A stretch of DNA of 64,000 nt from Croceibacterium aestuarii (GTDB lineage: Bacteria > Pseudomonadota > Alphaproteobacteria > Sphingomonadales > Sphingomonadaceae). The DNA is taken from NCBI RefSeq assembly GCF_030657335.1, contig NZ_CP131039.1, positions 2,806,501 through 2,870,500 of the forward strand. The letters are read 5' to 3'. Position numbers and translations under genes: made by a program. Under the pieces are notes generated by a model. That model saw nothing but the letters and a program-made list of their open reading frames with translations. It searched no databases and was not told the origin of the DNA. Positions within the stretch are counted from its first letter, which is position 1. Every line of letters begins with the position of its first letter. Below are positions 1 through 64,000 of the stretch, in pieces.

Positions 1-1
1 T

Positions 2-1114
2 GCCAAGGCGAAGGTGAATGCGGATATCAGCGAGACGGTCAAGGGCATCACGCACGATATCGAAAACCAGCAAGCCGCAGTTGAGGACCAGATCAAGCTG
101 ATCGGTCTTTACGGCGAGGCTCTGGCCCGTGCGCGGCGTGAGCAGGAAGCACAGCGCACCTTGCGCGAGAACACTCCGAAAGGCGAGATTGTCGTCCTGG
201 GCAATCTTACGGGCGGCCTGTCCAACGATATCGAGCGGGCAAACCGGCTTCAGCGGCTTGAGGATATCCGCAAGGCGAGCAAAGACGCGGCCTATGCCAT
301 GAACCTTGAAGCTGGGGCTCTCGGGCTGACCGGCAAGGCGCTCATCGCCTACAACTACGCGGCCGAACAGAAGCTCAAGTACCAACGCGATGGTATCACT
401 CTGTCTCCGGCGGAAATCGCGCTGATCGACAAGACGGCTGATGCCTATGCGCGCCAGCGTTATGCGATCGATCAAACGCAGCAGAAGATTGCCGACGCGC
501 GCGAGGTGACAAAGGGATTCTGGCTCGACCTGATAAACGGTGCCCGTGAAGGCGCAAATGCCTTCGCCGCTCTCGGCAATGCGGCGGTGAACGCGCTCAA
601 CCGCATTATCGACAAGCTCCTCGACCGGACGCTCGACAACTTCCTGAACAGCCTGATGCCGGGTGGGATGACCGCTGGCGGCATAGCGCGGTCGAATGCA
701 ACCGTCGCCGCGACTATGAACGCCAATGCCGGGATATTTGCCAAGGGCGGCACCTTCGGCACGGCCCAGCGCTTCGCTAATGGCGGCGCCTTCACGAACA
801 GCGTGGTCAGCACGCCCACCCTGTTCCGCTTCGCCAATGGCGGCAAGGTCGGGGAGATGGGCGAGGCCGGCCCCGAGGCCATCATGCCGCTCAAGCGCGG
901 GCCGAACGGTGCGCTCGGCGTTCAGGTGCATGGCGGCGGCAAGCCGAACGTCAACATCTCAGCTCCGGTCTACATCACGCAGTCCGGTTCGTTCACGACG
1001 CAGGACGCGCAGGCGATGGCGCTGCAAGCCGGGCAGTCGGCGGTCGACCAGGTCAAGAAGAACCTCAATTCCTACATGGAAGAGTGGCAGGCGAACGGGG
1101 CGGTGGCGGTATGA
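2..1114 (+). CDS. Phage tail tape-measure protein, C-terminal part (cut by the window edge)
   Basis: The frame is already open at the first base, so this is the last ~370 residues of a longer gene. In tailed phages the tape measure spans the tail lumen, sets its length and helps DNA entry. Seen: a long helical Ala/Gln/Arg-rich first half, then glycine-rich units FAKGGTFG, FANGGAF and FANGGKV, then GEAGPEAIMPLKRG about 280 residues after base 14. That last motif is a hallmark of lambda-type tape-measure C-termini. The stop overlaps the next start as ATGA, as expected in a tail operon. The internal GTG at base 14 is not the true start. Identity is strong; the full length cannot be judged. Confidence 0.88.
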   Translation, partial: AKAKVNADISETVKGITHDIENQQAAVEDQIKLIGLYGEALARARREQEAQRTLRENTPKGEIVVLGNLTGGLSNDIERANRLQRLEDIRKASKDAAYAMNLEAGALGLTGKALIAYNYAAEQKLKYQRDGITLSPAEIALIDKTADAYARQRYAIDQTQQKIADAREVTKGFWLDLINGAREGANAFAALGNAAVNALNRIIDKLLDRTLDNFLNSLMPGGMTAGGIARSNATVAATMNANAGIFAKGGTFGTAQRFANGGAFTNSVVSTPTLFRFANGGKVGEMGEAGPEAIMPLKRGPNGALGVQVHGGGKPNVNISAPVYITQSGSFTTQDAQAMALQAGQSAVDQVKKNLNSYMEEWQANGAVAV

Positions 1115-1758
1115 CGAAAATCTACCAGTTCCCCATGTTCCGCGTCGAAAGCCAGCTCTTTCATGTGCCCGGGGCCGGATATGACGGGGGCCTGACTGCG
1201 GGCGGTGCGCAGTTCATTACGCCCGAGCCGGGTGGGTTCGGCGTGCTCGAAATCATGCCCGCGATTATCGATACGGAGTGGATCGACCCGGCGGCTTCGT
1301 GGCTCATGTCGAAGATCGACGGGCAGGTTATGCGGGTCCGCCTTGCCGCTTCGCCGCAGATCGCGTGGAGCCTCAAGCGCAACAATCAGCTTGATTGGGA
1401 TTGGGTGAACCCGGTTGGCCCGCGAACTGAGGCCGTCTCGACATTTACGGCGACTGCCCTGAAAGGCGAAACCGCGGTCGCTGTCGATATATCCGAGTTG
1501 GGGCGGCTGCTACGCCCCGGGCATGTGATCGGCCACGCCTTCGACTGCTACCTTGTGGACGAAATTGAGTATGCCGGAAGCGTGGCAAACATCGTCGTCA
1601 AGCCGCCGTTGCGCCGGGACATCGCAGTGAATGACGAATGCCTGTTCACGCCGTGGTTCACGGGCCGAATTAGCAACGGCGCAGATATCCGCGCGGCTTA
1701 CAACAACTTGGGCCACGTTAAGCCGGGGAATATCGTCTTGCACGAGGCAGTCTTGTAG
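1111..1758 (+). CDS. Phage tail component, downstream of tape measure
   Basis: 215 residues. The start is the ATG at 1111 that overlaps the tape-measure stop (ATGA); a longer frame from 1084 would cut into that gene. No signal peptide or membrane segment is seen. The protein looks beta-rich, with alternating hydrophobic residues and several Gly/Pro turns. Its place directly after the tape measure and before the tail-tip genes matches a distal-tail or baseplate-hub-associated component of siphoviruses, inferred from gene order only. I do not recognise a named domain. A lipoprotein gene rather than the next tail gene follows it, with 29 bases between. Confidence 0.6.
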   Translation: MTKIYQFPMFRVESQLFHVPGAGYDGGLTAGGAQFITPEPGGFGVLEIMPAIIDTEWIDPAASWLMSKIDGQVMRVRLAASPQIAWSLKRNNQLDWDWVNPVGPRTEAVSTFTATALKGETAVAVDISELGRLLRPGHVIGHAFDCYLVDEIEYAGSVANIVVKPPLRRDIAVNDECLFTPWFTGRISNGADIRAAYNNLGHVKPGNIVLHEAVL

Positions 1759-1787
1759 AAACGCCCGCCCGGTGGCATGCTAAGCCC

Positions 1788-2270
1788 ATGACCCGACTTA
1801 TCTTCGCCGCCGCTGCGGCTCTCACCCTCTCGGCTTGCGCCAACAGCGCATTGACCGTCGAACAGCCCGCCGCCAGCGGCTTTCGCACCGAAAGCGTCCG
1901 CATCGAGCGTGATCCGCAGATGGCCGTATCGGTCGACCCCGAGAATCTCGCCTATACGCAAAGCGAACTGGAAAAGGCGTTCTTCGGCGGCGACGATCCG
2001 CTGTTCGATCGGGGCAGCGGCATGACGGTGCGCTATCGCTACGTCGGCTTCAACGAGGGAAGCCGGCTCGGCCGCTATCTCACTGCCGGTCTGGCGGGCG
2101 GCTCCAAGGTTGTTCTCGAGACCGAGTTCATCGCGCCCGACGGCAGGGTGCTCGGCACGGTTCGCGGAGAGGGCGAAGTTCGCGCCGGCTTCGCGGGCGG
2201 CTCGAACAAGACGGGCATCGACAAGGCGATCAAGCGCATCGCCGAATACGCCGCGGTGAACTTCCGCTAG
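1788..2270 (+). CDS. DUF4410-like lipoprotein inserted in the tail operon
   Basis: 160 residues. The N-terminus has a positive residue, a hydrophobic run and the lipobox LSAC (Cys17), so export and lipidation at the membrane are expected. The body contains VRYRYVGFNEGSRLGRY and a glycine-rich turn, then a beta-strand pattern resembling DUF4410-type lipoproteins (family call from memory). Unlike its neighbours it overlaps no gene: 29 bases precede it and 98 follow, the latter ending in an inverted repeat. An exported lipoprotein is odd inside a tail module. It fits a moron gene that changes the lysogen surface, for example in superinfection exclusion, but that role is inference. Confidence 0.65.
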   Translation: MTRLIFAAAAALTLSACANSALTVEQPAASGFRTESVRIERDPQMAVSVDPENLAYTQSELEKAFFGGDDPLFDRGSGMTVRYRYVGFNEGSRLGRYLTAGLAGGSKVVLETEFIAPDGRVLGTVRGEGEVRAGFAGGSNKTGIDKAIKRIAEYAAVNFR

Positions 2271-2327
2271 GATTTCCGCACTAATCGTTCCCGTCAGCGC
2301 ACTAATGTTGCGCGCGAAGCCCTGCGC

Positions 2328-2369
2328 CTGTAACCTTACGGTAGCTGCCATAGCGCCGGACGGTTACAG
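2328..2369 (+). repeat. Inverted repeat reaching the next start codon
   Basis: CTGTAACC (2328-2335) is exactly repeated in reverse as GGTTACAG (2362-2369), with 26 bases between. The right arm ends on the G of the GTG start codon at 2369. The hairpin could end transcription of the lipoprotein unit or hide the next start; there is no T-run after it. Upstream, GCACTAAT also occurs twice (near 2278 and 2299). Confidence 0.5.
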
Positions 2370-3028
2370 TGAGCGCCTTTTATGACCAGATCGACGAAAT
2401 ACTCGGCGCAGCCGAAGATGTAACCGATATCGTCGCCACGGCGCGCAAGTGCTGGCTATACGATTTCAAGGACGATCCTATTCGCCTCTGGGATGGGCAG
2501 GGGCCGTTCACCGACATTGACGGTCACGAGTGGCTCGGCACGGTCGATGCGAACGGGCGCAACATCCACAAGGCTCCGGCGCTGCAAGACGGGCGCGACG
2601 GGACAAGCGCTTCCTACACGTTCTCGCTCAGCATCCCGACGGTCCCCGGTGAGGACACGCTGGCGCTCTACCAGGCGCTCAAAGCCGACCAGTCCAAGGT
2701 CTTTGGCCGCAAGCTCACCTGCTACATTGTGCTGTTCATCGAAGGCGAAGGCCTGCGCCCGGGCACGCCGATTTCCTTCTACAAGGAAATGACGATGTTC
2801 TCGCCGAAGTTTTCCGAGACCATCGAACGCTCGCCGGACGGCAGGGTGACCAAGACCTACACCGTTTCCGTGGTCGCAAAGGACAGCAACCACGGGCGCA
2901 GCGAAACGCCTGACCGGACCTATGCAGACACGATGCAGAAGCGGCGCGCGGCGCAGCTCGGCGTCTCGGTCGACCGGGGAGCGGAATACCTCGCCCTGCT
3001 CGCCAACCGCACATACCAGGTGCCTTGA
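2369..3028 (+). CDS. Phage tail-tip/hub-associated protein
   Basis: 219 residues from a GTG start; the reading frame has no better ATG and no clear ribosome site. An early segment reads IRLWDGQGPFTDIDGHEW, a pattern seen in tail assembly/hub proteins of siphoviruses and gene-transfer-agent-like tails, followed by a beta-rich core. No export signal is present. It lies in the usual slot just before the NlpC/P60-like and J-like genes, and its TGA overlaps the next ATG by one base. The role in the tail tip is inferred mainly from order; the exact family is uncertain. Confidence 0.55.
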   Translation: MSAFYDQIDEILGAAEDVTDIVATARKCWLYDFKDDPIRLWDGQGPFTDIDGHEWLGTVDANGRNIHKAPALQDGRDGTSASYTFSLSIPTVPGEDTLALYQALKADQSKVFGRKLTCYIVLFIEGEGLRPGTPISFYKEMTMFSPKFSETIERSPDGRVTKTYTVSVVAKDSNHGRSETPDRTYADTMQKRRAAQLGVSVDRGAEYLALLANRTYQVP

Positions 3029-3429
3029 TGGACCTCGTCGACGAGACGCTGCGCGAATGGCGCTCGGGCGCGCTCGTTTACGGCCAGAGCGACTGCATGC
3101 TGTCGATCGGGCGCTATCTCGCGCGAGCCGGCCACAAGGACGTGACGGGGCTGTTCGTGGGCCGCTACGACACGCGGGAAGGCGCGCTCGCCATGATGGC
3201 CGAGCACGGCGGCGTTCCCGGTCTCGTTGCGATGACCGGGGCGGTCCCGAAATGCGGCGCACCGGCCCGCGGCGATGTTCTCGAGGTTCTCTATCAGGAC
3301 GAGGACGGTGTTACCGGCATTGGTGGCATCTGCACCGGGGATGCCGTGGCGCTCCGGCTCGAACGCGGCACGATAGAGGTGGCGCTGCGGTTCGTCCGCT
3401 ACGCAGGGGTGTGGCATGTCGGCGATTAA
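3028..3429 (+). CDS. NlpC/P60-like (DUF6950-type) phage tail protein
   Basis: 133 residues starting at the ATG that overlaps the previous TGA. The N-terminal half has WRSGALVYGQSDCML, the W...YG..DC pattern of DUF6950 and NlpC/P60-like phage proteins, where the Cys would be the nucleophile. A clear catalytic His is not obvious (one candidate lies at the very C-terminus, VWHVGD), so activity is unsure. Relatives are encoded between the hub protein and tip protein J and are thought to trim peptidoglycan during DNA entry or help tip assembly. It overlaps the next gene by 14 bases. Confidence 0.55.
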   Translation: MDLVDETLREWRSGALVYGQSDCMLSIGRYLARAGHKDVTGLFVGRYDTREGALAMMAEHGGVPGLVAMTGAVPKCGAPARGDVLEVLYQDEDGVTGIGGICTGDAVALRLERGTIEVALRFVRYAGVWHVGD

Positions 3430-5566
3430 GAAGATCGTTGGGCTGGTCGCCATCGCGGGCCTGACATGGTTCGCCGGGCCGCTGGGGCCTCTGGCGAGCA
3501 TGCTGGGCGTCTCTGGCTTTCTCGGGGCCGTCATCGGCGCCGTGGTCATTGCCGCGGGCTCCTACGCGATCCAGTCGGTTCTGGGCGGAGGCGGCCGGCG
3601 TGCGGCGGACATGGAGGCGGGGAAGGTCAACGTCAAAATCCCCGAACCGCCGCGATGGCTCAACGCTGGCCGGGCGCGGCAAGGTGGCGGGGCACTGTTC
3701 GGCGAGTTCGATTCGGCGGGCAACTGGTGGATGCTGATCGTTCACAGCGACGAAATCCTGCAAGCCGGCCTGCCCTACCAGTATTTCCTCGACGATGAGC
3801 CGGTGACGCTCGATGGCTCGAACTACGTCACTCAGAAGGAATTCCGGCTCAAGACCAACAAGGACAAGGATCCGGCTGAGAGCGACGGCGAGGGCCAGGG
3901 CTACATTCGCATCTGGACAACGACCTACAGCGAAACCGATCCGACCCCGCCGCGCATCGCCGAATTCGATGCCGCTTTCCCGTCGAAGTGGACCAGCGAT
4001 CACAAGCTGGTCGGCACGACTTTCAGTGTCGTTTGCATGAACGCGCTCGAAATCGAGCATCGCTACAAGATCTACCGCTGGCGGGGACCATTCGGTCTGG
4101 GCGAGCCCGCTGTCAGCATCGCGGGCGATTGGGCGAACGTGTACGATCCGCGCGATGAGACGCAGATCCTCGGCGACCGCTCGACCTACAAGCCGACGCG
4201 CAACGCAGCGCTGATCTGGGCGTGGTTCCGCACCCATCCATTCGGCCGCAACAAGCCCGAGAGCAGCATCAACTGGACGCGCATCGCGGAGCAGGCCGAT
4301 ATCTGCGACGAGACCGTGGAAGGCATCGAGAGCACTCAGGCGCGTTACGAGGCCGGTGTCGCCATAGTCGACAGTAAGCGCCGTGCCGATGCCGAACGGG
4401 AAATCCTGCTCGCCTGTGACGGCCAGATCGTGTTCGACGAGGACGGCAAGTCCTGGGTGCGGGTGGGCTACTACTACGAGCCGACGCTGTCGTTCAGCCG
4501 CAACCGCGACATCATGGCGATGGCGTCGATGGAAGCGCAGGACGGCGAAAGCGAGACGCAGGGCGTGATCGTGCGCTACATCGAGCCCGCGGCGAACTAC
4601 ACGGTGCAACCCTCTGCGGCGTGGATCAATCCGCTCTATTACGATCCGCTGACGACGCCGAAGTTCCTCGTGGTCGATATCCAACCCTGCCAGAACCACA
4701 ATCAGGCCATGCGGCTCGCCAAGGCCATAGGAGAGCGCTCGCAGCCCCGGCACAAGATCGGCCCGACGGTAAACCTGCGGGGCCTGCAGGCGCGGCAGGA
4801 GCGCATCGTCGATATCGTCTACGACAACACCTTTGCCGGCGACTACGAGATCGCCGCACCGGTAGAACTCGACGGCACGGGTATCTTTACCGGGTTCGGC
4901 GCCGTGCCGATCGGCCCCTACCGCTGGACCCTCTTGCCCGGCGAAGAGCAATCCAAGCCCGTCGTGGACGGCTCGGCGGGAACGGTCACCTATCCCGCGA
5001 TCACAGGCGAAAGCGTGTCCTACAGCGAGGGAACGATCAGGATCGACTTTCCGACCGCGCCGCGCGCCGATGCAACCTATGTTGCGGAATACATCGTCAC
5101 ATCCGAGATTACGGGCGGCGAAAACGACCCGTGGACCCCGATGGCGGTCAACGTCGATCTTGCTGTCAGCGGCCCGGTCACGGGCGGCGTGAGCTACACG
5201 GTGCGTTATCGCTACGTCACCGGCTCGGGACGCGGTCCGGCATGGGAATATGCCATCGTCACGCCGGAAAATCCGATGTCGCCGCCCACTGAACTCTCCG
5301 CGACCGGCGGCGCAGGCGAGGCGACGATCACCTGGCGCAATCCGACCGATTCCGCGCTGGCCTATGTGAAGCTCTATCGGAACACCGCCGACGACTTCGG
5401 CACCGCGAGCGATATCTCGGGCGAGCTGGTAGGTGGGCTTGGCGAGGTCATGAGCGTGACAGACGACTCACTCGCAGCGGACACCTATTACTACTGGATA
5501 GCAGCGTTCAACAGCGCGGACACGCCGTCCACTCCGCTCGGCAGCGTGACTGTTACGGTGACCTGA
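3416..5566 (+). CDS. Phage tail-tip (host-specificity, J-like) protein with fibronectin-like C-terminus
   Basis: 716 residues; the ATG at 3416 lies inside the end of the previous gene. Residues ~5-60 form a hydrophobic Gly/Ala-rich segment like those in tip proteins thought to touch membrane on infection. The central ~500 residues are a mixed fold typical of J/gp37-like hub-tip proteins. The last ~95 residues (PPTELSATGG to the end) look like a fibronectin type III domain, with ITWRNP and YVKLYRN strands. It is expected at the tail end contacting the host receptor. Length is shorter than lambda J (1132) but normal for alphaproteobacterial siphophages. Stop and next start overlap. Confidence 0.75.
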   Translation: MSAIKKIVGLVAIAGLTWFAGPLGPLASMLGVSGFLGAVIGAVVIAAGSYAIQSVLGGGGRRAADMEAGKVNVKIPEPPRWLNAGRARQGGGALFGEFDSAGNWWMLIVHSDEILQAGLPYQYFLDDEPVTLDGSNYVTQKEFRLKTNKDKDPAESDGEGQGYIRIWTTTYSETDPTPPRIAEFDAAFPSKWTSDHKLVGTTFSVVCMNALEIEHRYKIYRWRGPFGLGEPAVSIAGDWANVYDPRDETQILGDRSTYKPTRNAALIWAWFRTHPFGRNKPESSINWTRIAEQADICDETVEGIESTQARYEAGVAIVDSKRRADAEREILLACDGQIVFDEDGKSWVRVGYYYEPTLSFSRNRDIMAMASMEAQDGESETQGVIVRYIEPAANYTVQPSAAWINPLYYDPLTTPKFLVVDIQPCQNHNQAMRLAKAIGERSQPRHKIGPTVNLRGLQARQERIVDIVYDNTFAGDYEIAAPVELDGTGIFTGFGAVPIGPYRWTLLPGEEQSKPVVDGSAGTVTYPAITGESVSYSEGTIRIDFPTAPRADATYVAEYIVTSEITGGENDPWTPMAVNVDLAVSGPVTGGVSYTVRYRYVTGSGRGPAWEYAIVTPENPMSPPTELSATGGAGEATITWRNPTDSALAYVKLYRNTADDFGTASDISGELVGGLGEVMSVTDDSLAADTYYYWIAAFNSADTPSTPLGSVTVTVT

Positions 5567-5685
5567 TGGCGCTTCGGCCCAACAGAATCTCGGGTGCAGT
5601 GCGACGCGAAGGGAGCCTCATCCCCATCAAGGACGGCGATGCCGTTCCCCCTCCCGATGAGCAGGACACCTCCGCTGCGGGTTGA
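5566..5685 (+). CDS. Small phage protein, 39 residues
   Basis: An ATG overlaps the J-like gene stop (TGATG) and opens a 39-residue frame with a positively charged N-terminus (MALRPNRIS) and an acidic C-terminus rich in Pro and Asp. The overlap is the same kind used by most neighbouring genes, which is the main support. No domain is recognised. It may be a small tail accessory protein, or a frame open by chance. No gene is seen from 5686 to 5740, only an AGAAAGG ribosome site before the next ATG. Confidence 0.4.
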   Translation: MALRPNRISGAVRREGSLIPIKDGDAVPPPDEQDTSAAG

Positions 5686-5740
5686 TAGTTGCGGCAAAAC
5701 GCAATAATATGTCGCCTTAGCAGAAAGGCCGGACATATTT

Positions 5741-6139
5741 ATGCGCCCACACCGCTTCGATTTTCCGGTCATCACTAACTCGGATTACACCGAGGAATTG
5801 TCGTTTCAGGACGGCGCGCAATATCTCGACATCACCGGACATAGTTTTCTCGCTCAGATCCGAGTGACGCCGAATGCGGCCAGCGTCATCGATACGCTGG
5901 GCATCGTGGCATCTTCTGCCGCCGAGGGGTTCTATCCGGTCGATCCCGCAAGGGGGTCGCTGCAGGTTCGTATCGCTTGGGAAAGCATCAAGTCGATGTT
6001 CGAAGCTGCCTATCCGACCATCCTGATCGGCGACGTGGCAGCGCTTTACTACGATCTTCTCGTAACGCTGCCGTCCGGCGACCAGGAGGCATGGCTTTTC
6101 GGCTACCTGATCATTGACAAGGGGATCACCAATGGCTGA
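5741..6139 (+). CDS. Phage structural protein of unknown function before the tail fibre
   Basis: 132 residues starting at ATG with AGAAAGG 14-20 bases upstream. It has no signal or membrane segment. The sequence is acidic and beta-rich, with DFPVITNSDY near the start and LLVTLPSGDQEAWLFG near the end. Proteins of this size and make-up are common directly before tail-fibre genes in siphoviruses and may attach or fold the fibre, an inference from position. Its last 8 bases overlap the fibre gene. I do not recognise the family. Confidence 0.6.
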   Translation: MRPHRFDFPVITNSDYTEELSFQDGAQYLDITGHSFLAQIRVTPNAASVIDTLGIVASSAAEGFYPVDPARGSLQVRIAWESIKSMFEAAYPTILIGDVAALYYDLLVTLPSGDQEAWLFGYLIIDKGITNG

Positions 6140-8420
6140 TCGCGTCATCAATCTTGTAGGGCGCGGGCTGCGCGGCGAGAGCTACGCCGACATCCTGCGC
6201 CGCACGGGACTCTTCGGAGTCTTGCCCACCGATGACGACGCGACGGCGCTCGGCAAGTTGAACGCGGATGCCGACGCAGCGAGGCTGGCCGCCGAGCTGG
6301 CGCGGGATCAGGCCGCCGACCTCGTGCTGCCGGAGAACATCTTTGTCGACACGACCGTCGCTGCGGCACGCGCGACGGCAGAGGCGGCGGTCGCGGACGG
6401 CACCACGTTCAAGGCGGTTGGCTCGACCGAGGGGCTGGCCGAGGTCAGGCAGATGGGCGCGGTTTCGTCCTCGCTGCTCTACACCGAGGTAACAGCCTCG
6501 GCGCTCGCCTCTCCTACTGGAGCCGAGAAGATCGGCACGCCGGACGGCACGGCGCAGGTTTCGCTCGATGCCAAGCTGGAGAGGGCGACGACGCTCGCTG
6601 GAATGAAGGCAACGCGCTCCGCACTCGACCAAGTGTTGTATGGCGGCGCACTGTGGCAATACGAGACGGGCGATTTTACCGGACTGTCCAACGACCATTC
6701 GATCGCCAAGGCCGACGACGCCGCCCTGACCGCTGGCGCCCGGGTGCGCGTGCCGCTGGCTAGCGGCAACCTCTCGCCATCGCGCGCGCGGCAGTTGGTC
6801 ATGTCGCAAATGTTCCGCATGAACGACCACGCGAACGGTGTCGTCCTGCTCGGGGACAGCATCAGCGTCGGCGCGCACTGTGCGGGCGTAGGCGGAACCG
6901 ACACGGGAAACGCCTATACCAACGCCTATTCCTGGCTGCTCGCGCGGGCAATCAACGCGGCGTTCGACAGCCACAGTCCCGGGTATCACCCGATGGAACA
7001 TATCTACCATCCCGTGATACCATCGAAGCAATTGCACGACGTCACCTTTTCATCTGGCGATTGGGGTGCGGTTTCGGCCGATCCTGCCCCCTACGACTAC
7101 CCCACCGGCAAGATCGGGACCAATGCATCCGAAGTGTGTTGCGGCAAGTCCTACGTAAGCAGCAGCGCGTCTGGAGCTACGATCACCATCGTCGTTCCGC
7201 CCATCGCGGAAAGCCTGCGCCTCAAGGTCAGGTTGCAGCCCGGCGGCGGTTCGATGGTGCCGACCGTCAACGGCACGGTGGTCGATCCGACGGTCAATGG
7301 CACCTTCTTCATCGGCACCATCGTAACCGACACCGACACGTACAATTTCGGCGCGGGCATCGCGTCCGGTTCGACCCACGATAACATCGACGTCGTCATT
7401 CCCATTGAAGACAACGGCAAGGGTGTGTGCACGATCGTGCTGACCAAGACCGCCGACACCGATCCTTTCGAGATCGCAAGCCTGGTCGGATTTACGGAGG
7501 CAGACACCGCGCCGACGGACCTATCCCGGCGAATGCGGCTATCGAACCTATCCTATAGCGGCCGGGCGCTTTCGGACATGAGTGAAGCGAACATCATCTA
7601 TTGCTGCGATGCCGCCTGCCTGATCGTCTCGCTGGGGGTCAACGACTGGTTCAGTTATCTCACCGATAGCGACGACGTTGCGTTCGCCGCCTTCGCGCAG
7701 CGGATCGACTGGCTTGTCAAATACGCCCGCCTCTACGGCTGTTTGTTGGTAGTGCAGGACTTCATATGGACCGAGACGCTGGAAAGCAGTCGCACCCGGC
7801 GCGAACTCGCCCGGCTCGCGCGTCAGGCCGGGGGAATTTATATCCCCTATGGCGACCAGTTCTACGGCACTGGCGCGCCGCCGGCGGATGGCACGACGCT
7901 GAACGCCACGCACCTGATCTGGGCTGACGCGCTGCACCCCTACGCCGATGGACACGAACTGATTTTCGCCACACTGGCAACCGCACTGGGCTTGCCGGTC
8001 ACAAGCAAGCGGCAGGCGCTGATGTATCACGATTGGGCATTCCCGCTGGAAATCAACAGCGGAGCGGATTTCGAGAACCTCACGCCGTCGGCGATCCGCA
8101 CGATTTCGACCATCCGGCAAGTAGGGGAAAGCTACGAGCTGCGGCTGAACCTCGCATATACCGGTGGGTCACCCGGCGATCCGATGCCAAGCGCTACTCT
8201 GTTCGATGTAATCGACGCGCTTCCCGAGCGTTTCCGCGGTGCGCAGCTCAATCTCATGCCAGTCCGATTTCCCGGCTCCATCAACTACGCGACAGGTGCG
8301 GTGAATTGCGCCGTCCTGTTGAATGCGGCCGACGCGGCGGACAACGTGAAGGTCTACGCCAACGACACCATCGCAACCAACATACAGGCGGTGCAGATGC
8401 TGCGCCGCGACGCAGTCTAA
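6132..8420 (+). CDS. Tail fibre/spike with an SGNH (GDSL) hydrolase domain
   Basis: 762 residues from the ATG at 6132, which overlaps the previous stop. Residues 1-~160 are an Ala-rich attachment region. A complete set of SGNH hydrolase blocks follows: LLGDSIS (Ser243), an SYSG block II, SLGVND (Asn504) and DALH (Asp599, His602). Such enzymes remove acetyl or acyl groups from glycans, and phage versions usually deacetylate capsule or O-antigen during adsorption. About 260 residues separate the Ser and Asn blocks, far more than usual, and residues ~320-455 look like an inserted beta-sandwich. The last ~130 residues could be a C-terminal trimerisation or binding domain. The catalytic assignment is firm; substrate is unknown. 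Confidence 0.78.
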   Translation: MADRVINLVGRGLRGESYADILRRTGLFGVLPTDDDATALGKLNADADAARLAAELARDQAADLVLPENIFVDTTVAAARATAEAAVADGTTFKAVGSTEGLAEVRQMGAVSSSLLYTEVTASALASPTGAEKIGTPDGTAQVSLDAKLERATTLAGMKATRSALDQVLYGGALWQYETGDFTGLSNDHSIAKADDAALTAGARVRVPLASGNLSPSRARQLVMSQMFRMNDHANGVVLLGDSISVGAHCAGVGGTDTGNAYTNAYSWLLARAINAAFDSHSPGYHPMEHIYHPVIPSKQLHDVTFSSGDWGAVSADPAPYDYPTGKIGTNASEVCCGKSYVSSSASGATITIVVPPIAESLRLKVRLQPGGGSMVPTVNGTVVDPTVNGTFFIGTIVTDTDTYNFGAGIASGSTHDNIDVVIPIEDNGKGVCTIVLTKTADTDPFEIASLVGFTEADTAPTDLSRRMRLSNLSYSGRALSDMSEANIIYCCDAACLIVSLGVNDWFSYLTDSDDVAFAAFAQRIDWLVKYARLYGCLLVVQDFIWTETLESSRTRRELARLARQAGGIYIPYGDQFYGTGAPPADGTTLNATHLIWADALHPYADGHELIFATLATALGLPVTSKRQALMYHDWAFPLEINSGADFENLTPSAIRTISTIRQVGESYELRLNLAYTGGSPGDPMPSATLFDVIDALPERFRGAQLNLMPVRFPGSINYATGAVNCAVLLNAADAADNVKVYANDTIATNIQAVQMLRRDAV

Positions 8421-8448
8421 TGCCCACGTCGCAGCAATCGGATGCGTC

Positions 8449-8574
8449 ATGATCGCGCTCGCCATCATCGTCGGCGCGATCCTTACCGCGATACTCGCGC
8501 GTTGGGCGTGGGCGGCCGCATGGCGACACCTACTGCGCCTGGTCGACGCGAAGATCGCAGAATGGGGGCTGTGA
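8449..8574 (+). CDS. Small phage membrane protein, 41 residues
   Basis: ATG at 8449, TGA overlapping the next ATG as TGATG. Residues 2-25 are one hydrophobic span (ALAIIVGAILTAILA), then an amphipathic tail with several Trp and Arg. It lies at the start of the lysis block, so it could be a small holin or holin regulator, but many unrelated phage peptides look like this. Translational overlap and clean topology support it as a real gene. Confidence 0.5.
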   Translation: MIALAIIVGAILTAILARWAWAAAWRHLLRLVDAKIAEWGL

Positions 8575-8990
8575 TGCCTGACCAGCAAATCCGCAAGATC
8601 ATGACCGCCAACGATCCCGCCGACGTGGCGCAGATGGCGCTGATCGAATGCGTGCGCCAGGTGGCCGACAACGGCAAGCAGACGAACAAGCTGCTCGAGG
8701 GGATGCAAGCCGAGCTGCGCGACGTGCGCGAGCGGGTGATCCGCATCGAAGCGACCGAGTTCAAGACCGAGCTTGGGCAGGCCAAGCGCGAGATCGACCG
8801 GCTGCGCACCGAGGCGAAGGGCGAGCGCGATGCCTTGGCGGTGCGCGTCACGGCGCTCGAATCGAAGGAAAATCAGCGCGCCGGGGTGCGCATCGCCTTC
8901 GACGCCATCGTGAAATACGGCCCGGTCTTAGTCGTCGTGCTGGCAGGGGCGTTCATCGTGATGGTGGCGACCGGGAGGTTGACGCTGTGA
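8574..8990 (+). CDS. Phage coiled-coil protein with C-terminal membrane anchor (XhlA-like topology)
   Basis: 138 residues from the ATG that overlaps the preceding stop; upstream in-frame codons belong to the small membrane gene. Residues ~40-100 are a charged helix with heptad-like spacing (ELRDVRERVIRIEATE and onward), and residues ~113-134 form one transmembrane helix near the C-terminus. This matches the layout of XhlA-type proteins that work with a holin, though it is longer than typical XhlA. The endolysin GTG start overlaps its stop, placing it in the lysis block. The function is inferred from topology and position. Confidence 0.6.
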   Translation: MPDQQIRKIMTANDPADVAQMALIECVRQVADNGKQTNKLLEGMQAELRDVRERVIRIEATEFKTELGQAKREIDRLRTEAKGERDALAVRVTALESKENQRAGVRIAFDAIVKYGPVLVVVLAGAFIVMVATGRLTL

Positions 8991-9664
8991 GCGTCCGCAC
9001 CGCCCTGCTCGCCCTGCGCCTTGCGGCCGCTCCCAAGGCCGCTGTGCCGCAGTTCGAGCTTGCCAATCCTGCGCCGTTCTTTCGTGTGGTCAAGACGCTC
9101 GCCGGCAAGCTGACGCAGCAGCAGGTCGACACGATCAACGGCATCCTCGCCGCCTGCGCAGACTGGCCGCTGTCGTGGACTGCTTACGCGCTGGCGACGG
9201 CGTGGCACGAAGCGCGGTTTATCCCGCAGCGCGAGTGGGGCCGGGGCAAGGGGCGCCCCTATGGCAAGCCCGGCGCCCGCATGAAGCCGCGTGCCGGTCT
9301 GCCGACCTATGGCGGACAGGTTCCTTATGGCCGGGGGCTGGTGCAGGTGACGTGGGTCGAGAACTACGAATGGCTCGACAAGGCAGCGTCTGGGGCCGGG
9401 CTGATGCACCCGGAGCAGCTGCTCGCCGATTTCGACCTGGCGCTGCGCCCCGACATCGCTGCGCTTGCGCTGGTCAAGGGCATGGAGGAAGGCGCGTTCA
9501 ACCCCAAGGGCAAGGGCATCGCGTTCTACATCCCGCGCGAATTCGCCGGATACGAGGATTTCGTGAAGGCGCGGATTCTCGTCAACCTGCACGACAAGGA
9601 TCGGTTGATCGCGGGCTACGCGGTGAAGTTCCGCGAGGCGCTGCTCGCCGGGGGCTGGGCGTGA
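8987..9664 (+). CDS. Phage endolysin, glycoside hydrolase family 19-like
   Basis: 225 residues from the GTG at 8987, which overlaps the previous TGA; longer frames run through the previous gene. The motif ATAWHEARFIPQREWG gives candidate catalytic Glu75 and Glu83, followed by YGRGLVQVTWVENY, the substrate-binding block of chitinase-class GH19 lysozymes in phages. It would cut the glycan strands of peptidoglycan at the end of the lytic cycle. No signal peptide is seen, so it should need a holin. Neighbours (membrane proteins, spanin) fit a lysis cassette. Length is normal for a single-domain endolysin. Confidence 0.8.
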   Translation: MSVRTALLALRLAAAPKAAVPQFELANPAPFFRVVKTLAGKLTQQQVDTINGILAACADWPLSWTAYALATAWHEARFIPQREWGRGKGRPYGKPGARMKPRAGLPTYGGQVPYGRGLVQVTWVENYEWLDKAASGAGLMHPEQLLADFDLALRPDIAALALVKGMEEGAFNPKGKGIAFYIPREFAGYEDFVKARILVNLHDKDRLIAGYAVKFREALLAGGWA

Positions 9665-10098
9665 CCCGTTCGCAGCGCATCGCCGCCCTGTTCCGCTGGT
9701 GCGGCCATCCATTCCGCAGCGTCGCCCGCGCGCTGATGGTGCTGGTCAATCTCACGCCGCGGCAGATGCAGTCGCTCACGACCCTGGCGCTCATCGGCGG
9801 GATCATCGCGAACAGCGGGTGGATCTACCTGTACGTGCAAGGCGTGCGGCGGGAAGCGCGCAGCGGTATGCCCTACAGCAGCCCGTTCTTCGCGATCTCC
9901 CTCGACGTCGTGCAATGGCTGGCAATCTGCTCCGGCCTGTTCGCGCTCTTCATGTGCCTGATCGCCTTCGGCGCTGACTGGCTGCGGGTCAAATACAAGG
10001 ATTTCGAAGCCGGCACCGGGCGCGAAGCGGGCAAGGCCGCGCGCGCTGTTGCCGATGCGGCCGACGACAAGGCCGAGCAGATCGAGGGAGAGTCCTGA
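9661..10098 (+). CDS. Phage membrane protein, holin candidate
   Basis: 145 residues from the GTG at 9661 that overlaps the endolysin stop. Two strong transmembrane helices are visible, about residues 37-58 (MQSLTTLALIGGIIANSG) and 79-105 (VVQWLAICSGLFALFMCL), followed by a charged Lys/Asp/Glu-rich tail. Two helices and a charged C-terminal end are typical of class II holins, though it is longer than most. Position between endolysin and i-spanin supports a role in lysis timing. No family is recognised. Confidence 0.55.
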   Translation: MTRSQRIAALFRWCGHPFRSVARALMVLVNLTPRQMQSLTTLALIGGIIANSGWIYLYVQGVRREARSGMPYSSPFFAISLDVVQWLAICSGLFALFMCLIAFGADWLRVKYKDFEAGTGREAGKAARAVADAADDKAEQIEGES

Positions 10099-10502
10099 TG
10101 CCGTTCAACCCGTTCTCGGCGCTCACGTCCAAGATCTTCGGAGCGGCGGCCATCGCCCTGCTGATCGCACTCGGCGTCGTCATGTGGCGCGCCGATCATA
10201 TCAGCAAGCAGCGCGACGAGTATCAGCGCCAGGCCATCGAAACCGGCCTCAAGCTGCACGTCTCGAACCAGTCGATTGCCACACTCGAGAAAGCCGTCGC
10301 CGATCTCAACGAGCAGGCCGAACAGCGCGCCGCCGCATTTGCCGAGGCGCAGGAACTGGCGAAGAAGCGCGATGCCGAGCTGGCGGCGCAGCGCAAGTCA
10401 TCGAACGCGAAGATCGCCCGGCTGCGGGCGCTGGCGGAACAGGCCGGCGACGGGACTTGCGAGGCGACCCCGGACCTGCTGCGCGAATTGGAGGGGTTGT
10501 GA
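10098..10502 (+). CDS. i-spanin (Rz-like) protein
   Basis: 134 residues; ATG at 10098 overlaps the preceding TGA. One N-terminal transmembrane helix (residues ~14-32, IFGAAAIALLIALGVVMW) is followed by a long periplasmic coiled coil (~35-115), the classic layout of Rz. Spanins join inner and outer membrane for the last step of lysis in Gram-negative hosts. Its outer-membrane partner, usually nested or next door, is here separated by a 188-residue gene; the proline-rich peptide at 11065 is the candidate. The TGA overlaps the next ATG. Confidence 0.7.
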   Translation: MPFNPFSALTSKIFGAAAIALLIALGVVMWRADHISKQRDEYQRQAIETGLKLHVSNQSIATLEKAVADLNEQAEQRAAAFAEAQELAKKRDAELAAQRKSSNAKIARLRALAEQAGDGTCEATPDLLRELEGL

Positions 10503-11068
10503 TGCTGGATGCCGCCGAATTTTACCGCCTGCGGGACGGGGTTGTCGAATGCGGCTACGGGGAGGACATTTCGTGGTCTGAGGGCATCAATCCGCCCGCC
10601 GATGAATGGGAGTTCGCGCGCGAGGCGATTTTCGTCATCTGCAACAGCGGGATGCGCTTCACCGTGGCGCAAGGAATCTATCATCGAGTCATGACTTCGT
10701 TGGCCGATGGCGGTTCGGCGCATGACGCGTTTGGTCACAAAGGCAAGGCGGCAGCGATCGATTTCATCTGGCAGAACGCTCAGCACCTTTTCCAAGGCTA
10801 TCTGGATGCCAAAGATAAACTCGCCTTCTGCGAAAGCCTGCCGTGGATCGGCGGCATCACAAAATACCACCTCGCGAAGAACTTTGGGGCCGACGTAGCT
10901 AAGCCGGATGTGCACCTTCAGCGCCTGGCCGATGCAGAAGGGTGTTCCGCGCAAGAACTATGTGACCGCTTGGCTAAAGCGACGGGTTATCGGGCTGCAA
11001 CGGTCGACGTGGTGCTTTGGCGGGCGTGCGCCATAGGGCTTCTCAACTCACGGGAGATCGCCCGATGA
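10502..11068 (+). CDS. HhH-GPD-type DNA glycosylase-like phage protein
   Basis: 188 residues, start coupled to the i-spanin stop. Seen: LPWIGGITKYH (residues 113-123), which matches the helix-hairpin-helix of endonuclease III/AlkA proteins, and KPDVHLQRL (134-142), matching the D-x-H...R block with Asp136 as the putative catalytic residue. The usual lyase Lys position holds Ile, with a Lys two residues later, so a monofunctional glycosylase or a DNA-binding relative is more likely than an AP lyase. Relatives remove damaged or modified bases. A DNA-repair-like gene between two spanin genes is unusual. Fold is fairly sure, activity unproven. Confidence 0.62.
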   Translation: MLDAAEFYRLRDGVVECGYGEDISWSEGINPPADEWEFAREAIFVICNSGMRFTVAQGIYHRVMTSLADGGSAHDAFGHKGKAAAIDFIWQNAQHLFQGYLDAKDKLAFCESLPWIGGITKYHLAKNFGADVAKPDVHLQRLADAEGCSAQELCDRLAKATGYRAATVDVVLWRACAIGLLNSREIAR

Positions 11069-11358
11069 ACCGCCTGCTTGCCCTCCCCGTCCTGCTGCTG
11101 ACCCTTCCGGCCGCCATGTGCGACACACCCGAACCCGGCATCGAAGTCCGCACCGTGACAAAGGTTGTCGAGGTTCAGAAGCCGTGCCCCGGCACCGTGC
11201 CCGTCCGCCCCGCGCCGCTCGGCAAGCTGCCTACCGACCTCGCCGCACTGGCCGCTGCGCTGGGGGCGAAGCTCGCGGAATACGCTGGCGAGGGGCAATA
11301 CGCGGACCAGGCTCAGGCTTACTTTGAGACCTGCAGTAAGGTTGTGAACGAACCGTGA
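11065..11358 (+). CDS. Rz1-like exported protein (o-spanin candidate)
   Basis: 97 residues; ATG overlaps the glycosylase-like stop as ATGA. A signal-like N-terminus (LLALPVLLLTLPAAMC) ends at Cys19, but the residue before Cys is Met, so the lipobox is poor. The middle is proline-rich (CPGTVPVRPAPLGKLP), as in Rz1 o-spanins, with a short helix after it. It could be the outer-membrane partner of the i-spanin. Against this: it is longer than most Rz1 proteins and not nested in the i-spanin gene. Confidence 0.5.
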   Translation: MNRLLALPVLLLTLPAAMCDTPEPGIEVRTVTKVVEVQKPCPGTVPVRPAPLGKLPTDLAALAAALGAKLAEYAGEGQYADQAQAYFETCSKVVNEP

Positions 11359-11438
11359 TTCTGCTAGGATTTCTGCGGCTCAGAGAGGTGCGCAAACACC
11401 CGCTCTGAGCCTGACCAACACAGCTATTGGAGGTAGCC

Positions 11439-12227
11439 ATGCCAGCTTTGATTGACCTTACGGGATGCCGCTTTGGAAGGCTAGTCGCTGAGCAACGGGC
11501 AGGATACGGAAAGCGGCGGGAAATCCTTTATAAATGCCGCTGCGATTGCGGTCGCACAAAAATCATTCAAGGGCGGAATCTGAGCCGTGGTGACACCGCG
11601 AGCTGCGGCTGCATTCGCGCGGCGACGGACATTAGGGGCCAACGCTTTGGCACGCTCACGGTAATTAAGCGGGGCCGCCATGCAATCTCAGGTAGAGCGT
11701 GTTGGCTCTGCCGGTGCGATTGCGGAAACGAACATGCGGCCACGGGCCCGGACTTGACCAAAGGGAAGGTCAAGAACTGCGGTTGCTCGCCTGCTTGGAT
11801 CAAGCACGGCCTGACCAACCATCCGCTCTATCGCATCTGGGCGAGCATGAAGGACCGATGCTCGAACACCAACTCCGAAGCCTTCCAATGATATGGCGGT
11901 CGCGGAATTTCGGTCTGCGATGCATGGCTGGGCGATCCAGAGGCATTCATTAGGTGGGGTGAGGCCAACGGCTACCGAAAGGGGCTCCAATTGGACCGCC
12001 GCAATAACGACGGCGGGTATTCACCTGAGAATTGCCGGTGGGTTACCCCTCAACAGAATGTCGCCAATAGCAGAAAGGCGAAACTGCTCCAATGGAAGGG
12101 CCGTCTTAGAACAGAGCGCGAAATCGCTCGCATGGAGGGCATTAATAAGTCGACATTCCATAAGCGGATTAAGTGCCTGGGGCTCTCGGTTGAGGACGCG
12201 GTTTCATATAGCCGCTATCCTAAGTAG
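11439..12227 (+). pseudogene. HNH homing endonuclease interrupted by one in-frame TGA
   Basis: Start ATG 11439 with a strong GGAGG five bases upstream. The first 150 codons hold two zinc-binding repeats (CRCDCG...SCGC, CRCDCG...NCGC) and HGLTNHPLYRIWASMKDRC. Then TGA (11889-11891) interrupts, and the same frame continues directly with YGGRGISVCDAW, DRRNNDGGY and ENCRWVTPQQN, the HNH core, and a C-terminal helix-turn-helix (EREIARMEGINKSTF). Family members usually have Arg before YGGRG, so CGA to TGA is the likely change. Without readthrough only the zinc part is made. Composition is less GC-rich than the flanks, as expected for a mobile homing gene. Confidence 0.8.
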
Positions 12228-12258
12228 GTAGCACCTGCCCGCCTGCCGCGTCTGGCGC

Positions 12259-12339
12259 CTAGAACACCCCCGCCACAAGCGCCGCCAGCCCGAGCAACGA
12301 GGCGGCGAGCAGCAGCACGTACTCAATCCTCAGCCGCAT
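12259..12339 (-). CDS. Tiny hydrophobic phage peptide, 26 residues
   Basis: The ATG lies 17 bases inside the end of the upstream zinc-ribbon gene. The peptide is almost one membrane helix (YVLLLAASLLGLAALVAGVF). It is the last possible gene of the leftward prophage cassette. Coupled start and topology are the only evidence; it may be a chance frame. Confidence 0.3.
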   Translation of the reverse strand: MRLRIEYVLLLAASLLGLAALVAGVF

Positions 12340-12640
12340 GCTCAGCCATCCAGTGGCACCGCGTGCAGCCGATGGCCCGGTTGCCGTCCGCGCTCTCGAA
12401 CGTCTCGAGCGTGCCATGCTCTCCCTCAAGCCAGCACAGCGGACAGGCGGGCGGCGCATCGGGCACGGACAGGTTGAAGGCCAGCGGCAGGATTTCGTCG
12501 CCGATCATCTTGCGTGCGTCGAGGAACGCGACGTAGGCATCCCTGCGCAGGGTGGCGCCCTCGGGGCCGATGCTGCTCTCCGGCCGGTCGTCGAAGCGGC
12601 GGTAGAGGGCCTTGAGCCGGTCGTGCTGTTCGCGGGTCAT
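12323..12640 (-). CDS. Phage zinc-ribbon-like small protein
   Basis: 105 residues from the ATG at 12640, which has GAGCGAGG just upstream and overlaps the previous stop (ATGA). The N-terminal half is helical and charged (TREQHDRLKALYRRF). The C-terminal half has two CxxC pairs, CPLC and CTRC, about 30 residues apart, a likely zinc ribbon. Similar small proteins are common in the early operons of alphaproteobacterial phages, with unknown roles. Part of the leftward cassette below the methyltransferase. Confidence 0.6.
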   Translation of the reverse strand: MTREQHDRLKALYRRFDDRPESSIGPEGATLRRDAYVAFLDARKMIGDEILPLAFNLSVPDAPPACPLCWLEGEHGTLETFESADGNRAIGCTRCHWMAEHAAED

Positions 12641-12801
12641 TCCTCGCTCCAACGCACGGTGCAGCCCTCGCCTGCCAGGCGCTTGAGCTCGTTCTCGAGG
12701 TCGCGAAAGCCCGACGTGCCGCGCTCCACATTGGCGAGCGAGCGCCGCGATCCTTCGATCTCTGATCCGGTTTCGTCGGTAAGGTAGAGGTAGCCGCGCA
12801 T
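12637..12801 (-). CDS. Small phage protein, 54 residues
   Basis: The frame MRGYLYLTDETGSEI... ends with TGA overlapping the ATG of the zinc-ribbon gene (ATGA). It is acidic with a basic helix near the end (FRDLENELKRL). No family is recognised. The translational coupling and lack of stops in a frame that pairs with both neighbours are the support. Confidence 0.5.
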   Translation of the reverse strand: MRGYLYLTDETGSEIEGSRRSLANVERGTSGFRDLENELKRLAGEGCTVRWSEE

Positions 12802-12837
12802 GGGCGGTTCATCGCGCGTAGGGGTGATTCGGGCAAG

Positions 12838-13221
12838 TCAGGCATCTAGCACGGCGGCGAAGAGACCGTCCCGCGCCACCGTAGTGAGGATGTCCGCGAG
12901 CAGTTCGGCAGGTGAGCAGCCGCGTTCGGCACACTCCCGTTCGAACGTCTCACGAAGAGAGCCGGTCAGATCGGCTTCGAGGGTTACAGCGAGCACTTCC
13001 TCAGTGGGCGCTCCGCTCGCAATGAACTGAGCTTCACTAGCGCAAAACTTGTTTCGAAGCGCCATGTTGTCCTTGTGGAGCTGCGAGAGCGTGACCCTAT
13101 AGCTGTCGTTGGACCTGCATACGCGCCGGACGTCGTTCGCTCTCTTATGCTCATCGATGCTGTCGAGAAATAGGGCAACATCCCGCGCCTCAGCGACCGC
13201 CGCTCTGGCTTTTTCGCTCAC
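12838..13221 (-). CDS. Phage protein of unknown function
   Basis: 127 residues from a GTG that overlaps the stop of the gene before it (GTGA). Mostly helical and charged. The first 80 residues could be a coiled coil. The C-terminal part (DLTGSLRETFERECAERGCSP) resembles a ribbon-helix-helix or small regulator-type helix pair, but I cannot name a family. No export signal. It sits in the leftward small-gene cassette, probably early or regulatory genes of the phage. Confidence 0.55.
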   Translation of the reverse strand: MSEKARAAVAEARDVALFLDSIDEHKRANDVRRVCRSNDSYRVTLSQLHKDNMALRNKFCASEAQFIASGAPTEEVLAVTLEADLTGSLRETFERECAERGCSPAELLADILTTVARDGLFAAVLDA

Positions 13222-13478
13222 CCTTCACCTCCCATCAAAGCGGGGGAGAGCCTTGAGCCCGACCCTCCCCCTACCGCGCGTCCGGGCGACGGGCGCTCCG
13301 CTACCGGAACCACTGAGCGCCGATCTCGCGCGGAATCTCGTTCTTGCACCCGCAGCCGCCTCACCAGCGCCACGGCATAGGCATTGCCCGCCTCGGTCAG
13401 CCGGAACTCGCCGTCCAGCAGGCCGCGGGATTGGAGGGAGGCGCGCACCGCTTCGAACCTACGCGGCTTCGGTGGCAT
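13218..13478 (-). CDS. Small winged-helix-like phage protein
   Basis: 86 residues; the ATG at 13478 lies inside the last codons of the methyltransferase gene, and the stop overlaps the next GTG. Residues ~5-42 (RRFEAVRASLQSRGLL, FRLTEAGNAYA) look like the last helices and wing of a winged-helix domain as in ArsR/MarR-type regulators. The C-terminal half is low-complexity Arg/Pro/Gly and probably disordered. A DNA-binding role is suggested by the fold guess only. Confidence 0.5.
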   Translation of the reverse strand: MPPKPRRFEAVRASLQSRGLLDGEFRLTEAGNAYAVALVRRLRVQERDSARDRRSVVPVAERPSPGRAVGGGSGSRLSPALMGGEG

Positions 13479-15228
13479 GGTCAGCCGCGGCCTCAGCCAT
13501 GTTCGCGCGCACCAGCGCTTCGGCGAGCGGCGGGCAGACAGAATTCCCGCACTTGGCGACCTGCGCCGTCTTGGTGATCGGGGTCCCGTCGACGTCGCGG
13601 TCAATGATGTAATCCGGAGGGAAGCCCTGCGCGTTGAACAACTCGCGCGGAGTGAGCATTCGCATGCCGATGTCGACAATGACATATTCCTCGCCCTCGA
13701 TCGTGACGGTGACGAGGCCGAAGCGGTCCTTCGTGGTGACGCTGTGCAGCGGTTCCTCGAAGCGCGGGTCCTGGTCGGTGCCGTAGTATTTCAGGAGGAA
13801 CGCGCGGACTTCGCCCATGTGCGTGCCGCCGGCGCTGACAGTGTGGAGCGGTTCCTCGACGCTCTGGCCGTCGCGACAAGTGCCGCGCAGCTTTACGAGG
13901 TTGCTGGTGACGAGGCGCTGTGTGCAGCCCTTGGCGACGATGGTCGAGAGCGGCGCGTCCGCAGCTCGGCCGGGAAGCGGTTTGTCACCCTCGGGGCTGC
14001 CGTTGGCCTGCTCGATGTGGGCGCAGATGACTGCGTGACGCGGTGCTCCAGCCATTACGGTGTGCAGCGGCTCACGGGGATCGACGCCTTTCCCGTTCTC
14101 CGCGAATTTTTGGAGAAGAGCGGCGACGGCGACGTTGTGATCCTTCTTCGACGCCGTGACGGTGTGCAGAGGATCTTCGACGGAGCGGTTGGCACCACCC
14201 TGCTGGGCGTAGCTGGCAAAGGGTGCGAGCACTGCATCCACCCGCCCAAGCGGCGCGCTGCCGCCCGGGCGCTTCACGTAGCTGTTCGCCGTCACGGTAT
14301 GCAGCGGCTCGCCGATGTCATGGCCGGTGGCGCCGGAGCGGAACTTGGTGATGTGCGGCGTCACGAGACAGGCGTCCGCCTTGGTCGTCGTGGTCGGATA
14401 CGGTTGATCCATTCCGACGGGACCGCTTTGCCCTCTCCGCCCGCCGCAGCCGACGATCACTGCCGGCACCACGAACGGCCTTGGATTGTTCACCACGAAC
14501 TTCATGATGCCGTGCGCGATGCGGCGCAGGGTCTTCTCGGCCAGCGGCTTCTTGCGTTCGAAGATCGACGGGCAGGGAATCGACCAGTCGATGATCTCGG
14601 CAGCGGTGCGCCATGGCTTGCGCTTGCCGCTGCGGACCTCGGCACTGTCGGGTGCGCCGTGCGTCGGCTCGGGCCAGACGATCGGCTGCCCGTCGCAGCG
14701 GGCGATCATGAAGAACCGCTTGCGAATCGTCGGCGCGCCGTAGTCGCAGGCCCGCAGCTCGCGGAACTGCAGCTTGTACCCAGCCTTGCGCAGCTCGCGG
14801 CACCACTTGTCGAACGTCTCGCCCTTGCGCTCGGGAATCGGCTTGCCCTCGGCGCAGAGTGGGCCCCAGGTGCGGAATTCCTCGACGTTCTCGAGCAGGA
14901 TAAGCTGCGGCTTCACGCGCTGGGCCCAGAGCACCACCACCCAGGCGAGGTCGCGAATCGACTTCTCGCGCGGCTTGCCGCCCTTGGCCTTGGAGAAGTG
15001 CTTGCAGTCGGGCGAGAACCACGCGAGGTCGACGTCCCGCCCCTTCACCACGTCGCGCGGATCGACCTGCCAGATATTGTTGCGAATGTGGACGGTGCCG
15101 GGGTGATTGGCCTCGTGCATCCGAATCGCCTGCTCATCGTGGTTGATGGCGATATCGACCGCGCGGCCGAGCGCCGCCTCGATGCCGGTGCTGGCGCCTC
15201 CGCCGCCTGCGAAGTTGTCGATTATCAA
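13459..15228 (-). CDS. Phage DNA (cytosine-5) methyltransferase with a repeat-built recognition region
   Basis: 589 residues. Motif I is DNFAGGGGASTG. Motif IV is FSPDCKHFSKAKGG, with catalytic Cys75; the usual Pro before Cys is Asp. ENVEEF and TIRKRFF are motifs VI and VIII. Motifs IX-X are RELFNAQGFPPDY and CGNSVCPP at the C-terminus. The enzyme would methylate cytosine C5 from S-adenosylmethionine. Between residues ~275 and 500 the unit PLHTVTA recurs about every 33-45 residues (six clear copies plus a degenerate one). No partner endonuclease is near, so it likely guards phage DNA against host restriction. It heads the leftward cassette. Confidence 0.88.
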   Translation of the reverse strand: MIIDNFAGGGGASTGIEAALGRAVDIAINHDEQAIRMHEANHPGTVHIRNNIWQVDPRDVVKGRDVDLAWFSPDCKHFSKAKGGKPREKSIRDLAWVVVLWAQRVKPQLILLENVEEFRTWGPLCAEGKPIPERKGETFDKWCRELRKAGYKLQFRELRACDYGAPTIRKRFFMIARCDGQPIVWPEPTHGAPDSAEVRSGKRKPWRTAAEIIDWSIPCPSIFERKKPLAEKTLRRIAHGIMKFVVNNPRPFVVPAVIVGCGGRRGQSGPVGMDQPYPTTTTKADACLVTPHITKFRSGATGHDIGEPLHTVTANSYVKRPGGSAPLGRVDAVLAPFASYAQQGGANRSVEDPLHTVTASKKDHNVAVAALLQKFAENGKGVDPREPLHTVMAGAPRHAVICAHIEQANGSPEGDKPLPGRAADAPLSTIVAKGCTQRLVTSNLVKLRGTCRDGQSVEEPLHTVSAGGTHMGEVRAFLLKYYGTDQDPRFEEPLHSVTTKDRFGLVTVTIEGEEYVIVDIGMRMLTPRELFNAQGFPPDYIIDRDVDGTPITKTAQVAKCGNSVCPPLAEALVRANMAEAAADHATEAA

Positions 15229-15355
15229 ACCCGGCCCGTTCGGGACTATTCCGGGAATCCCGTCGCCTGTTCCTGCCGTGTTCCGCCGCCCGCTGCCACG
15301 AACGCCGGTTTGTTCTTGCCCCGGTTCGGCGGGAAACCTAAGGGCTTCTGCGGTT

Positions 15356-15432
<77 letters not shown>

Positions 15433-15441
15433 GTTTCGATC

Positions 15442-16023
15442 TCAGCCGCCGGATTGCAGCGACTGCGCCGTTTCGAGGTGCTTCTTCAGCGTCGGCACGG
15501 TGTCCGCCGCCATCCCGGTGACCTCGGGCGCGTCATTGCTGTCGGCTTCCGCCTGATAGGCGGCGATATCGTTCTTATGATCCTTCACCATGCCGGCGAC
15601 GAACTCGCGATCGAAATCGGCGCCGCTCAGCCCCTGGAGCTTATTGTAGAGTTCGTCGGCCTCGGGCTTGGTCTCGCTGGTCGTCGGCACGCCCATCTTC
15701 TGGGCGAGCGCCGTGACCTTGGTCAGGTGGGCCCCATGGTCGTCGGCCAGCATCTTGCCGTAATCCTTGACGCCCTGCGTCGAACCCTTTTCGGCCGCAA
15801 GCTGGCCCACGCGCACTTCGCTGTTGTCGCCCTTCATCGCGTCGGTCAGGAACTGCGAGGCGTGATCCCCCGCCATGGGCGCCGACGCATCCGTGGTCAT
15901 GGCGGCGTCCGGAGCCACCGTGGCGGTGGTTGCTGTATCGTCGGCGTCGTTGTCCGAGCATGCGGCCAGCGACACACTCGCGGCCGCGATGGCTGTCATC
16001 ATCGATAGTCTGCTGATTTTCAT
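15442..16023 (-). CDS. DUF4142 lipoprotein
   Basis: 193 residues from the ATG at 16023 (MKISRLSMM); longer frames add an unlikely leader. Signal peptide with lipobox LAAC (Cys near residue 22), then a Thr/Ala/Asp-rich linker. The helical DUF4142 domain follows, with FLTDAMKGDNSEVRVGQLA, MLADDHGAHL and DREFVAGMVKDH. DUF4142 proteins are exported four-helix, ferritin-like-fold proteins (roles in stress or metal handling are suggested for relatives). It ends 10 bases from the tRNA, on the opposite strand. Confidence 0.85.
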   Translation of the reverse strand: MKISRLSMMTAIAAASVSLAACSDNDADDTATTATVAPDAAMTTDASAPMAGDHASQFLTDAMKGDNSEVRVGQLAAEKGSTQGVKDYGKMLADDHGAHLTKVTALAQKMGVPTTSETKPEADELYNKLQGLSGADFDREFVAGMVKDHKNDIAAYQAEADSNDAPEVTGMAADTVPTLKKHLETAQSLQSGG

Positions 16024-16236
16024 GGTTGGAATCCTGTTTTGCGGTCTTTTCCAACAGCGCCGGCGGCGCAATCTGGTTCCGCACTCATTTTTCGCTTCGG
16101 CGCTCGCCGCACCCGATCCGTCGATCACGAGGGGTCGTCCTGGTGCAGCGAGAGCGGCGGCAAAGCCTACCGATCGGCAATATTCCGGTCAGCTTCCGGA
16201 AAGGACCGACGCTGCAAAGCGCCATCAGGAGGCCCG

Positions 16237-16922
16237 ATGAGCGGCAAGATCCTGGTGGTCGAGGACGACGAGACGACCGCGGCATTCGTCGCGCGCGGGC
16301 TGGCAGAATACGGGTTCACCGTGGATCGGGCAGGCAACGGCCGGGACGGCCTCTTCCTCGCCACCGACGGATCGTACGATGCGATCGTGCTCGACCGGAT
16401 GCTGCCGGGCATGGACGGGCTGGCGTGCTCGGCGCACTCCGCGCCGCGGCGATCGAAACGCCGGTGATTTTCCTGTCCGCGCTCGGCACGCCCGACGACC
16501 GGGTCGATGGGCTCAATGCCGGATCCGACGACTACCTCGCCAAGCCCTTCGCTTTCGCCGAACTCCTTGCTCGACTGCGCCTGATGCTGCGCAAGGCCGC
16601 TGGTGGCCAGCGCACGATTACCGAGCTTTCGTGCAACGGGCTGGGGATGAACCTCCTGTCGCGCCGGGTGGTGCGCGAGGGCCGGACCATCGACCTGCAG
16701 CCGCGTGAGTTCCGCCTGCTCGAATACCTTATGCGCCATGCCGGCCAGGTCGTGACCCGCACGATGCTGCTCGAAGGCGTGTGGGACTATCACTTCGACC
16801 CCGGCACCAACGTGATCGACGTCCACATCAGCCGCCTGCGCAAGAAGATCGACGAGGGCTTTGCCGAACCCCTGCTGCACACCGTGCGCGGTGCCGGCTA
16901 CCGGCTCGGCGCGGGACTCTAG
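16237..16922 (+). pseudogene. OmpR-family response regulator with a one-base frameshift
   Basis: ATG 16237 with AGGAGG five bases upstream. The first frame encodes a receiver domain start: VVEDDET (Asp10/11), phosphoacceptor Asp53 in VLDRMLPGMDGLA. At base ~16425 the frame breaks and would end at 16467. Moving to the -1 frame restores VLGALRAAAIETPVIFLSALG, DYLAKPFAFAEL and a full winged-helix domain (LQPREFRLLEYL, VWDYHFDPGTNVIDVHISRLR) to the TAG directly before the kinase. GCGTGCTC appears to be GCGGTGCTC minus one G. Either a real inactivation or a sequencing error; no slippery site for programmed shifting is seen. Confidence 0.85.
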
Positions 16923-18275
16923 ATGCTCGTCGGCAGCGGCTCGGCGCGGCTCGCTGCGCTGCTCTTCGCGGCCATCTTCCTCCCGACCATGGGTGCGCTC
17001 GGGTTCATGCAGCTCGCCAGCGAGCGTACGCTGGCCGAGCAGCGCGCCGCGCTGGTCACCGAACTGCGCGACGAACTCGTGGTGGAATACGATGGTGGCG
17101 GCGCGCGGGGCTTGGCTGCAGCGATCAAGGACCGGCTCGATTTCAATCCGCTGGGCGAAGAAGTTATGTCCTATGCAGATGCCGGCGGACGGATCGTCGT
17201 CGGCAACCTGAGCACCTGGCCGGCGCTGCCAAGGCGCAAGGAGCGCTGGGAGGAGGTCGAGCTGGTTCGCACAGGCGACAAGGGACCACGGCCGGTCGTC
17301 GTGCTCGTTTCCGCGCTGCCCGACGGATCGCACCTCCTCACCGGACATGTCGCCAGCGGCAGCAGCGAACTTGCCGCGGCCAACCGCTGGGCCCTCCTGC
17401 TCGCCTTTCTCGTCGCGCTGCCGCTGTCGGTCGGGCTTGCCTACGTGCTGCTGCGGGTGATCGAGCGACGGGCGGCGGCGATCACCCGGATCGCCGAGCG
17501 GGTCGGCGCCGGGGACCTGTCGCAGCGCCTTCAGCTCGGCGATGGCGACGATGCGTTCGCCCGGCTCGGCCGCGGCCTCAACGCCATGTTCGAGCGCATC
17601 GAGACGCTGGTTTCCGAACTGCGGCTGGTGACCGACGGCCTCGCCCACGACCTGCGCTCGCCGGTGACGCGGCTGCAGGGCGTGATCGAACGCGCCGCGG
17701 CCAAGGTCGACGACGATGCGGCCTCGGACGCCTTGGAGAGCGCCCGGCAGGAAGCGGCGCACTTGCAGGCGATGCTGACCGCGGCGCTGCAGATCAGCCG
17801 GGCCGAAGCCGGCATTGGCCGCGACCGCTTCACGCCCGTGGAACTGGCAACCGCGCTCAACGATACGGTCGAAATCTACGGGCCGCTGGCCGAGGACAGC
17901 GGCGTGGAGCTGGCTGCGACGGCGGAACCCGGCCTCACCATGCCTATGCACCGTGAGCTGCTTGGCCAGGCGCTCGGCAACCTGGTCGAAAATGCCCTGC
18001 GCTACGCCGATGGAGCGACGCGCGTCGTGCTCGGCGCTGCGACAGAAGGGTCGGACGTGGTGATCTCGGTCACGGACGATGGGATCGGCATAGCCGCCGA
18101 CCAGCGAGAGGAGGCCATGCGCCGCTTCGGCCGGCTCGATCCGGCCCGCCAACAGAGCGGCTCGGGCTTGGGCCTGGCGCTGGTCGAAGCCGCAGCGAAG
18201 CTGCACGGCGGTCGCCTGGACCTGGCAGATGCCGCGCCGGGCCTGTCAGCGCGCATCGTCCTGCCGCTGCCTTGA
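16923..18275 (+). CDS. Two-component sensor histidine kinase
   Basis: 450 residues, starting on the base after the response regulator stop. Two transmembrane helices (~8-30, ~153-180) bracket a periplasmic sensor of ~120 residues. Then HAMP, the H-box GLAHDLRSPVTRL (His242), N-box LVENALRYA, G1 VTDDGIGIA and G2 GSGLGLALVEAAA. All catalytic motifs are intact. It should autophosphorylate and pass phosphate to the paired regulator, whose gene is frameshifted here. The signal sensed is unknown. Length and layout are typical of OmpR-partner kinases. Confidence 0.9.
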   Translation: MLVGSGSARLAALLFAAIFLPTMGALGFMQLASERTLAEQRAALVTELRDELVVEYDGGGARGLAAAIKDRLDFNPLGEEVMSYADAGGRIVVGNLSTWPALPRRKERWEEVELVRTGDKGPRPVVVLVSALPDGSHLLTGHVASGSSELAAANRWALLLAFLVALPLSVGLAYVLLRVIERRAAAITRIAERVGAGDLSQRLQLGDGDDAFARLGRGLNAMFERIETLVSELRLVTDGLAHDLRSPVTRLQGVIERAAAKVDDDAASDALESARQEAAHLQAMLTAALQISRAEAGIGRDRFTPVELATALNDTVEIYGPLAEDSGVELAATAEPGLTMPMHRELLGQALGNLVENALRYADGATRVVLGAATEGSDVVISVTDDGIGIAADQREEAMRRFGRLDPARQQSGSGLGLALVEAAAKLHGGRLDLADAAPGLSARIVLPLP

Positions 18276-18444
18276 GGCCAACAACAGCGCTGCGACGAGG
18301 AAGAGAGCGCCCGCGAGTTTCTCGCATGCACGCGGTCCGCTTCCCTTGGGCTGGGGGTGGGGACGGGAGGCCGGAAGAAGCGGACCGCGTACCTGCTGCC
18401 GCCCGGTGACGTGCGCAAGGGGTCGCGCGTCGGTCCGGGCGGCA

Positions 18445-18465
18445 CTGCCGGAGGATTTCCGGCAG
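18445..18465 (-). terminator. Hairpin after the small secreted protein gene
   Basis: Perfect 8-bp stem CTGCCGGA/TCCGGCAG with a 5-base loop, six bases past the stop of the leftward gene at 18472. No U-run follows on that strand, so an intrinsic terminator is possible but not certain. The rest of 18276-18471 shows no gene. Confidence 0.5.
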
Positions 18466-18471
18466 GATAGG

Positions 18472-18672
18472 TTACTTGGCCGTCTTGGCGGCCTTGATGG
18501 CGTTGTGCTGCTTGGCCTGGCAGGCCTTGAACGCGCTGCCCTTGAGGTTCTTGCAGGCGTCCTTGGCCGGGGTGGTGGTCGCCGGCTTGGAGGGCGTCGA
18601 GGCGAATGCGATCGCCGGGCTGACGAGCAGCATGGCGCCGGCAAGCGAAGCGAGCATCTTCTGGGAGGTCAT
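18472..18672 (-). CDS. Small secreted protein, 66 residues
   Basis: Signal peptide (MLASLAGAMLLVSPAIAFAS) with a likely cut after AFA. The remaining ~40 residues are Thr/Pro/Lys-rich with two cysteines (DACKNLKGSAFKACQAKQ) that could form one disulfide. Small periplasmic proteins of this type, ending in K-rich helices, are frequent in sphingomonads and related to PsiF-like repeats (a weak resemblance). No operon partners. Function unknown. Confidence 0.65.
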   Translation of the reverse strand: MTSQKMLASLAGAMLLVSPAIAFASTPSKPATTTPAKDACKNLKGSAFKACQAKQHNAIKAAKTAK

Positions 18673-18862
18673 AGGGCATTCTCCAAACTGCGGCCAACCC
18701 GGCCGCTGGAGCGTGTGGTAGTCCCACCTGCATTCCGTCCAGCTGGCCGGCCGATTAAATCTCGGTAAGGCGGCGGAAGCCGAGTGACTTGCCCCGTCGG
18801 CACTCAGCGCCTATCTGGCCGGCAACTTTCGACACATCGCCAGACATTCCCGAAGGACGACC

Positions 18863-20536
<1,674 letters not shown>

Positions 20537-20655
20537 TCTTTGCTCTACGGGTCGAAACAGGCGAGCAAGGCTACGGCGCTTTGCAGACATTCCCCAAGTC
20601 GTCACCGCTGCTCCCGAGCGGTGGTCGGATAAGGAAAATGCGTTAGAGCGGGCGA

Positions 20656-20922
20656 ATGACCGCTCTCGATCTCGTCGTCCACGGCCGCGTCCAGGGCGTG
20701 TTCTACCGCGACTGGACGGTCCGGACCGCGCGGGAGCTCGGGCTGGCCGGTTGGGTGCGCAACGAGGGCGACGGCACGGTCGCAGCGCATATCGAGGGCG
20801 AGCCGCAAGCGGTGGAGGCGATGGTGGCGCGGATGCGGGACGGTCCGCCTCGCGCGGCGCCCACCCGGATCGAACAGCGGGAAGTGGCGGCGACAGGGCT
20901 CACCGGTTTCGAGCGGCGGTAA
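20656..20922 (+). CDS. acyP: Acylphosphatase
   Basis: 88 residues, the family's normal length. The catalytic loop VHGRVQGVFYRDW provides the phosphate-binding Arg, and the second signature GWVRNEGDGTVAAHIEG holds the catalytic Asn. It hydrolyses acyl phosphates such as 1,3-bisphosphoglycerate or carbamoyl phosphate in the cytoplasm. It stands alone, followed by a hairpin and a convergent gene. Confidence 0.92.
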   Translation: MTALDLVVHGRVQGVFYRDWTVRTARELGLAGWVRNEGDGTVAAHIEGEPQAVEAMVARMRDGPPRAAPTRIEQREVAATGLTGFERR

Positions 20923-20941
20923 CGATTCCCGGTCTTCTCGT

Positions 20942-20958
20942 CCCGGACCTGCTCCGGG
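20942..20958. terminator. Hairpin between convergent genes
   Basis: CCCGGA/TCCGGG stem with loop CCTGC, lying between acyP and the convergent LacI-like gene. There is no T-run. CCCGGACCTGCTCCGGG-type hairpins are, from memory, common between genes in sphingomonads. Confidence 0.4.
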
Positions 20959-20988
20959 CTCGAACCTGCTTTCCTGCGCTGGAACGAC

Positions 20989-21825
20989 TCAGGCCGCTTG
21001 CGCCACGGCGTCGGCGACCGATTCGCGCTCGACGATCTCGAACGGGATTTGCTCGTGCCGCGTCGGCCTGAACGGTTGACGGATGCGCTCGAGCAGGAGC
21101 CGGCTGGCGGCCTCGCCCATCTCCTCGAGCGGCTGGCGCACGGTGGTTAGGCGCGGCCGCACGGTTTTCGCCACCGCGTTGTCGTCGAAGCCGACCAGCG
21201 AAATGTCGCCGGGGATGGAGATGTTGGCGGCTGCGGCGGCGTCGATGATGCCAGCGGCCATTTCGTCGTTGCTGGCGAAAATCGCCGTAGGCCGGGCGGC
21301 GAACAACTGGCCGGCCTGCTCGCGCCCGGATTGCCGCGAAAAGTCCCCTTGCGCGATCAGCGCGGGATCGATCTGGAGACCCTTACCGCCCATCGCATTC
21401 GCGTAGCCGTTATGCCGGCGCATGCTGACCAGGTGGACTCTGGGCCCGCGCATGAAGCCGATCCTTCGGTGTCCGCGCCGCAGCAGGTAGTCGGTGATCG
21501 CTCGGGCGGCGTCGTATTCGTCCATCGTTACGGTCGAGCCGCGCTCGAGATCGAGGAGCGGCGCGATCCGCACGAGGGGCAGCTTGCGCTCTTCGATGAG
21601 CCCGAGCACGTGACGGTCGTCGGAAAGCGGCGGCGTGAGGATCACGCCGGCCAGCGCCGGATCTTCGACCAGATCGGCTGCCGCCTTATTGGTGCCGAAC
21701 AGGTTTTCGGCCTGCACCACCAGACCCGATGCCCGCCCGGCGCGGCTCACGCCGTCGCGGATGCGCGAGACATATTCGGCGCCGTTGTTGTCGAACAACA
21801 GCAATATGCGTGTACCTGCGTTCAT
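20989..21825 (-). CDS. LacI/GalR-family sensor domain lacking the DNA-binding head
   Basis: 278 residues beginning directly in the periplasmic-binding-protein fold (TRILLLFDNNGAEYVSRI). It includes the typical LacI C-terminal marks ADLVEDPALAGVILTPP, AIFASNDEMAAGI, ISLVGFDDN and RPRLTTVRQP. LacI regulators carry ~55 N-terminal residues of helix-turn-helix and hinge. These are absent, and the 26 open codons upstream (to a stop near 21902) do not resemble an HTH. It can probably bind a sugar-like ligand but not operator DNA on its own. Either an N-terminal truncation or a repurposed sensor. Upstream lies a ClC gene in the same direction. Confidence 0.75.
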   Translation of the reverse strand: MNAGTRILLLFDNNGAEYVSRIRDGVSRAGRASGLVVQAENLFGTNKAAADLVEDPALAGVILTPPLSDDRHVLGLIEERKLPLVRIAPLLDLERGSTVTMDEYDAARAITDYLLRRGHRRIGFMRGPRVHLVSMRRHNGYANAMGGKGLQIDPALIAQGDFSRQSGREQAGQLFAARPTAIFASNDEMAAGIIDAAAAANISIPGDISLVGFDDNAVAKTVRPRLTTVRQPLEEMGEAASRLLLERIRQPFRPTRHEQIPFEIVERESVADAVAQAA

Positions 21826-21926
21826 TCCCCGCCCCTCCCCGGTTCGGCCCTGCCGCGTTACGCCATTGCCCGACGCCTTATCCGCAGAAGGTGAATATTT
21901 CTTCTAAACGGAAGAGTGCGCGCCGC

Positions 21927-23282
21927 TCAGGCGTAGCGGTTCTCTTCCTCCGGCGGCGGGGGCGGCGGCGGCGGCGGCGGCGGCGGAGCGGGCGGCATGA
22001 AGTCGCGCGCCAGGGTGTGGTAGAGCCGCTCGCGGCAAACCATGGCACCGGCCCAGTCGCCGATCAGGCACGTGGCGAAGAGTGGCAGGATGACGGCGGT
22101 GGTGCCGGTCGTTTCGCTGAGGATAATGACCGCGGTCAGTGGCGCGCGCACCACGCCGACGAAATAGCCGGCCATGCCGAGCAGCACGATGGTGCCGCTC
22201 TGCTCGCTCGGGAACAGCGGGGTCAACAGATTGCCCAGCCCCGCACCGACCGCGAGCGAGGGGGCGAAGATGCCGCCGGGTATGCCGCTGGCGCTGGTCA
22301 CCAGCGAGGCGACGAACTTGGCCGGCCCGAACCAGTATTCGCCTTGCGCTCCCTCGAGCAGCGCGCGCGTCGGCCCGTAGCCGGTGCCCCAGGTCGACCC
22401 ACCCGCCGCCACGCCGATCACAGCGACGATGATTCCGCAGACCAGCGCGGTCATCAGCGGCCGCTTGCCGAGTACCCCGCTCCAGCGTCCCCCCGGGCCG
22501 CGCAGCGTCAGCAGTGCACGCGAAAACAGCCCGCCCGCGATCCCGCCCAGGACGCCCGCCAGCGGCGCGGCGACAAGCACGCTGAGCAGCGGCAAGCCAT
22601 GGCCGACATGGCCGAAATAGACGTATTCGCCGGCAATCCCCTGGCTGGTCAGGCCGGCGATCATGACTGCGCCCATCACCAGCACCGCGACGCGCTGCTC
22701 GTAGGCAACGGCGAGTTCCTCGATAGCGAAGGCAATCCCGGCGAGCGGGGTGTTGAACGCGGCAGCGACACCCGCCGCTCCGCCGGCGATCAGCACCCCT
22801 GGCGAGACGCGAACCTTGAGCAGACGGTGGACCTGGACCATGATCGCCGCGCCGAGCTGCACCGTGGGTCCCTCGCGTCCCACCGAGGCGCCGCCGAACA
22901 GCGCCCCGACCGACAGCGCAAGCTTGGCCACGCCGGTACGGAACGACAGCAGCTCGCCGCTCTCCGCCTTGTCCGAATCGCGGCTTGCCGCGATCACCTG
23001 CGGGATGCCGGAGCCGCGCGCCTCGCTCGCCAGCGAGCGGGTCAACGCGGCGATGACGACGAAGATCAGCGGCGTCAGGATCAGCGGCGCATACCATTCG
23101 GTCGTGATTCCCGCGAAGGTGCGCTGGGCAAAGTCGCCGGCGGCGGCAAAGCCCACCGCCAGCAGGCCGATCAGCAGCGCCGAGACGAGCATCGCGAGCC
23201 GCTTGCGCCATTGCTGAAGCTCGACAAGGTCGGCGGGGAAGCGCTCGGCAAAGCGCCGCAGGAGCTTGGCCAGAGGCTGCAT
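21927..23282 (-). CDS. ClC-family chloride channel/antiporter with a polyproline tail
   Basis: 451 residues from the ATG at 23282 (MQPLAKLL); an earlier start would add 25 unlikely residues. Ion-selectivity motifs are present: GSGIPQ, GREGPTVQ (gating Glu) and GIPGGIFAPS. FAIEEL carries the internal Glu that marks Cl-/H+ exchangers rather than channels. About ten or more membrane helices. The C-terminus ends APPP... with 12 consecutive prolines, then EEENRYA; the DNA there is a CGG repeat (21951-21986). Such a run would need EF-P to be translated. No CBS domains. Confidence 0.9.
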   Translation of the reverse strand: MQPLAKLLRRFAERFPADLVELQQWRKRLAMLVSALLIGLLAVGFAAAGDFAQRTFAGITTEWYAPLILTPLIFVVIAALTRSLASEARGSGIPQVIAASRDSDKAESGELLSFRTGVAKLALSVGALFGGASVGREGPTVQLGAAIMVQVHRLLKVRVSPGVLIAGGAAGVAAAFNTPLAGIAFAIEELAVAYEQRVAVLVMGAVMIAGLTSQGIAGEYVYFGHVGHGLPLLSVLVAAPLAGVLGGIAGGLFSRALLTLRGPGGRWSGVLGKRPLMTALVCGIIVAVIGVAAGGSTWGTGYGPTRALLEGAQGEYWFGPAKFVASLVTSASGIPGGIFAPSLAVGAGLGNLLTPLFPSEQSGTIVLLGMAGYFVGVVRAPLTAVIILSETTGTTAVILPLFATCLIGDWAGAMVCRERLYHTLARDFMPPAPPPPPPPPPPPPEEENRYA

Positions 23283-23454
23283 GGCATGGCCCCTACCGCT
23301 GTGGCTCGCCCGGGTCCAGCGTTCAGGTGAAGAGCCATAAACATGAATGGAAGGCATGCACGACGGTTCACCTTCACGTCAGCACGCCCGGCCTATCCCG
23401 GTGCCATTCAAGGGGCCGCATCCCACTCGGCGGCAGTCTCAGGAGTAAGCCGCA

Positions 23455-24471
23455 ATGACTTTCGGGAAGTATCTGACAGGCGGGGCAGTGGCGGCGATCG
23501 CGGCCGCACTGGCGCTCGCCGCAACCCCTGCCCCCGCGCGCGAGGCGCGTGAGAACATGGGGCGCAGTTGGCAGCCTTCGAGCAACAGCGCCAAGGCCAG
23601 CGAACGCCGCGAGGCGCGCAGCGTCAACCGCAGCCAGCCGGTGCGCCAGGCTCCGCAGCGGCAGCCGGCGGCGCAGCGACAACAGTGGAGTCCGCCGGCG
23701 CGCCCGGCGCCCCAGGTGCGCCAGGCTCCTCCGCAAGTACGCGGACCGCTCCGCCAGGACACCGGTGTCGCCCGGCGCGACTGGCCGCGCGGCAACGACC
23801 GCTCGAACCGCGATGCGCGGGCCGGCACCACCTGGAACCGTGGCAACGCCGCGACGCCGCCGGCGATTCGCAGCGTCCCCGTCCCGAGCCGCAACACCAC
23901 GTATGCCGATGGCGGCCGCAACCGCAGCTACACCGATTCCGACCGGAACCGGAGCTACGGCGGGCGCCACGACGACAACGCCAGGGCGGACCGGCGCAGC
24001 GACGATCGCAGCGGGCGCTGGGCCGACCGGCGCGACGACCGTTGGTCCGACCGTCAACAAGAGCGCAGGACGGATTGGCGCGGCGACCGGCGGGGCGACC
24101 GTTATGCCTACAACGGCGGGCGGCGCGACGGATATCGCGACCACGATGGCGACCATCTGCGGTGGGACAGCCGCGGCTGGCGCAACGATCATCGCTACAA
24201 CTGGCGCGACTACCGCAATTCGCACCGCACGGTGTTCCGTCTCGGCGGCTACTACGCGCCTTATCGGAACTATTCCTACCGCCGGCTGAGCATCGGGTTC
24301 TACCTGGATTCGCTGTTCTATGCGGACCGCTACTGGATCAACGATCCGTGGAACTATCGCCTGCCTGCGGTCTACGGCCCCTATCGCTGGGTGCGCTATT
24401 ACGACGATGCGCTGCTGGTCGATATCTACAGCGGTGAAGTGGTGGACACGATCTACGACTTCTTCTGGTAA
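23455..24471 (+). CDS. RcnB-family periplasmic protein with a long Arg/Asp-rich region
   Basis: 338 residues. Signal peptide (YLTGGAVAAIAAALALAATP) cut near APAR. Residues ~30-230 are low-complexity Arg/Asp/Ser/Gln, including repeated DRRSDDRSGR-like units. The C-terminal ~90 residues hold the RcnB pattern: YAPYRNYSYRR, DPWNYRLP, YGPYRWVRYYDDALLVDI and VVDTIYDFFW. RcnB relatives are periplasmic and linked to nickel/cobalt balance in E. coli. The domain call is good; metal function is unproven. The low-complexity part is longer than usual. Confidence 0.8.
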   Translation: MTFGKYLTGGAVAAIAAALALAATPAPAREARENMGRSWQPSSNSAKASERREARSVNRSQPVRQAPQRQPAAQRQQWSPPARPAPQVRQAPPQVRGPLRQDTGVARRDWPRGNDRSNRDARAGTTWNRGNAATPPAIRSVPVPSRNTTYADGGRNRSYTDSDRNRSYGGRHDDNARADRRSDDRSGRWADRRDDRWSDRQQERRTDWRGDRRGDRYAYNGGRRDGYRDHDGDHLRWDSRGWRNDHRYNWRDYRNSHRTVFRLGGYYAPYRNYSYRRLSIGFYLDSLFYADRYWINDPWNYRLPAVYGPYRWVRYYDDALLVDIYSGEVVDTIYDFFW

Positions 24472-24515
24472 GCGCCGCGACCGACTCTTCGCCGGGGAGT
24501 GGACCGGCGAAAGCG

Positions 24516-24546
24516 AAGCCCCCGTGCCGCGAGGCCGGGGGCTTTT
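24516..24546 (+). terminator. Rho-independent terminator after the RcnB-like gene
   Basis: Stem AAGCCCCC (24516-24523) and GGGGGCTT (24537-24544) with a 13-base loop, followed by TTTT on the forward strand. The A-rich left arm could also serve the convergent cytochrome gene. Confidence 0.75.
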
Positions 24547-24561
24547 GCTTTGTGTCCGGAC

Positions 24562-25116
24562 TTATTGTGCCGGCGGGTGCGGCTCGCCCCACGGCAATAT
24601 GCGCCACAACTCGCCGTCCTTGTCCCAGAAATGGTGCTTAAGCGCACCGAGGATGTGCAGGCCGATCAGGTAGATGAAGATGTTGCCGAACGTTCCGTGC
24701 AGCTCGAGCAGCTCGTGTCCCGCCCCGGGGTCCTTCGAGGTCGGCAGCATGGGCACCGTGAACCAGCCGAAGAAGTCTATCGGATGATCCTGCATCGACG
24801 TGCCGATCCAGCCCATCAGGGGCAGAGCGATGAGCAGGACATAGAAGATGATGTGGACGACCTTTGCGAGCACGGCCTCCCACCTGGCGAGGTGCGATCC
24901 GATCGGCGGGCTCGCGTGGGTGAAGCGCCAGGCCAAGCGCACCACGCTCAGCGCCAGGATCAGGATGCCGGTGGCCATGTGCGGGCCCAGCGCCTGCAGA
25001 TGCTGGTCGCGCGGCACACCCTCGCCAGCCTCGGCGAGGCGCCAGTTGACGATAACGGCGATGGCGATGAGCCAATGCAGGAGCATCGCCCCCTTCGAAT
25101 AGCGGGTGACCGGCAT
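24562..25116 (-). CDS. Cytochrome b561
   Basis: 184 residues, four predicted membrane helices. Candidate haem-ligating histidines sit in AMLLHWLIA (His14), GPHMATG, KVVHIIFY and HILGALKHHFW, in the spacing expected for bacterial cytochrome b561 (CybB/YodB type). It likely passes electrons across the inner membrane, for instance between quinol and periplasmic superoxide as shown for CybB. Single gene, no operon partner. The ATG start is at a natural N-terminus (MPVTRYSKGAMLLHW). Confidence 0.88.
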   Translation of the reverse strand: MPVTRYSKGAMLLHWLIAIAVIVNWRLAEAGEGVPRDQHLQALGPHMATGILILALSVVRLAWRFTHASPPIGSHLARWEAVLAKVVHIIFYVLLIALPLMGWIGTSMQDHPIDFFGWFTVPMLPTSKDPGAGHELLELHGTFGNIFIYLIGLHILGALKHHFWDKDGELWRILPWGEPHPPAQ

Positions 25117-25210
25117 GCAATTTCCTTTCGTCGATCATCGTAGCGCGTTCATCTTGCGCGGCAAGCGCAAGGCTTGTCATGCGCGCCCGAGTTTGGAAAA
25201 GCTTTGCCTC

Positions 25211-25921
25211 ATGACAAATTTCGTCACCACCGCTTCGCTTGGGGGCAAGCCCGCCCCGAAGGTCAAGGCCCCCGACCAGGACGGGCTGCGCCGCACGGGA
25301 AACAAGGTCCGCAAACGGCTCACCGCCAACCCGCGGGTCTACCCGGTACCGGCCCAGGAGAAGGCCGAGATTTTCGCCGTCGGCGATTTCATGAACCCCG
25401 ACGAGTGCAAGCGAATGATCGCGCTGATCGACCAGGTGGCGCGGCCGAGCGCGGTGTTCGATCTCGAATACGGCGCCGACTATCGCACCTCCTATTCGGG
25501 CGACGTCGATCCGCACGATCCATTCGTCAAGAAGATCAGCCGGCGGATCGACGATCTGCTCGGGCTCGAACCGGCCTGGGGCGAGACGATCCAGGGCCAG
25601 CGCTACCTGCCTGGGCAACAGTTCCAGGCCCACAACGACTGGTTCTATACCGAGGCCGACTACTGGAAAGTCGAAAAGGATCGCGGCGGGCAGCGCAGCT
25701 GGACGGCGATGGTCTTCCTCAACGAGGTCGAGGGCGGCGGCACGACCGATTTCACCAAGCTGGGCCTGTCGATCGAGCCGCGGCGCGGGGCCTTGCTCGG
25801 CTGGAACAATGCCGATCTCGAGGGCGTGCCCAACGAATGGACCATGCACGCCGGCACCCCGGTGACCGCCGGGGTCAAGTACATCATCACCAAGTGGTAC
25901 CGGACCAAGCGCTGGCGCTGA
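25211..25921 (+). CDS. Prolyl 4-hydroxylase-like 2-oxoglutarate/Fe(II) dioxygenase
   Basis: 236 residues from the ATG at 25211 (MTNFVTTASLGG). The iron triad is His141-x-Asp143 (QAHNDWF) and His213 (WTMHAGTP), with a Lys in GVKYIITKW for 2-oxoglutarate. Residues ~60-236 match the P4Hc domain. It hydroxylates prolyl residues or a small substrate; bacterial homologues may modify EF-Tu, but the target here is unknown. No signal peptide, so cytoplasmic. It is flanked by opposite-strand genes and probably stands alone. Confidence 0.88.
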   Translation: MTNFVTTASLGGKPAPKVKAPDQDGLRRTGNKVRKRLTANPRVYPVPAQEKAEIFAVGDFMNPDECKRMIALIDQVARPSAVFDLEYGADYRTSYSGDVDPHDPFVKKISRRIDDLLGLEPAWGETIQGQRYLPGQQFQAHNDWFYTEADYWKVEKDRGGQRSWTAMVFLNEVEGGGTTDFTKLGLSIEPRRGALLGWNNADLEGVPNEWTMHAGTPVTAGVKYIITKWYRTKRWR

Positions 25922-25928
25922 CGCGGCA

Positions 25929-26531
25929 TCAGGTCAGCGCGTCTTCGTCCTCTTCCTCCCCGCCCTTGCGGTTGCGCTCGATCCGGCGCGAGAGCTTGCC
26001 GAGTTCCTTCGCCCCTTCTTCATCGAGCTTCGCGCTCTGGAGGAACATGTGCGCGAAACGGTCGATGCGGTGGGAGAGGCGCAGGATCTCGAGCTGGGTG
26101 CGCAAGTTGACCTCGTAATCGTGGCGCGCGGTAATGCGGTCTTTCGCCGCCTGGCGGTTCTGGCTCATCATGATCACCGGCGCCTGGATCGCGGCGAGCA
26201 TCGACAGCATCAAGTTGAGGAAGATGTAGGGGTAGGAATCGAACGGCTTGAGGCCTAGGTCCTCCAGCAGCGCGCTGTTGAGCAGCATCCAGCCGAACAG
26301 GACGACGCCGAAGGCGATGATGAATCCCCAGCTCCCGCCGACCGCAGCGACTCGGTCGGCCAGCTTGTCGCCAAAGCGCAATTCGAGCTGTGCGGCCTCA
26401 TCGGCGTCGATGCCGATGTATGTCCCGGCGGCCACGCGCGCGAGCACGTCCTGTTCTTCCTGATCGAGTTCGTCGAGCGAACGGCCGAGCAGATCTTCGG
26501 CCAGCCGCTCGAGGTCGGCCGTCTCGGTCAC
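25929..26531 (-). CDS. DUF1003 membrane protein
   Basis: 200 residues, GTG start overlapping the lysyl-tRNA synthetase stop (GTGA). Two central membrane helices (~67-88, WGFIIAFGVVLFGWMLL; ~104-122, YIFLNLMLSMLAAIQAP), then QAPVIMMSQNRQAAKDR, the DUF1003 signature, and a charged helical tail ending in an acidic run (GGEEEDEDAL). Function of the family is unknown. The N-terminal ~60 residues are acidic and cytoplasmic. Confidence 0.85.
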   Translation of the reverse strand: MTETADLERLAEDLLGRSLDELDQEEQDVLARVAAGTYIGIDADEAAQLELRFGDKLADRVAAVGGSWGFIIAFGVVLFGWMLLNSALLEDLGLKPFDSYPYIFLNLMLSMLAAIQAPVIMMSQNRQAAKDRITARHDYEVNLRTQLEILRLSHRIDRFAHMFLQSAKLDEEGAKELGKLSRRIERNRKGGEEEDEDALT

Positions 26532-28132
26532 CGCACGAGCGCCTCGGCGATCAGCTTGCGGGTGTTCTCAACCCCGTAAAGCGCGATGAAGCTACCCATG
26601 CGCGGTCCTTGTGCGCTTCCCAGAAGGGTTTCGTAAAGCGCCTTGAACCAGTGCCGCAGGCTTTCGAAGCCGAACGCTTCGTCCTTGCCGATCTCGTAGA
26701 CCGCGGTCTGCATGTCCTCGGCGGAGGTGCCGGCCGGGATGCCGGCGAGATAGGCGTCGAGCGCCCGCAGTGCCGCCTTCTCGTTGTCCTCCGGCCTGCG
26801 CTTATGCAGCGTGGGGGCGACGAAATCGCGGTTGTAGTTGATCGCGGTGTGGATGAGCTTTTCGAGCGCGGGATCGTCGACCGGCTTGCCGAGGTAGGTT
26901 TCGACGTATTCGGCCAGGCTTTCCGGCGTCGCTTCGGTGCCGAGCACGCCCGCAAGGTTGAGCAGCAGTCCGTAGGTCACGGGCAGGCTGTCGCCGTCGC
27001 CTCCTTCGTACCCGTTGGCGCGCAGCAGGTGCCAGACCGGATTGCCGAGCTGCTGTTCGAGCGGCTGCTCGGGAATCTTGGAGCGGAACTGCCAGTATTC
27101 GTCGACCGCCCGCGGGACGATCCCGGCATGCAGGCTCTTGGCGCTCTTCGGCTCGCGGAACAGGTAGAGCCCGAGGCTCTCCTCGCTGCCGTAACGCAGC
27201 CATTCGTCGATCGTCAGGCCGTTACCCTTGGACTTGGAAATCTTCTCGCCGTTCTCGTCGAGGAACAGCTCGTAGATCATGTTTTCCGGCATGCGCCCGC
27301 CCAGCGCGCGGACGATCCGGCCCGACTGGGTGACGCTGTCGGTCAGGTCCTTGCCGCACATCTCGTAATCGATCCCGAGCGCATACCAGCGCATCGCCCA
27401 GTCGACCTTCCACTGCAGCTTGGCCCGGCCGCCGAAGATGGACTGCTCGACGGTTTCGCCCTCGTCGTCGAAGCGGATCATCCCCGCGGCGGCATCGACC
27501 ACTTCAACCGGGACCTGCAGCACCTTGCCGCTCTTCGCGCTGATCGGCAGGACCGGCGAATAGGTCGCGGCGCGCTCGGCGCGCAGCGTCGGCAGCATGA
27601 TGTCCATGATCGCGCCGAACTTCTCGAGCACGCGGGCGAGCGCGGCATCGAAATCGCCGCTGTTGTAGCGGTCGCTGGCGGCGATGAACTCGTAGTCGAA
27701 CCCGAAGCGGTCGAGGAAATCGCGCAGCATGGCGTTGTTGTGGTGCGCGAAACTCTGGAAGCCGGCGTTGAAGGGGTCGGGAATGCGGCTCAGCGGCTTG
27801 CCGAGATTGGCTGCCATCATCTCGTGATGCGGCACGTTGTCGGGCACCTTGCGCAAGCCGTCCATGTCGTCGCTGAAGGCGATGAGGCGCGTCGGCGCGC
27901 CGCCGGATACGATCTCGTAGGCGCGGCGCACCAGCGTGGTGCGCAGCACTTCCTGGAAAGTGCCGATGTGCGGCAGGCCCGAGGGACCGTAACCGGTCTC
28001 GAACACCACCGCCTCGGGCGATCCGTCCTCGGCGGTCTTGCCTTCGGGGAAGCGCTTGACGAGCTTCATCGCCTCCTGGAACGGCCAGGCCTTGGATACG
28101 CGGGCGGCTTCGGTGAGGGCAGGGTCAAACAT
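26528..28132 (-). CDS. lysK: Lysine--tRNA ligase, class I
   Basis: 534 residues from the ATG at 28132 (MFDPALTEAARVSK). Class I signatures: GLPHIGT near residue 53-58 (HIGH-type) and KISKSKGNG near 300 (KMSKS-type). Class I LysRS replaces the class II LysS in most alphaproteobacteria and many archaea. It charges tRNA-Lys with lysine. The C-terminal alpha-helical domain is complete. The DUF1003 gene is translationally coupled behind it. Length is as expected (~520-550). Confidence 0.93.
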   Translation of the reverse strand: MFDPALTEAARVSKAWPFQEAMKLVKRFPEGKTAEDGSPEAVVFETGYGPSGLPHIGTFQEVLRTTLVRRAYEIVSGGAPTRLIAFSDDMDGLRKVPDNVPHHEMMAANLGKPLSRIPDPFNAGFQSFAHHNNAMLRDFLDRFGFDYEFIAASDRYNSGDFDAALARVLEKFGAIMDIMLPTLRAERAATYSPVLPISAKSGKVLQVPVEVVDAAAGMIRFDDEGETVEQSIFGGRAKLQWKVDWAMRWYALGIDYEMCGKDLTDSVTQSGRIVRALGGRMPENMIYELFLDENGEKISKSKGNGLTIDEWLRYGSEESLGLYLFREPKSAKSLHAGIVPRAVDEYWQFRSKIPEQPLEQQLGNPVWHLLRANGYEGGDGDSLPVTYGLLLNLAGVLGTEATPESLAEYVETYLGKPVDDPALEKLIHTAINYNRDFVAPTLHKRRPEDNEKAALRALDAYLAGIPAGTSAEDMQTAVYEIGKDEAFGFESLRHWFKALYETLLGSAQGPRMGSFIALYGVENTRKLIAEALVR

Positions 28133-28266
28133 AACGCAAGGGGCCTTTGCCGAAGCGTAACCGGCTTGCAAGCGAGAACGCGGGGGCGCGGCGCAATCGA
28201 TCCTTGCGCTTCGCCCCGTTCGTGGCAGGATAAAGTCAACGATAAAAGGGGTGAGAGGGGAAAGGC

Positions 28267-29997
28267 ATGGACATCGCCCGCAAGGCGTATCCCGATGTGC
28301 CGCTGTTCCGGTATCCGTATACCGATCTCGGCACAGGGCAGATCGCGGCGGCCCTGGCCAATGCCGACGGGCCGGGAAGCAAGTCGGCGTTCGACACCGA
28401 CGGGCTTGCCGGGCGAACCGTCCGCTTCAGCGGAGAAGGCGCGCCCGATCTGGCCTGGGCGTTCTCGCCCGACGGCCGGGTCACGCTCAACGGCGGGCGC
28501 AGCGTCCGCTACGGGGCGCTCAGCCTCGAACAGGTCACACTCGTAACCCACCTCGTGCCCGGCACGATGCAGGCCTATGCGCTGATCTGGAACCGCCAGA
28601 CCAACGCTGCCACCGTGTTCGAGCTGTGGTTCGGCGGCGGGCCGGCCCCGCGCGCTCGCGAGATCGACCGCGCCGTGTGGCACGGCGCGATCGGCAGCGC
28701 GCCCGCGGCGGGAGCCGAGCAGCATCACGCGACGCTGCGCAGCGAAGGCCGCGCCCTTGCCTGCACCGAAGACACCGGAATGCGCACGATCGAGTACTAC
28801 TGCTCCGTCACGTATACGCACTGGGTAGAGCTCGACCGGCTCGACGAACACCGCGGCTATTCGGCCCCGGCGGACTACATCCAGCTGACCGAGGAACTCT
28901 ACGCCGTCGCGCGCGTCGAGGCTGAATTTTCCGGGCTGCTCCACCTCTACGTCTACGACGCAAACACCCTGCAATCGGTCGGCTTCCGGCTCGGCTTTGA
29001 CGGGCTCGACGAGCTTGAATACTACATGTTCCGCGGGACCGGCGAATGGCTCGGGCAGAACGCGCGGTTCGAGAAGCTCGGCGATTTCAGCGCCGATCCG
29101 TTGCCGATCCCCGACGGTAAAAAGGGCGAGCGGCGGATCTATCGCCCGCTGGCGACGATGGACAAGATGACCCCGGCCGAGATCGACGCGGAGATTGCTG
29201 CGGGCAATGTCCATGTATTCGACAAGCCGAGCCCGATGGCGGGCAACGGCACCAGGCCGAGCGCGGCGCTGGCCGGCAGGGCCTTCACCATCGCTTACGA
29301 CGACGGGCCGACCGTCGAATACCGCATGAAAGGCGCCGAAACCCTCGACTGGCGCAAGGACGGCGGCGCCTGGACCGAGGCGCGCTACAACGCCTGGGAG
29401 ATGATGCCCGGCGCATTCATCTTCGGGCACCTGCTGGCGGGCGAGAAGGACCACGACTGCCACATCGTGGTGATGGATTTCGACACCGGCATGGCGACGA
29501 ATTTCCACGGCTTCGTCAACACGCCCTACATCGCCAACGAGGCAGGTGCCGAAACCCTGTTCGGCAAGCTCTCTGGCGATGGCATCCCCGATCCGGGCCG
29601 CAAACGCCACGAGAGGACGCGCGATCTTCTGGGCAGGGCCTTCACCTGGGAGTATTCGCCCGGGCTCAATTCGATGCACCTCTATTCGACGCCCAACACC
29701 ACCAGCTGGATCATTCCCACGCCCGACGGCCATTTCGCCACCGAGTGGAGCGGCAGCGGCGATTTCATCAAGATCCGCGACCAGCTCTACTTTGCGCGCT
29801 GGCAGGAGGAAGCCTGCAACGGTACGCTCGGCACCATCCTGATCAACATGCGCACGATGCACGACGCTGGCATAGGCTATCATATGGGCCGCAAGGGCGG
29901 ACTGAGCCTGAGCGCGGTCGGCGCCCCCGCGCGCCACGCCGGCAAGATCGAGGTATCCCGCTTCTTCGGGCCGAATGCATGGGAGAGAAAGGCATGA
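28267..29997 (+). CDS. Tandem MoaF-domain protein
   Basis: 576 residues, GGGGAAAGG before the ATG. Two halves each show a MoaF N-type segment (LAGRTVRFSG near 48 and LAGRAFTIAYDDGPTVEYR near 335) followed by a MoaF C-type segment. The second C-type segment is clear: GRAFTWEYSPGLNSMHLY, IKIRDQLYFARWQEEACNG. MoaF proteins are ~270 residues, so this looks like a duplicated fusion. They are lipocalin-like beta barrels often found near aromatic-degradation genes; a molybdenum-cofactor role is not established. The stop overlaps the next start, and a tannase follows, suggesting phenolic substrate handling. Confidence 0.75.
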   Translation: MDIARKAYPDVPLFRYPYTDLGTGQIAAALANADGPGSKSAFDTDGLAGRTVRFSGEGAPDLAWAFSPDGRVTLNGGRSVRYGALSLEQVTLVTHLVPGTMQAYALIWNRQTNAATVFELWFGGGPAPRAREIDRAVWHGAIGSAPAAGAEQHHATLRSEGRALACTEDTGMRTIEYYCSVTYTHWVELDRLDEHRGYSAPADYIQLTEELYAVARVEAEFSGLLHLYVYDANTLQSVGFRLGFDGLDELEYYMFRGTGEWLGQNARFEKLGDFSADPLPIPDGKKGERRIYRPLATMDKMTPAEIDAEIAAGNVHVFDKPSPMAGNGTRPSAALAGRAFTIAYDDGPTVEYRMKGAETLDWRKDGGAWTEARYNAWEMMPGAFIFGHLLAGEKDHDCHIVVMDFDTGMATNFHGFVNTPYIANEAGAETLFGKLSGDGIPDPGRKRHERTRDLLGRAFTWEYSPGLNSMHLYSTPNTTSWIIPTPDGHFATEWSGSGDFIKIRDQLYFARWQEEACNGTLGTILINMRTMHDAGIGYHMGRKGGLSLSAVGAPARHAGKIEVSRFFGPNAWERKA

Positions 29998-30494
29998 GCG
30001 AGAAGTTGACCGGCACCGACAGGCGCTCGTTCCTCAAGACCGGCGCCGTCGCCGCGGCGCCGCTCGCCGCGTTCGCCCCGGTGGCCGCGCTGGCGGACGA
30101 TGCGAGCAAGGCCCGGCTGGCGCGGATCGAGGACGAACGTGCGATCGAAGCGCTCGAGCGCGACTTCCTGCGCCGCGTGAACGCTCCGAACGCCGGCCGC
30201 TGCGGCGAGCTGTTCGCTTGCGGCAAGGCTCCGCACCTCGGCGAGGCGCAAATCAGCGCCGACCTCGCCGGCGAGGCTCCGGCGATCGCCTTCGCGGCGG
30301 ACGGGCAAAGCGCCACCCTGCGGCGCGCGGTAACGACCACGCGCGAGGTTCACTTCACCGGCGACTCGACGCTCGAGCAGATGGCCCGCCTGCAAGGCCA
30401 TGGCAGCCATCGCCATACCGAGGACCGCACGCTGGTGGCGCGGCTTACCAAGAACAAGGACGGCTGGCGCTTCGCCAGCGTCGACCTGGCCTGA
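29994..30494 (+). CDS. Tat-exported small protein, SnoaL/NTF2-like guess
   Basis: 166 residues, ATG overlapping the MoaF stop as ATGA with GAGAAAGG upstream. The N-terminus DRRSFLKTGAVAAAPLAAFA is a textbook twin-arginine signal with cleavage near ALA. After it comes a helix (IEDERAIEALERDFLRRVN) and a beta-rich region ending WRFASVDLA, which suggests a SnoaL/NTF2-like fold. Tat export implies folding before export, perhaps with a bound ligand. It sits between MoaF and tannase in one operon. Confidence 0.6.
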   Translation: MSEKLTGTDRRSFLKTGAVAAAPLAAFAPVAALADDASKARLARIEDERAIEALERDFLRRVNAPNAGRCGELFACGKAPHLGEAQISADLAGEAPAIAFAADGQSATLRRAVTTTREVHFTGDSTLEQMARLQGHGSHRHTEDRTLVARLTKNKDGWRFASVDLA

Positions 30495-30510
30495 TTTCGG
30501 GAGAACAGAC

Positions 30511-32010
30511 TTGAGACTTACCGCTTCGATTGCCGCCGCAGCGCTGCTCGCCGCCGGCTGTGCCACCGACACCAGCCAGCCTTCCGGCGCGATCACCTAC
30601 AACGGCGTCAAGGATTGCGCCGCGTTCAACGTCGCCGGTCTGGGCCTCGCCGATGCCAAGACCACCTGGGTGCCGGGCAAGGACGCGCTGCCTTCGTACT
30701 GCGAGGTCAGCGGCACGCTGCACCCGGTCGCCGGCTCCGACATCGGCGTGGTCTACCGCTTGCCGGAAGCGTGGAACCGCAAGGTCTACGGCGTCGGCGG
30801 CGGCGGGTGGATCGGCAACACCGCGCTGCAGACCGTCACGGATGCGCTTCGCCGCGGATACGCGACGATGTCGACCGACGGCGGTCACCCGATCGGCAAC
30901 GTGTGGGACAATTCCTGGGCGGTCATGCCCGAGAAGGCGAAGGACTTCAGCTACCGCGCGATCCACGAAATGACCGCGGCCGGCAAGAAGGTCGCCGCCG
31001 CCTATTACGGCAAGAAGCATTCGCGCGCCTACTACGTCGGCTGCTCCACTGGCGGGCGCATGGGCCTGATGGAAGCGCAGCGCTTCCCGGCCGACTACGA
31101 CGCCATCGTCGCCGGAGCCCCGGTCTACACGCTGCAGGTGCAGACCAGCTCGGTGCTGCGCACCAACGTCTTCACCCAGAGCGGCGGCTTGAGCGCCGGC
31201 GATCTCAAGCTGGCCGAGAACGCCGCGCTGGCACAGTGCGACGCCGATGACGGGCTCAAGGACGGGCTGATCAACGATCCGCGCTCGTGCCACTGGGATC
31301 CGGCGACGATCCAGTGCAGCGGCGCCAAGACCGATTCGTGCCTCAGCGCACCGCAGGTCGCCGCGCTCAAGACGGTCTACGAAGGCATCAAGTCGCCCGA
31401 CGGCGAGTGGGCCATGCTGCCGATGAGCCGCGGCGGCGAGACCACCTGGTCGTTCTTCGTCGCCACCGACGGCAAGGGCAAAGACCCGACCCAGGGCGGC
31501 GGGCTGGTCGGCCTCGGCCCGGTGATCTTCCCCGGCCGCACCGTCGACTGGGCGCATTTCTCCGCGGCCACCGACGTCCCGCAAGTCCGCTCGAGCGCCT
31601 TTGCGGCAATGTACGAGGCCAAGGACCCCAACCTCTCGCCGTTCTTCCAGCGCGGCGGCAAGCTGCTGATGTGGCACGGCCTGAGCGATGCCGGCCCGAG
31701 TCCGGTCGGCAGCACCGACTATGCCCGCGCGGTGATGGCGCAGAACAAGGCCGCGGCGGACCAGTACCGCCTGTTCCTGGCCCCTGGCGTCGGCCACTGC
31801 GGCGGAGGCCCCGGCGCCGACGTCCTGCCGCTGCTCGACACCATCGAAACCTGGGACAGGACCGATGTCGCGCCCGAGACGGTCGTGGCCAGCAAGCGCG
31901 ACAGCCCGCTCAAGCGTCTCGACTGCGCCTGGCCCAAGGTCGCGCATTACAAAGGCAGCGGGGACGCCAACGACCCGGCGAGCTGGAGCTGCGCCGCGCC
32001 GACGAGCTGA
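30511..32010 (+). CDS. Tannase/feruloyl esterase family lipoprotein
   Basis: 499 residues from a TTG at 30511, chosen because it begins the lipoprotein signal (LTASIAAAALLAAGC) and follows GGGAGAAC. The catalytic set of the family is visible: GCSTGG (Cys178-Ser179), Asp393 in LSDAGPSP, and GVGHCGG (His429-Cys430). The paired cysteines form the CS-D-HC disulfide that holds the triad. It hydrolyses esters of phenolic acids, such as gallate or ferulate from plant polymers, at the cell surface. Last gene of the MoaF operon, with a terminator after it. Confidence 0.88.
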   Translation: MRLTASIAAAALLAAGCATDTSQPSGAITYNGVKDCAAFNVAGLGLADAKTTWVPGKDALPSYCEVSGTLHPVAGSDIGVVYRLPEAWNRKVYGVGGGGWIGNTALQTVTDALRRGYATMSTDGGHPIGNVWDNSWAVMPEKAKDFSYRAIHEMTAAGKKVAAAYYGKKHSRAYYVGCSTGGRMGLMEAQRFPADYDAIVAGAPVYTLQVQTSSVLRTNVFTQSGGLSAGDLKLAENAALAQCDADDGLKDGLINDPRSCHWDPATIQCSGAKTDSCLSAPQVAALKTVYEGIKSPDGEWAMLPMSRGGETTWSFFVATDGKGKDPTQGGGLVGLGPVIFPGRTVDWAHFSAATDVPQVRSSAFAAMYEAKDPNLSPFFQRGGKLLMWHGLSDAGPSPVGSTDYARAVMAQNKAAADQYRLFLAPGVGHCGGGPGADVLPLLDTIETWDRTDVAPETVVASKRDSPLKRLDCAWPKVAHYKGSGDANDPASWSCAAPTS

Positions 32011-32012
32011 CG

Positions 32013-32044
32013 AAAAAAGGGCGGCCCCGAGGGGCCGCCCTTCC
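32013..32044. terminator. Strong bidirectional terminator
   Basis: AAAAAAGGGCGGCCC, loop CGAG, GGGCCGCCCTT: an 11-bp stem between the tannase and a convergent gene. The A-run on the left becomes a U-run for the leftward transcript; the rightward side has only TT. Confidence 0.85.
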
Positions 32045-32066
32045 CTGCAAAGCCGGTCAGAGAGGA

Positions 32067-33176
32067 TCAGGCCGACTCGAGGATCCGCGTGTCGGCGCTC
32101 GGCGCGCGCGTCGGACGAACCGGGCGGGCATCAGCGGCCTGGCTCGGCCAGATTTCCGGGTATTGGCTGAGGTCGATCCACGGCTGCGCGGTCTCGAACT
32201 TGCGGCCGATCGATTGCAGGATCAGCCGCGCCCGCCGCAGACGCGCCCTGCGGTTGGTGAACGGGTTGGCCTTGTCGGGCTCGGCGTCGACCATCCGCTT
32301 GATCAGCGCATCGCGTTCCTCAAAGCTCTCGGGCAATTCGCGCGGGAGCCGGACGGCGGCGCCATGGCTGCCGACATAGGCCGCAGAGGGCGCCGCGCGC
32401 TTGACCGGCGCTTCGCCGAGAACCGGCGGAGTGAGCGCGGAAGCCGGGGCCCGCGGTGCCGCCGCAAGAGGGGTCGCGGGGGCGGCGCTCGGTTCGCTCA
32501 CGCTATGGTATTCCGGCGTGCTCCGTGTGGCCGAAGCCCGGCGAGCCGACGCGGTTTGGCGGCGGCGACGAAAGGCCAGTGCAACGATGGCGGCGATGAC
32601 GATAGCTATCAGGCCGGCGAGAATGGCCGCCAAGAGGGCGGTGGCGTCCCCGCCCTCGCTCTGCGCGGTGGCCGGCTCAGGCTGCTGCACGGGGTCCGCA
32701 GCGACCGGATTCTCGAGCGGGGGCTGGACCAGCGGCGCAGCGACCGCGAGTGACGGGTCGGCCGGAGTACCGACGACGGGATCGGCGACCGGCTCGCTGG
32801 CCGGGGCGCGGGCGGCAGGCGCGGGTTTGGACGCCGGCTTGGGCGCAGGCGCGGTCTTCTGCACCGGGGCCTCGACCGCGGCGGGAGCGGTCTCAGCCGG
32901 CGGGGTCGCGGGGACCTGCTGGACGACCGGGCTCGCCACGCTCGCCGGTGCGGCGGGCGTCGACGACGGACTTGCTTCCGGGAGAGTGAAAACCGGCGCG
33001 GGTGCGGTGCTCGCCGTGGTCTCCGCAGGCGCGGTTGCCGGTGCCGGGGCGGTGTTGACGATCGGGCCGTCGAGCGTGGGGGAAGCGTCCTGCGCCAGGG
33101 CAGGAGCGGCGGTCAGCGCGAGGGCAGCGGCAATCGCGGTCGTGGCGCTGAATGGGGTTCGAGTGGGTTTCTGCAT
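32067..33176 (-). CDS. Pro/Ala-rich membrane-anchored protein of unknown function
   Basis: 369 residues. Signal peptide (ATTAIAAALALTAAPALA), then ~150 residues of Ala/Pro/Thr-rich low-complexity sequence, presumably periplasmic. One transmembrane helix follows (~178-198, LLAAILAGLIAIVIAAIVAL), then a basic cytoplasmic part with a conserved-looking ending (RRARLRRARLILQSIGRKFE, WIDLSQYPEIWPSQ). The ordered C-terminal ~90 residues recur, from memory, in Erythrobacteraceae proteins. No catalytic motif. It could link envelope and cytoplasm. Confidence 0.65.
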   Translation of the reverse strand: MQKPTRTPFSATTAIAAALALTAAPALAQDASPTLDGPIVNTAPAPATAPAETTASTAPAPVFTLPEASPSSTPAAPASVASPVVQQVPATPPAETAPAAVEAPVQKTAPAPKPASKPAPAARAPASEPVADPVVGTPADPSLAVAAPLVQPPLENPVAADPVQQPEPATAQSEGGDATALLAAILAGLIAIVIAAIVALAFRRRRQTASARRASATRSTPEYHSVSEPSAAPATPLAAAPRAPASALTPPVLGEAPVKRAAPSAAYVGSHGAAVRLPRELPESFEERDALIKRMVDAEPDKANPFTNRRARLRRARLILQSIGRKFETAQPWIDLSQYPEIWPSQAADARPVRPTRAPSADTRILESA

Positions 33177-33212
33177 AGTCCCGAAAAAACCGCCGCTGTG
33201 CCTGCGCCGTTC

Positions 33213-33230
33213 CCTGAACCGGCGTTCAGG
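33213..33230. promoter_or_regulatory. Palindrome upstream of the Pro/Ala-rich gene
   Basis: CCTGAAC, CGGC, GTTCAGG: a 7-bp inverted repeat 37 bases upstream of the leftward start codon, in the region shared with the divergent helicase gene. It could be an operator or a transcript hairpin. The AT-rich stretch to its right (33240-33290) may hold promoters. Confidence 0.35.
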
Positions 33231-33410
33231 AAACCGCCATAACCTTGTTTTCGCATATTATTTTCTGAATCAAATTCCGGCCAGTCGATTGTCTTTTGCG
33301 GCAAGCCGAACCGGCGATTTTTGCTGTCAAGCCGATTCGCGGTGGCAAACCTGCAGTTCGCGGCGGAACCCGCGTTTACTTTTCGTTCTGCACCGGTAAT
33401 CGCTTTGACG

Positions 33411-36134
33411 ATGGAGTCCCTCGCTCTCCCCGCCCTCCACGCCAGTCACGCGGGAACCTGGCTGCGCGATGCGCGCGGGATCACCCGCGGCACGTCCAAG
33501 GGCGAGGCGATCATGGCGGCCGCGGACACGCCGCTGCTGCTCCTCAACGCGCCGCTGGGGGCGAGCCGGCTCGGCTATCCCGATCTTTCGGGCCTCGATC
33601 TGCTCGAGCTCTATGCCTTTGTGCACCCCGCCCGCTTCGTCGTGCCCACGCCCAAGGGCCTGGCTCATGCGCTAGGGCTTGAGGAGGCGGCGAGCGACGG
33701 CGACGTGCCGGCGCTGCTGCAGCGCGCCGCCGCCGTCTTGCTCGCGCGCTGCGCCGACGACGGCTGGGCGGAGCGTGAGGGCGCATGGTCGGTGCTGCAA
33801 TCGCTGGCCAAGCTGCGCTGGCCCTGGGCGGGAGTCCTCGCCGCGCACGTCCGCCAGCCGGAAAGGGCCGAGAAGTGGCTGTTCGCCCGCCTGCCCGAGT
33901 GGGAGGAAGCGCCCGAGCGGCCGATGCCCGCGCAAGTGGCGATCGACGAGTTCGAGATCGAGGCGCGGCTCGAACGCCTGACCGGCGAAGGGTCCGAACG
34001 GCGCGAAGGCCAAAAGACTTATGCGCGCGAGGCTGGTCGCATCTTCTCCCCTCGCGCCGCCCGCAAGCTGCCGCATATCCTGCTGGCGCAGGCTGGAACC
34101 GGCATCGGCAAGACTCTCGGCTATCTTGCGCCTGCATCGCTGTGGGCGGAAAAGGCGCAGGGCACCGTCTGGGTCAGCACCTACACCAAGAACCTTCAGC
34201 GCCAGCTCAGGCAGGAAAGCGCGCGCGCCTGGCCGCCCGCCCGGCCCGACGGCAGCAAGCCGGTGGTGGTTCGCAAGGGGCGCGAGAACTACCTCTGCCT
34301 GCTCAATCTCGAAGACGCGCTGCAGGGAGGCTTCGGCGGGCGCGCCGCGGTGCTGGCGCAGCTGGTGGCGCGCTGGGCAGCCTATACGCAGGACGGCGAC
34401 ATGATCGGCGGCGACCTTCCGGGCTGGCTCGGCACGCTGTTCCGGAGCCGCGCAATCCGCAGCCTGACCGACCAGCGCGGCGAATGCGTCTATGCCGGCT
34501 GTCCGCATTATCGGAAGTGTTTCATCGAACGCGCCGCGCGCGCCTCGGCGCAGGCCGATCTGGTCATCGCCAACCACGCGCTGGTGATGGTCAACGCCGC
34601 ATGCGGGCGCGATCATGCCCGGCGGCCGACGCGAATCGTCTTCGACGAGGGGCATCATGTCTTCGATTCCGCCGACAGCACCTTCGCTGCCGCGCTTACC
34701 GGCCAGGAGGCCGTCGAGCTCAAGCGCTGGATCATGGGCCCCGAACGCGGCTCGAAGGGCCGCCGGCGCGGGCTCGCCGCGCGGCTCGCCGACGTCGCCA
34801 GCTACGACGAGGAAGGCGGCAAGGCGATCGCCGCCGCGTGCGAGGGGGCAGAAGCGCTCCCCGCCGACGGCTGGCTGCAGCGGCTCGCGGAGGGCATGCC
34901 TTCTGGCGAGATCGAGACGCTGCTCGCCGCCGTGCGCGCGATTACTTACGCCCGCGACGAAAGCGGCGGACAGGAAATGGGCTACGGTATCGAGACCGAG
35001 GCAGCGCAGCTCGACGGCAATTTCGTCGAACTGGCCCAGCAGGCGGCGATGGCGCTGGGCGAAATCCGCCGCCCGCTGATCAGACTCGGTGTGCGGCTCG
35101 AGGCGCTGATCGAGGACCCGCCCGACTGGCTTGACGCGCAAGGCCGCGCCCGTATCGACGGAGCGCGCCACTCGCTCGCCTGGCGCGCCGACACGCTGGC
35201 CGCATGGGAGGCCTTGCTCGACCGGCTCGGCGGCCCGGCCGATCCCGATTTCGTCGACTGGCTCGCCGTCGACCGCTCGGACGCACGCGAATTCGACATC
35301 GGCATCCACCGCCGTTTCCTCGATCCGATGAAACCCTTCGCGCGCGTCGTGCTCGAGCCGGCGCACGGCGTCATGCTGACCAGCGCGACCCTGCGCGACG
35401 GCGAGGACTGGCTCGGGGCGATCGCAAGATCGGGCGCCAACCATCTGGAAATACAGCCTTCGCTTTCCGCGGCGGAAAGCCCGTTCGACTATGCCAGCAA
35501 TGCCGAAGTGCTGATCGTCACCGATGTGAAGAAGGGCGATCTCGCCGCACTGGCCGGGGCATATGCCGCGATCATCGCCGCTTCGGGCGGCGGCGTCCTG
35601 GGCCTGTTCACCGCGATCCGCCGCCTTCGCGCGGTGCACGGGCGCATCGCCGACCGGCTCGCGCGCGACGGGCTGCCGCTATACTCGCAGCACGTCGACC
35701 CCATCGACACCGGCACGCTGGTCGACATCTTCCGCGACGACCCGCGCGCCAGCCTGCTCGGCACCGATGCCTTGCGCGACGGAGTGGACGTGCCGGGCCA
35801 GTCGCTGCGCTGCGTGGTGGTGGAACAGGTTCCCTGGCCCAAGCCGAGCATCCTGCACCGCGCGCGGCGCGCGGCGGGCGGCGGCAGCGCCTATGACGAT
35901 GCCATCATCCGCGCCCGGCTGGCGCAGGCGTTCGGCCGGCTGATCCGCAGCAAGGACGACCGCGGCCACTTCGTCGTCCTCTCACCCGCCTTTCCCAGCC
36001 GACTGCTCTCCGCCTTCCCTAAGGGCACCCCGGTCCTGCGCCTGACGCTGGACGAGGCTTTACAGCGGCTCGCCAGCCGTGTTTCAGAGGCCGAGACGCC
36101 CGCCGGCATCGCCGCACACGAGGATCGAAACTGA
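33411..36134 (+). CDS. DinG/XPD-like ATP-dependent DNA helicase
   Basis: 907 residues from the ATG at 33411 (MESLALPAL); a frame 30 codons longer runs through promoter-like sequence. Walker A is AGTGIGKTLGY (~228-237), and VFDEGHHVFDSAD (~411-423) is the DEAH-type box. Four cysteines (YLC ~295; ECVYAGCPHYRKC ~358-370) match the 4Fe-4S domain of XPD/DinG helicases. C-terminal motifs include LTSATLRDG and GTDALRDGVDVPG. It would unwind 5'-3' DNA or R-loop structures in repair. SixA-like phosphatase follows immediately. Confidence 0.88.
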   Translation: MESLALPALHASHAGTWLRDARGITRGTSKGEAIMAAADTPLLLLNAPLGASRLGYPDLSGLDLLELYAFVHPARFVVPTPKGLAHALGLEEAASDGDVPALLQRAAAVLLARCADDGWAEREGAWSVLQSLAKLRWPWAGVLAAHVRQPERAEKWLFARLPEWEEAPERPMPAQVAIDEFEIEARLERLTGEGSERREGQKTYAREAGRIFSPRAARKLPHILLAQAGTGIGKTLGYLAPASLWAEKAQGTVWVSTYTKNLQRQLRQESARAWPPARPDGSKPVVVRKGRENYLCLLNLEDALQGGFGGRAAVLAQLVARWAAYTQDGDMIGGDLPGWLGTLFRSRAIRSLTDQRGECVYAGCPHYRKCFIERAARASAQADLVIANHALVMVNAACGRDHARRPTRIVFDEGHHVFDSADSTFAAALTGQEAVELKRWIMGPERGSKGRRRGLAARLADVASYDEEGGKAIAAACEGAEALPADGWLQRLAEGMPSGEIETLLAAVRAITYARDESGGQEMGYGIETEAAQLDGNFVELAQQAAMALGEIRRPLIRLGVRLEALIEDPPDWLDAQGRARIDGARHSLAWRADTLAAWEALLDRLGGPADPDFVDWLAVDRSDAREFDIGIHRRFLDPMKPFARVVLEPAHGVMLTSATLRDGEDWLGAIARSGANHLEIQPSLSAAESPFDYASNAEVLIVTDVKKGDLAALAGAYAAIIAASGGGVLGLFTAIRRLRAVHGRIADRLARDGLPLYSQHVDPIDTGTLVDIFRDDPRASLLGTDALRDGVDVPGQSLRCVVVEQVPWPKPSILHRARRAAGGGSAYDDAIIRARLAQAFGRLIRSKDDRGHFVVLSPAFPSRLLSAFPKGTPVLRLTLDEALQRLASRVSEAETPAGIAAHEDRN

Positions 36135-36135
36135 C

Positions 36136-36669
36136 GTGAAACGCCTGGGCCTGCTGCGCCATGCCAAGTCCGACTGGGACGATCTCGCGCTGCGCGATTT
36201 CGACCGCGGGCTCAACGACCGCGGGCGGCGCGGGGCGGCGGCAATCGGCGCGCACATCCGCGACCACGGCTGGGGCTGCGAGGCGACCATCGCCAGCCCG
36301 GCCGAGCGCGTGCGAAGCACGATCGAGGCGACCGGGCTGGGTCTCAACCCGCGCTTCGACCCGCGGCTCTACCTGGCCGACGCGGCGACGCTGCTGGCCG
36401 TGCTGAGGGAGATGGAAGGCGATCCGCAAAGCGTGCTGCTTGTGGGGCACAATCCAGGGCTGCAGGAACTGGTCTTCCGCCTCGTCGGCGCCGACGAGGA
36501 CGACGAACTGCTCGAGCGCGCGGCCGAAAAATTTCCCACCGCTACGCTCGCGGTGCTCGAATGCGACATCGCCTCGTGGGACGAGCTGGCGCCGGCCAGC
36601 GCCCGGCTGGTGCACTTCGCCCGGCCGCGCGATCTCGACCCCGAACTGGGGCCCGAAACGGTCGGTTGA
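36136..36669 (+). CDS. SixA-like histidine phosphatase
   Basis: 177 residues from a GTG at 36136, one base after the helicase stop. LLRHAKSDW contains the RHG-type catalytic motif (RHA, His9), and VGHNPGLQE provides the second His. SixA-like enzymes remove phosphate from histidine-phosphorylated proteins such as ArcB or PTS components. Length is typical (~160-180). The tight spacing suggests co-transcription with the helicase gene. Confidence 0.85.
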   Translation: MKRLGLLRHAKSDWDDLALRDFDRGLNDRGRRGAAAIGAHIRDHGWGCEATIASPAERVRSTIEATGLGLNPRFDPRLYLADAATLLAVLREMEGDPQSVLLVGHNPGLQELVFRLVGADEDDELLERAAEKFPTATLAVLECDIASWDELAPASARLVHFARPRDLDPELGPETVG

Positions 36670-36753
36670 CTCTGCGGGCTGCCCCGGCCCTCCCGTTTGC
36701 AATTCGGCAAGGGTTTTAGGTTAAAACCGGGTTTCGCAAAGCGAGGCAGAGTC

Positions 36754-37020
36754 TTGATCGAAATCGAAGTCCAGAACGAGACCTACCAGAGCCAGACCAA
36801 GGTCAAGTTCATGGTGGCGCCGCGGATCGGAGAGGGGATCCGGCTGCTCGACCCGAAAGGGCAGTGGCAGTCGTTCGACGTGCTCGACGTGTGGTACGAA
36901 AAAGCCGCCTACGGCGACGTCTGGGTTCCGTTCATCCATGTTCGCGCGACCCCGCCTGAGACCGACTACGGCGCCGTGCTGCGGCCCGACGTCGAACTCT
37001 ATCCCGTCGACGCCGAATAG
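36754..37020 (+). CDS. Small conserved protein of unknown function
   Basis: 88 residues from a TTG at 36754, with GAGGCAG about 7 bases before it. An ATG further upstream (36697) is less likely because the intervening sequence looks intergenic. The protein is acidic and beta-rich (IEIEVQNETYQSQTKVKF, WQSFDVLDVWYEKA), consistent with a small beta-barrel. No export signal. No family is recognised. Confidence 0.55.
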   Translation: MIEIEVQNETYQSQTKVKFMVAPRIGEGIRLLDPKGQWQSFDVLDVWYEKAAYGDVWVPFIHVRATPPETDYGAVLRPDVELYPVDAE

Positions 37021-37056
37021 ACGGCCTTTCCAGGCTCCGGCTCCGGAGAAATTCGC

Positions 37057-37452
37057 CTAGGCGGCGTCGAGCGCCTGCGCCAGGCGTCCGCGGATCGCCA
37101 GGAGGCGCGAGAGCAGCTCGCCTTGCTGGCCCTCGGGATTTACCAGAGGCGCGGCCGAAGCGGCGCCATCCTGCACCGGCCCGCTCTCGAGCGCCTGGCG
37201 CGCACCCTTGAGCGTGTAGCCTTCATCGTTGACCAGACGGTCGATTTCCTGAACCAGCCTCACGTCCTCCAGCCGGTAATAGCGCCGTCCCCCACTGCGC
37301 TTGAGCGGCTGCAGCATCGGGAACTGCTGCTCCCAGTAGCGCAGAACGTGCTGCTTGATGCCGAGCGCGGCCGCCACTTCGCCGATCGTGCGCATGGCCT
37401 GGGCGTCCTTGCCGTCGTCGAAACGCGGCATGGCCGGCCCGTCCCCGCTCAC
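37057..37452 (-). CDS. MerR-family transcriptional regulator
   Basis: 131 residues from a GTG overlapping the ihfA stop; an ATG seven codons on (37431) is an alternative. The winged HTH is clear: [24 protein letters not shown], in two parts, and [17 protein letters not shown]. The short C-terminal part has no metal-binding cysteines, so it is not a classic metal sensor. Found beside ihfA in most Sphingomonadales, and its target genes are unknown. Confidence 0.88.
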
Positions 37453-37748
37453 GAATCGGCGATCCGCGATTTGAGCTTCTGGCTGGCGCGGAAGGTCAGA
37501 ACCCGGCGCGGGGTAATCGGCACTTCGACGCCGGTCTTGGGATTGCGGCCGATCCGTTCCCGCTTGTCACGCAGGATGAAGCTGCCGAAGCCTGAAATCT
37601 TGACGTTCTCGCCATCGGCCAACGCGTCGCACATCTTCGCCAGGATCGCTTCGACCAGGGCGAGGCTTTCGGCCCGCGAAAAGCCCATCTTGCGGTTGAT
37701 TGTTTCCGCTAGGTCTGCGCGGGTAAGTGTGCCTACCGATCGCATCAT
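37449..37748 (-). CDS. ihfA: Integration host factor alpha subunit
   Basis: 99 residues. DNA-bending protein of the HU/IHF family: [33 protein letters not shown] and [15 protein letters not shown] are the family blocks, with the beta-arm Pro intercalating in the minor groove. IHF alpha is the best fit by its neighbours (plsX-fabH-ihfA-merR). Two adjacent ATGs (37748, 37745) can serve as start. It shapes DNA for replication, recombination and phage integration. Confidence 0.9.
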
Positions 37749-37787
37749 TTACGTCGTACCTCCCAGAGCGCGACCCCTCGGAATGAG

Positions 37788-37810
37788 CCTAACAAATAAT
37801 ACTTTGTTGG
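37788..37810. promoter_or_regulatory. AT-rich palindrome upstream of ihfA
   Basis: CCTAACAAA TAATAC TTTGTTGG: AACAAA/TTTGTT arms around a 6-base AT centre, 40 bases before the ihfA start, in an otherwise GC-rich region. It may be an operator or part of a promoter serving ihfA-merR. Confidence 0.35.
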
Positions 37811-37840
37811 CAAGGTCGGCGCCGCTCGCCGCGGTGAATA

Positions 37841-38806
37841 TTACAGCCGCAGCAGACTGGCGCCCCAGGTGAACCCGCCGCCCATCGCCTCGAGCATGAT
37901 CAGGTCGCCCGGCTTGAGCCGCCCGTCGCGCTTCGCCTCGTCGAAGGCCAGCGGTACCGAGGCGGCCGAGGTGTTGGCGTGGCGGTCGACCGTGATGACG
38001 ATCTTGTCGACCGACAGGCCGAGCTTCTTGGCCGTGGCGTCGAGGATCCGGCGGTTGGCCTGGTGCGGCACGATCCAGTCGATGTCGCTGGCGCTGTGCC
38101 CGGTGGCGACGAGAACTTCTTCGAGCACTTCGGCAAGATTGGTCACCGCGTGGCGAAACACCTCGCGCCCCTGCATCCGCACCTTACCGACCGTCCCCGT
38201 GCTCGACGGACCGCCGTCGACATAGAGCAGATCGCCGTGCGCGCCATCGGCGTGGAGCCGCGAGGCCAGGATGCCCGGCCCGTCATCGGCGACGTCTTCG
38301 GCCTTGAGCACCACCGCCCCGGCACCGTCGCCGAACAGCACGCACGTCGCGCGGTCCTCCCAGTCGAGGATGCGGCTGAAAGTCTCGGCGCCGATCACCA
38401 GCGCGCACTTGGCCATTCCGGTGCGCAGCATCGAATCCGCGGTTGCCAGGGCATAGAGAAATCCCGAGCAGACCGCCGCAACGTCGAACGCCGCGCCGCC
38501 GCGGCAGCCGAGTTCGCGCTGGACGCGCGTGGCGGTCGCCGGGAAGGTCTGGTCCGGCGTGGCGGTGGCGAGGACGATGAGATCGACCTCGCTCGCCTCG
38601 ATCCCGGCATCGGCCAGCGCAGCGCGCGCCGCGGCAGTGGCCAGCGTTGCCGTGGTCTCGCCCTCCCCGGCGATGTAGCGTTGGGCGATCCCGGTGCGCT
38701 CGCGGATCCATTCGTCGCTGGTGTCGACGGTCTCCGCCAGCTCGGCGTTGCTGACGGCGCGGCGCGGCAGGCCTGAACCGCTGCCTTTGACGACCGAGCG
38801 GATCAT
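37841..38806 (-). CDS. fabH: Beta-ketoacyl-ACP synthase III
   Basis: 321 residues; ATG at 38806 overlaps the plsX stop (ATGA). Catalytic Cys lies in [11 protein letters not shown], His in [10 protein letters not shown], Asn in RHANTSAAS. Also present: [11 protein letters not shown] and GDGAGAVVL, family blocks. It starts fatty acid synthesis by joining acetyl-CoA and malonyl-ACP. Full expected length. Confidence 0.95.
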
Positions 38807-39858
38807 TTGGCCGACCCGTTGCCGGTGTCGCGCAGACGAACTTCGCCGAGTTCGGCGAGGTCGGCGGCAATGCGTTCGGTCAGGCTTTCCTCGAGCAGCC
38901 GCGCCGCGACGTTGACGGCGTTGGCCACGCCCTTGGCGGTGGCGCTGCCGTGCGATTTGACCACGACGCCGTTCAAGCCGAGAAACACCGCCCCATTGTG
39001 ATTGTTCGGGTCGAGGTGGTGGCGCAGCAGCTCGGTCGCCGGGCGCGAGACGAGGAAGCCGATCTTGGAGCGCAGCGAACTGGTGAAGGCCGTGCGCAGC
39101 AGGTCGGTGACGAAGCGCGCCGAACCCTCGATCGCCTTGAGCGCGATGTTCCCGGAAAACCCGTCGGTCACCACCACGTCGGTCTCGCCGCGATTGATCT
39201 TGTCGGCCTCGACGTAGCCCTCGAAGCTCATCGCCAGACCGGTCGCAGCGCGCAGCTGTGCCGCGGCCGCCTGGACTTCGCCCGTGCCCTTGGTGGCTTC
39301 GGTGCCGATGTTGAGCAGGCGCACGCGCGGCGCCTCCTTGCCGGTGATGATGCGCGAATAGGCCGCACCCATGATCGCGAACTGCACGAGGTTGCGCGCA
39401 TCGCAATCGGTGTTGGCGCCGAGGTCGAGCATGATGACGTCGGTCTCGCTGAGCGTCGGCATCAGCGCCGCGAGAGCCGGACGGTCGATCCCCGGCATGG
39501 TGCGCAGCGCCAGCTTGCTCATCGCCATCAGCGCGCCGGTATTGCCGGCGCTGACCGCGGCGCCCGCCTGGCCGTTCTTCACCGCCTGGATGGCCAGGCC
39601 CATGCTCGTGGTCTTGGCCCGGCGCAGCGCGGTGGTCGGCTTTTCGTCCATGCCGACGACATCCTCGCAGTGGAGGATCTCGCTCGCCTCGCGCATGTTG
39701 GGATGGGCTTCGAGCGCCCGTTCGATGCGCGCCCGGTCGCCGACCAGCAGGAAGTTGAAGCGGTCGTGCTCGCGCCGGGCCAGCGCCGCGCCCGAAACAA
39801 CCGTGCGCACGCCCTCGTCGCCGCCCATCGCGTCGACGGCGATACGCGGCAGGCTCAT
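38803..39858 (-). CDS. plsX: Phosphate acyltransferase
   Basis: 351 residues. Family blocks: [10 protein letters not shown] at the start, [34 protein letters not shown] and [14 protein letters not shown]. PlsX makes acyl-phosphate from acyl-ACP for phospholipid synthesis. Second gene of the rpmF-plsX-fabH operon, 28 bases after rpmF and overlapping fabH. Confidence 0.96.
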
Positions 39859-39886
39859 GCGCGGAATTCCTCTTGCGTGAAAGGGC

Positions 39887-40069
39887 TCAGAGCCCCTTCG
39901 GCTCCATGATCAGGCGGCCGTTGTAGTGGCCGCACGCCGGGCACAGGTTGTGCGGGCGCTTGAGTTCGCCGCAGTTACCGCATTCGTGGAACGCCTCGAC
40001 ACGAAGCGAATCGTGCGAACGGCGGTTGCCCCGGCGGTGCGGCGATACTTTTCTTTTGGGGACAGCCAT
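39887..40069 (-). CDS. rpmF: 50S ribosomal protein L32
   Basis: 60 residues. [20 protein letters not shown] is the standard N-terminus; CGNC and CPAC form the zinc-binding pairs of the Zn-type L32. Located directly before plsX, its conserved place in proteobacteria. Confidence 0.96.
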
Positions 40070-40270
40070 TGCGTCACCTGTTCCTTAAGTCTCGATCGGT
40101 TTTCGAAGCCGCCCTAGGCCAAGCCCCGGTGCCGCGCAAGCGCGGCGGCGGGATGCAGCCATGCGGTGAAGGCGCGCGCTATAGCGATTTTTCCTGCGGG
40201 CGCAAGCGGTGCCGATTGCCGGGCACGGCGCATTGCCCTAGCCGGGCGAAATCACCCCGAGGGAGACCAC

Positions 40271-40666
40271 ATGATCCTGTTGCCGACCACTCTCAGCGCC
40301 GCCGCAGCCGCTGCCGTGCTCAACTTCTGGCTCTCGACGCGCGTCGCCAACGTGCGCCGCGCGAACCGGATCGCCCATGGCGACGGCGGCAACGCGCAAC
40401 TCGGCCGGCGGATGCGGGCGCAGATGAACTTCGTCGAGTACACTCCGTTCGTGCTCATCCTGTGCGCCGCGATCGAACTCGCCGGGCGCGGCGGGCTGGC
40501 GCTGCAGGCGGTGATGGGCGTCTACATGCTGGCGCGCGTGTCGCACGCCATCGGCATGGATGGCGAGAACGTGCCCAAGCCCCGCGTCATCGGCATTGCG
40601 ATAACCTTTCTGACGATGCTTGGCCTGGCCGTCTATGCCGTCCTCATCGCCGCCGGGGTGGCCTAA
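40271..40666 (+). CDS. MAPEG-family membrane protein
   Basis: 131 residues, ATG preceded by GAGGGAGACC. Four membrane helices, with the MAPEG pattern NVRRANRIAHGDGGNAQL, RRMRAQMNFVEYTPFVLIL, and ARVSHAIGMD. Eukaryotic relatives are glutathione-dependent enzymes; the bacterial role is unclear. The convergent hydrolase gene overlaps its last 4 bases. Confidence 0.85.
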   Translation: MILLPTTLSAAAAAAVLNFWLSTRVANVRRANRIAHGDGGNAQLGRRMRAQMNFVEYTPFVLILCAAIELAGRGGLALQAVMGVYMLARVSHAIGMDGENVPKPRVIGIAITFLTMLGLAVYAVLIAAGVA

Positions 40667-41337
40667 CCGCCTGCAGCAATCGCCGCGTCGCCGACGAAGG
40701 GATTGGCCTGCCGCTCACGCCCGAAGGTGCTCGGGCGGCCGTGGCCGGGCACGAACTGCACGTCGTTGCCCAGCGGCCAGAGCTTCTGGGTGATCGAATC
40801 GAGCAAATCTTGATGGTTGCCCATCGGAAAATCGGTGCGCCCGATCGAGCCTTCGAAAATAACGTCGCCGACAAAGGCGAATTGCGCCGCGCGGTGGAAG
40901 AATACCACGTGGCCCGGGGTGTGGCCGGGGCAATGAATGACTTCCAGCTCGACCTCGCCGAAGCTGACGGTGTCGCCGTCTTGCAGCCAACGGTCCGGTT
41001 CGAACACCTTGGTCTCGATGCCGAAGCGCGGCCCGTCCTCGTCGAGGCGGCTGATCCAGAACCGGTCGGCCTCGTGCGGACCCTCGATCGGCAGGTCCAG
41101 GTCCTCGGCCAGCATCCCCGCCTGCCCGCAGTGGTCGGCATGGCCGTGGGTCAGCAGGATCTTCTCCAGCGTCACCCCGGCGCGGGCAACCGCGTCCTTG
41201 AGCTTGTCGAGATCGCCCCCGGAATCGACCAGCGCCCCGCGCATCGTCTTCGAGCACCAGACGAGCGAGCAGTTCTGCACGAAGGGCGTGACGGGGATGA
41301 TGGCAGCGCGGAGGGGGGATTCCTGGAGGCTGGCCAT
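40663..41337 (-). CDS. Glyoxalase II-like metallo-beta-lactamase fold hydrolase
   Basis: 224 residues. Metal-binding motif THGHADH (63-69), then CPGHTPGHVVFF and VPGHGRPSTFG further on, complete the two-zinc site. Size and layout match the YcbL/GloB-like hydrolases acting on thioesters such as lactoylglutathione. Cytoplasmic. An extra C-terminal ~15 residues after the last His. Confidence 0.87.
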   Translation of the reverse strand: MASLQESPLRAAIIPVTPFVQNCSLVWCSKTMRGALVDSGGDLDKLKDAVARAGVTLEKILLTHGHADHCGQAGMLAEDLDLPIEGPHEADRFWISRLDEDGPRFGIETKVFEPDRWLQDGDTVSFGEVELEVIHCPGHTPGHVVFFHRAAQFAFVGDVIFEGSIGRTDFPMGNHQDLLDSITQKLWPLGNDVQFVPGHGRPSTFGRERQANPFVGDAAIAAGG

Positions 41338-41455
41338 GGAAGGCTAGGTGGCGGAGGCAAGCGACAATTGCAAGCAAGCTCGGCCCGTCAATCCTTGCAA
41401 TGCCACTACAACGGGGTTCAGGGACTGATAAGCACCCTTTCCGTATCGTCAGGCG

Positions 41456-42097
41456 ATGTACGCACCGACTGTTTTTCTCTCCTTCGCGCTTGTCGCCTTC
41501 GCGGCTTCAGGCGCCTTGGCGGCCATGCCGGTCGCCGACGAATGGAACATCGGTCCATGGGTTCGCGGACGCAACTATTCGCCTGGAATGCCGGCGCATC
41601 CTGCACCCGGTCCTGGTGGTTCGGTCCAATTTCGCTTTCCGGTCGCCGGCGAAGGCCAGATCGATGCCATGACAACGACCGTCCTTCCGCTATCCGGCGC
41701 AAGTCAGGTAACCTTGCGCTACCGAATCGACATCGCGCCAGGCACCCGGTTCATCGCCGATGAAGCGCGGGACGAGCCCGCAACCGTCTCACTCTACCTG
41801 CAACGCAGAGGCGACAACTGGAGTGCAAGGGGCGCCTATGCCTCATACCGCTGGTACGTCCCGCCGCGCGGCGTAATTCCTCTATCGCCCGGCGAGCACA
41901 ACGTGACGATCCGCTTTGACGAAGCCTGGACCAACGTCCACGGCCAGTCGAACCGCGACGATCCGGCTGGATACGCGACTGCGCTGCGGGAAACCTCGCG
42001 GATCGGCATCGCCTTCGGCTCGGCGGCGCTGCGCAGCCACGGCGTTTTTGCTACTGGGGCGGCAACCTTCACATTGCTCCATCTCGGAATCCGCTAG
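41456..42097 (+). CDS. Secreted beta-sandwich-like protein of unknown function
   Basis: 213 residues. Signal peptide (FLSFALVAFAASGALAAM) with cleavage near ALA. The mature part is beta-rich, with many Trp, Arg and Gly turns (WNIGPWVRGRNYS, VTLRYRIDIAPGTRF, GEHNVTIRFDEAW). It could be a carbohydrate-binding-like domain. No catalytic motif, no operon partner. The gene is a little less GC-rich than its neighbours. Confidence 0.6.
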   Translation: MYAPTVFLSFALVAFAASGALAAMPVADEWNIGPWVRGRNYSPGMPAHPAPGPGGSVQFRFPVAGEGQIDAMTTTVLPLSGASQVTLRYRIDIAPGTRFIADEARDEPATVSLYLQRRGDNWSARGAYASYRWYVPPRGVIPLSPGEHNVTIRFDEAWTNVHGQSNRDDPAGYATALRETSRIGIAFGSAALRSHGVFATGAATFTLLHLGIR

Positions 42098-42112
42098 CGA
42101 GCTGCCCCCGAT

Positions 42113-43144
42113 TCACCCCGGCCGCCGCGCCGCCATCTCCTTTGCCCATTCCTCAGCCGTCGGCATCAGCGGGTGGTCGATGCGGTGGAGGATCTTCCAC
42201 TGGCCATCCTCGCGCACGAACTCGTCCTCGTACCAGCCGGCCAGAGTCGGAGTCGGGTGCCCGCCCTCCCCGCGCGTCATCATCAGGTGGCGCGAACGGG
42301 CGGTGGCGTGGTCGCCGTCGACGTCGACTGCGATGTTCGAGACGAGGTGGTAGTCGCTGGCGTTGGCGAACCCGGCGGGCGTCGGCCCGAACAGCCCGGT
42401 GAGCATCGCCTTGATCTCCTCCGGCCCGTGGCGGACCGTCCGGCCGGTCTGCCAGGTGCCGTCGTGCGCGAACAGCGCGGCATACCCGTCGAAATCCCGC
42501 GCATCGAGCCGGGCGGCGTAGTCGGTGATCACCCGCTCGATCGCCAGCGTGTCCTCGGCCCTGCGCAGGCGCTGCTCGGTCGAGAGTGGCGGTGGAGCAG
42601 CGGCCGGCCCTCCACCGGCTGCCGGCGGCCCGCTCGGATCGCGGAAGGGGATCGCGCCCCAGGTGGTGCGGCGGGCGATCTTCCATTGCCCGTTCTCGCG
42701 CACGAATTCGTCGACATAGCGCCCGGCGAGCAGCGGTGTCGGACGGTCGTCGGCCGAGCGGGTCCAGAACAGATACTTCGATTCGACCTGCGCCCGATCG
42801 CCGTCGATGGCGATCACCGGGTTGGTCAGCATGTGAAAGTTGGCCTTGTTGACGAACCCGGGCTCAGGCGCGCCCATGTTGTCGACCAGCATCTTCTCGA
42901 TCGCCGCCGGGCCCGCGAAGGTGCCGAACCCGCCCTGCCACACGCCGTCCTTCGCGAAGAGCGCGGCGTAATCGTGGTAGTCCTTGGCGTCGAGGAACTT
43001 GCCGTATTCGATCAGCACCCGGCGGATGGCGCTTTCGGCCTCGAGCCGCTCGAGCCGCTGTTCGAGCGAGGGCGCGCCATCCTGCGCCTGCAGCGAAACA
43101 GGCGCGGCCAGCAGCAGCGCCATGGCGATTGCGCGATACCCCAT
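42113..43144 (-). CDS. Exported protein with two SnoaL-like (NTF2) domains
   Basis: 343 residues from the ATG at 43144 (MGYRAIAMALLLAAPVS), a signal peptide cut near LQA. Two copies of the SnoaL-like domain: ~30-170 and ~200-340. Each starts with RRVLIEYGKFLDAKDYHDY or ERVITDYAARLDARDFDGY, and contains YAALFAKDGVW/YAALFAHDGTW and DEFVRENGQWKI/DEFVREDGQWKI. A Pro/Ala-rich linker joins them. Polar active-site residues are present, but no substrate can be named. Likely periplasmic. Divergent from the next gene. Confidence 0.82.
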   Translation of the reverse strand: MGYRAIAMALLLAAPVSLQAQDGAPSLEQRLERLEAESAIRRVLIEYGKFLDAKDYHDYAALFAKDGVWQGGFGTFAGPAAIEKMLVDNMGAPEPGFVNKANFHMLTNPVIAIDGDRAQVESKYLFWTRSADDRPTPLLAGRYVDEFVRENGQWKIARRTTWGAIPFRDPSGPPAAGGGPAAAPPPLSTEQRLRRAEDTLAIERVITDYAARLDARDFDGYAALFAHDGTWQTGRTVRHGPEEIKAMLTGLFGPTPAGFANASDYHLVSNIAVDVDGDHATARSRHLMMTRGEGGHPTPTLAGWYEDEFVREDGQWKILHRIDHPLMPTAEEWAKEMAARRPG

Positions 43145-43252
43145 CGATTCCTCCCCGACTCGCATCCTCGGCGCAGAGCTTACAGCCGTTGCTGCGCCCG
43201 TGACACCGCGCCCGTGTGGGCGTAAACGGGCGCGAGAGGAGTACCCCACCCC

Positions 43253-43996
43253 ATGAGGACATTCGCCGCACTCGCCCTCGCCAGCCTTCTCGGCGCCACC
43301 GCCTGTATGGCCGCCGGCACCTCGCCCGACATCGCCGCGATCGTCGCCGATCCCGCCCGACCAGAGTCCGACCGCCAGCTCGACGCCTCGCGCCATCCGG
43401 CCGACCTGCTCGCGCTGCTCGATCTCAAGCCGGGCCAGACCGTGGCCGACATCTGGCCGGGCGATTACTGGGACCGGCTGTTCGCCGATGCGGTCGGGCC
43501 GACCGGCACGGTCTACGCCGCGCACCTCGCCGATGCGGACGAGGCCGAGAAGCACACAACGCCGCCGGCCGGGTCGATGCCTATACCCGAGCATCCCAAT
43601 GTCGTCGTCGCGGTGACCCGCGCCAATTCCTTCAGCCTGCCGGCCAAGGCGGATGTGATCTGGTTCCGGCAGAACTACCACGATCTCTACGACAAGTTCA
43701 TGGGCCCGGCCGACGTGCCGGCGTTCAACAAGGCGGTCTACAATGCACTCAAGCCCGGGGGGCGCTTCGTGATCATCGACCACAGCGCGGCCCGCGGATC
43801 GAAGCTCGAGGCGACCGAGAAGCTGCACCGTATCGACGAGGACGTGGTCAAGGCGGACATGGCCGCGGCAGGCTTCAAGCTGGTCGCCGAGAGCGACGCG
43901 CTGCGCAATCCCGAAGACCCGCGCACCCAGATCGTATTCGCCCCCGCGATCCGCGGCAAGACCGACCAGTTCGTACTGGTGTTCGAACGGCCCTGA
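43253..43996 (+). CDS. Exported methyltransferase-like protein (COG4798 type)
   Basis: 247 residues. A lipoprotein-like signal peptide (LASLLGATACMAAG) is followed by a Rossmann methyltransferase fold. Motif I region is VADIWPGDYWDRLFA, degenerate compared with the usual GxGxG. YNALKPGGRFVIIDHSA is the motif VI-like block. S-adenosylmethionine is not expected in the periplasm, so these exported homologues may bind another ligand. Divergent from the SnoaL-like gene, 108 bases between starts. Confidence 0.75.
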   Translation: MRTFAALALASLLGATACMAAGTSPDIAAIVADPARPESDRQLDASRHPADLLALLDLKPGQTVADIWPGDYWDRLFADAVGPTGTVYAAHLADADEAEKHTTPPAGSMPIPEHPNVVVAVTRANSFSLPAKADVIWFRQNYHDLYDKFMGPADVPAFNKAVYNALKPGGRFVIIDHSAARGSKLEATEKLHRIDEDVVKADMAAAGFKLVAESDALRNPEDPRTQIVFAPAIRGKTDQFVLVFERP

Positions 43997-44002
43997 GCAG
44001 GT

Positions 44003-44098
44003 CCGTCGTCACCCTGAACTTGTTTCAGGGTCGATCTCTCAGCCCGCGAAGTCGGTCGAGAATGCACGATCGACGCTGAAACGAGTTCAGCACGACGG
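44003..44098. repeat. Imperfect intergenic inverted repeat
   Basis: CCGTCGT...CTGAACTTGTTTCAG (44003-44034) is mirrored by CTGAAACGAGTTCAG...ACGACGG (44070-44098); arms of ~30 bases differ at a few positions. Repeats with CCCTGAACTTGTTTCAGGG are, from memory, dispersed in many sphingomonad genomes, like REP/BIME elements. It lies between two convergent genes and could end both transcripts. Confidence 0.7.
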
Positions 44099-44130
44099 GT
44101 TTGGGAGCAGGCCGCACTCGGAATGCACCA

Positions 44131-44778
44131 TCATAACCTTCCCCCCTTCCACACCACGCGCCCGACCACGTCGACATCCTCCATCGCCACCTCGACCGGT
44201 TCGTAGGCGGCGTTCTTGCTGATCAGCCGCAAGCGGCCCGGCGGCACCGCCTGGAGCAGCTTGACGTGCAGCGCTTCGCCCAGGCGCACGACGTGGACGC
44301 CTTCGCGGAACGGGCGCGGGGTGCGATCGACGAGGATTTCGTCGCCGTCGCGCAGCAGCGGATCCATCGAATCCCCGGCGACGCGGATGGCCGACAGGTT
44401 CCTGGCGTCGAGCCCGTTCTCGCGCAGCCATCGGGGGGAGAACAGGAAGGTGTCGAAGGCAATCTCCTCGGCCCCGGTGGCGCCCGGCCCGGCCGAGGCC
44501 TCGAGCGCGAGCCGCGGCACCTCCACCCAGCCCGAGAGGCGCCCCGCCCCCTCGTCCGGAGCGCCGAGCTCCGATTCTTCGACCCCGAAGAAGTCGGCCA
44601 ATTTCCTGCGGTCGCCTTCCTCGAGCTTGCGCGGGCTGCCCTTGGTGACGAATTGCTGCAAGTAGCTGGGATTGCGGCCGATCATGCGGCTGAGCGCGGC
44701 AAGGCTGGTCCCTCGTTCGGACGCCAGCCGGAGCAGCTGGGAGCGGTGCTTGGCGGAATTTTCCCGAGAGTCGCTCAT
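44131..44778 (-). CDS. XRE/S24-family CI-like repressor
   Basis: 215 residues from the ATG at 44778 (MSDSRENSAK); a start 5 codons upstream lies in operator sequence. Residues ~12-60 are an HTH (SLAALSRMIGRNPSYLQQFV). The C-terminal S24/LexA-like peptidase has the nucleophile in VAGDSMDP (Ser147) and Lys183 in HVKLLQ. An Ala-Gly pair at ~96-97 (LEASAGPG) could be the self-cleavage site. Such proteins repress until RecA-induced self-cleavage. No phage genes are next to it. The two operator-like palindromes start 6 bases upstream, so self-control is likely. Confidence 0.85.
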   Translation of the reverse strand: MSDSRENSAKHRSQLLRLASERGTSLAALSRMIGRNPSYLQQFVTKGSPRKLEEGDRRKLADFFGVEESELGAPDEGAGRLSGWVEVPRLALEASAGPGATGAEEIAFDTFLFSPRWLRENGLDARNLSAIRVAGDSMDPLLRDGDEILVDRTPRPFREGVHVVRLGEALHVKLLQAVPPGRLRLISKNAAYEPVEVAMEDVDVVGRVVWKGGRL

Positions 44779-44783
44779 GTATT

Positions 44784-44799
44784 TCCTATACACGTAGGA
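44784..44799. promoter_or_regulatory. Operator-like palindrome 1
   Basis: TCCTA-TACACG-TAGGA: 5-bp inverted repeat, six bases before the repressor start codon. It matches site 2 in 18 of 20 bases when flanks are included. Probably bound by the S24 repressor or its small neighbour. Confidence 0.7.
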
Positions 44800-44803
44800 T
44801 TTT

Positions 44804-44819
44804 TCCTAGACAAGTAGGA
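44804..44819. promoter_or_regulatory. Operator-like palindrome 2
   Basis: TCCTA-GACAAG-TAGGA, exactly 20 bases (two helical turns) from site 1, in the 100-base space between divergent genes. Same face of the helix, so cooperative binding of two dimers is possible. Confidence 0.7.
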
Positions 44820-44878
44820 TTTCGCGCGCGACGAATCGCGGGCCGAGTCGCCGGCTCGATCAGGGAAAGGAGTCGCCC

Positions 44879-45070
44879 ATGCTGATCCGCAAGATCGAAG
44901 TCTTTCTGCGCCACACCCGCATGCCCGCCACCAAATTCGGCCGTCTCGCCGCGCGCGACCCGCGCTTGGTGCTTGACCTGCGCAAGGGCCGCACACCGCG
45001 CCCGGCGATGGAAGAACGGGTAGAACATTTCATGAACGAATATCGGGAGACCCCGCATGCATTTCACTAA
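44879..45070 (+). CDS. Small Cro-like HTH protein, divergent from the S24 repressor
   Basis: 63 residues with AAAGGAG 6 bases before the ATG. Sequence MPATKFGRLAARDPRLVLDL has the spacing of a helix-turn-helix, with basic residues around (RHTRMPATK, RKGRTPRP). A single short DNA-binding domain facing a CI-like gene recalls Cro of lambdoid phages. No known family name. The next gene starts inside its last codons (ATGCATTTCACTAA), so both are co-translated. Confidence 0.65.
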   Translation: MLIRKIEVFLRHTRMPATKFGRLAARDPRLVLDLRKGRTPRPAMEERVEHFMNEYRETPHAFH

Positions 45071-45407
45071 TTCGCCCCCTCCGCCGCGCCCGGTGCGGCG
45101 CTCTCCGGCCGTGAAGCTGCGCGAGCAGGTTCTCGCCCTCGCCGATGGACCCGCGGCGCTCCTGGCCCACGAGGAGAAGGCCTGGGCCAGCGCGACCTTC
45201 GCCGGCACGCGCCATCGCCTCGAACTGGCGTTCGAGGGAGACGAGGCCGTGCAAGCGGGAGAGAGCTTCATCGCCTTTCTTCCCGAGCACGAATTCGCCG
45301 TTCCCCGGCAACTGGTCGCCGATGCCGCGGTCGTCGCGGTCGATCACCGCCTCGCGCCCGAACCGCGCATGACGGTCAGCTGCGAGCTGCTGCTGCTCGA
45401 CGAATGA
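45057..45407 (+). CDS. Conserved protein of unknown function, coupled to the Cro-like gene
   Basis: 116 residues, ATG 14 bases inside the previous gene. Pro-rich start (SPPPPRPVRRSP), then a helix (KLREQVLALADG) and a beta-rich domain of ~70 residues (HRLELAFEGDEAVQAGESF, ELLLLDE). No export signal. It seems a regular partner of the S24/Cro-like pair by position; role unknown. Confidence 0.65.
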   Translation: MHFTNSPPPPRPVRRSPAVKLREQVLALADGPAALLAHEEKAWASATFAGTRHRLELAFEGDEAVQAGESFIAFLPEHEFAVPRQLVADAAVVAVDHRLAPEPRMTVSCELLLLDE

Positions 45408-45540
45408 CCGGCGAAAGTCCACAGGCGAGGCGTGCGAACCCGACTTTTCGGCTGCAATTGCAATACCTTGCGGAGAAAGTCACAGTTTTCAAAAGCGCGT
45501 TTTGCGGTCCACCGGACCAAATACTCGACGGCGCCCGGCG

Positions 45541-46386
45541 CTATTCGGTCACTCGGTTCTCGATGGCCCCGATGCCGTCGATCTCGCAGCGCACGACGTC
45601 GCTCGGCTGAAGAAACTTGGGCGGGTCCATCCCGGCGCCGACACCCTCCGGGGTGCCGGTCGCCAGAAGGTCGCCGGGTTCGAGGGTGAAAGCGGTCGAG
45701 AGATACTCGATCTGCTCGGCCACGCCGAACAGCATCCCTGCGGTGGTGCTGTCCTGCCGGACCTCGCCGTTGACCAGGCAGCGCAAGCTGAGCGCCTGGG
45801 GATCGGGGATTTCGTCGGCGGTGACGATCCATGGCCCGATCGGGCCGTGGGTGTCGAAGCTCTTGCCCATGGTGAAGGTCGGGCTGTGGCGCTGCCAGTC
45901 GCGCGCGGAAACGTCGTTGGCGACAAGGTAGCCGAACACGTGATCGATCGCGTTGGCCGCCTTCACGCCCTTGGCCTTGCGGCCGATGACGACGCCGAGT
46001 TCGACCTCGTAGTCGAGTTTCCCTGTCACGCCGCGCACGATCGGATCGTAGGGGCCGTTGATGCAGGTCGTCTGCTTGTTGAACCAGTACTGGTGCTCGG
46101 GCCGTTCGGCGTGCCCCATCTCGGCGAGATGCTTGGCGTAGTTCATGCCGATGGCCATGTACTTCCCCGGCCGCAGCGGGGCGAGCAGGCGTACGTCGGC
46201 GAGGGCATGGTGCGGCGCGGCGCCCTTCGTGGCCGCACGAATATTCGCCAGCGCCGTTTCGCCCTTGGCAATCAGCGCCAGCATGTCGGGCCAGTCGCAG
46301 CCGGCCGCCGCCAGGTCGATCACGCCGTCGTCCACAACCACGCCGAGCGCGGTGCGCCCCCCGGTCTCGAAACGCGCAAGTTTCAT
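45541..46386 (-). CDS. Fumarylacetoacetate hydrolase-family protein
   Basis: 281 residues. FAH signature blocks: IGMNYAKHLAEMG, DYEVELGVVIGRKAKG (metal-binding Glu residues), FGYLVANDVSARDWQ, GKSFDTHGPIGPW and LEPGDLLATGTPEGVG. These enzymes split C-C bonds or hydrate/decarboxylate 2-oxo acids. Following a hydroxyacid dehydrogenase suggests a small catabolic unit. Substrate not identifiable. Confidence 0.9.
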   Translation of the reverse strand: MKLARFETGGRTALGVVVDDGVIDLAAAGCDWPDMLALIAKGETALANIRAATKGAAPHHALADVRLLAPLRPGKYMAIGMNYAKHLAEMGHAERPEHQYWFNKQTTCINGPYDPIVRGVTGKLDYEVELGVVIGRKAKGVKAANAIDHVFGYLVANDVSARDWQRHSPTFTMGKSFDTHGPIGPWIVTADEIPDPQALSLRCLVNGEVRQDSTTAGMLFGVAEQIEYLSTAFTLEPGDLLATGTPEGVGAGMDPPKFLQPSDVVRCEIDGIGAIENRVTE

Positions 46387-46395
46387 GGCCTTCTC

Positions 46396-47328
46396 CTAGT
46401 AACCCCGCGCCAGGTCGACTTGCGCCTCGAGCGGCTGGCCCTCGCGAAACAGCGCGCAGTTGCGGAGGAACCGCTCGGCGGCGCGGGCCTGGCTTGCCGC
46501 GGTGGGAATCCCCGAAAGGTGCATCGTAACGATGGCATTGTCGAGCGACCACAGCGGGTGCCCCGGCGGCAGCGGCTCGGGCGCCGTCACGTCGAGCACC
46601 GCCCCGCCTATGCGCCGCTCGCGCAGCGCCGTGACCAGCGCCTCCTGGTCGAGCGTGTCGGCCCGGCCGCAGTTGACCACCACGGCGCTGGACTTGAGCG
46701 CGGCGATCTCGTCGGCACCGACCATCCCCCGCGTCTTGTCGGTGCCGGGAAGCGACATGACGAGCCAGTCGAACGCGCTGAGCCGGTCGCGCCAGCCGGT
46801 GTCGCTGCTGCGCACCGGCTCGATCGCAACACCAAAGCCTTCGAGCATCCGCCCGACTGCCTGACCGATCGCGCCATATCCCAGCAGCAGCGCCCGGCTC
46901 CCGGCAAGGTCGCGCTCGCCCGCAGGTTCCGGCAGCCACTCGCCCCGGTCCTGCGCGCGGACGATCTCGGGGAAGCCCTTGGCCGCGGCGAGGATGCCCA
47001 GCACCGCGTACTCCGCAACCTGGCTTGCGGTCAGGCCGGAGCCACACGACAGCACCACCCCGCGCCGCTCGAAATCGGCGAGCGGCAGCCAGTCGACCCC
47101 GGCGTAGGCGGTCATCAGCCAGCGCAGCCCTGTCGCCAGTTCGATCGAGCGCAGCACCGGCGGTTTCTCGTGCAGGTCGAACCAGCCGATCTCGGCCTGC
47201 GGAGCGAGCGCAACCATCTCGTCGGGATCGTGCCACCAACGGACCTCGAGCCACTCGGGCAGGCGACCTTCGAGCGTTGGCCGATGCAGCGCGGGGAGGA
47301 CGGCGACTGTCGCGCTCAGAGCTTCCAC
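46396..47328 (-). CDS. D-2-hydroxyacid dehydrogenase family protein
   Basis: 310 residues from a GTG at 47328 that overlaps the cysS end by 13 bases. NAD-binding Gly block LLLGYGAIGQAVG, VNCGRADTLDQEAL (normally NxxRG), Glu in VLDVTAPEPLPPGHPLW, and catalytic His in VTMHLSG. The usual Arg seems to be in CGRADT. Oxidises or reduces 2-hydroxy/2-oxo acids. Start codon choice is uncertain; the next gene is 9 bases on. Confidence 0.85.
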   Translation of the reverse strand: MEALSATVAVLPALHRPTLEGRLPEWLEVRWWHDPDEMVALAPQAEIGWFDLHEKPPVLRSIELATGLRWLMTAYAGVDWLPLADFERRGVVLSCGSGLTASQVAEYAVLGILAAAKGFPEIVRAQDRGEWLPEPAGERDLAGSRALLLGYGAIGQAVGRMLEGFGVAIEPVRSSDTGWRDRLSAFDWLVMSLPGTDKTRGMVGADEIAALKSSAVVVNCGRADTLDQEALVTALRERRIGGAVLDVTAPEPLPPGHPLWSLDNAIVTMHLSGIPTAASQARAAERFLRNCALFREGQPLEAQVDLARGY

Positions 47329-48791
47329 TCCCAGCCGAGGGGGTCGCCGTCCATGACCTCGACGCCCGCGGCGGCGAGCTCGTCGCGGATCGCGTCGGAG
47401 GTGGCGAAGTCCTTGGCCGCGCGGGCCGCCTTGCGGCGGTCGAGCGCGGCCTCGATCTCGGCCTCGGCGATCTGCGCACCGGCCGGTCGCACCCGCAAGT
47501 CCTCGCGGGTCAGGTCGAGCAGGCCGAGACCCAGCACCGCGTCCATTGCCGCCACCAGCGCGTGCCGCTGGCGCGGATCGGCCTTCTTCGCCGCCAGCAC
47601 CGCTTCGAGCGCGGTCAGCGCCAGCGGGGTGTTGAGGTCGTCCGACATGGCCTCGTCGAACTCGACCAGCCGCGGCAGCAGCACGGCGTCGAGCTCGCCG
47701 TGGATGGCCGTCTCGGTCCAGCCTCCTTCGGGGGTGGCCACCGGCTCCTCGTCGCCGAGCTTGGCGAGCAACTGCCCGGTCGCCATGACCATGCGCTTGA
47801 GCCGCGTCAGCGCCGCTTCCAGCCCGTCCCAGCTGAACTCGAGCTCGCTGCGGTAATGCGCCTGCAGGCACATCAGGCGGTAGGCGAGCGGGTGGTAGCC
47901 CTTGTCGCTCAGCAGCTTGAGGCGGAGGAATTCGCCCGCGCTCTTGCTCATCTTTCCAGAGCGTTCGACGAGGAAGTTGTTGTGCATCCACACCTTCGCC
48001 CCGCTCGCGTCGGAGTGGCAGAAGGCCTGGTTCTGGGCGATTTCGTTGGGGTGGTGGATTTCGCGGTGGTCGATCCCGCCGGTGTGGATGTCGAACGGGA
48101 AGCCGAGCAGCTTGCCGCTCATCACCGAGCATTCGAGGTGCCAGCCCGGCGCCCCCCTGCCCCACGGCGAATCCCACTCCATCTGCCGCTTCTCGCCCGC
48201 CGGGGTCTTGCGCCAGATGGCGAAGTCCGCCGCGTTGCGCTTGCCCTCGACCGGATCGATGCGGCCCTCGCCTTCATCCGTCTTTGCCCGCGCGAGCCGC
48301 CCGTAGTCCGCCACTGTCGAGACGTCGAAGTAAAGCCCGCTGTCGAGTTCGTAGCAATGCTCGGGCGCGATCGATTTGGCGAACTCGAGCATTTCGTCGA
48401 TGTAGTTCGTGGCGATCGACCATTCGGCCGGCTGGCGGATGTTGAGCGCCTTCACGTCGGCCCAATAAGCCTCGGTGTAATGCTTCGCGATGTCCCAGAT
48501 CGACTGCGCGCGCTCGGCCGCCGCCTTCTCCAGCTTGTCTTCGCCCGCGTCGGCGTCGTCGGTCAGGTGGCCGACGTCGGTGATGTTGATGACGTGGGTG
48601 AGCTTGTAGCCCTTCCAGCTCAGCGTCCGCCCGAGCACGTCGGCGAAGACATAGGCGCGCATGTTGCCGATGTGCGGGTAGTTGTAGACCGTCGGCCCGC
48701 ACGAATAGACCCGCGCCTCACCGGGGTGGACGGGCTCGAAGGTCTCCAGAGCGCGAGAGAGCGAGTTGAACAGGTGAAGGGGGGCGGTCAT
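47316..48791 (-). CDS. cysS: Cysteinyl-tRNA synthetase
   Basis: 491 residues from the ATG at 48791 (MTAPLHLFNSLSRALE). YSCGPTVYNYPHIGNMR holds the first zinc Cys and HIGH-type motif. WHLECSVMSG and GGIDHREIHHPNE supply other zinc ligands, and KMSKSAGEF the KMSKS loop. Charges tRNA-Cys. Full length. Downstream genes overlap it. Confidence 0.95.
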   Translation of the reverse strand: MTAPLHLFNSLSRALETFEPVHPGEARVYSCGPTVYNYPHIGNMRAYVFADVLGRTLSWKGYKLTHVINITDVGHLTDDADAGEDKLEKAAAERAQSIWDIAKHYTEAYWADVKALNIRQPAEWSIATNYIDEMLEFAKSIAPEHCYELDSGLYFDVSTVADYGRLARAKTDEGEGRIDPVEGKRNAADFAIWRKTPAGEKRQMEWDSPWGRGAPGWHLECSVMSGKLLGFPFDIHTGGIDHREIHHPNEIAQNQAFCHSDASGAKVWMHNNFLVERSGKMSKSAGEFLRLKLLSDKGYHPLAYRLMCLQAHYRSELEFSWDGLEAALTRLKRMVMATGQLLAKLGDEEPVATPEGGWTETAIHGELDAVLLPRLVEFDEAMSDDLNTPLALTALEAVLAAKKADPRQRHALVAAMDAVLGLGLLDLTREDLRVRPAGAQIAEAEIEAALDRRKAARAAKDFATSDAIRDELAAAGVEVMDGDPLGWEWKL

Positions 48792-48954
48792 CGCCGCGGG
48801 CTTACGCACGGCGCGCCCGAGGTCAAGCCGCCCTGTTCCCGCGGCGTACTTTCCGCCCGCCCCATCGACGGCACGGCTCGCCGGATCGGTCATGCCCGAA
48901 TGTCCCGGCGGGCGTTTCGAGTGAACCCATTAGCATTCCCGAAAGGACAACCGG

Positions 48955-49251
48955 ATGCACCCGACCAAATCCAAACTGGCGATTGCCGCCGTGTTCGCCG
49001 CCGGCGCCCTCCCCCTCGGCGGCTGTGCGACGAAGGGCTACGTCGACGAACAGGTCGCGAGCGTGAACCAGCGCGTCGACGGCGTCGACTCGCGCCTCTC
49101 GACGGTGGAGGGCACCGCCAACAACGCGCTGACCACGGCGCAGGCTGCCTCGGCTCAGTCGCAGCAGAATTCGCAGAAAATCGACCAGCTCAACGGCCGG
49201 GTGAATACCATCGACCAGAGACTCGCAGCGCAGCGCAAGCCGCGCGGTTGA
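48955..49251 (+). CDS. Lpp-like coiled-coil lipoprotein
   Basis: 98 residues. Signal peptide with lipobox LGGC (Cys at ~24), ATG preceded by GAAAGGACAA. The mature part is one coiled coil with heptad repeats (QRVDGVDSRLSTVEG, NGRVNTIDQRL), ending in a basic tail (AAQRKPRG), similar in outline to Braun lipoprotein. It could brace the outer membrane to peptidoglycan; an L,D-transpeptidase gene follows, which might attach it, but a terminal Lys is lacking. Confidence 0.75.
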   Translation: MHPTKSKLAIAAVFAAGALPLGGCATKGYVDEQVASVNQRVDGVDSRLSTVEGTANNALTTAQAASAQSQQNSQKIDQLNGRVNTIDQRLAAQRKPRG

Positions 49252-49340
49252 TCCGGCGGAACGCGGTGGCAGAAGGGGCGTTGAGCGCTAGTACGTCCAA
49301 TATCACCGGAGCCGCCCCCATTCGCCTACCTGCCCTCAGA

Positions 49341-50048
49341 ATGAAGAGCGTTGCGGCGAGCCTCGCCGCAACGCTTCTTCTTTGCCCTCTCTTCCCCGCC
49401 CAGGCGACCGCACCGAAGAAGCCTGCAGAGCCCGAGGCCGTGCTGCAGCCGGCGCTGGTTCGCTCCGACGATGCAGACCGGCTTACCCGCTGGATCGCCG
49501 CATCGGATGACAACCAAGGGTTGCCCTATATCGTCATCGACAAGACTTCGGCGGCCATGCTGCTGTTCGACGGGCAAGGCGAGCTGATCGGCGAAACGCC
49601 GGTCCTCATCGGGGTGGGCGTCGGCGACGACTCTGCCCCTGGAATCGGCAAGAAGAAGCTCGGCGAAATCGGGCCAGCGAACCGGACGACCCCTGCCGGG
49701 CGCTTCTTCGCCCAGCTCGGCCCCGCTTATGGCTGGAAGAGCGTGCTGTGGGTCGACTTTCCCAATTCGGTGGCGCTGCACGCCGTGGTCAAGGACAACA
49801 AGGCCGAGCGCCGCCCGCAGCGGCTCGCCTCGCCTACGGCCGACGACAACCGCATCACTTTCGGCTGCATCAACATCGACACGCAGTTCTACCTCAAGCA
49901 GATCAAGACGCGCTTCAAGAAGGGCGGGATCGTCTACATCCTGCCTGAGGAAAAGACCCTGGACGAGGTGTTCCCGCGGGTGCGCATGCTGCCGATGCTG
50001 GAAAAGGAACAGGCCAGGGCCGAGAACCGCCGCGGCAACCCGGCCTGA
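49341..50048 (+). CDS. L,D-transpeptidase (YkuD family)
   Basis: 235 residues from ATG 49341. Signal peptide (VAASLAATLLLCPLFP...QATA). The YkuD domain has VALHAVV (His ~147) and ITFGCINID (Cys176), a variant of the SHGCxN catalytic block with Phe where His is usual. It would make 3-3 crosslinks or attach lipoproteins to peptidoglycan. The ribosome site before the ATG is weak. Follows the Lpp-like gene in the same direction. Confidence 0.82.
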   Translation: MKSVAASLAATLLLCPLFPAQATAPKKPAEPEAVLQPALVRSDDADRLTRWIAASDDNQGLPYIVIDKTSAAMLLFDGQGELIGETPVLIGVGVGDDSAPGIGKKKLGEIGPANRTTPAGRFFAQLGPAYGWKSVLWVDFPNSVALHAVVKDNKAERRPQRLASPTADDNRITFGCINIDTQFYLKQIKTRFKKGGIVYILPEEKTLDEVFPRVRMLPMLEKEQARAENRRGNPA

Positions 50049-50167
50049 CGCCCGGGCAAACCTCAGCGCCTTCGAATTGCGGAACATTGTCGGGCGAGAA
50101 GGTTTCGAAAGAGGCAGCCCCCCCTCGCGTCGGGACTGCGCGAGAAAACCCGGGAAGGAGCAGGACC

Positions 50168-50689
50168 ATGCAGAAACATTGGATGAAGATCGCCGTGGTG
50201 GCCGTGATCGCGGTGATCGGTGCAGTTCTGTTCTTCGCGCCGTTCACCGCCGACGATGAAACCACGGCACCGCCGGCCCCCGATTTCGCCTCGGTGGCAG
50301 CGGTCGAGAATGCGCGCCTGGTCCTGCCCCCGGATGCGGGCGAACCCGCCCGCATCTCCTTCGATGTCCGGAATCTCGCGGCAGACAACACGCTCTACAT
50401 TACCGGCGTCGCAGTCGAGAATTCGAGCGGCGCGGTACTCGGCAGTCCGGAGCGGCCGGTCACCGAAAGCCTTGCCCAGGTTCCCGTTCCTCCGGGCGAG
50501 ACCGTCTCGTTCGGGTCCGGCGAAAGCCAGGTCGTGCTGGCCAATTACAACTCCGAGGTCGTGCCGGGCGCCCGCGTCAATATGCGGCTGACGTTCGGCG
50601 ATGCCGACAGCCTGGTGGTGCCGATGACGGTCGAATATGCGGGAGCCGGCACCGGCTCGGCCGACGGGGATGCTGGCAAGGCGAGCTAA
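50168..50689 (+). CDS. Membrane-anchored protein, PCu(A)C-like fold without metal ligands
   Basis: 173 residues, ATG 50168 with GGAGCAGGACC upstream. One N-terminal transmembrane helix (IAVVAVIAVIGAVLFFA). The rest is beta-rich: VENARLVLPPDAGEPARISF, NLAADNTLYITGVA, VNMRLTFGDADSLVVPMTV. This resembles the order of strands in PCu(A)C copper chaperones, but the Met/His copper residues are missing. The fold call is a guess; the role is unknown. Confidence 0.5.
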   Translation: MQKHWMKIAVVAVIAVIGAVLFFAPFTADDETTAPPAPDFASVAAVENARLVLPPDAGEPARISFDVRNLAADNTLYITGVAVENSSGAVLGSPERPVTESLAQVPVPPGETVSFGSGESQVVLANYNSEVVPGARVNMRLTFGDADSLVVPMTVEYAGAGTGSADGDAGKAS

Positions 50690-50740
50690 CGATCTGCGAG
50701 CATCTGCCGGGCCACTGGTCGAGGGTGGAGATCCCCCCGG

Positions 50741-52558
50741 TCACTCGACCTCGAACAGATCCGCCAACTGCTCGATGATCGTCCCGCCGAGTTGCTCGAC
50801 GTCCATGATCGTCACCGCGCGCTTGTAATAGCGCGTCACGTCGTGACCGATGCCGATGGCCACCAGCTGTACCGGCGAGACCTTCTCGATCCACTCGATG
50901 ACCTTGCGCAGGTGCGTCTCGAGATAGCCGGCGTTGTTGACGCTCAGCGTCGAATCGTCGACCGGCGCGCCGTCGGAGATGACCATCAGGATGCGGCGGT
51001 CCTCGCTGCGGGCGAGCAGGCGGGTGTGTGCCCAGAGCAGCGCCTCGCCGTCGATGTTCTCTTTCAGCAGCCCCTCGCGCATCATCAGGCCGAGGTTCTT
51101 GCGCGCGCGGCGCATCGGTTCGTCGGCCTTCTTGTAGACGATGTGGCGCAGGTCGTTGAGACGGCCCGGGCTGGCCGGCTTGCCGCTCGCCAGCCATTTC
51201 TCGCGGCTCTGGCCGCCTTTCCATGCGCGCGTGGTAAAACCGAGAATCTCGACCTTGACCCCGCAGCGTTCGAGCGTGCGGGCCATGATGTCGGCGCTGA
51301 TCGCGGCGATCGAGATCGGCCGCCCGCGCATCGAGCCGGAGTTGTCGATCAGCAGGGTGACGACGGTGTCCTTGAATTCCTGGTCGCGCTCGATCTTGTA
51401 GCTCAGCGAATGGCCCGGGCTGACGACAACGCGGGCGAGGCGGGCGGCGTCGAGCAACCCCTCTTCCTGGTCGAAGTCCCAGCTGCGGTTCTGCTGCGCC
51501 ATCAGCCGCCGCTGCAGCCGGTTGGCGAGCCGGGTGACGACGCCTTGCAGCCCGGTCAGCTGGCTGTCGAGATAGGCGCGCAGCCGGTCGAGTTCTTCGT
51601 AGTCGCACAGTTCGGTGGCCTCGACGACTTCGTCGAATTCCTCGGTGAAGACCTTGTAATCGAAGCTTTCGGGCAGCTCGGTCCACGGGCGATTGGGGCG
51701 GACCGGCATCATGCCTTCCTCGCCCTCGTCGCCGGGATCGCCCTCGGCCATCTCCTGTTCCTGGGGCGAGGATTCGCTTTCGCCGTCCTCGTCGCCCTCG
51801 CCCTGCTCGGCGGTCATTTCCTGCGGGCGCTGCTCGCTGCCCTGTTCGTCGTTATCGTCGGTGTCGGATTCGTCGCCGCCGTCTTCCTCGTCGCCCTCCA
51901 TGTCCTCGTCGCCGGCCTCGTCCAATTCCTCGGACGCGGTCATTTCGAGGTGGCGGAGCATGTCGAGGCCGAGCTGCTGGAAGGCCTTCTGGTCTTCGAG
52001 CAGGGTGGCGAGGCGTTCGAAGTCGTCGCCGATGCGCGATTCGATCGATTCGCGCACCCGGTCGACGTTGGCCTGCGCCGACGGCGGGATCGGCTGGCCG
52101 GTCAGCGCCTCGCGCAGCATCAGCGCCAGCGCGGTCGGCAGCGCCACCTCGCCCTCGTTGGCTGCGCGCGCGATGGGGTCGGAGCGGGTCCGCAGGTCGG
52201 TCGCCGCGGCAAGGTTGTCGCGCATGCCGGCGAAGTTGTTCTCGCCCAGCGCCTCGTAGCGCACCCGCTCGATCATGTCGTAGGCGGCCCGCGCCGCGGG
52301 TTCCGCCGGCATGGCGCGCTGGTGCATCGCCGCGTTGTGGTGGCGCAGCTTGAGCGCGAAACTGTCGGCGAACCCGCGCGCCTCGCGCGCCGCCTCTGCC
52401 GGCAGGTTGCGGCCGGGCATCGGCACCCGCATCGCCTTGCCCTGCACGCCCGGCTGGTCCGAGGTCCACGAAACCTCGGTCTCCGGATCGTGCGCAATGG
52501 CGCGCGCCGCGCCGGTCAGCGCGAGGCGGAAGCGATCGAGGGGGGAATCGTCGGACAC
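50741..52558 (-). CDS. cobT: Cobaltochelatase subunit CobT
   Basis: 605 residues. The N-terminal ~200 residues and a very acidic middle ([18 protein letters not shown]...) precede a C-terminal von Willebrand A domain with the metal site [11 protein letters not shown] and [13 protein letters not shown]. This is the domain order of CobT, the partner of CobS in aerobic cobalt insertion for vitamin B12. Neither cobS nor other B12 genes are in the window. Length is normal. Confidence 0.92.
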
Positions 52559-52791
52559 CTGCCGCGCTATAAGCAGCCGCAGGTGGCGAGGCCAGCCCCG
52601 CTAGCGGCGCTCGCCCTCGACCGCGGGTATGGACCGCGCCGGGAGGCGAATCGACGAACGGTCGTTCGCGGGCGAATGCAGCTCAGGGCGCCGGGAGCTG
52701 CAACTGGCAGCCTCAACTGCAGACGCCGCGAAACTGCTCAGCGCCGCCCATCGCTGGCGTTACGTCTCGCAACAGCGCTCACCGCGCAGCT

Positions 52792-53484
52792 CTAGAGCGC
52801 GTTGCCCACGCCGAGCGCGCCGATCAGGACCGGGTCGTTGGTGCTCTTCGGATCGCGGCGGATGGCGGTCTCTTCGAGTCCGATCTGCTGCCAGATCACG
52901 TCGTCCACCTTGTTGGCGAACCCGTTGGCCAGGCCCGAAACGTCGACCCCGGTCAGCGCGGACAGCAGCTGGCCCACCAGCGGCTCCCGCGCCACGCGTA
53001 GGGCGTTGCCGACGTCGGGGGCCACCACGTCGATCAGGCGGTTGCCCATGGCGCCGCGCAAGTAGCTAGTGGCAGCCGTCGGGCCGCCGCGAATGAGATC
53101 CACCGCATTCTGGTAACCGATCGTGCGGATCGTATCCGCGACGACGGGCGCGGCGCGCTGCGAGGCGTCCCAGGCGATATCGCCGAAGGCTCGCTCGAGC
53201 CGCCCCTTGAACAGCGACGAGGTGAGGATGCGGGTCAGCACGTCGCCGCGCCCGCCGAGGAATTCTCCGAGCCCGAGCGAGGCGACCTCCTGGTCCCAGA
53301 AACCGCCATCGGCGGTCATCCGGTCGAACGCGCGCTCGCTCGACAGGAACAGCAGGCGCTGCACCGCGTCGACGAAGCTGAAGCCCCCGAAGCCGTTGGC
53401 GCAGGCAGACAGGGCAAAGACCCCGCCGGCCGCCGTCCCGGCCAGGAAGGCCCGGCGCGGGATTGTCGTCGTCATGGCGGTCAT
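52792..53484 (-). CDS. DUF4197 lipoprotein with twin-arginine-like signal
   Basis: 230 residues. N-terminus TIPRRAFLAGTAAGGVFALSAC has both a Tat-like RR motif and a lipobox (LSAC, Cys28). The mature part matches DUF4197: FLGGRGDVLTRILTSS, RLIDVVAPDV, GLANGFANKVDDVIW and LGVGNAL. Function unknown, likely periplasmic and membrane-anchored. ATGs at 53484 and 53475 could both start it. The 233 bases on its left show no gene. Confidence 0.82.
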   Translation of the reverse strand: MTAMTTTIPRRAFLAGTAAGGVFALSACANGFGGFSFVDAVQRLLFLSSERAFDRMTADGGFWDQEVASLGLGEFLGGRGDVLTRILTSSLFKGRLERAFGDIAWDASQRAAPVVADTIRTIGYQNAVDLIRGGPTAATSYLRGAMGNRLIDVVAPDVGNALRVAREPLVGQLLSALTGVDVSGLANGFANKVDDVIWQQIGLEETAIRRDPKSTNDPVLIGALGVGNAL

Positions 53485-53550
53485 CTCAACAGCTCCTCGT
53501 TCCCGCGGCTTGCGGTGCCGCCCACAGGCCGCCCATATGGAGGCAGCATC

Positions 53551-55716
53551 ATGAACCGCGTCCGTCTCGTCATCTTCAACGCCGCGCTCGGCCCGCTCGA
53601 CTACCGCGTTCCCGAAGGGATGGCCGTCGAGCCGGGCAGCGTCGTCGTTGCACCGCTGGGGCCGAGGCAGGTCGTCGGCATTGTCTGGGAGGCGGAACGG
53701 CTACCGGCGAGCCCGGTTCCGGATTCCAAGCTGCGCCCGCTGGTCGACGTGCTGCCCGTACCACCGCTCAAGCCCGCGCTGCGGCGGCTGATCGAATGGA
53801 CTGCCGACTACTACTGCGCGCCGCTAGCCTCGGTCGCACGCATGGTGCTGGCGAGCGGCGGCGCGCTGCGCGGCCCCGCGACGATGACCGAGTACCGCCT
53901 GACCGGCGGCATGCCCGAGCGCATGACCCCGCAGCGCGAACACGCCATCGCCGCGCTCGAAGGCGAGCAGGCGACGATCCGCGAGCTTTCGGGCCTCGCC
54001 GGGGTCAGTGAAGGGGTGCTGCGCGGGCTGGTCAACCAGGGCGTGCTCGAACCGGTCGAGGTCGACTGCGACCGTCCCTACCCCCGTGCTCGCGCCGATT
54101 TCGCGGTGCCCGACCTGAGCGAAAGCCAGGCCGAGGCGGCGGCTATATTCGTCGCGGCGGTGGAACGCGGCGGCTTCGCGCCGTTCCTGCTCGACGGGGT
54201 CACGGGATCGGGCAAGACCGAGGTCTACTTCGAGGCCGTCGCCGCCGCCTTGGCGAAGGAAGCGCAGGTGCTCGTCCTGCTGCCCGAGATTGCGCTCACT
54301 GAGGCCTTCCTACGCCGCTTTGAGGATCGTTTCGGTGCCGCTCCGGTTGTCTGGCACAGCTCGCTCAAATCGACCGAACGTCGCCGCGCATGGAGGTCGA
54401 TTGCCGCGGGCGAGGCGCAAGTCGTGGTCGGCGCGCGCTCGGCGCTGTTCCTGCCCTACGCCAGGCTCGGCCTGGTCGTCGTAGACGAGGCGCACGAGGT
54501 CAGCTTCAAGCAGGACGACGGGGTGCGCTACAACGCCCGCGACGTGGCCGTGATGCGCGCCCGCTTCGAGCAGGTGCCGGTAATCCTGGCGAGCGCCACC
54601 CCGGCGCTCGAAAGCCTGCAGATGGCGGCGAGCGGGATCTACGAGCGCATCGAACTGGCCGACCGCTTCGGGGGGGCGCAACTGCCCGAGATCGCGGTGA
54701 TCGACCTGACCGAGGAGAAGCCCGATCGCGGCCGCTGGCTCGCGCCGCGGCTGGTCGAGGAAATGCGCGTCCGGCTTGAGCGCGGCGAGCAGTCCTTGCT
54801 GTTTCTCAATCGCCGCGGCTTCGCCCCGCTCACGCTGTGCCGCAACTGCGGCTTCCGCTTCAAATGCCCCAATTGCAGCGCCTGGCTGGTCGAGCACCGC
54901 CTGTCGAACCGCCTCGCCTGCCATCACTGCGGCCACGAGACCGCCCCGCCCGCGGCTTGTCCAGAATGCGGCGAGCCGGACTGCCTCGTCGCCTGCGGCC
55001 CGGGCGTCGAGCGCATCGCCGACGAGGTGGCCGAACTGCTGCCCGAAGCGCGCATTGCCGTTGTGACCTCCGATACGCTCAACTCTCCCGCCCGCGCGGC
55101 GGAATTCATTGCCGCGGCGGAAGGTGGCGCGATCGACGTCATCGTCGGCACGCAGCTGGTGACCAAGGGCTTCCACTTCCCCGAACTCACATTGGTTGGA
55201 GTGGTCGATGCCGATCTCGGGCTCGAGGGAGGCGACTTGCGCGCGGCCGAGCGGACCTACCAACAGGTCGCGCAGGTCGCTGGGCGCGCGGGCCGCGGGG
55301 CCAAGCCGGGCGAGGTCCTGATCCAGACCCGCCATCCCAAGGCCGCTGTCATCGCCGCCCTCGCCGCGGGCGACCGCGACGCCTTCTACGACGCCGAGGC
55401 CGAGGCGCGGCGCGATGCCGGCGCGCCGCCGTTCGGCCGCTGGGCCGCGATCATCGTCTCGAGTGAGGACGAAGCCGAAGCGCGCGAGGCGGCGAGCCGC
55501 ATCGGCGCGACCCGGCCCTCGCTCGACGACGTAATGATCCTCGGCCCCGCCCCCGCACCGATGGCGCTGCTGCGCGGTCGCTTTCGCTATCGTCTGCTGC
55601 TCAACGCGCGGCGCAGCGCGGAGGTGCAGCACGTCATCCGGCAATGGCTCGGTGGGCTGAAATTCCCGTCAGGCGTGCGCGTCGCCGTCGATATCGACCC
55701 TTACAGCTTCGTGTGA
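53551..55716 (+). CDS. priA: Primosomal protein N' (replication restart helicase PriA)
   Basis: 721 residues from ATG 53551 ([18 protein letters not shown]), with GGAGG 7 bases upstream. Walker [13 protein letters not shown] (~216), DEAH box VVVDEAHE, eight-Cys zinc region ([28 protein letters not shown]) at ~430-478, and the helicase motif QVAGRAGRG. Restarts stalled forks. The last 48 bases overlap the convergent protease gene. Confidence 0.95.
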
Positions 55717-56598
55717 GGCTTTGCGCCACTCGGGCGGGCGAATCTCGCCCCTCTGCACCGCGCGCCACAGAAGGTAGGAACCGAAGAGGGTCACGATGAC
55801 CACAGAGATCAAAGATGCCTCAAGCCCGAAATCGCCGCCGGTCAGAAGCTCGGGCCCGTCGCGCCGGGTCGAGATGAGGCCGATCGGGGTTCCAGTGCCC
55901 GAAACCGGAACGCTGAAGACCCAGGCCTGGGTGAAATTCCACGCCGCGTGCAGGCCGACGGCGAACCACAGGCGGCGGGTGATCAGGTAGGCCGCGCCGA
56001 GCAGGATGCCGGCCTCGAGGGCTATCGCCGCCGCGCCGGTGAGCGTGGCATCGGGGTTCGACAAATGGATCGCCCCGAACACCGCCGAAGACACCGCCAA
56101 AGCAACCCACGTGCCGCCCAGCCTCTCGAGCTGGCGCAGGAGAATGCCGCGAAACAGCACTTCTTCGTACACGCCGCTGATGACGCCGACGCCAGCCCAG
56201 AGCCAGAACTGGGTCTCGCCGAACGGGCGCAGGCCATGAAAAGTCATCGCCCCGAGCAGCCAGGCTGCCAGCGCTACGGCGCAGAACAGTAGAAACCCGG
56301 CAAACAGGCCGAGACCGAGCTCCTTGCCCGCACCGGGCAGAGTGAACTCCCTGTCCGCTCCGCCCTCGATCCAGCGTCGCCAGCCTTTCCACACCAGGAC
56401 GATGACTGCCGCCGTTATCAGCGCGCCAAGCAATATCATGGGCGGAGACAGGGGCCCCTCGCCCGCGAAGGCCGCTGCCTCGATCGGTGCGGCAATCAGG
56501 GTGAAGAGGATTGCGCCGAGCACGATCAGAACCAGCGGAAAGCGCAGGACGCGCAGGGCAATGTTCGGCTTCGAGGCCGCAACCGTGATACTCATCAT
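55669..56598 (-). CDS. CPBP (Abi/CAAX-like) intramembrane metalloprotease
   Basis: 309 residues, about seven to eight membrane helices. Catalytic motifs: YEEVLFRG (Glu145/146, Arg150), FGAIHLSNP and [14 protein letters not shown] proteases cut membrane-bound peptides or prenylated ends; a target is unknown. The 3' end overlaps priA in the antisense direction. Its start lies 9 bases beyond the stop of the next leftward gene upstream, so co-transcription with that gene and ada is likely. Confidence 0.88.
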
Positions 56599-56607
56599 GG
56601 CGGAGGT

Positions 56608-57369
56608 CTAGGCCGGGCGTCGGTCGCGGTAAAGCTCGCGCGCCTGCTCGGTCAGCGCGGTCATCGCTAGCCGCCACGGTCGCGGGCCCCAGCTGATCCG
56701 GGCGACCCCCGCATTCGCCAGCGCGGCGATTTCAACTGCGTCTGGCTTGATCACGTTCACCGGCAGGGGAGAGGCGGAACAAATTTCCGCAATCAGCTCG
56801 ATGTCGCTTACGCCGGGGATGAAAAAGCTGTGCGCTCCCGCTTCGGCATATGCTGCCGCACGCTCCATCGCTTCGGGCAGGAGCGAGCGATCGTTGGCGT
56901 TATCGCCTGCGATCATCTTGCGCAGGAACAGGTCGGTTCGGGCGTTCACCCACATCCCGCTCTGCACCACTGCCGCGACCCGCGTGGCCTGCTGGGCGAT
57001 CGGGTGCAGGCCAGGCCCCCCGACCTCCTGGTCCTCGAAGTTGCAGCCGACCGCACCGGTTTCAGCCAGGTACTGCGCGTGATCGGCGACGTGCGCGGCA
57101 TCGACTGCGAAGCCCCCTTCGAAATCCACGGTGAGCGGCAGGTCGACACGTTCGGCAATGCGCCGCGCGCAATCGAGGAACAGATTGAACGGGATCTGCT
57201 CGCCATCGGGAAAGCCGTTCGCTTCGGCCAACCCGTGGCTGCCGGTGGCGAGCGCCGTGGCGCCTGCCGCGGCGACCGCCCGGGCGCTGCCAACATCCCA
57301 GATATTGTACAACAGCAGCGGATTGCCCGGCTGGTGCAGTTCGGCGAAAATTTCCCGCTTGTCGTTCAT
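56608..57369 (-). CDS. Isocitrate lyase/PEP mutase-family protein
   Basis: 253 residues. Blocks: LLLYNIWDVGSARAVAAAG, LPLTVDFEGGFAVD (Asp/Glu metal residues), GCNFEDQEVGG and VNARTDLFLR. This is the subgroup of oxaloacetate decarboxylase/carboxyphosphonate-like proteins of unknown substrate; the KKCGH motif of isocitrate lyase is absent. Start overlaps the ada stop, suggesting one operon with ada. Confidence 0.87.
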   Translation of the reverse strand: MNDKREIFAELHQPGNPLLLYNIWDVGSARAVAAAGATALATGSHGLAEANGFPDGEQIPFNLFLDCARRIAERVDLPLTVDFEGGFAVDAAHVADHAQYLAETGAVGCNFEDQEVGGPGLHPIAQQATRVAAVVQSGMWVNARTDLFLRKMIAGDNANDRSLLPEAMERAAAYAEAGAHSFFIPGVSDIELIAEICSASPLPVNVIKPDAVEIAALANAGVARISWGPRPWRLAMTALTEQARELYRDRRPA

Positions 57370-58394
57370 CCCTGCTTCTTCTTCTCCCGCGCGAGGAGTT
57401 CGCGCTTGATGTGAAGGCCGTAGGCGTAACCGCCAAGCGTGCCGTCGTGAGCTATAACCCGGTGGCAGGGAATCAGCACGGCAATGTTGTTCGCCCCGTT
57501 TGCGCCGCCGACCGCGCGGCTAGCGCTGGGCTTGCCCAGTGCGGCGGCCAGTTCGCCGTAGCTGCGCGTTTCGCCCGCCGGAATACGGCGCAGTTCGTCC
57601 CATACCCGTTGCTGGAACGCGGTACCCTTGACGTCGAGCGGAATGTCGCCGTCGGTCCCGGGCCGCTCGACTGCAGCGACAACGCGTTCGAACAGCGCAC
57701 GGAAGGCCTCGCCCCCTTCGATCAGTTCGGCCTTGGGAAAGCGCTGCGCCAGGTCCTCGCGCCCCTCGTTGAACGACAGGCAGCACACGCCGAACTCGGT
57801 GGCCGCGACCAGCATCGGGCCGAGCGTGGTGTCGATGACATCGTAATGGATCGTGCGTCCCTTGCCTCCGTCCTTCCAGTCGCTCGCCGTCATGCCCAGC
57901 TTGTCCCTCATCGTATCGTAGAAGCGCGAAGCGCTTTCGAATCCTGCATCGTAGATTGCATCGGTTACCCGCTGCGCACCCGGCAGCACTTCGCGCGCCC
58001 GCTCCTCGCGCAGAGCGCGGGCATAGGCCGCCGGCGAAAGCCCCGTGGCACGGGTGAAGACGCGCTGGAAATGGGTCGCCGAATAGCCGGTCAGTTCGGC
58101 CAGTTCGTCCAGCGTCAGATTGCTTTCGCTGGCTTTGATCTCGTCGATCGCCGCGAGCACCGCCGCATCGTCGCGAGCGACCTCGTCGGGCCGGCATCGC
58201 TTGCAGGGGCGCAGGCCCGCGGCGCGCGCCTCGGACCCGTCGGCGAAGAACCGGACGTTGCCGCGCGCCGGATGCCGCGCGGCGCATGACGGGCGGCAGT
58301 AGATGCCAGTGGTCAGCACTCCCGTGACAAAGCGCCCGTCGAACCGGCGGTCGCGCCTCTGGACCGCCGCCCACGCAGATTGTTCGTCGATCAT
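57366..58394 (-). CDS. ada: Ada: methylphosphotriester/O6-methylguanine methyltransferase and regulator
   Basis: 342 residues. N-domain zinc site Cys33, Cys37, Cys64, Cys67 (YCRPSCAARHP, RPCKRC); Cys33 is the methyl acceptor that activates it. Then an AraC-type HTH (LDELAELTGYSATHFQRVF, YDAGFESASRFY), and a C-terminal alkyltransferase with IPCHRVI (Cys310). It repairs methylated DNA and turns on the adaptive response. Full bifunctional layout. Heads the ada/PEP-mutase-like/CPBP operon. Confidence 0.93.
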   Translation of the reverse strand: MIDEQSAWAAVQRRDRRFDGRFVTGVLTTGIYCRPSCAARHPARGNVRFFADGSEARAAGLRPCKRCRPDEVARDDAAVLAAIDEIKASESNLTLDELAELTGYSATHFQRVFTRATGLSPAAYARALREERAREVLPGAQRVTDAIYDAGFESASRFYDTMRDKLGMTASDWKDGGKGRTIHYDVIDTTLGPMLVAATEFGVCCLSFNEGREDLAQRFPKAELIEGGEAFRALFERVVAAVERPGTDGDIPLDVKGTAFQQRVWDELRRIPAGETRSYGELAAALGKPSASRAVGGANGANNIAVLIPCHRVIAHDGTLGGYAYGLHIKRELLAREKKKQG

Positions 58395-58496
58395 TGCACC
58401 GCTCCTTTAGCTTCCGCTGCCCGGCCTAGCGAATCCCTCGTGACCGCGCGTCCCGCGGCTTGCGTTCAAAACCGGGACGGGCCTAGAGCGCGACAC

Positions 58497-60062
58497 ATGC
58501 TCCGCCACCTGGCTGCCCTCGTCGCAATCGTTCTACTCGCCATCCCGGCGGCCTTGCAGGCCGACCCCGGCGATATCGACGCCGCCGCGCGCGGCGTGGT
58601 GCGAGTTGTCATCGTCGAGAATGCCGGCGAAGGCGACATCGCGCCCCTCGGCCACGGCAGCGGCTTCGCTGTGACGCCCGAATACATAGTCACCAATGCG
58701 CACGTCGTCGCCGAAGCCCGCAACGACCCGGACCTGTCGATCGGCATCGTCCCGTCCGATGGCGGCGAGGCGGTCTACGGCCGGCTGGTCTCGGTCAGCC
58801 CGCGCAACGATCTCGCGCTGATTGCGACGACGAAGGCGATGAACCTGCCCCCGCTGACGATCTCGGGCAATCCGCCGGCGGATGCGGGACAGGTCGTGTC
58901 GGTGGGCTACCCGATGAACGTGGATCGCGCGCAAGGCCTCAAGATCAGCGACCTGTTCCGCTCGCAGCCGCCGGTCAAGGCGACAGGCTCGCTCGCCGGG
59001 CACCGCCCGACCCGCGAATTCGACACCCTGTTGCACACCGCCCCGATCGCCCGCGGCAATTCGGGCGGCCCGCTGCTCGACCCGTGCGGCCGCGTGATCG
59101 GCGTCAACAGCTTCGGCGCCGAGAGCGGCGGCGCCGATGCCGAGTTCTACTTCGCCATTTCGACCCGCGAGCTGCTGCCGTTCCTGCGCGCAAACAACAT
59201 CACGCCGCAGATCAACAGCACGCCGTGCCGCAGCCTTGCCGATCTCGATGCCGCCGAGCGCGCGCGGGCCGCAGAGGAAGCGCGCCAGGCCCAGATCCGG
59301 GCACAAGCCGCAGAGGAAGCGATGATTCAGCGCCGCGAGGAAGCACGGCGAACCATCGATTTCGAGATCATGGACGAGCGTGACAACCGCATGGCGCTGG
59401 CCTTGCTGCTGGTCCTCGTGGCGATGAGTGCCGGCGGGTTCGCCTGGGTGCGCTACGAAGACGAGAACCGCCAGCAGATGAAGATCGCCGCCGGCATCGC
59501 TGCCTTCGCCCTGGCCGGGGCCCTCGCCGCATGGCTCGCCCGTCCGACTTTCTCCGAAGGCGACGACCGGCTGCAGGACTTGCTGCGCGAGGAAATGGCG
59601 GCGGAAGACACCGGCGCGATCGCCGCGCCCGGCCTCAAGCCCGGCAAGCTGACCTGCACGCTGCAACCGGCGCGCAGCCGGGTGACCGGGGCGGCCGCTC
59701 AGTCGGTGCCGATCGAATGGACCGCCCAGGGCTGCATCAACGGCCGCACCCAGTACGGCGCGGATGGCGGGGCCTGGTCGCGGGTCCTGGTGCCCAACGA
59801 CGAGGCCAGCGTGTCGGTCAACCGCTTCGATCCGGCGACCGGCGAATACCGGGTGGAACGGTACTTGCTCGGCCACGACGAAATGGCCAAGGCGCGCGCC
59901 GCCCGCAGCGATTACACGGCGCCCGCGTGCGGCGGGGGAAGCGACGCGGCGCGCGATCTTGGAGCCAGGCAGGCGGCCATACTCTCGCTGCTCCCGCCGC
60001 AGCCCAACGAACGGCTGGTGTATCAGTGCACCCAGGCGCAGGACGCCGCGCCCAAGGACTAG
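58497..60062 (+). CDS. Membrane-bound trypsin-like serine protease
   Basis: 521 residues from ATG 58497 (MLRHLAALVAIVLLA), a signal peptide. S1 protease triad: His69 (TNAHVV), Asp105 (NDLALI), Ser189 (RGNSGGPL). No PDZ domain follows; instead a charged Ala/Glu/Arg helix (~255-295), two transmembrane helices (~300-320, ~335-355), then a C-terminal domain of ~150 residues with Cys residues. DegP-like chemistry is expected in the periplasm, but the tail is unusual and unassigned. Immediately upstream of the ATP operon. Confidence 0.83.
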   Translation: MLRHLAALVAIVLLAIPAALQADPGDIDAAARGVVRVVIVENAGEGDIAPLGHGSGFAVTPEYIVTNAHVVAEARNDPDLSIGIVPSDGGEAVYGRLVSVSPRNDLALIATTKAMNLPPLTISGNPPADAGQVVSVGYPMNVDRAQGLKISDLFRSQPPVKATGSLAGHRPTREFDTLLHTAPIARGNSGGPLLDPCGRVIGVNSFGAESGGADAEFYFAISTRELLPFLRANNITPQINSTPCRSLADLDAAERARAAEEARQAQIRAQAAEEAMIQRREEARRTIDFEIMDERDNRMALALLLVLVAMSAGGFAWVRYEDENRQQMKIAAGIAAFALAGALAAWLARPTFSEGDDRLQDLLREEMAAEDTGAIAAPGLKPGKLTCTLQPARSRVTGAAAQSVPIEWTAQGCINGRTQYGADGGAWSRVLVPNDEASVSVNRFDPATGEYRVERYLLGHDEMAKARAARSDYTAPACGGGSDAARDLGARQAAILSLLPPQPNERLVYQCTQAQDAAPKD

Positions 60063-60203
60063 CGATAAGGGGCAGCGGAGTCGGGTTGCATCGCAGCATG
60101 CCCGGTGTTAGGGGCGCGCCAGCCTTGCCGGGGCCGCTGCTGCGCGCCCATCTGACGGCATGCTTAAAACCTGTTCCTTCGGACCCAAAGAGGACCTCTT
60201 CGC

Positions 60204-62295
<2,092 letters not shown>

Positions 62296-62323
62296 ACCTG
62301 ACGAGACGAACTAGGGAGCCGAA

Positions 62324-63196
62324 ATGGCCTCGCTGAAGGAACTCAAGGGTCGGATCAACTCGGTCAAGTCGACCCAGAAGATCACCAAGGCCAAGCAGAT
62401 GGTCGCGGCCGCGAAGCTGCGCCGGGCGCAGGCTGCGGCCGAAGCCGGACGGCCCTATGCCGAACGGTTGAACGCGGTGATGGCCTCGCTCGCCGGCAAG
62501 GTCGTCGGCCGCGACGGTGCGCCGAAACTGCTCGCCGGAACGGGCAGCGACAAGAAGCACCTGCTGGTCGTCGTCAACACCGACAAGGGCCTGTGCGGCG
62601 GTCTCAACTCGAACCTCGTCAAGGAAGCCAAGGTCCGCGCCCGCGAGCTGCTGGCCCAGGGCAAGGACGTCAGCTTCTATCTCGTCGGCAAGAAGGGCCG
62701 TGCGCCCATTCGCCGCGACTATCCGAACGCCATTGCGGCGGGCTATGACACCTCGACCGTTCGGACGCCGGGTTACGAGGAAGCCGAGGCAATCGCCGCC
62801 GAACTCGTCGCCATGTTCGATGCGGGCAAGTTCGATGTCGCGCATCTCGTCGCGCCGGTGTTCAAGTCGGCTCTGGCGCAGGACCCGGTCACCACCCAGC
62901 TCATCCCGGTTCCCGCCACCGAAGGCGGCAGCGCCGGCGGGGCGGCCGTCGAGTACGAGCCCGACGAGGAGGAAATCCTCGCCGAGCTGCTGCCGCGTTA
63001 CGTCAAGACCCAGCTGTTCACCGCGCTGCTCGAGCGCGAGGCGTCGGAACAGGGCGCCTCGATGACCGCTATGGATAACGCGACGCGCAACGCCGGCGAG
63101 CTCATCAACAAGCTGACCATCCAGTACAACCGCAGCCGCCAGGCCGCGATCACCACCGAACTGATCGAAATCATTGCTGGCGCGGAAGCGCTGTAG
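62324..63196 (+). CDS. atpG: ATP synthase F1 subunit gamma
   Basis: 290 residues. [20 protein letters not shown] at the start and the C-terminal signature [18 protein letters not shown] are the gamma family marks; GLCGGLN also present. Rotor shaft of F1. GGGAGCC precedes the ATG. A near-copy of its last 17 bases lies 35 bases later. Confidence 0.97.

Positions 63197-64000
<804 letters not shown>

Follow-up and report, generated by a model that had tools for sequence, protein, structure and literature searches.

The locus examined here, carried in a 64,000-nucleotide stretch of the Croceibacterium aestuarii chromosome (hereafter the window), raises the question of what a CI/Cro-like pair of divergent genes does on a host chromosome, and by what it is controlled. 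An S24/LexA-type repressor gene was found opposite a gene for a 63-residue helix-turn-helix (HTH) protein, which overlaps a third gene (gene 3) by 14 bases, and 100 bases separate the HTH open reading frame (ORF) from the S24 start codon (Table 1). This opposed arrangement and its gap, given in a preliminary description of the same DNA, were confirmed from the sequence and its ORFs. No phage gene was seen beside the locus in the window, as that description had also stated; domain scans of the two neighbours gave a match to FAA hydrolase for one and only weak methyltransferase models for the other, and an ORF farther along the window is presumably cysteinyl-tRNA synthetase-like. An inverted-repeat-like sequence, CACCCTGAACTTGTTTCAGGGTC, lies with a looser partner at 44005-44100, in the gap that separates the S24 gene from the methyltransferase-like one, and looks to be of the REP type. 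No paper on the locus was found in an abstract-level search of largely open-access literature.

Table 1. Genes and predicted control elements of the locus, in window coordinates.
Feature	Coordinates	Strand	Details
S24/LexA-type repressor gene	44131..44778	-	215 aa, stop included; ATG at 44778; from ORF list and domain scan
Small Cro-like HTH gene	44879..45070	+	63 aa, stop included; from ORF list and predicted structure
Gene 3 (third gene)	45057..45407	+	116 aa; alpha-beta-beta-alpha-beta-beta fold; from ORF list and model
O1 palindrome TCCTATACACGTAGGA	44784..44799		over predicted S24 -10
O2 palindrome TCCTAGACAAGTAGGA	44804..44819		strongly conserved putative operator
Predicted S24 promoter	44785..44813	-	-35 TTGTCT (44808-44813) in O2; 17-nt spacer; -10 TATAGG (44785-44790) in O1
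Predicted HTH-operon promoter	44807..44835	+	-35 TAGACA (44807-44812) in O2; 17-nt spacer; weak -10 GACGAA (44830-44835)
Three GANTC sites	44833..44874		starts at 44833, 44845 and 44870
LexA-box-like GAACATTTCATGAAC	45023..45037		within HTH codons EHFMN; 19 bases before gene 3 ATG

The S24 protein matched Peptidase_S24 (E 2.2e-18) and a phage repressor, the matches to HTH models being weak, and the A-G cleavage site, the serine (in GDSM) and the lysine (in VK) were kept in 81 of 81 S24 sequences, that of the window included. It is predicted to be a CI-like repressor of the self-cleaving type, with an HTH and a Peptidase_S24 domain. It resembles repressors in 380 phage records, the top-ranked with 35% identity, and many of these belong to Pseudomonas phages such as DMS3 and D3112, which we take to be Mu-like. 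The HTH protein had no match in Pfam, PHROG or NCBIfam up to an E value of 1, and its AlphaFold2 model (mean pLDDT 87) aligned with HipB, 434 Cro, SinR and P22 c2 (Foldseek TM about 0.6-0.7) at E values above 1, so that only the fold class, Cro-type, is supported. The phage records searched held no match for the HTH protein or for the gene 3 product, and plasmids gave three matches for the HTH protein, all below 60% identity. With the autoprotease residues and the fold class, the CI/Cro-like arrangement proposed in the preliminary description is supported.

The same small HTH domain was also seen at the N-terminus, or close to it, in long proteins (~300-520 aa as fetched), presumably methyltransferase-like, at five loci from other alphaproteobacterial families (L045, L046, L055, L057 and L058). 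At six loci (L042, L044, L051, L054, L056 and L059) it appears to occur in tandem copies in one protein, and four of these (L042, L051, L054 and L059) adjoin S24 genes.

The two palindromes between the divergent genes, O1 and O2, have centres 20 bases apart, and the 20-mers at 44782-44801 and 44802-44821 are identical at 18 of 20 positions (17 of 20 in the registers starting at 44780 and 44784), in agreement with the preliminary description. The pattern TCCTA-N6-TAGGA with up to one mismatch was found at three places in the window, where 0.19 would be expected and none of 100 shuffles reached three. The search for other copies that the description had proposed returned, for the exact pattern, only O1 and O2 in the whole 3.35-Mb chromosome.

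Conservation of O2 was examined in two sets of loci. In the first, 80 named loci that were found by the HTH protein alone and represent the best 80 of 404 matches (Aurantiacibacter, Croceibacterium, Novosphingobium, Tsuneonella, Altererythrobacter and others), O2 was exact in 64 and off by one to four positions in the remaining 16. In the second, a search of 149 family genomes, O2 was found with up to one mismatch at 111 places in 109 genomes, compared with 17 for the reversed control, and 40 genomes had no such place, which, like the 16 inexact named loci, was counted against the main reading set out below. It was single in 107 of the 109 genomes, suggesting that the switch has hardly any other targets and is mainly self-regulating; the second places in the other genomes (L203 and L226) have none of the three genes and appear to be chance matches. 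A wider O2 regulon in the window's own genome was considered and rejected, as a looser pattern with up to two mismatches gave 38 forward and 37 reverse places, the reversed control giving 158 and 159. With zero mismatches, the looser pattern matched only O1, O2 and a paralogous gene pair described below. In Novosphingobium-type loci with a changed operator centre, which perhaps form one clade, a few positions of the HTH protein are changed, whereas the S24 protein is hardly altered.

An alignment of 68 of the fetched loci described below was anchored on O2 and the loci were selected by O2 at up to one mismatch, thus the invariance of O2 and its -35 hexamers there is by construction, and conservation declines to either side in the flanking columns. 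On the plus strand, TAGACA is followed after 17 bases by a hexamer with A at position 2 in 62 of the 68 loci, though in 22 of these a LexA box in the leader possibly contributes to this A. The minus strand has TTGTCT, followed after 17 bases by a hexamer starting with T (75%) and A (79%). A scan of the locus for consensus sigma-70 promoters and terminators found nothing. On this alignment, the -35 hexamers of the two divergent promoters seem to overlap within O2. In the window, transcription of the S24 gene would start near its ATG, making a leaderless mRNA possible. As O2 covers both predicted -35 hexamers, a repressor bound there should silence its own gene too, which predicts autorepression and not a lambda-type toggle. 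Transposase genes, presumably IS1595-like, were observed at nearly the same place just behind O2 in three species (L081, L082 and L127), where they seem to separate the -35 of the HTH promoter from its -10.

In lambda, CI stimulates transcription from its own promoter, and lambdoid regions share with this locus a divergent repressor of the self-cleaving type, a small HTH protein and common palindromic operators. The preliminary description had suggested a bistable or SOS-linked switch. In a bistable switch of the lambda type, the S24 and HTH proteins would be mutual repressors with unlike preferences for O1 and O2, and two heritable states would result. Divergent CI/Cro-like genes, a Cro-type fold class and palindromes 20 bases apart would suit such a switch, as would an O1-like repeat (CCTA-N2-8-TAGG), found in 16 of the 68 loci where shuffling gives 0.14. 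However, the repeat is missing from the other 52, there is no sign that S24 activates its own promoter, and either protein on O2 should shut both promoters. Whereas a lambda-type switch has several conserved shared operators for opposite action of CI and Cro, the locus here has one main operator over both -35 hexamers and a LexA box, and is chromosomal and vertically inherited, with no adjoining phage genes in the window. Bistability is thus unsupported and we regard it as unlikely, and the conservation of both palindromes in relatives, which the description had made a test of its proposal, holds for O2 and only in part for O1.

The locus occupies a constant chromosomal position in bacteria of one large family. 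Among 396 genomes of the order, 300 had the HTH protein, 299 of them in the window's own GTDB family, 14 genomes of which lack it. Its profile was further found in 25 of the other 380 genomes of a class-wide sample, with a clear divergent S24 gene at eight of the 25 loci, and gene 3 was present in five of 385 class genomes, all of the window's own family. In tblastn searches, S24 and gene 3 were found at all 80 named loci. When 72 of the 111 O2 places were fetched, mostly one per Sphingomonadaceae genus and with one HTH half in addition (73 loci), O2 was adjoined by S24 at 70 of the 72, by the HTH gene at 68 and by gene 3 at 66, all three being kept at 66. The comparison across relatives proposed in the preliminary description therefore favours conservation of all three genes, and the pairing of the third gene with the Cro-like gene, also noted there, is borne out. 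Genes that we take from their sequences to be PlsX-like, FabH-like and MBL-like flank 63, 58 and 65 of 67 loci, respectively. Counts over related genomes are not mutually independent, but syntenic flanks and conservation together give the appearance of an old, vertically inherited locus. Domestication from a phage, raised in the preliminary description, may have taken place, but if so it was long ago. That the locus is an inert prophage remnant, as the presence of relatives of all three proteins in phages or prophage contigs might suggest, is most improbable given that sequence, operator and position are conserved across the family.

The codons of the HTH gene contain, just upstream of gene 3, a perfect GAAC-N7-GAAC. 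The alphaproteobacterial LexA consensus is given as GAACN7GAAC or GTTCN7GTTC (PMC3091678) and the Caulobacter box as GTTCN7GTTC (PMC12700426). In the window alone the pattern is not significant (two found, 1.7 expected). The exact 15-mer was present within the HTH ORF in 75 of the 80 named loci, chosen as the best of 404 matches, and in all 75 the codons of the motif were GAA for E, CAT for H, TTC for F and AAC for N, the corresponding ratios in the rest of the HTH gene being 152:118, 84:54, 192:43 and 58:54. In the five named loci without this inner box a residue of EHFMN differs, and one has a box in the leader instead. In the O2-chosen set of 68, the box is inner in 24, in the leader in 22, in both positions in none and in neither in 22; the lack of overlap would have a chance of 5e-6 if the loci were independent. 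The leader boxes, roughly +23 to +40 relative to O2, fall within the HTH promoter and have varied spacers, so that they are not explicable by coding constraint. Overall, an exact box is carried by 46 of the 68 O2-chosen loci and 76 of the 80 named loci, and its absence from both positions in 22 and four, respectively, was counted against control by LexA. Within 500 bases of O2, GAAC-N7-GAAC was found in 46 of 69 loci, compared with two for an N6 control, four for an N8 control and four for GTTC-N7-GTTC. Among the S24/HTH pairs outside the family, one of eight (L054) has a LexA-type box nearby. We take the conservation of the box, its frozen codons and its two alternative positions as good sequence evidence for LexA control, and the link to the SOS response suggested in the preliminary description, which had missed the box, is supported.

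The leader is also marked by GANTC, which we take to be a CcrM-type methylation site. Of the 68 loci, 62 have the motif at a distance of 16-80 bases from where O2 begins; shuffles give 14.1 +- 3.5 with a maximum of 26, and seven other split patterns give four to 15. In control windows, GANTC was found in 3 of 68, 15 of 67 and 1 of 68. This conservation suggests that expression depends also on cell-cycle DNA methylation.

For the gene 3 product, the AlphaFold2 model (pLDDT 91, pTM 0.77) was closest in fold to an RcGTA-particle chain, 6tba_4A (E 2.5e-4 in Foldseek; Z 11.0 in VIA-align, with an rmsd of 2.8 across 100 residues), followed by many phage neck and terminator entries and also PilO (Z 9.7). 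This chain is, we assume, the tail terminator of RcGTA. The idea that gene 3 encodes a tail terminator or a component of a GTA was considered and rejected: the likeness to 6tba_4A, Listeria antigen B and lambda gpU is in fold only, the hhalign match to a tail terminator profile is weak (probability 2.9%, E 0.015; controls 0.24 or more), and none of 15 gene 3 family members matched PF11367. Nor is the context tail-like. Gene 3 does not lie among head-tail genes in the window, nor do its relatives in L295 and L305, the two of 20 viral loci with gene 3 relatives that were checked with Pfam and in which the relative precedes a Mu-Gam-like gene. The phage relatives looked at adjoin Gam and terminase genes and not tail genes, and in three viral loci (L297, L304 and L305) an HTH relative is upstream of the gene 3 relative. 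Of the 20 phage relatives, 19 were examined for a LexA box within 800 bases upstream and none had one, three of the 19 having shorter flanks; this was counted against the main reading. Gene 3 probably encodes a phage-related effector acting on DNA metabolism or phage development.

The fold of gene 3 bears on a further alternative, in which the S24 protein would, like RogA of Caulobacter, repress an activator that turns on a GTA. Of the chromosomal S24 repressors found to have been studied, RogA comes nearest (PMC9632790, PMC11150451; further background in PMC3338782 and PMC6473078), and it is described as an S24/LexA-like alphaproteobacterial repressor with very few targets, among them the two-gene operon gafYZ, and with homologues across the class (PMC9632790). 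By that description, with which the comparison was made, RogA has no catalytic residues, whereas they are intact here, and it (CCNA_00080) is encoded apart from gafYZ (CCNA_01111-01112), controls the GTA and targets GGAA-N4-TTCC, an operator different from the almost private one of this locus (PMC9632790). Although one Phage_capsid match was obtained in the window's own genome, PF11367 had none there, and despite the resemblance of gene 3 to a GTA protein we consider a RogA-like role very unlikely.

A paralogous divergent S24/HTH pair (211 and 67 aa) was observed elsewhere in the window's own genome (G000:C1:1633-2562, fetched as L142:1633-2562). Its intergenic region holds TCCTAGACTCGTTGGA in the promoter and, beside the HTH gene, GTTCCTGTTTTGTTC, which is a GTTC-N7-GTTC of the LexA consensus type. 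No gene 3 relative was matched in the 8 kb fetched, which include ORFs that are presumably AbiEi-like and HNH-like.

Taken together, we favour, at a probability of roughly 0.55, an old, vertically inherited switch of phage kinship, doubly locked by S24 and LexA and opened by DNA damage. From these sequence features we infer promoter use, binding, cleavage, methylation and effector action as follows. The S24 protein would repress its own gene and the divergent HTH-gene 3 operon through O2, and more weakly through O1, by covering both -35 hexamers. LexA would provide a second lock, binding the box inside the HTH gene and either blocking a local promoter or stopping the polymerase, and in other genera it would sit on the HTH promoter. 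On DNA damage, active RecA would lead LexA, and probably S24, to cleave themselves, releasing a pulse of the HTH protein and gene 3 product that the former, most likely Cro-like on O1 and O2, would end, with the latter probably the effector. CI-type repression combined with LexA control is known from phages, where LexA controls antirepressor or switch genes (the Gifsy phages, tum of phage 186); in contrast, both locks would here be on a host core locus, with the LexA box inside the Cro-like gene. If this is correct, a large and much-used bacterial family gains a conserved, testable damage switch, and an SOS operator hidden in codons would have preserved a protein motif for the sake of the DNA.

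The operon is also a repeated site of phage insertion. HTH relatives were found in 18 viral contigs, and 11 of them (L277-L287) are the flanks of Mu-like prophages, in which phage ends, opening with TGT or closing with ACA, are located within the HTH gene or next to it; these HTH sequences are read as host DNA carried on the contig. Complete prophages were identified in the operon of genomes G219 (duplication GCCAA, at the HTH start codon), G790 (duplication CCCGC) and G080 (duplication ATCGA). Junctions were read in L277-L287 and not in L288-L294, and six distinct ones cluster within 28 bases, between +204 and +231 as counted from the HTH start codon, with others at about -10 to +29 and +56. 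The same junction is seen in L284 and G080, L277/L278 and L279/L280 are near-duplicates, and the viral-contig junctions, having been found through the HTH search, have no denominator. A census of MuA in 193 genomes gave 3 + 7 = 10 matches in eight genomes, at the locus in G219, G790 and G080, whereas those in G818, G856 (three), G805 and G819 were not at the locus within the stretches fetched; a match in G155, on a 33.7-kb contig, was counted neither way. The census is biased, as the search started from G219 and G790 had been known in advance, leaving G080 as the only blind find (1 of 8); for a target of roughly 0.6 kb in a genome of 3 Mb, even this single find among eight is unusual (~1 in 700 if insertion were random). 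The MuA proteins of G219 and G790 share about 25% identity over a 322-residue piece, indicating two unlike lineages at the same landing site. An S24-like gene of its own is carried by the G219 prophage. The S24 gene of the locus looks intact at insertion loci where it is fully covered.

These insertions might mean that transposable phages are restricted by gene 3 or the HTH protein, so that lysogens in which the operon is broken survive or induce better. The prophages in three genomes, the further viral-contig junctions, the three IS1595-like insertions just behind O2 and the intact S24 gene fit this explanation. However, six junctions within 28 bases look like target choice and not like selection for loss of function, and in Citromicrobium phage phiA is reported in one 40-bp zone of a single hypothetical host gene in all 24 lysogens (PMC12486242), so that a phage-limiting role has a low probability in our view. 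Hotspots of transposable Pseudomonas phages near other elements are known (PMC5977238). Returning to the damage switch doubly locked by S24 and LexA, we tentatively propose that a LexA operator in the codons of the Cro-like gene, or in other genera in its promoter, makes it family-wide, that Mu-like phages favour the operon as a landing site, insertion silencing or tapping the switch, and that the phiA zone may be this same locus. If so, a reported and unexplained phage integration zone becomes a testable host-phage interaction. One ORF of a phage at this site (L278:4960-5997) was further observed to contain both the end of a Mu portal domain (Portal_Mu, E 4.2e-8) and an anti-CBASS Acb1 domain (E 1.9e-37).
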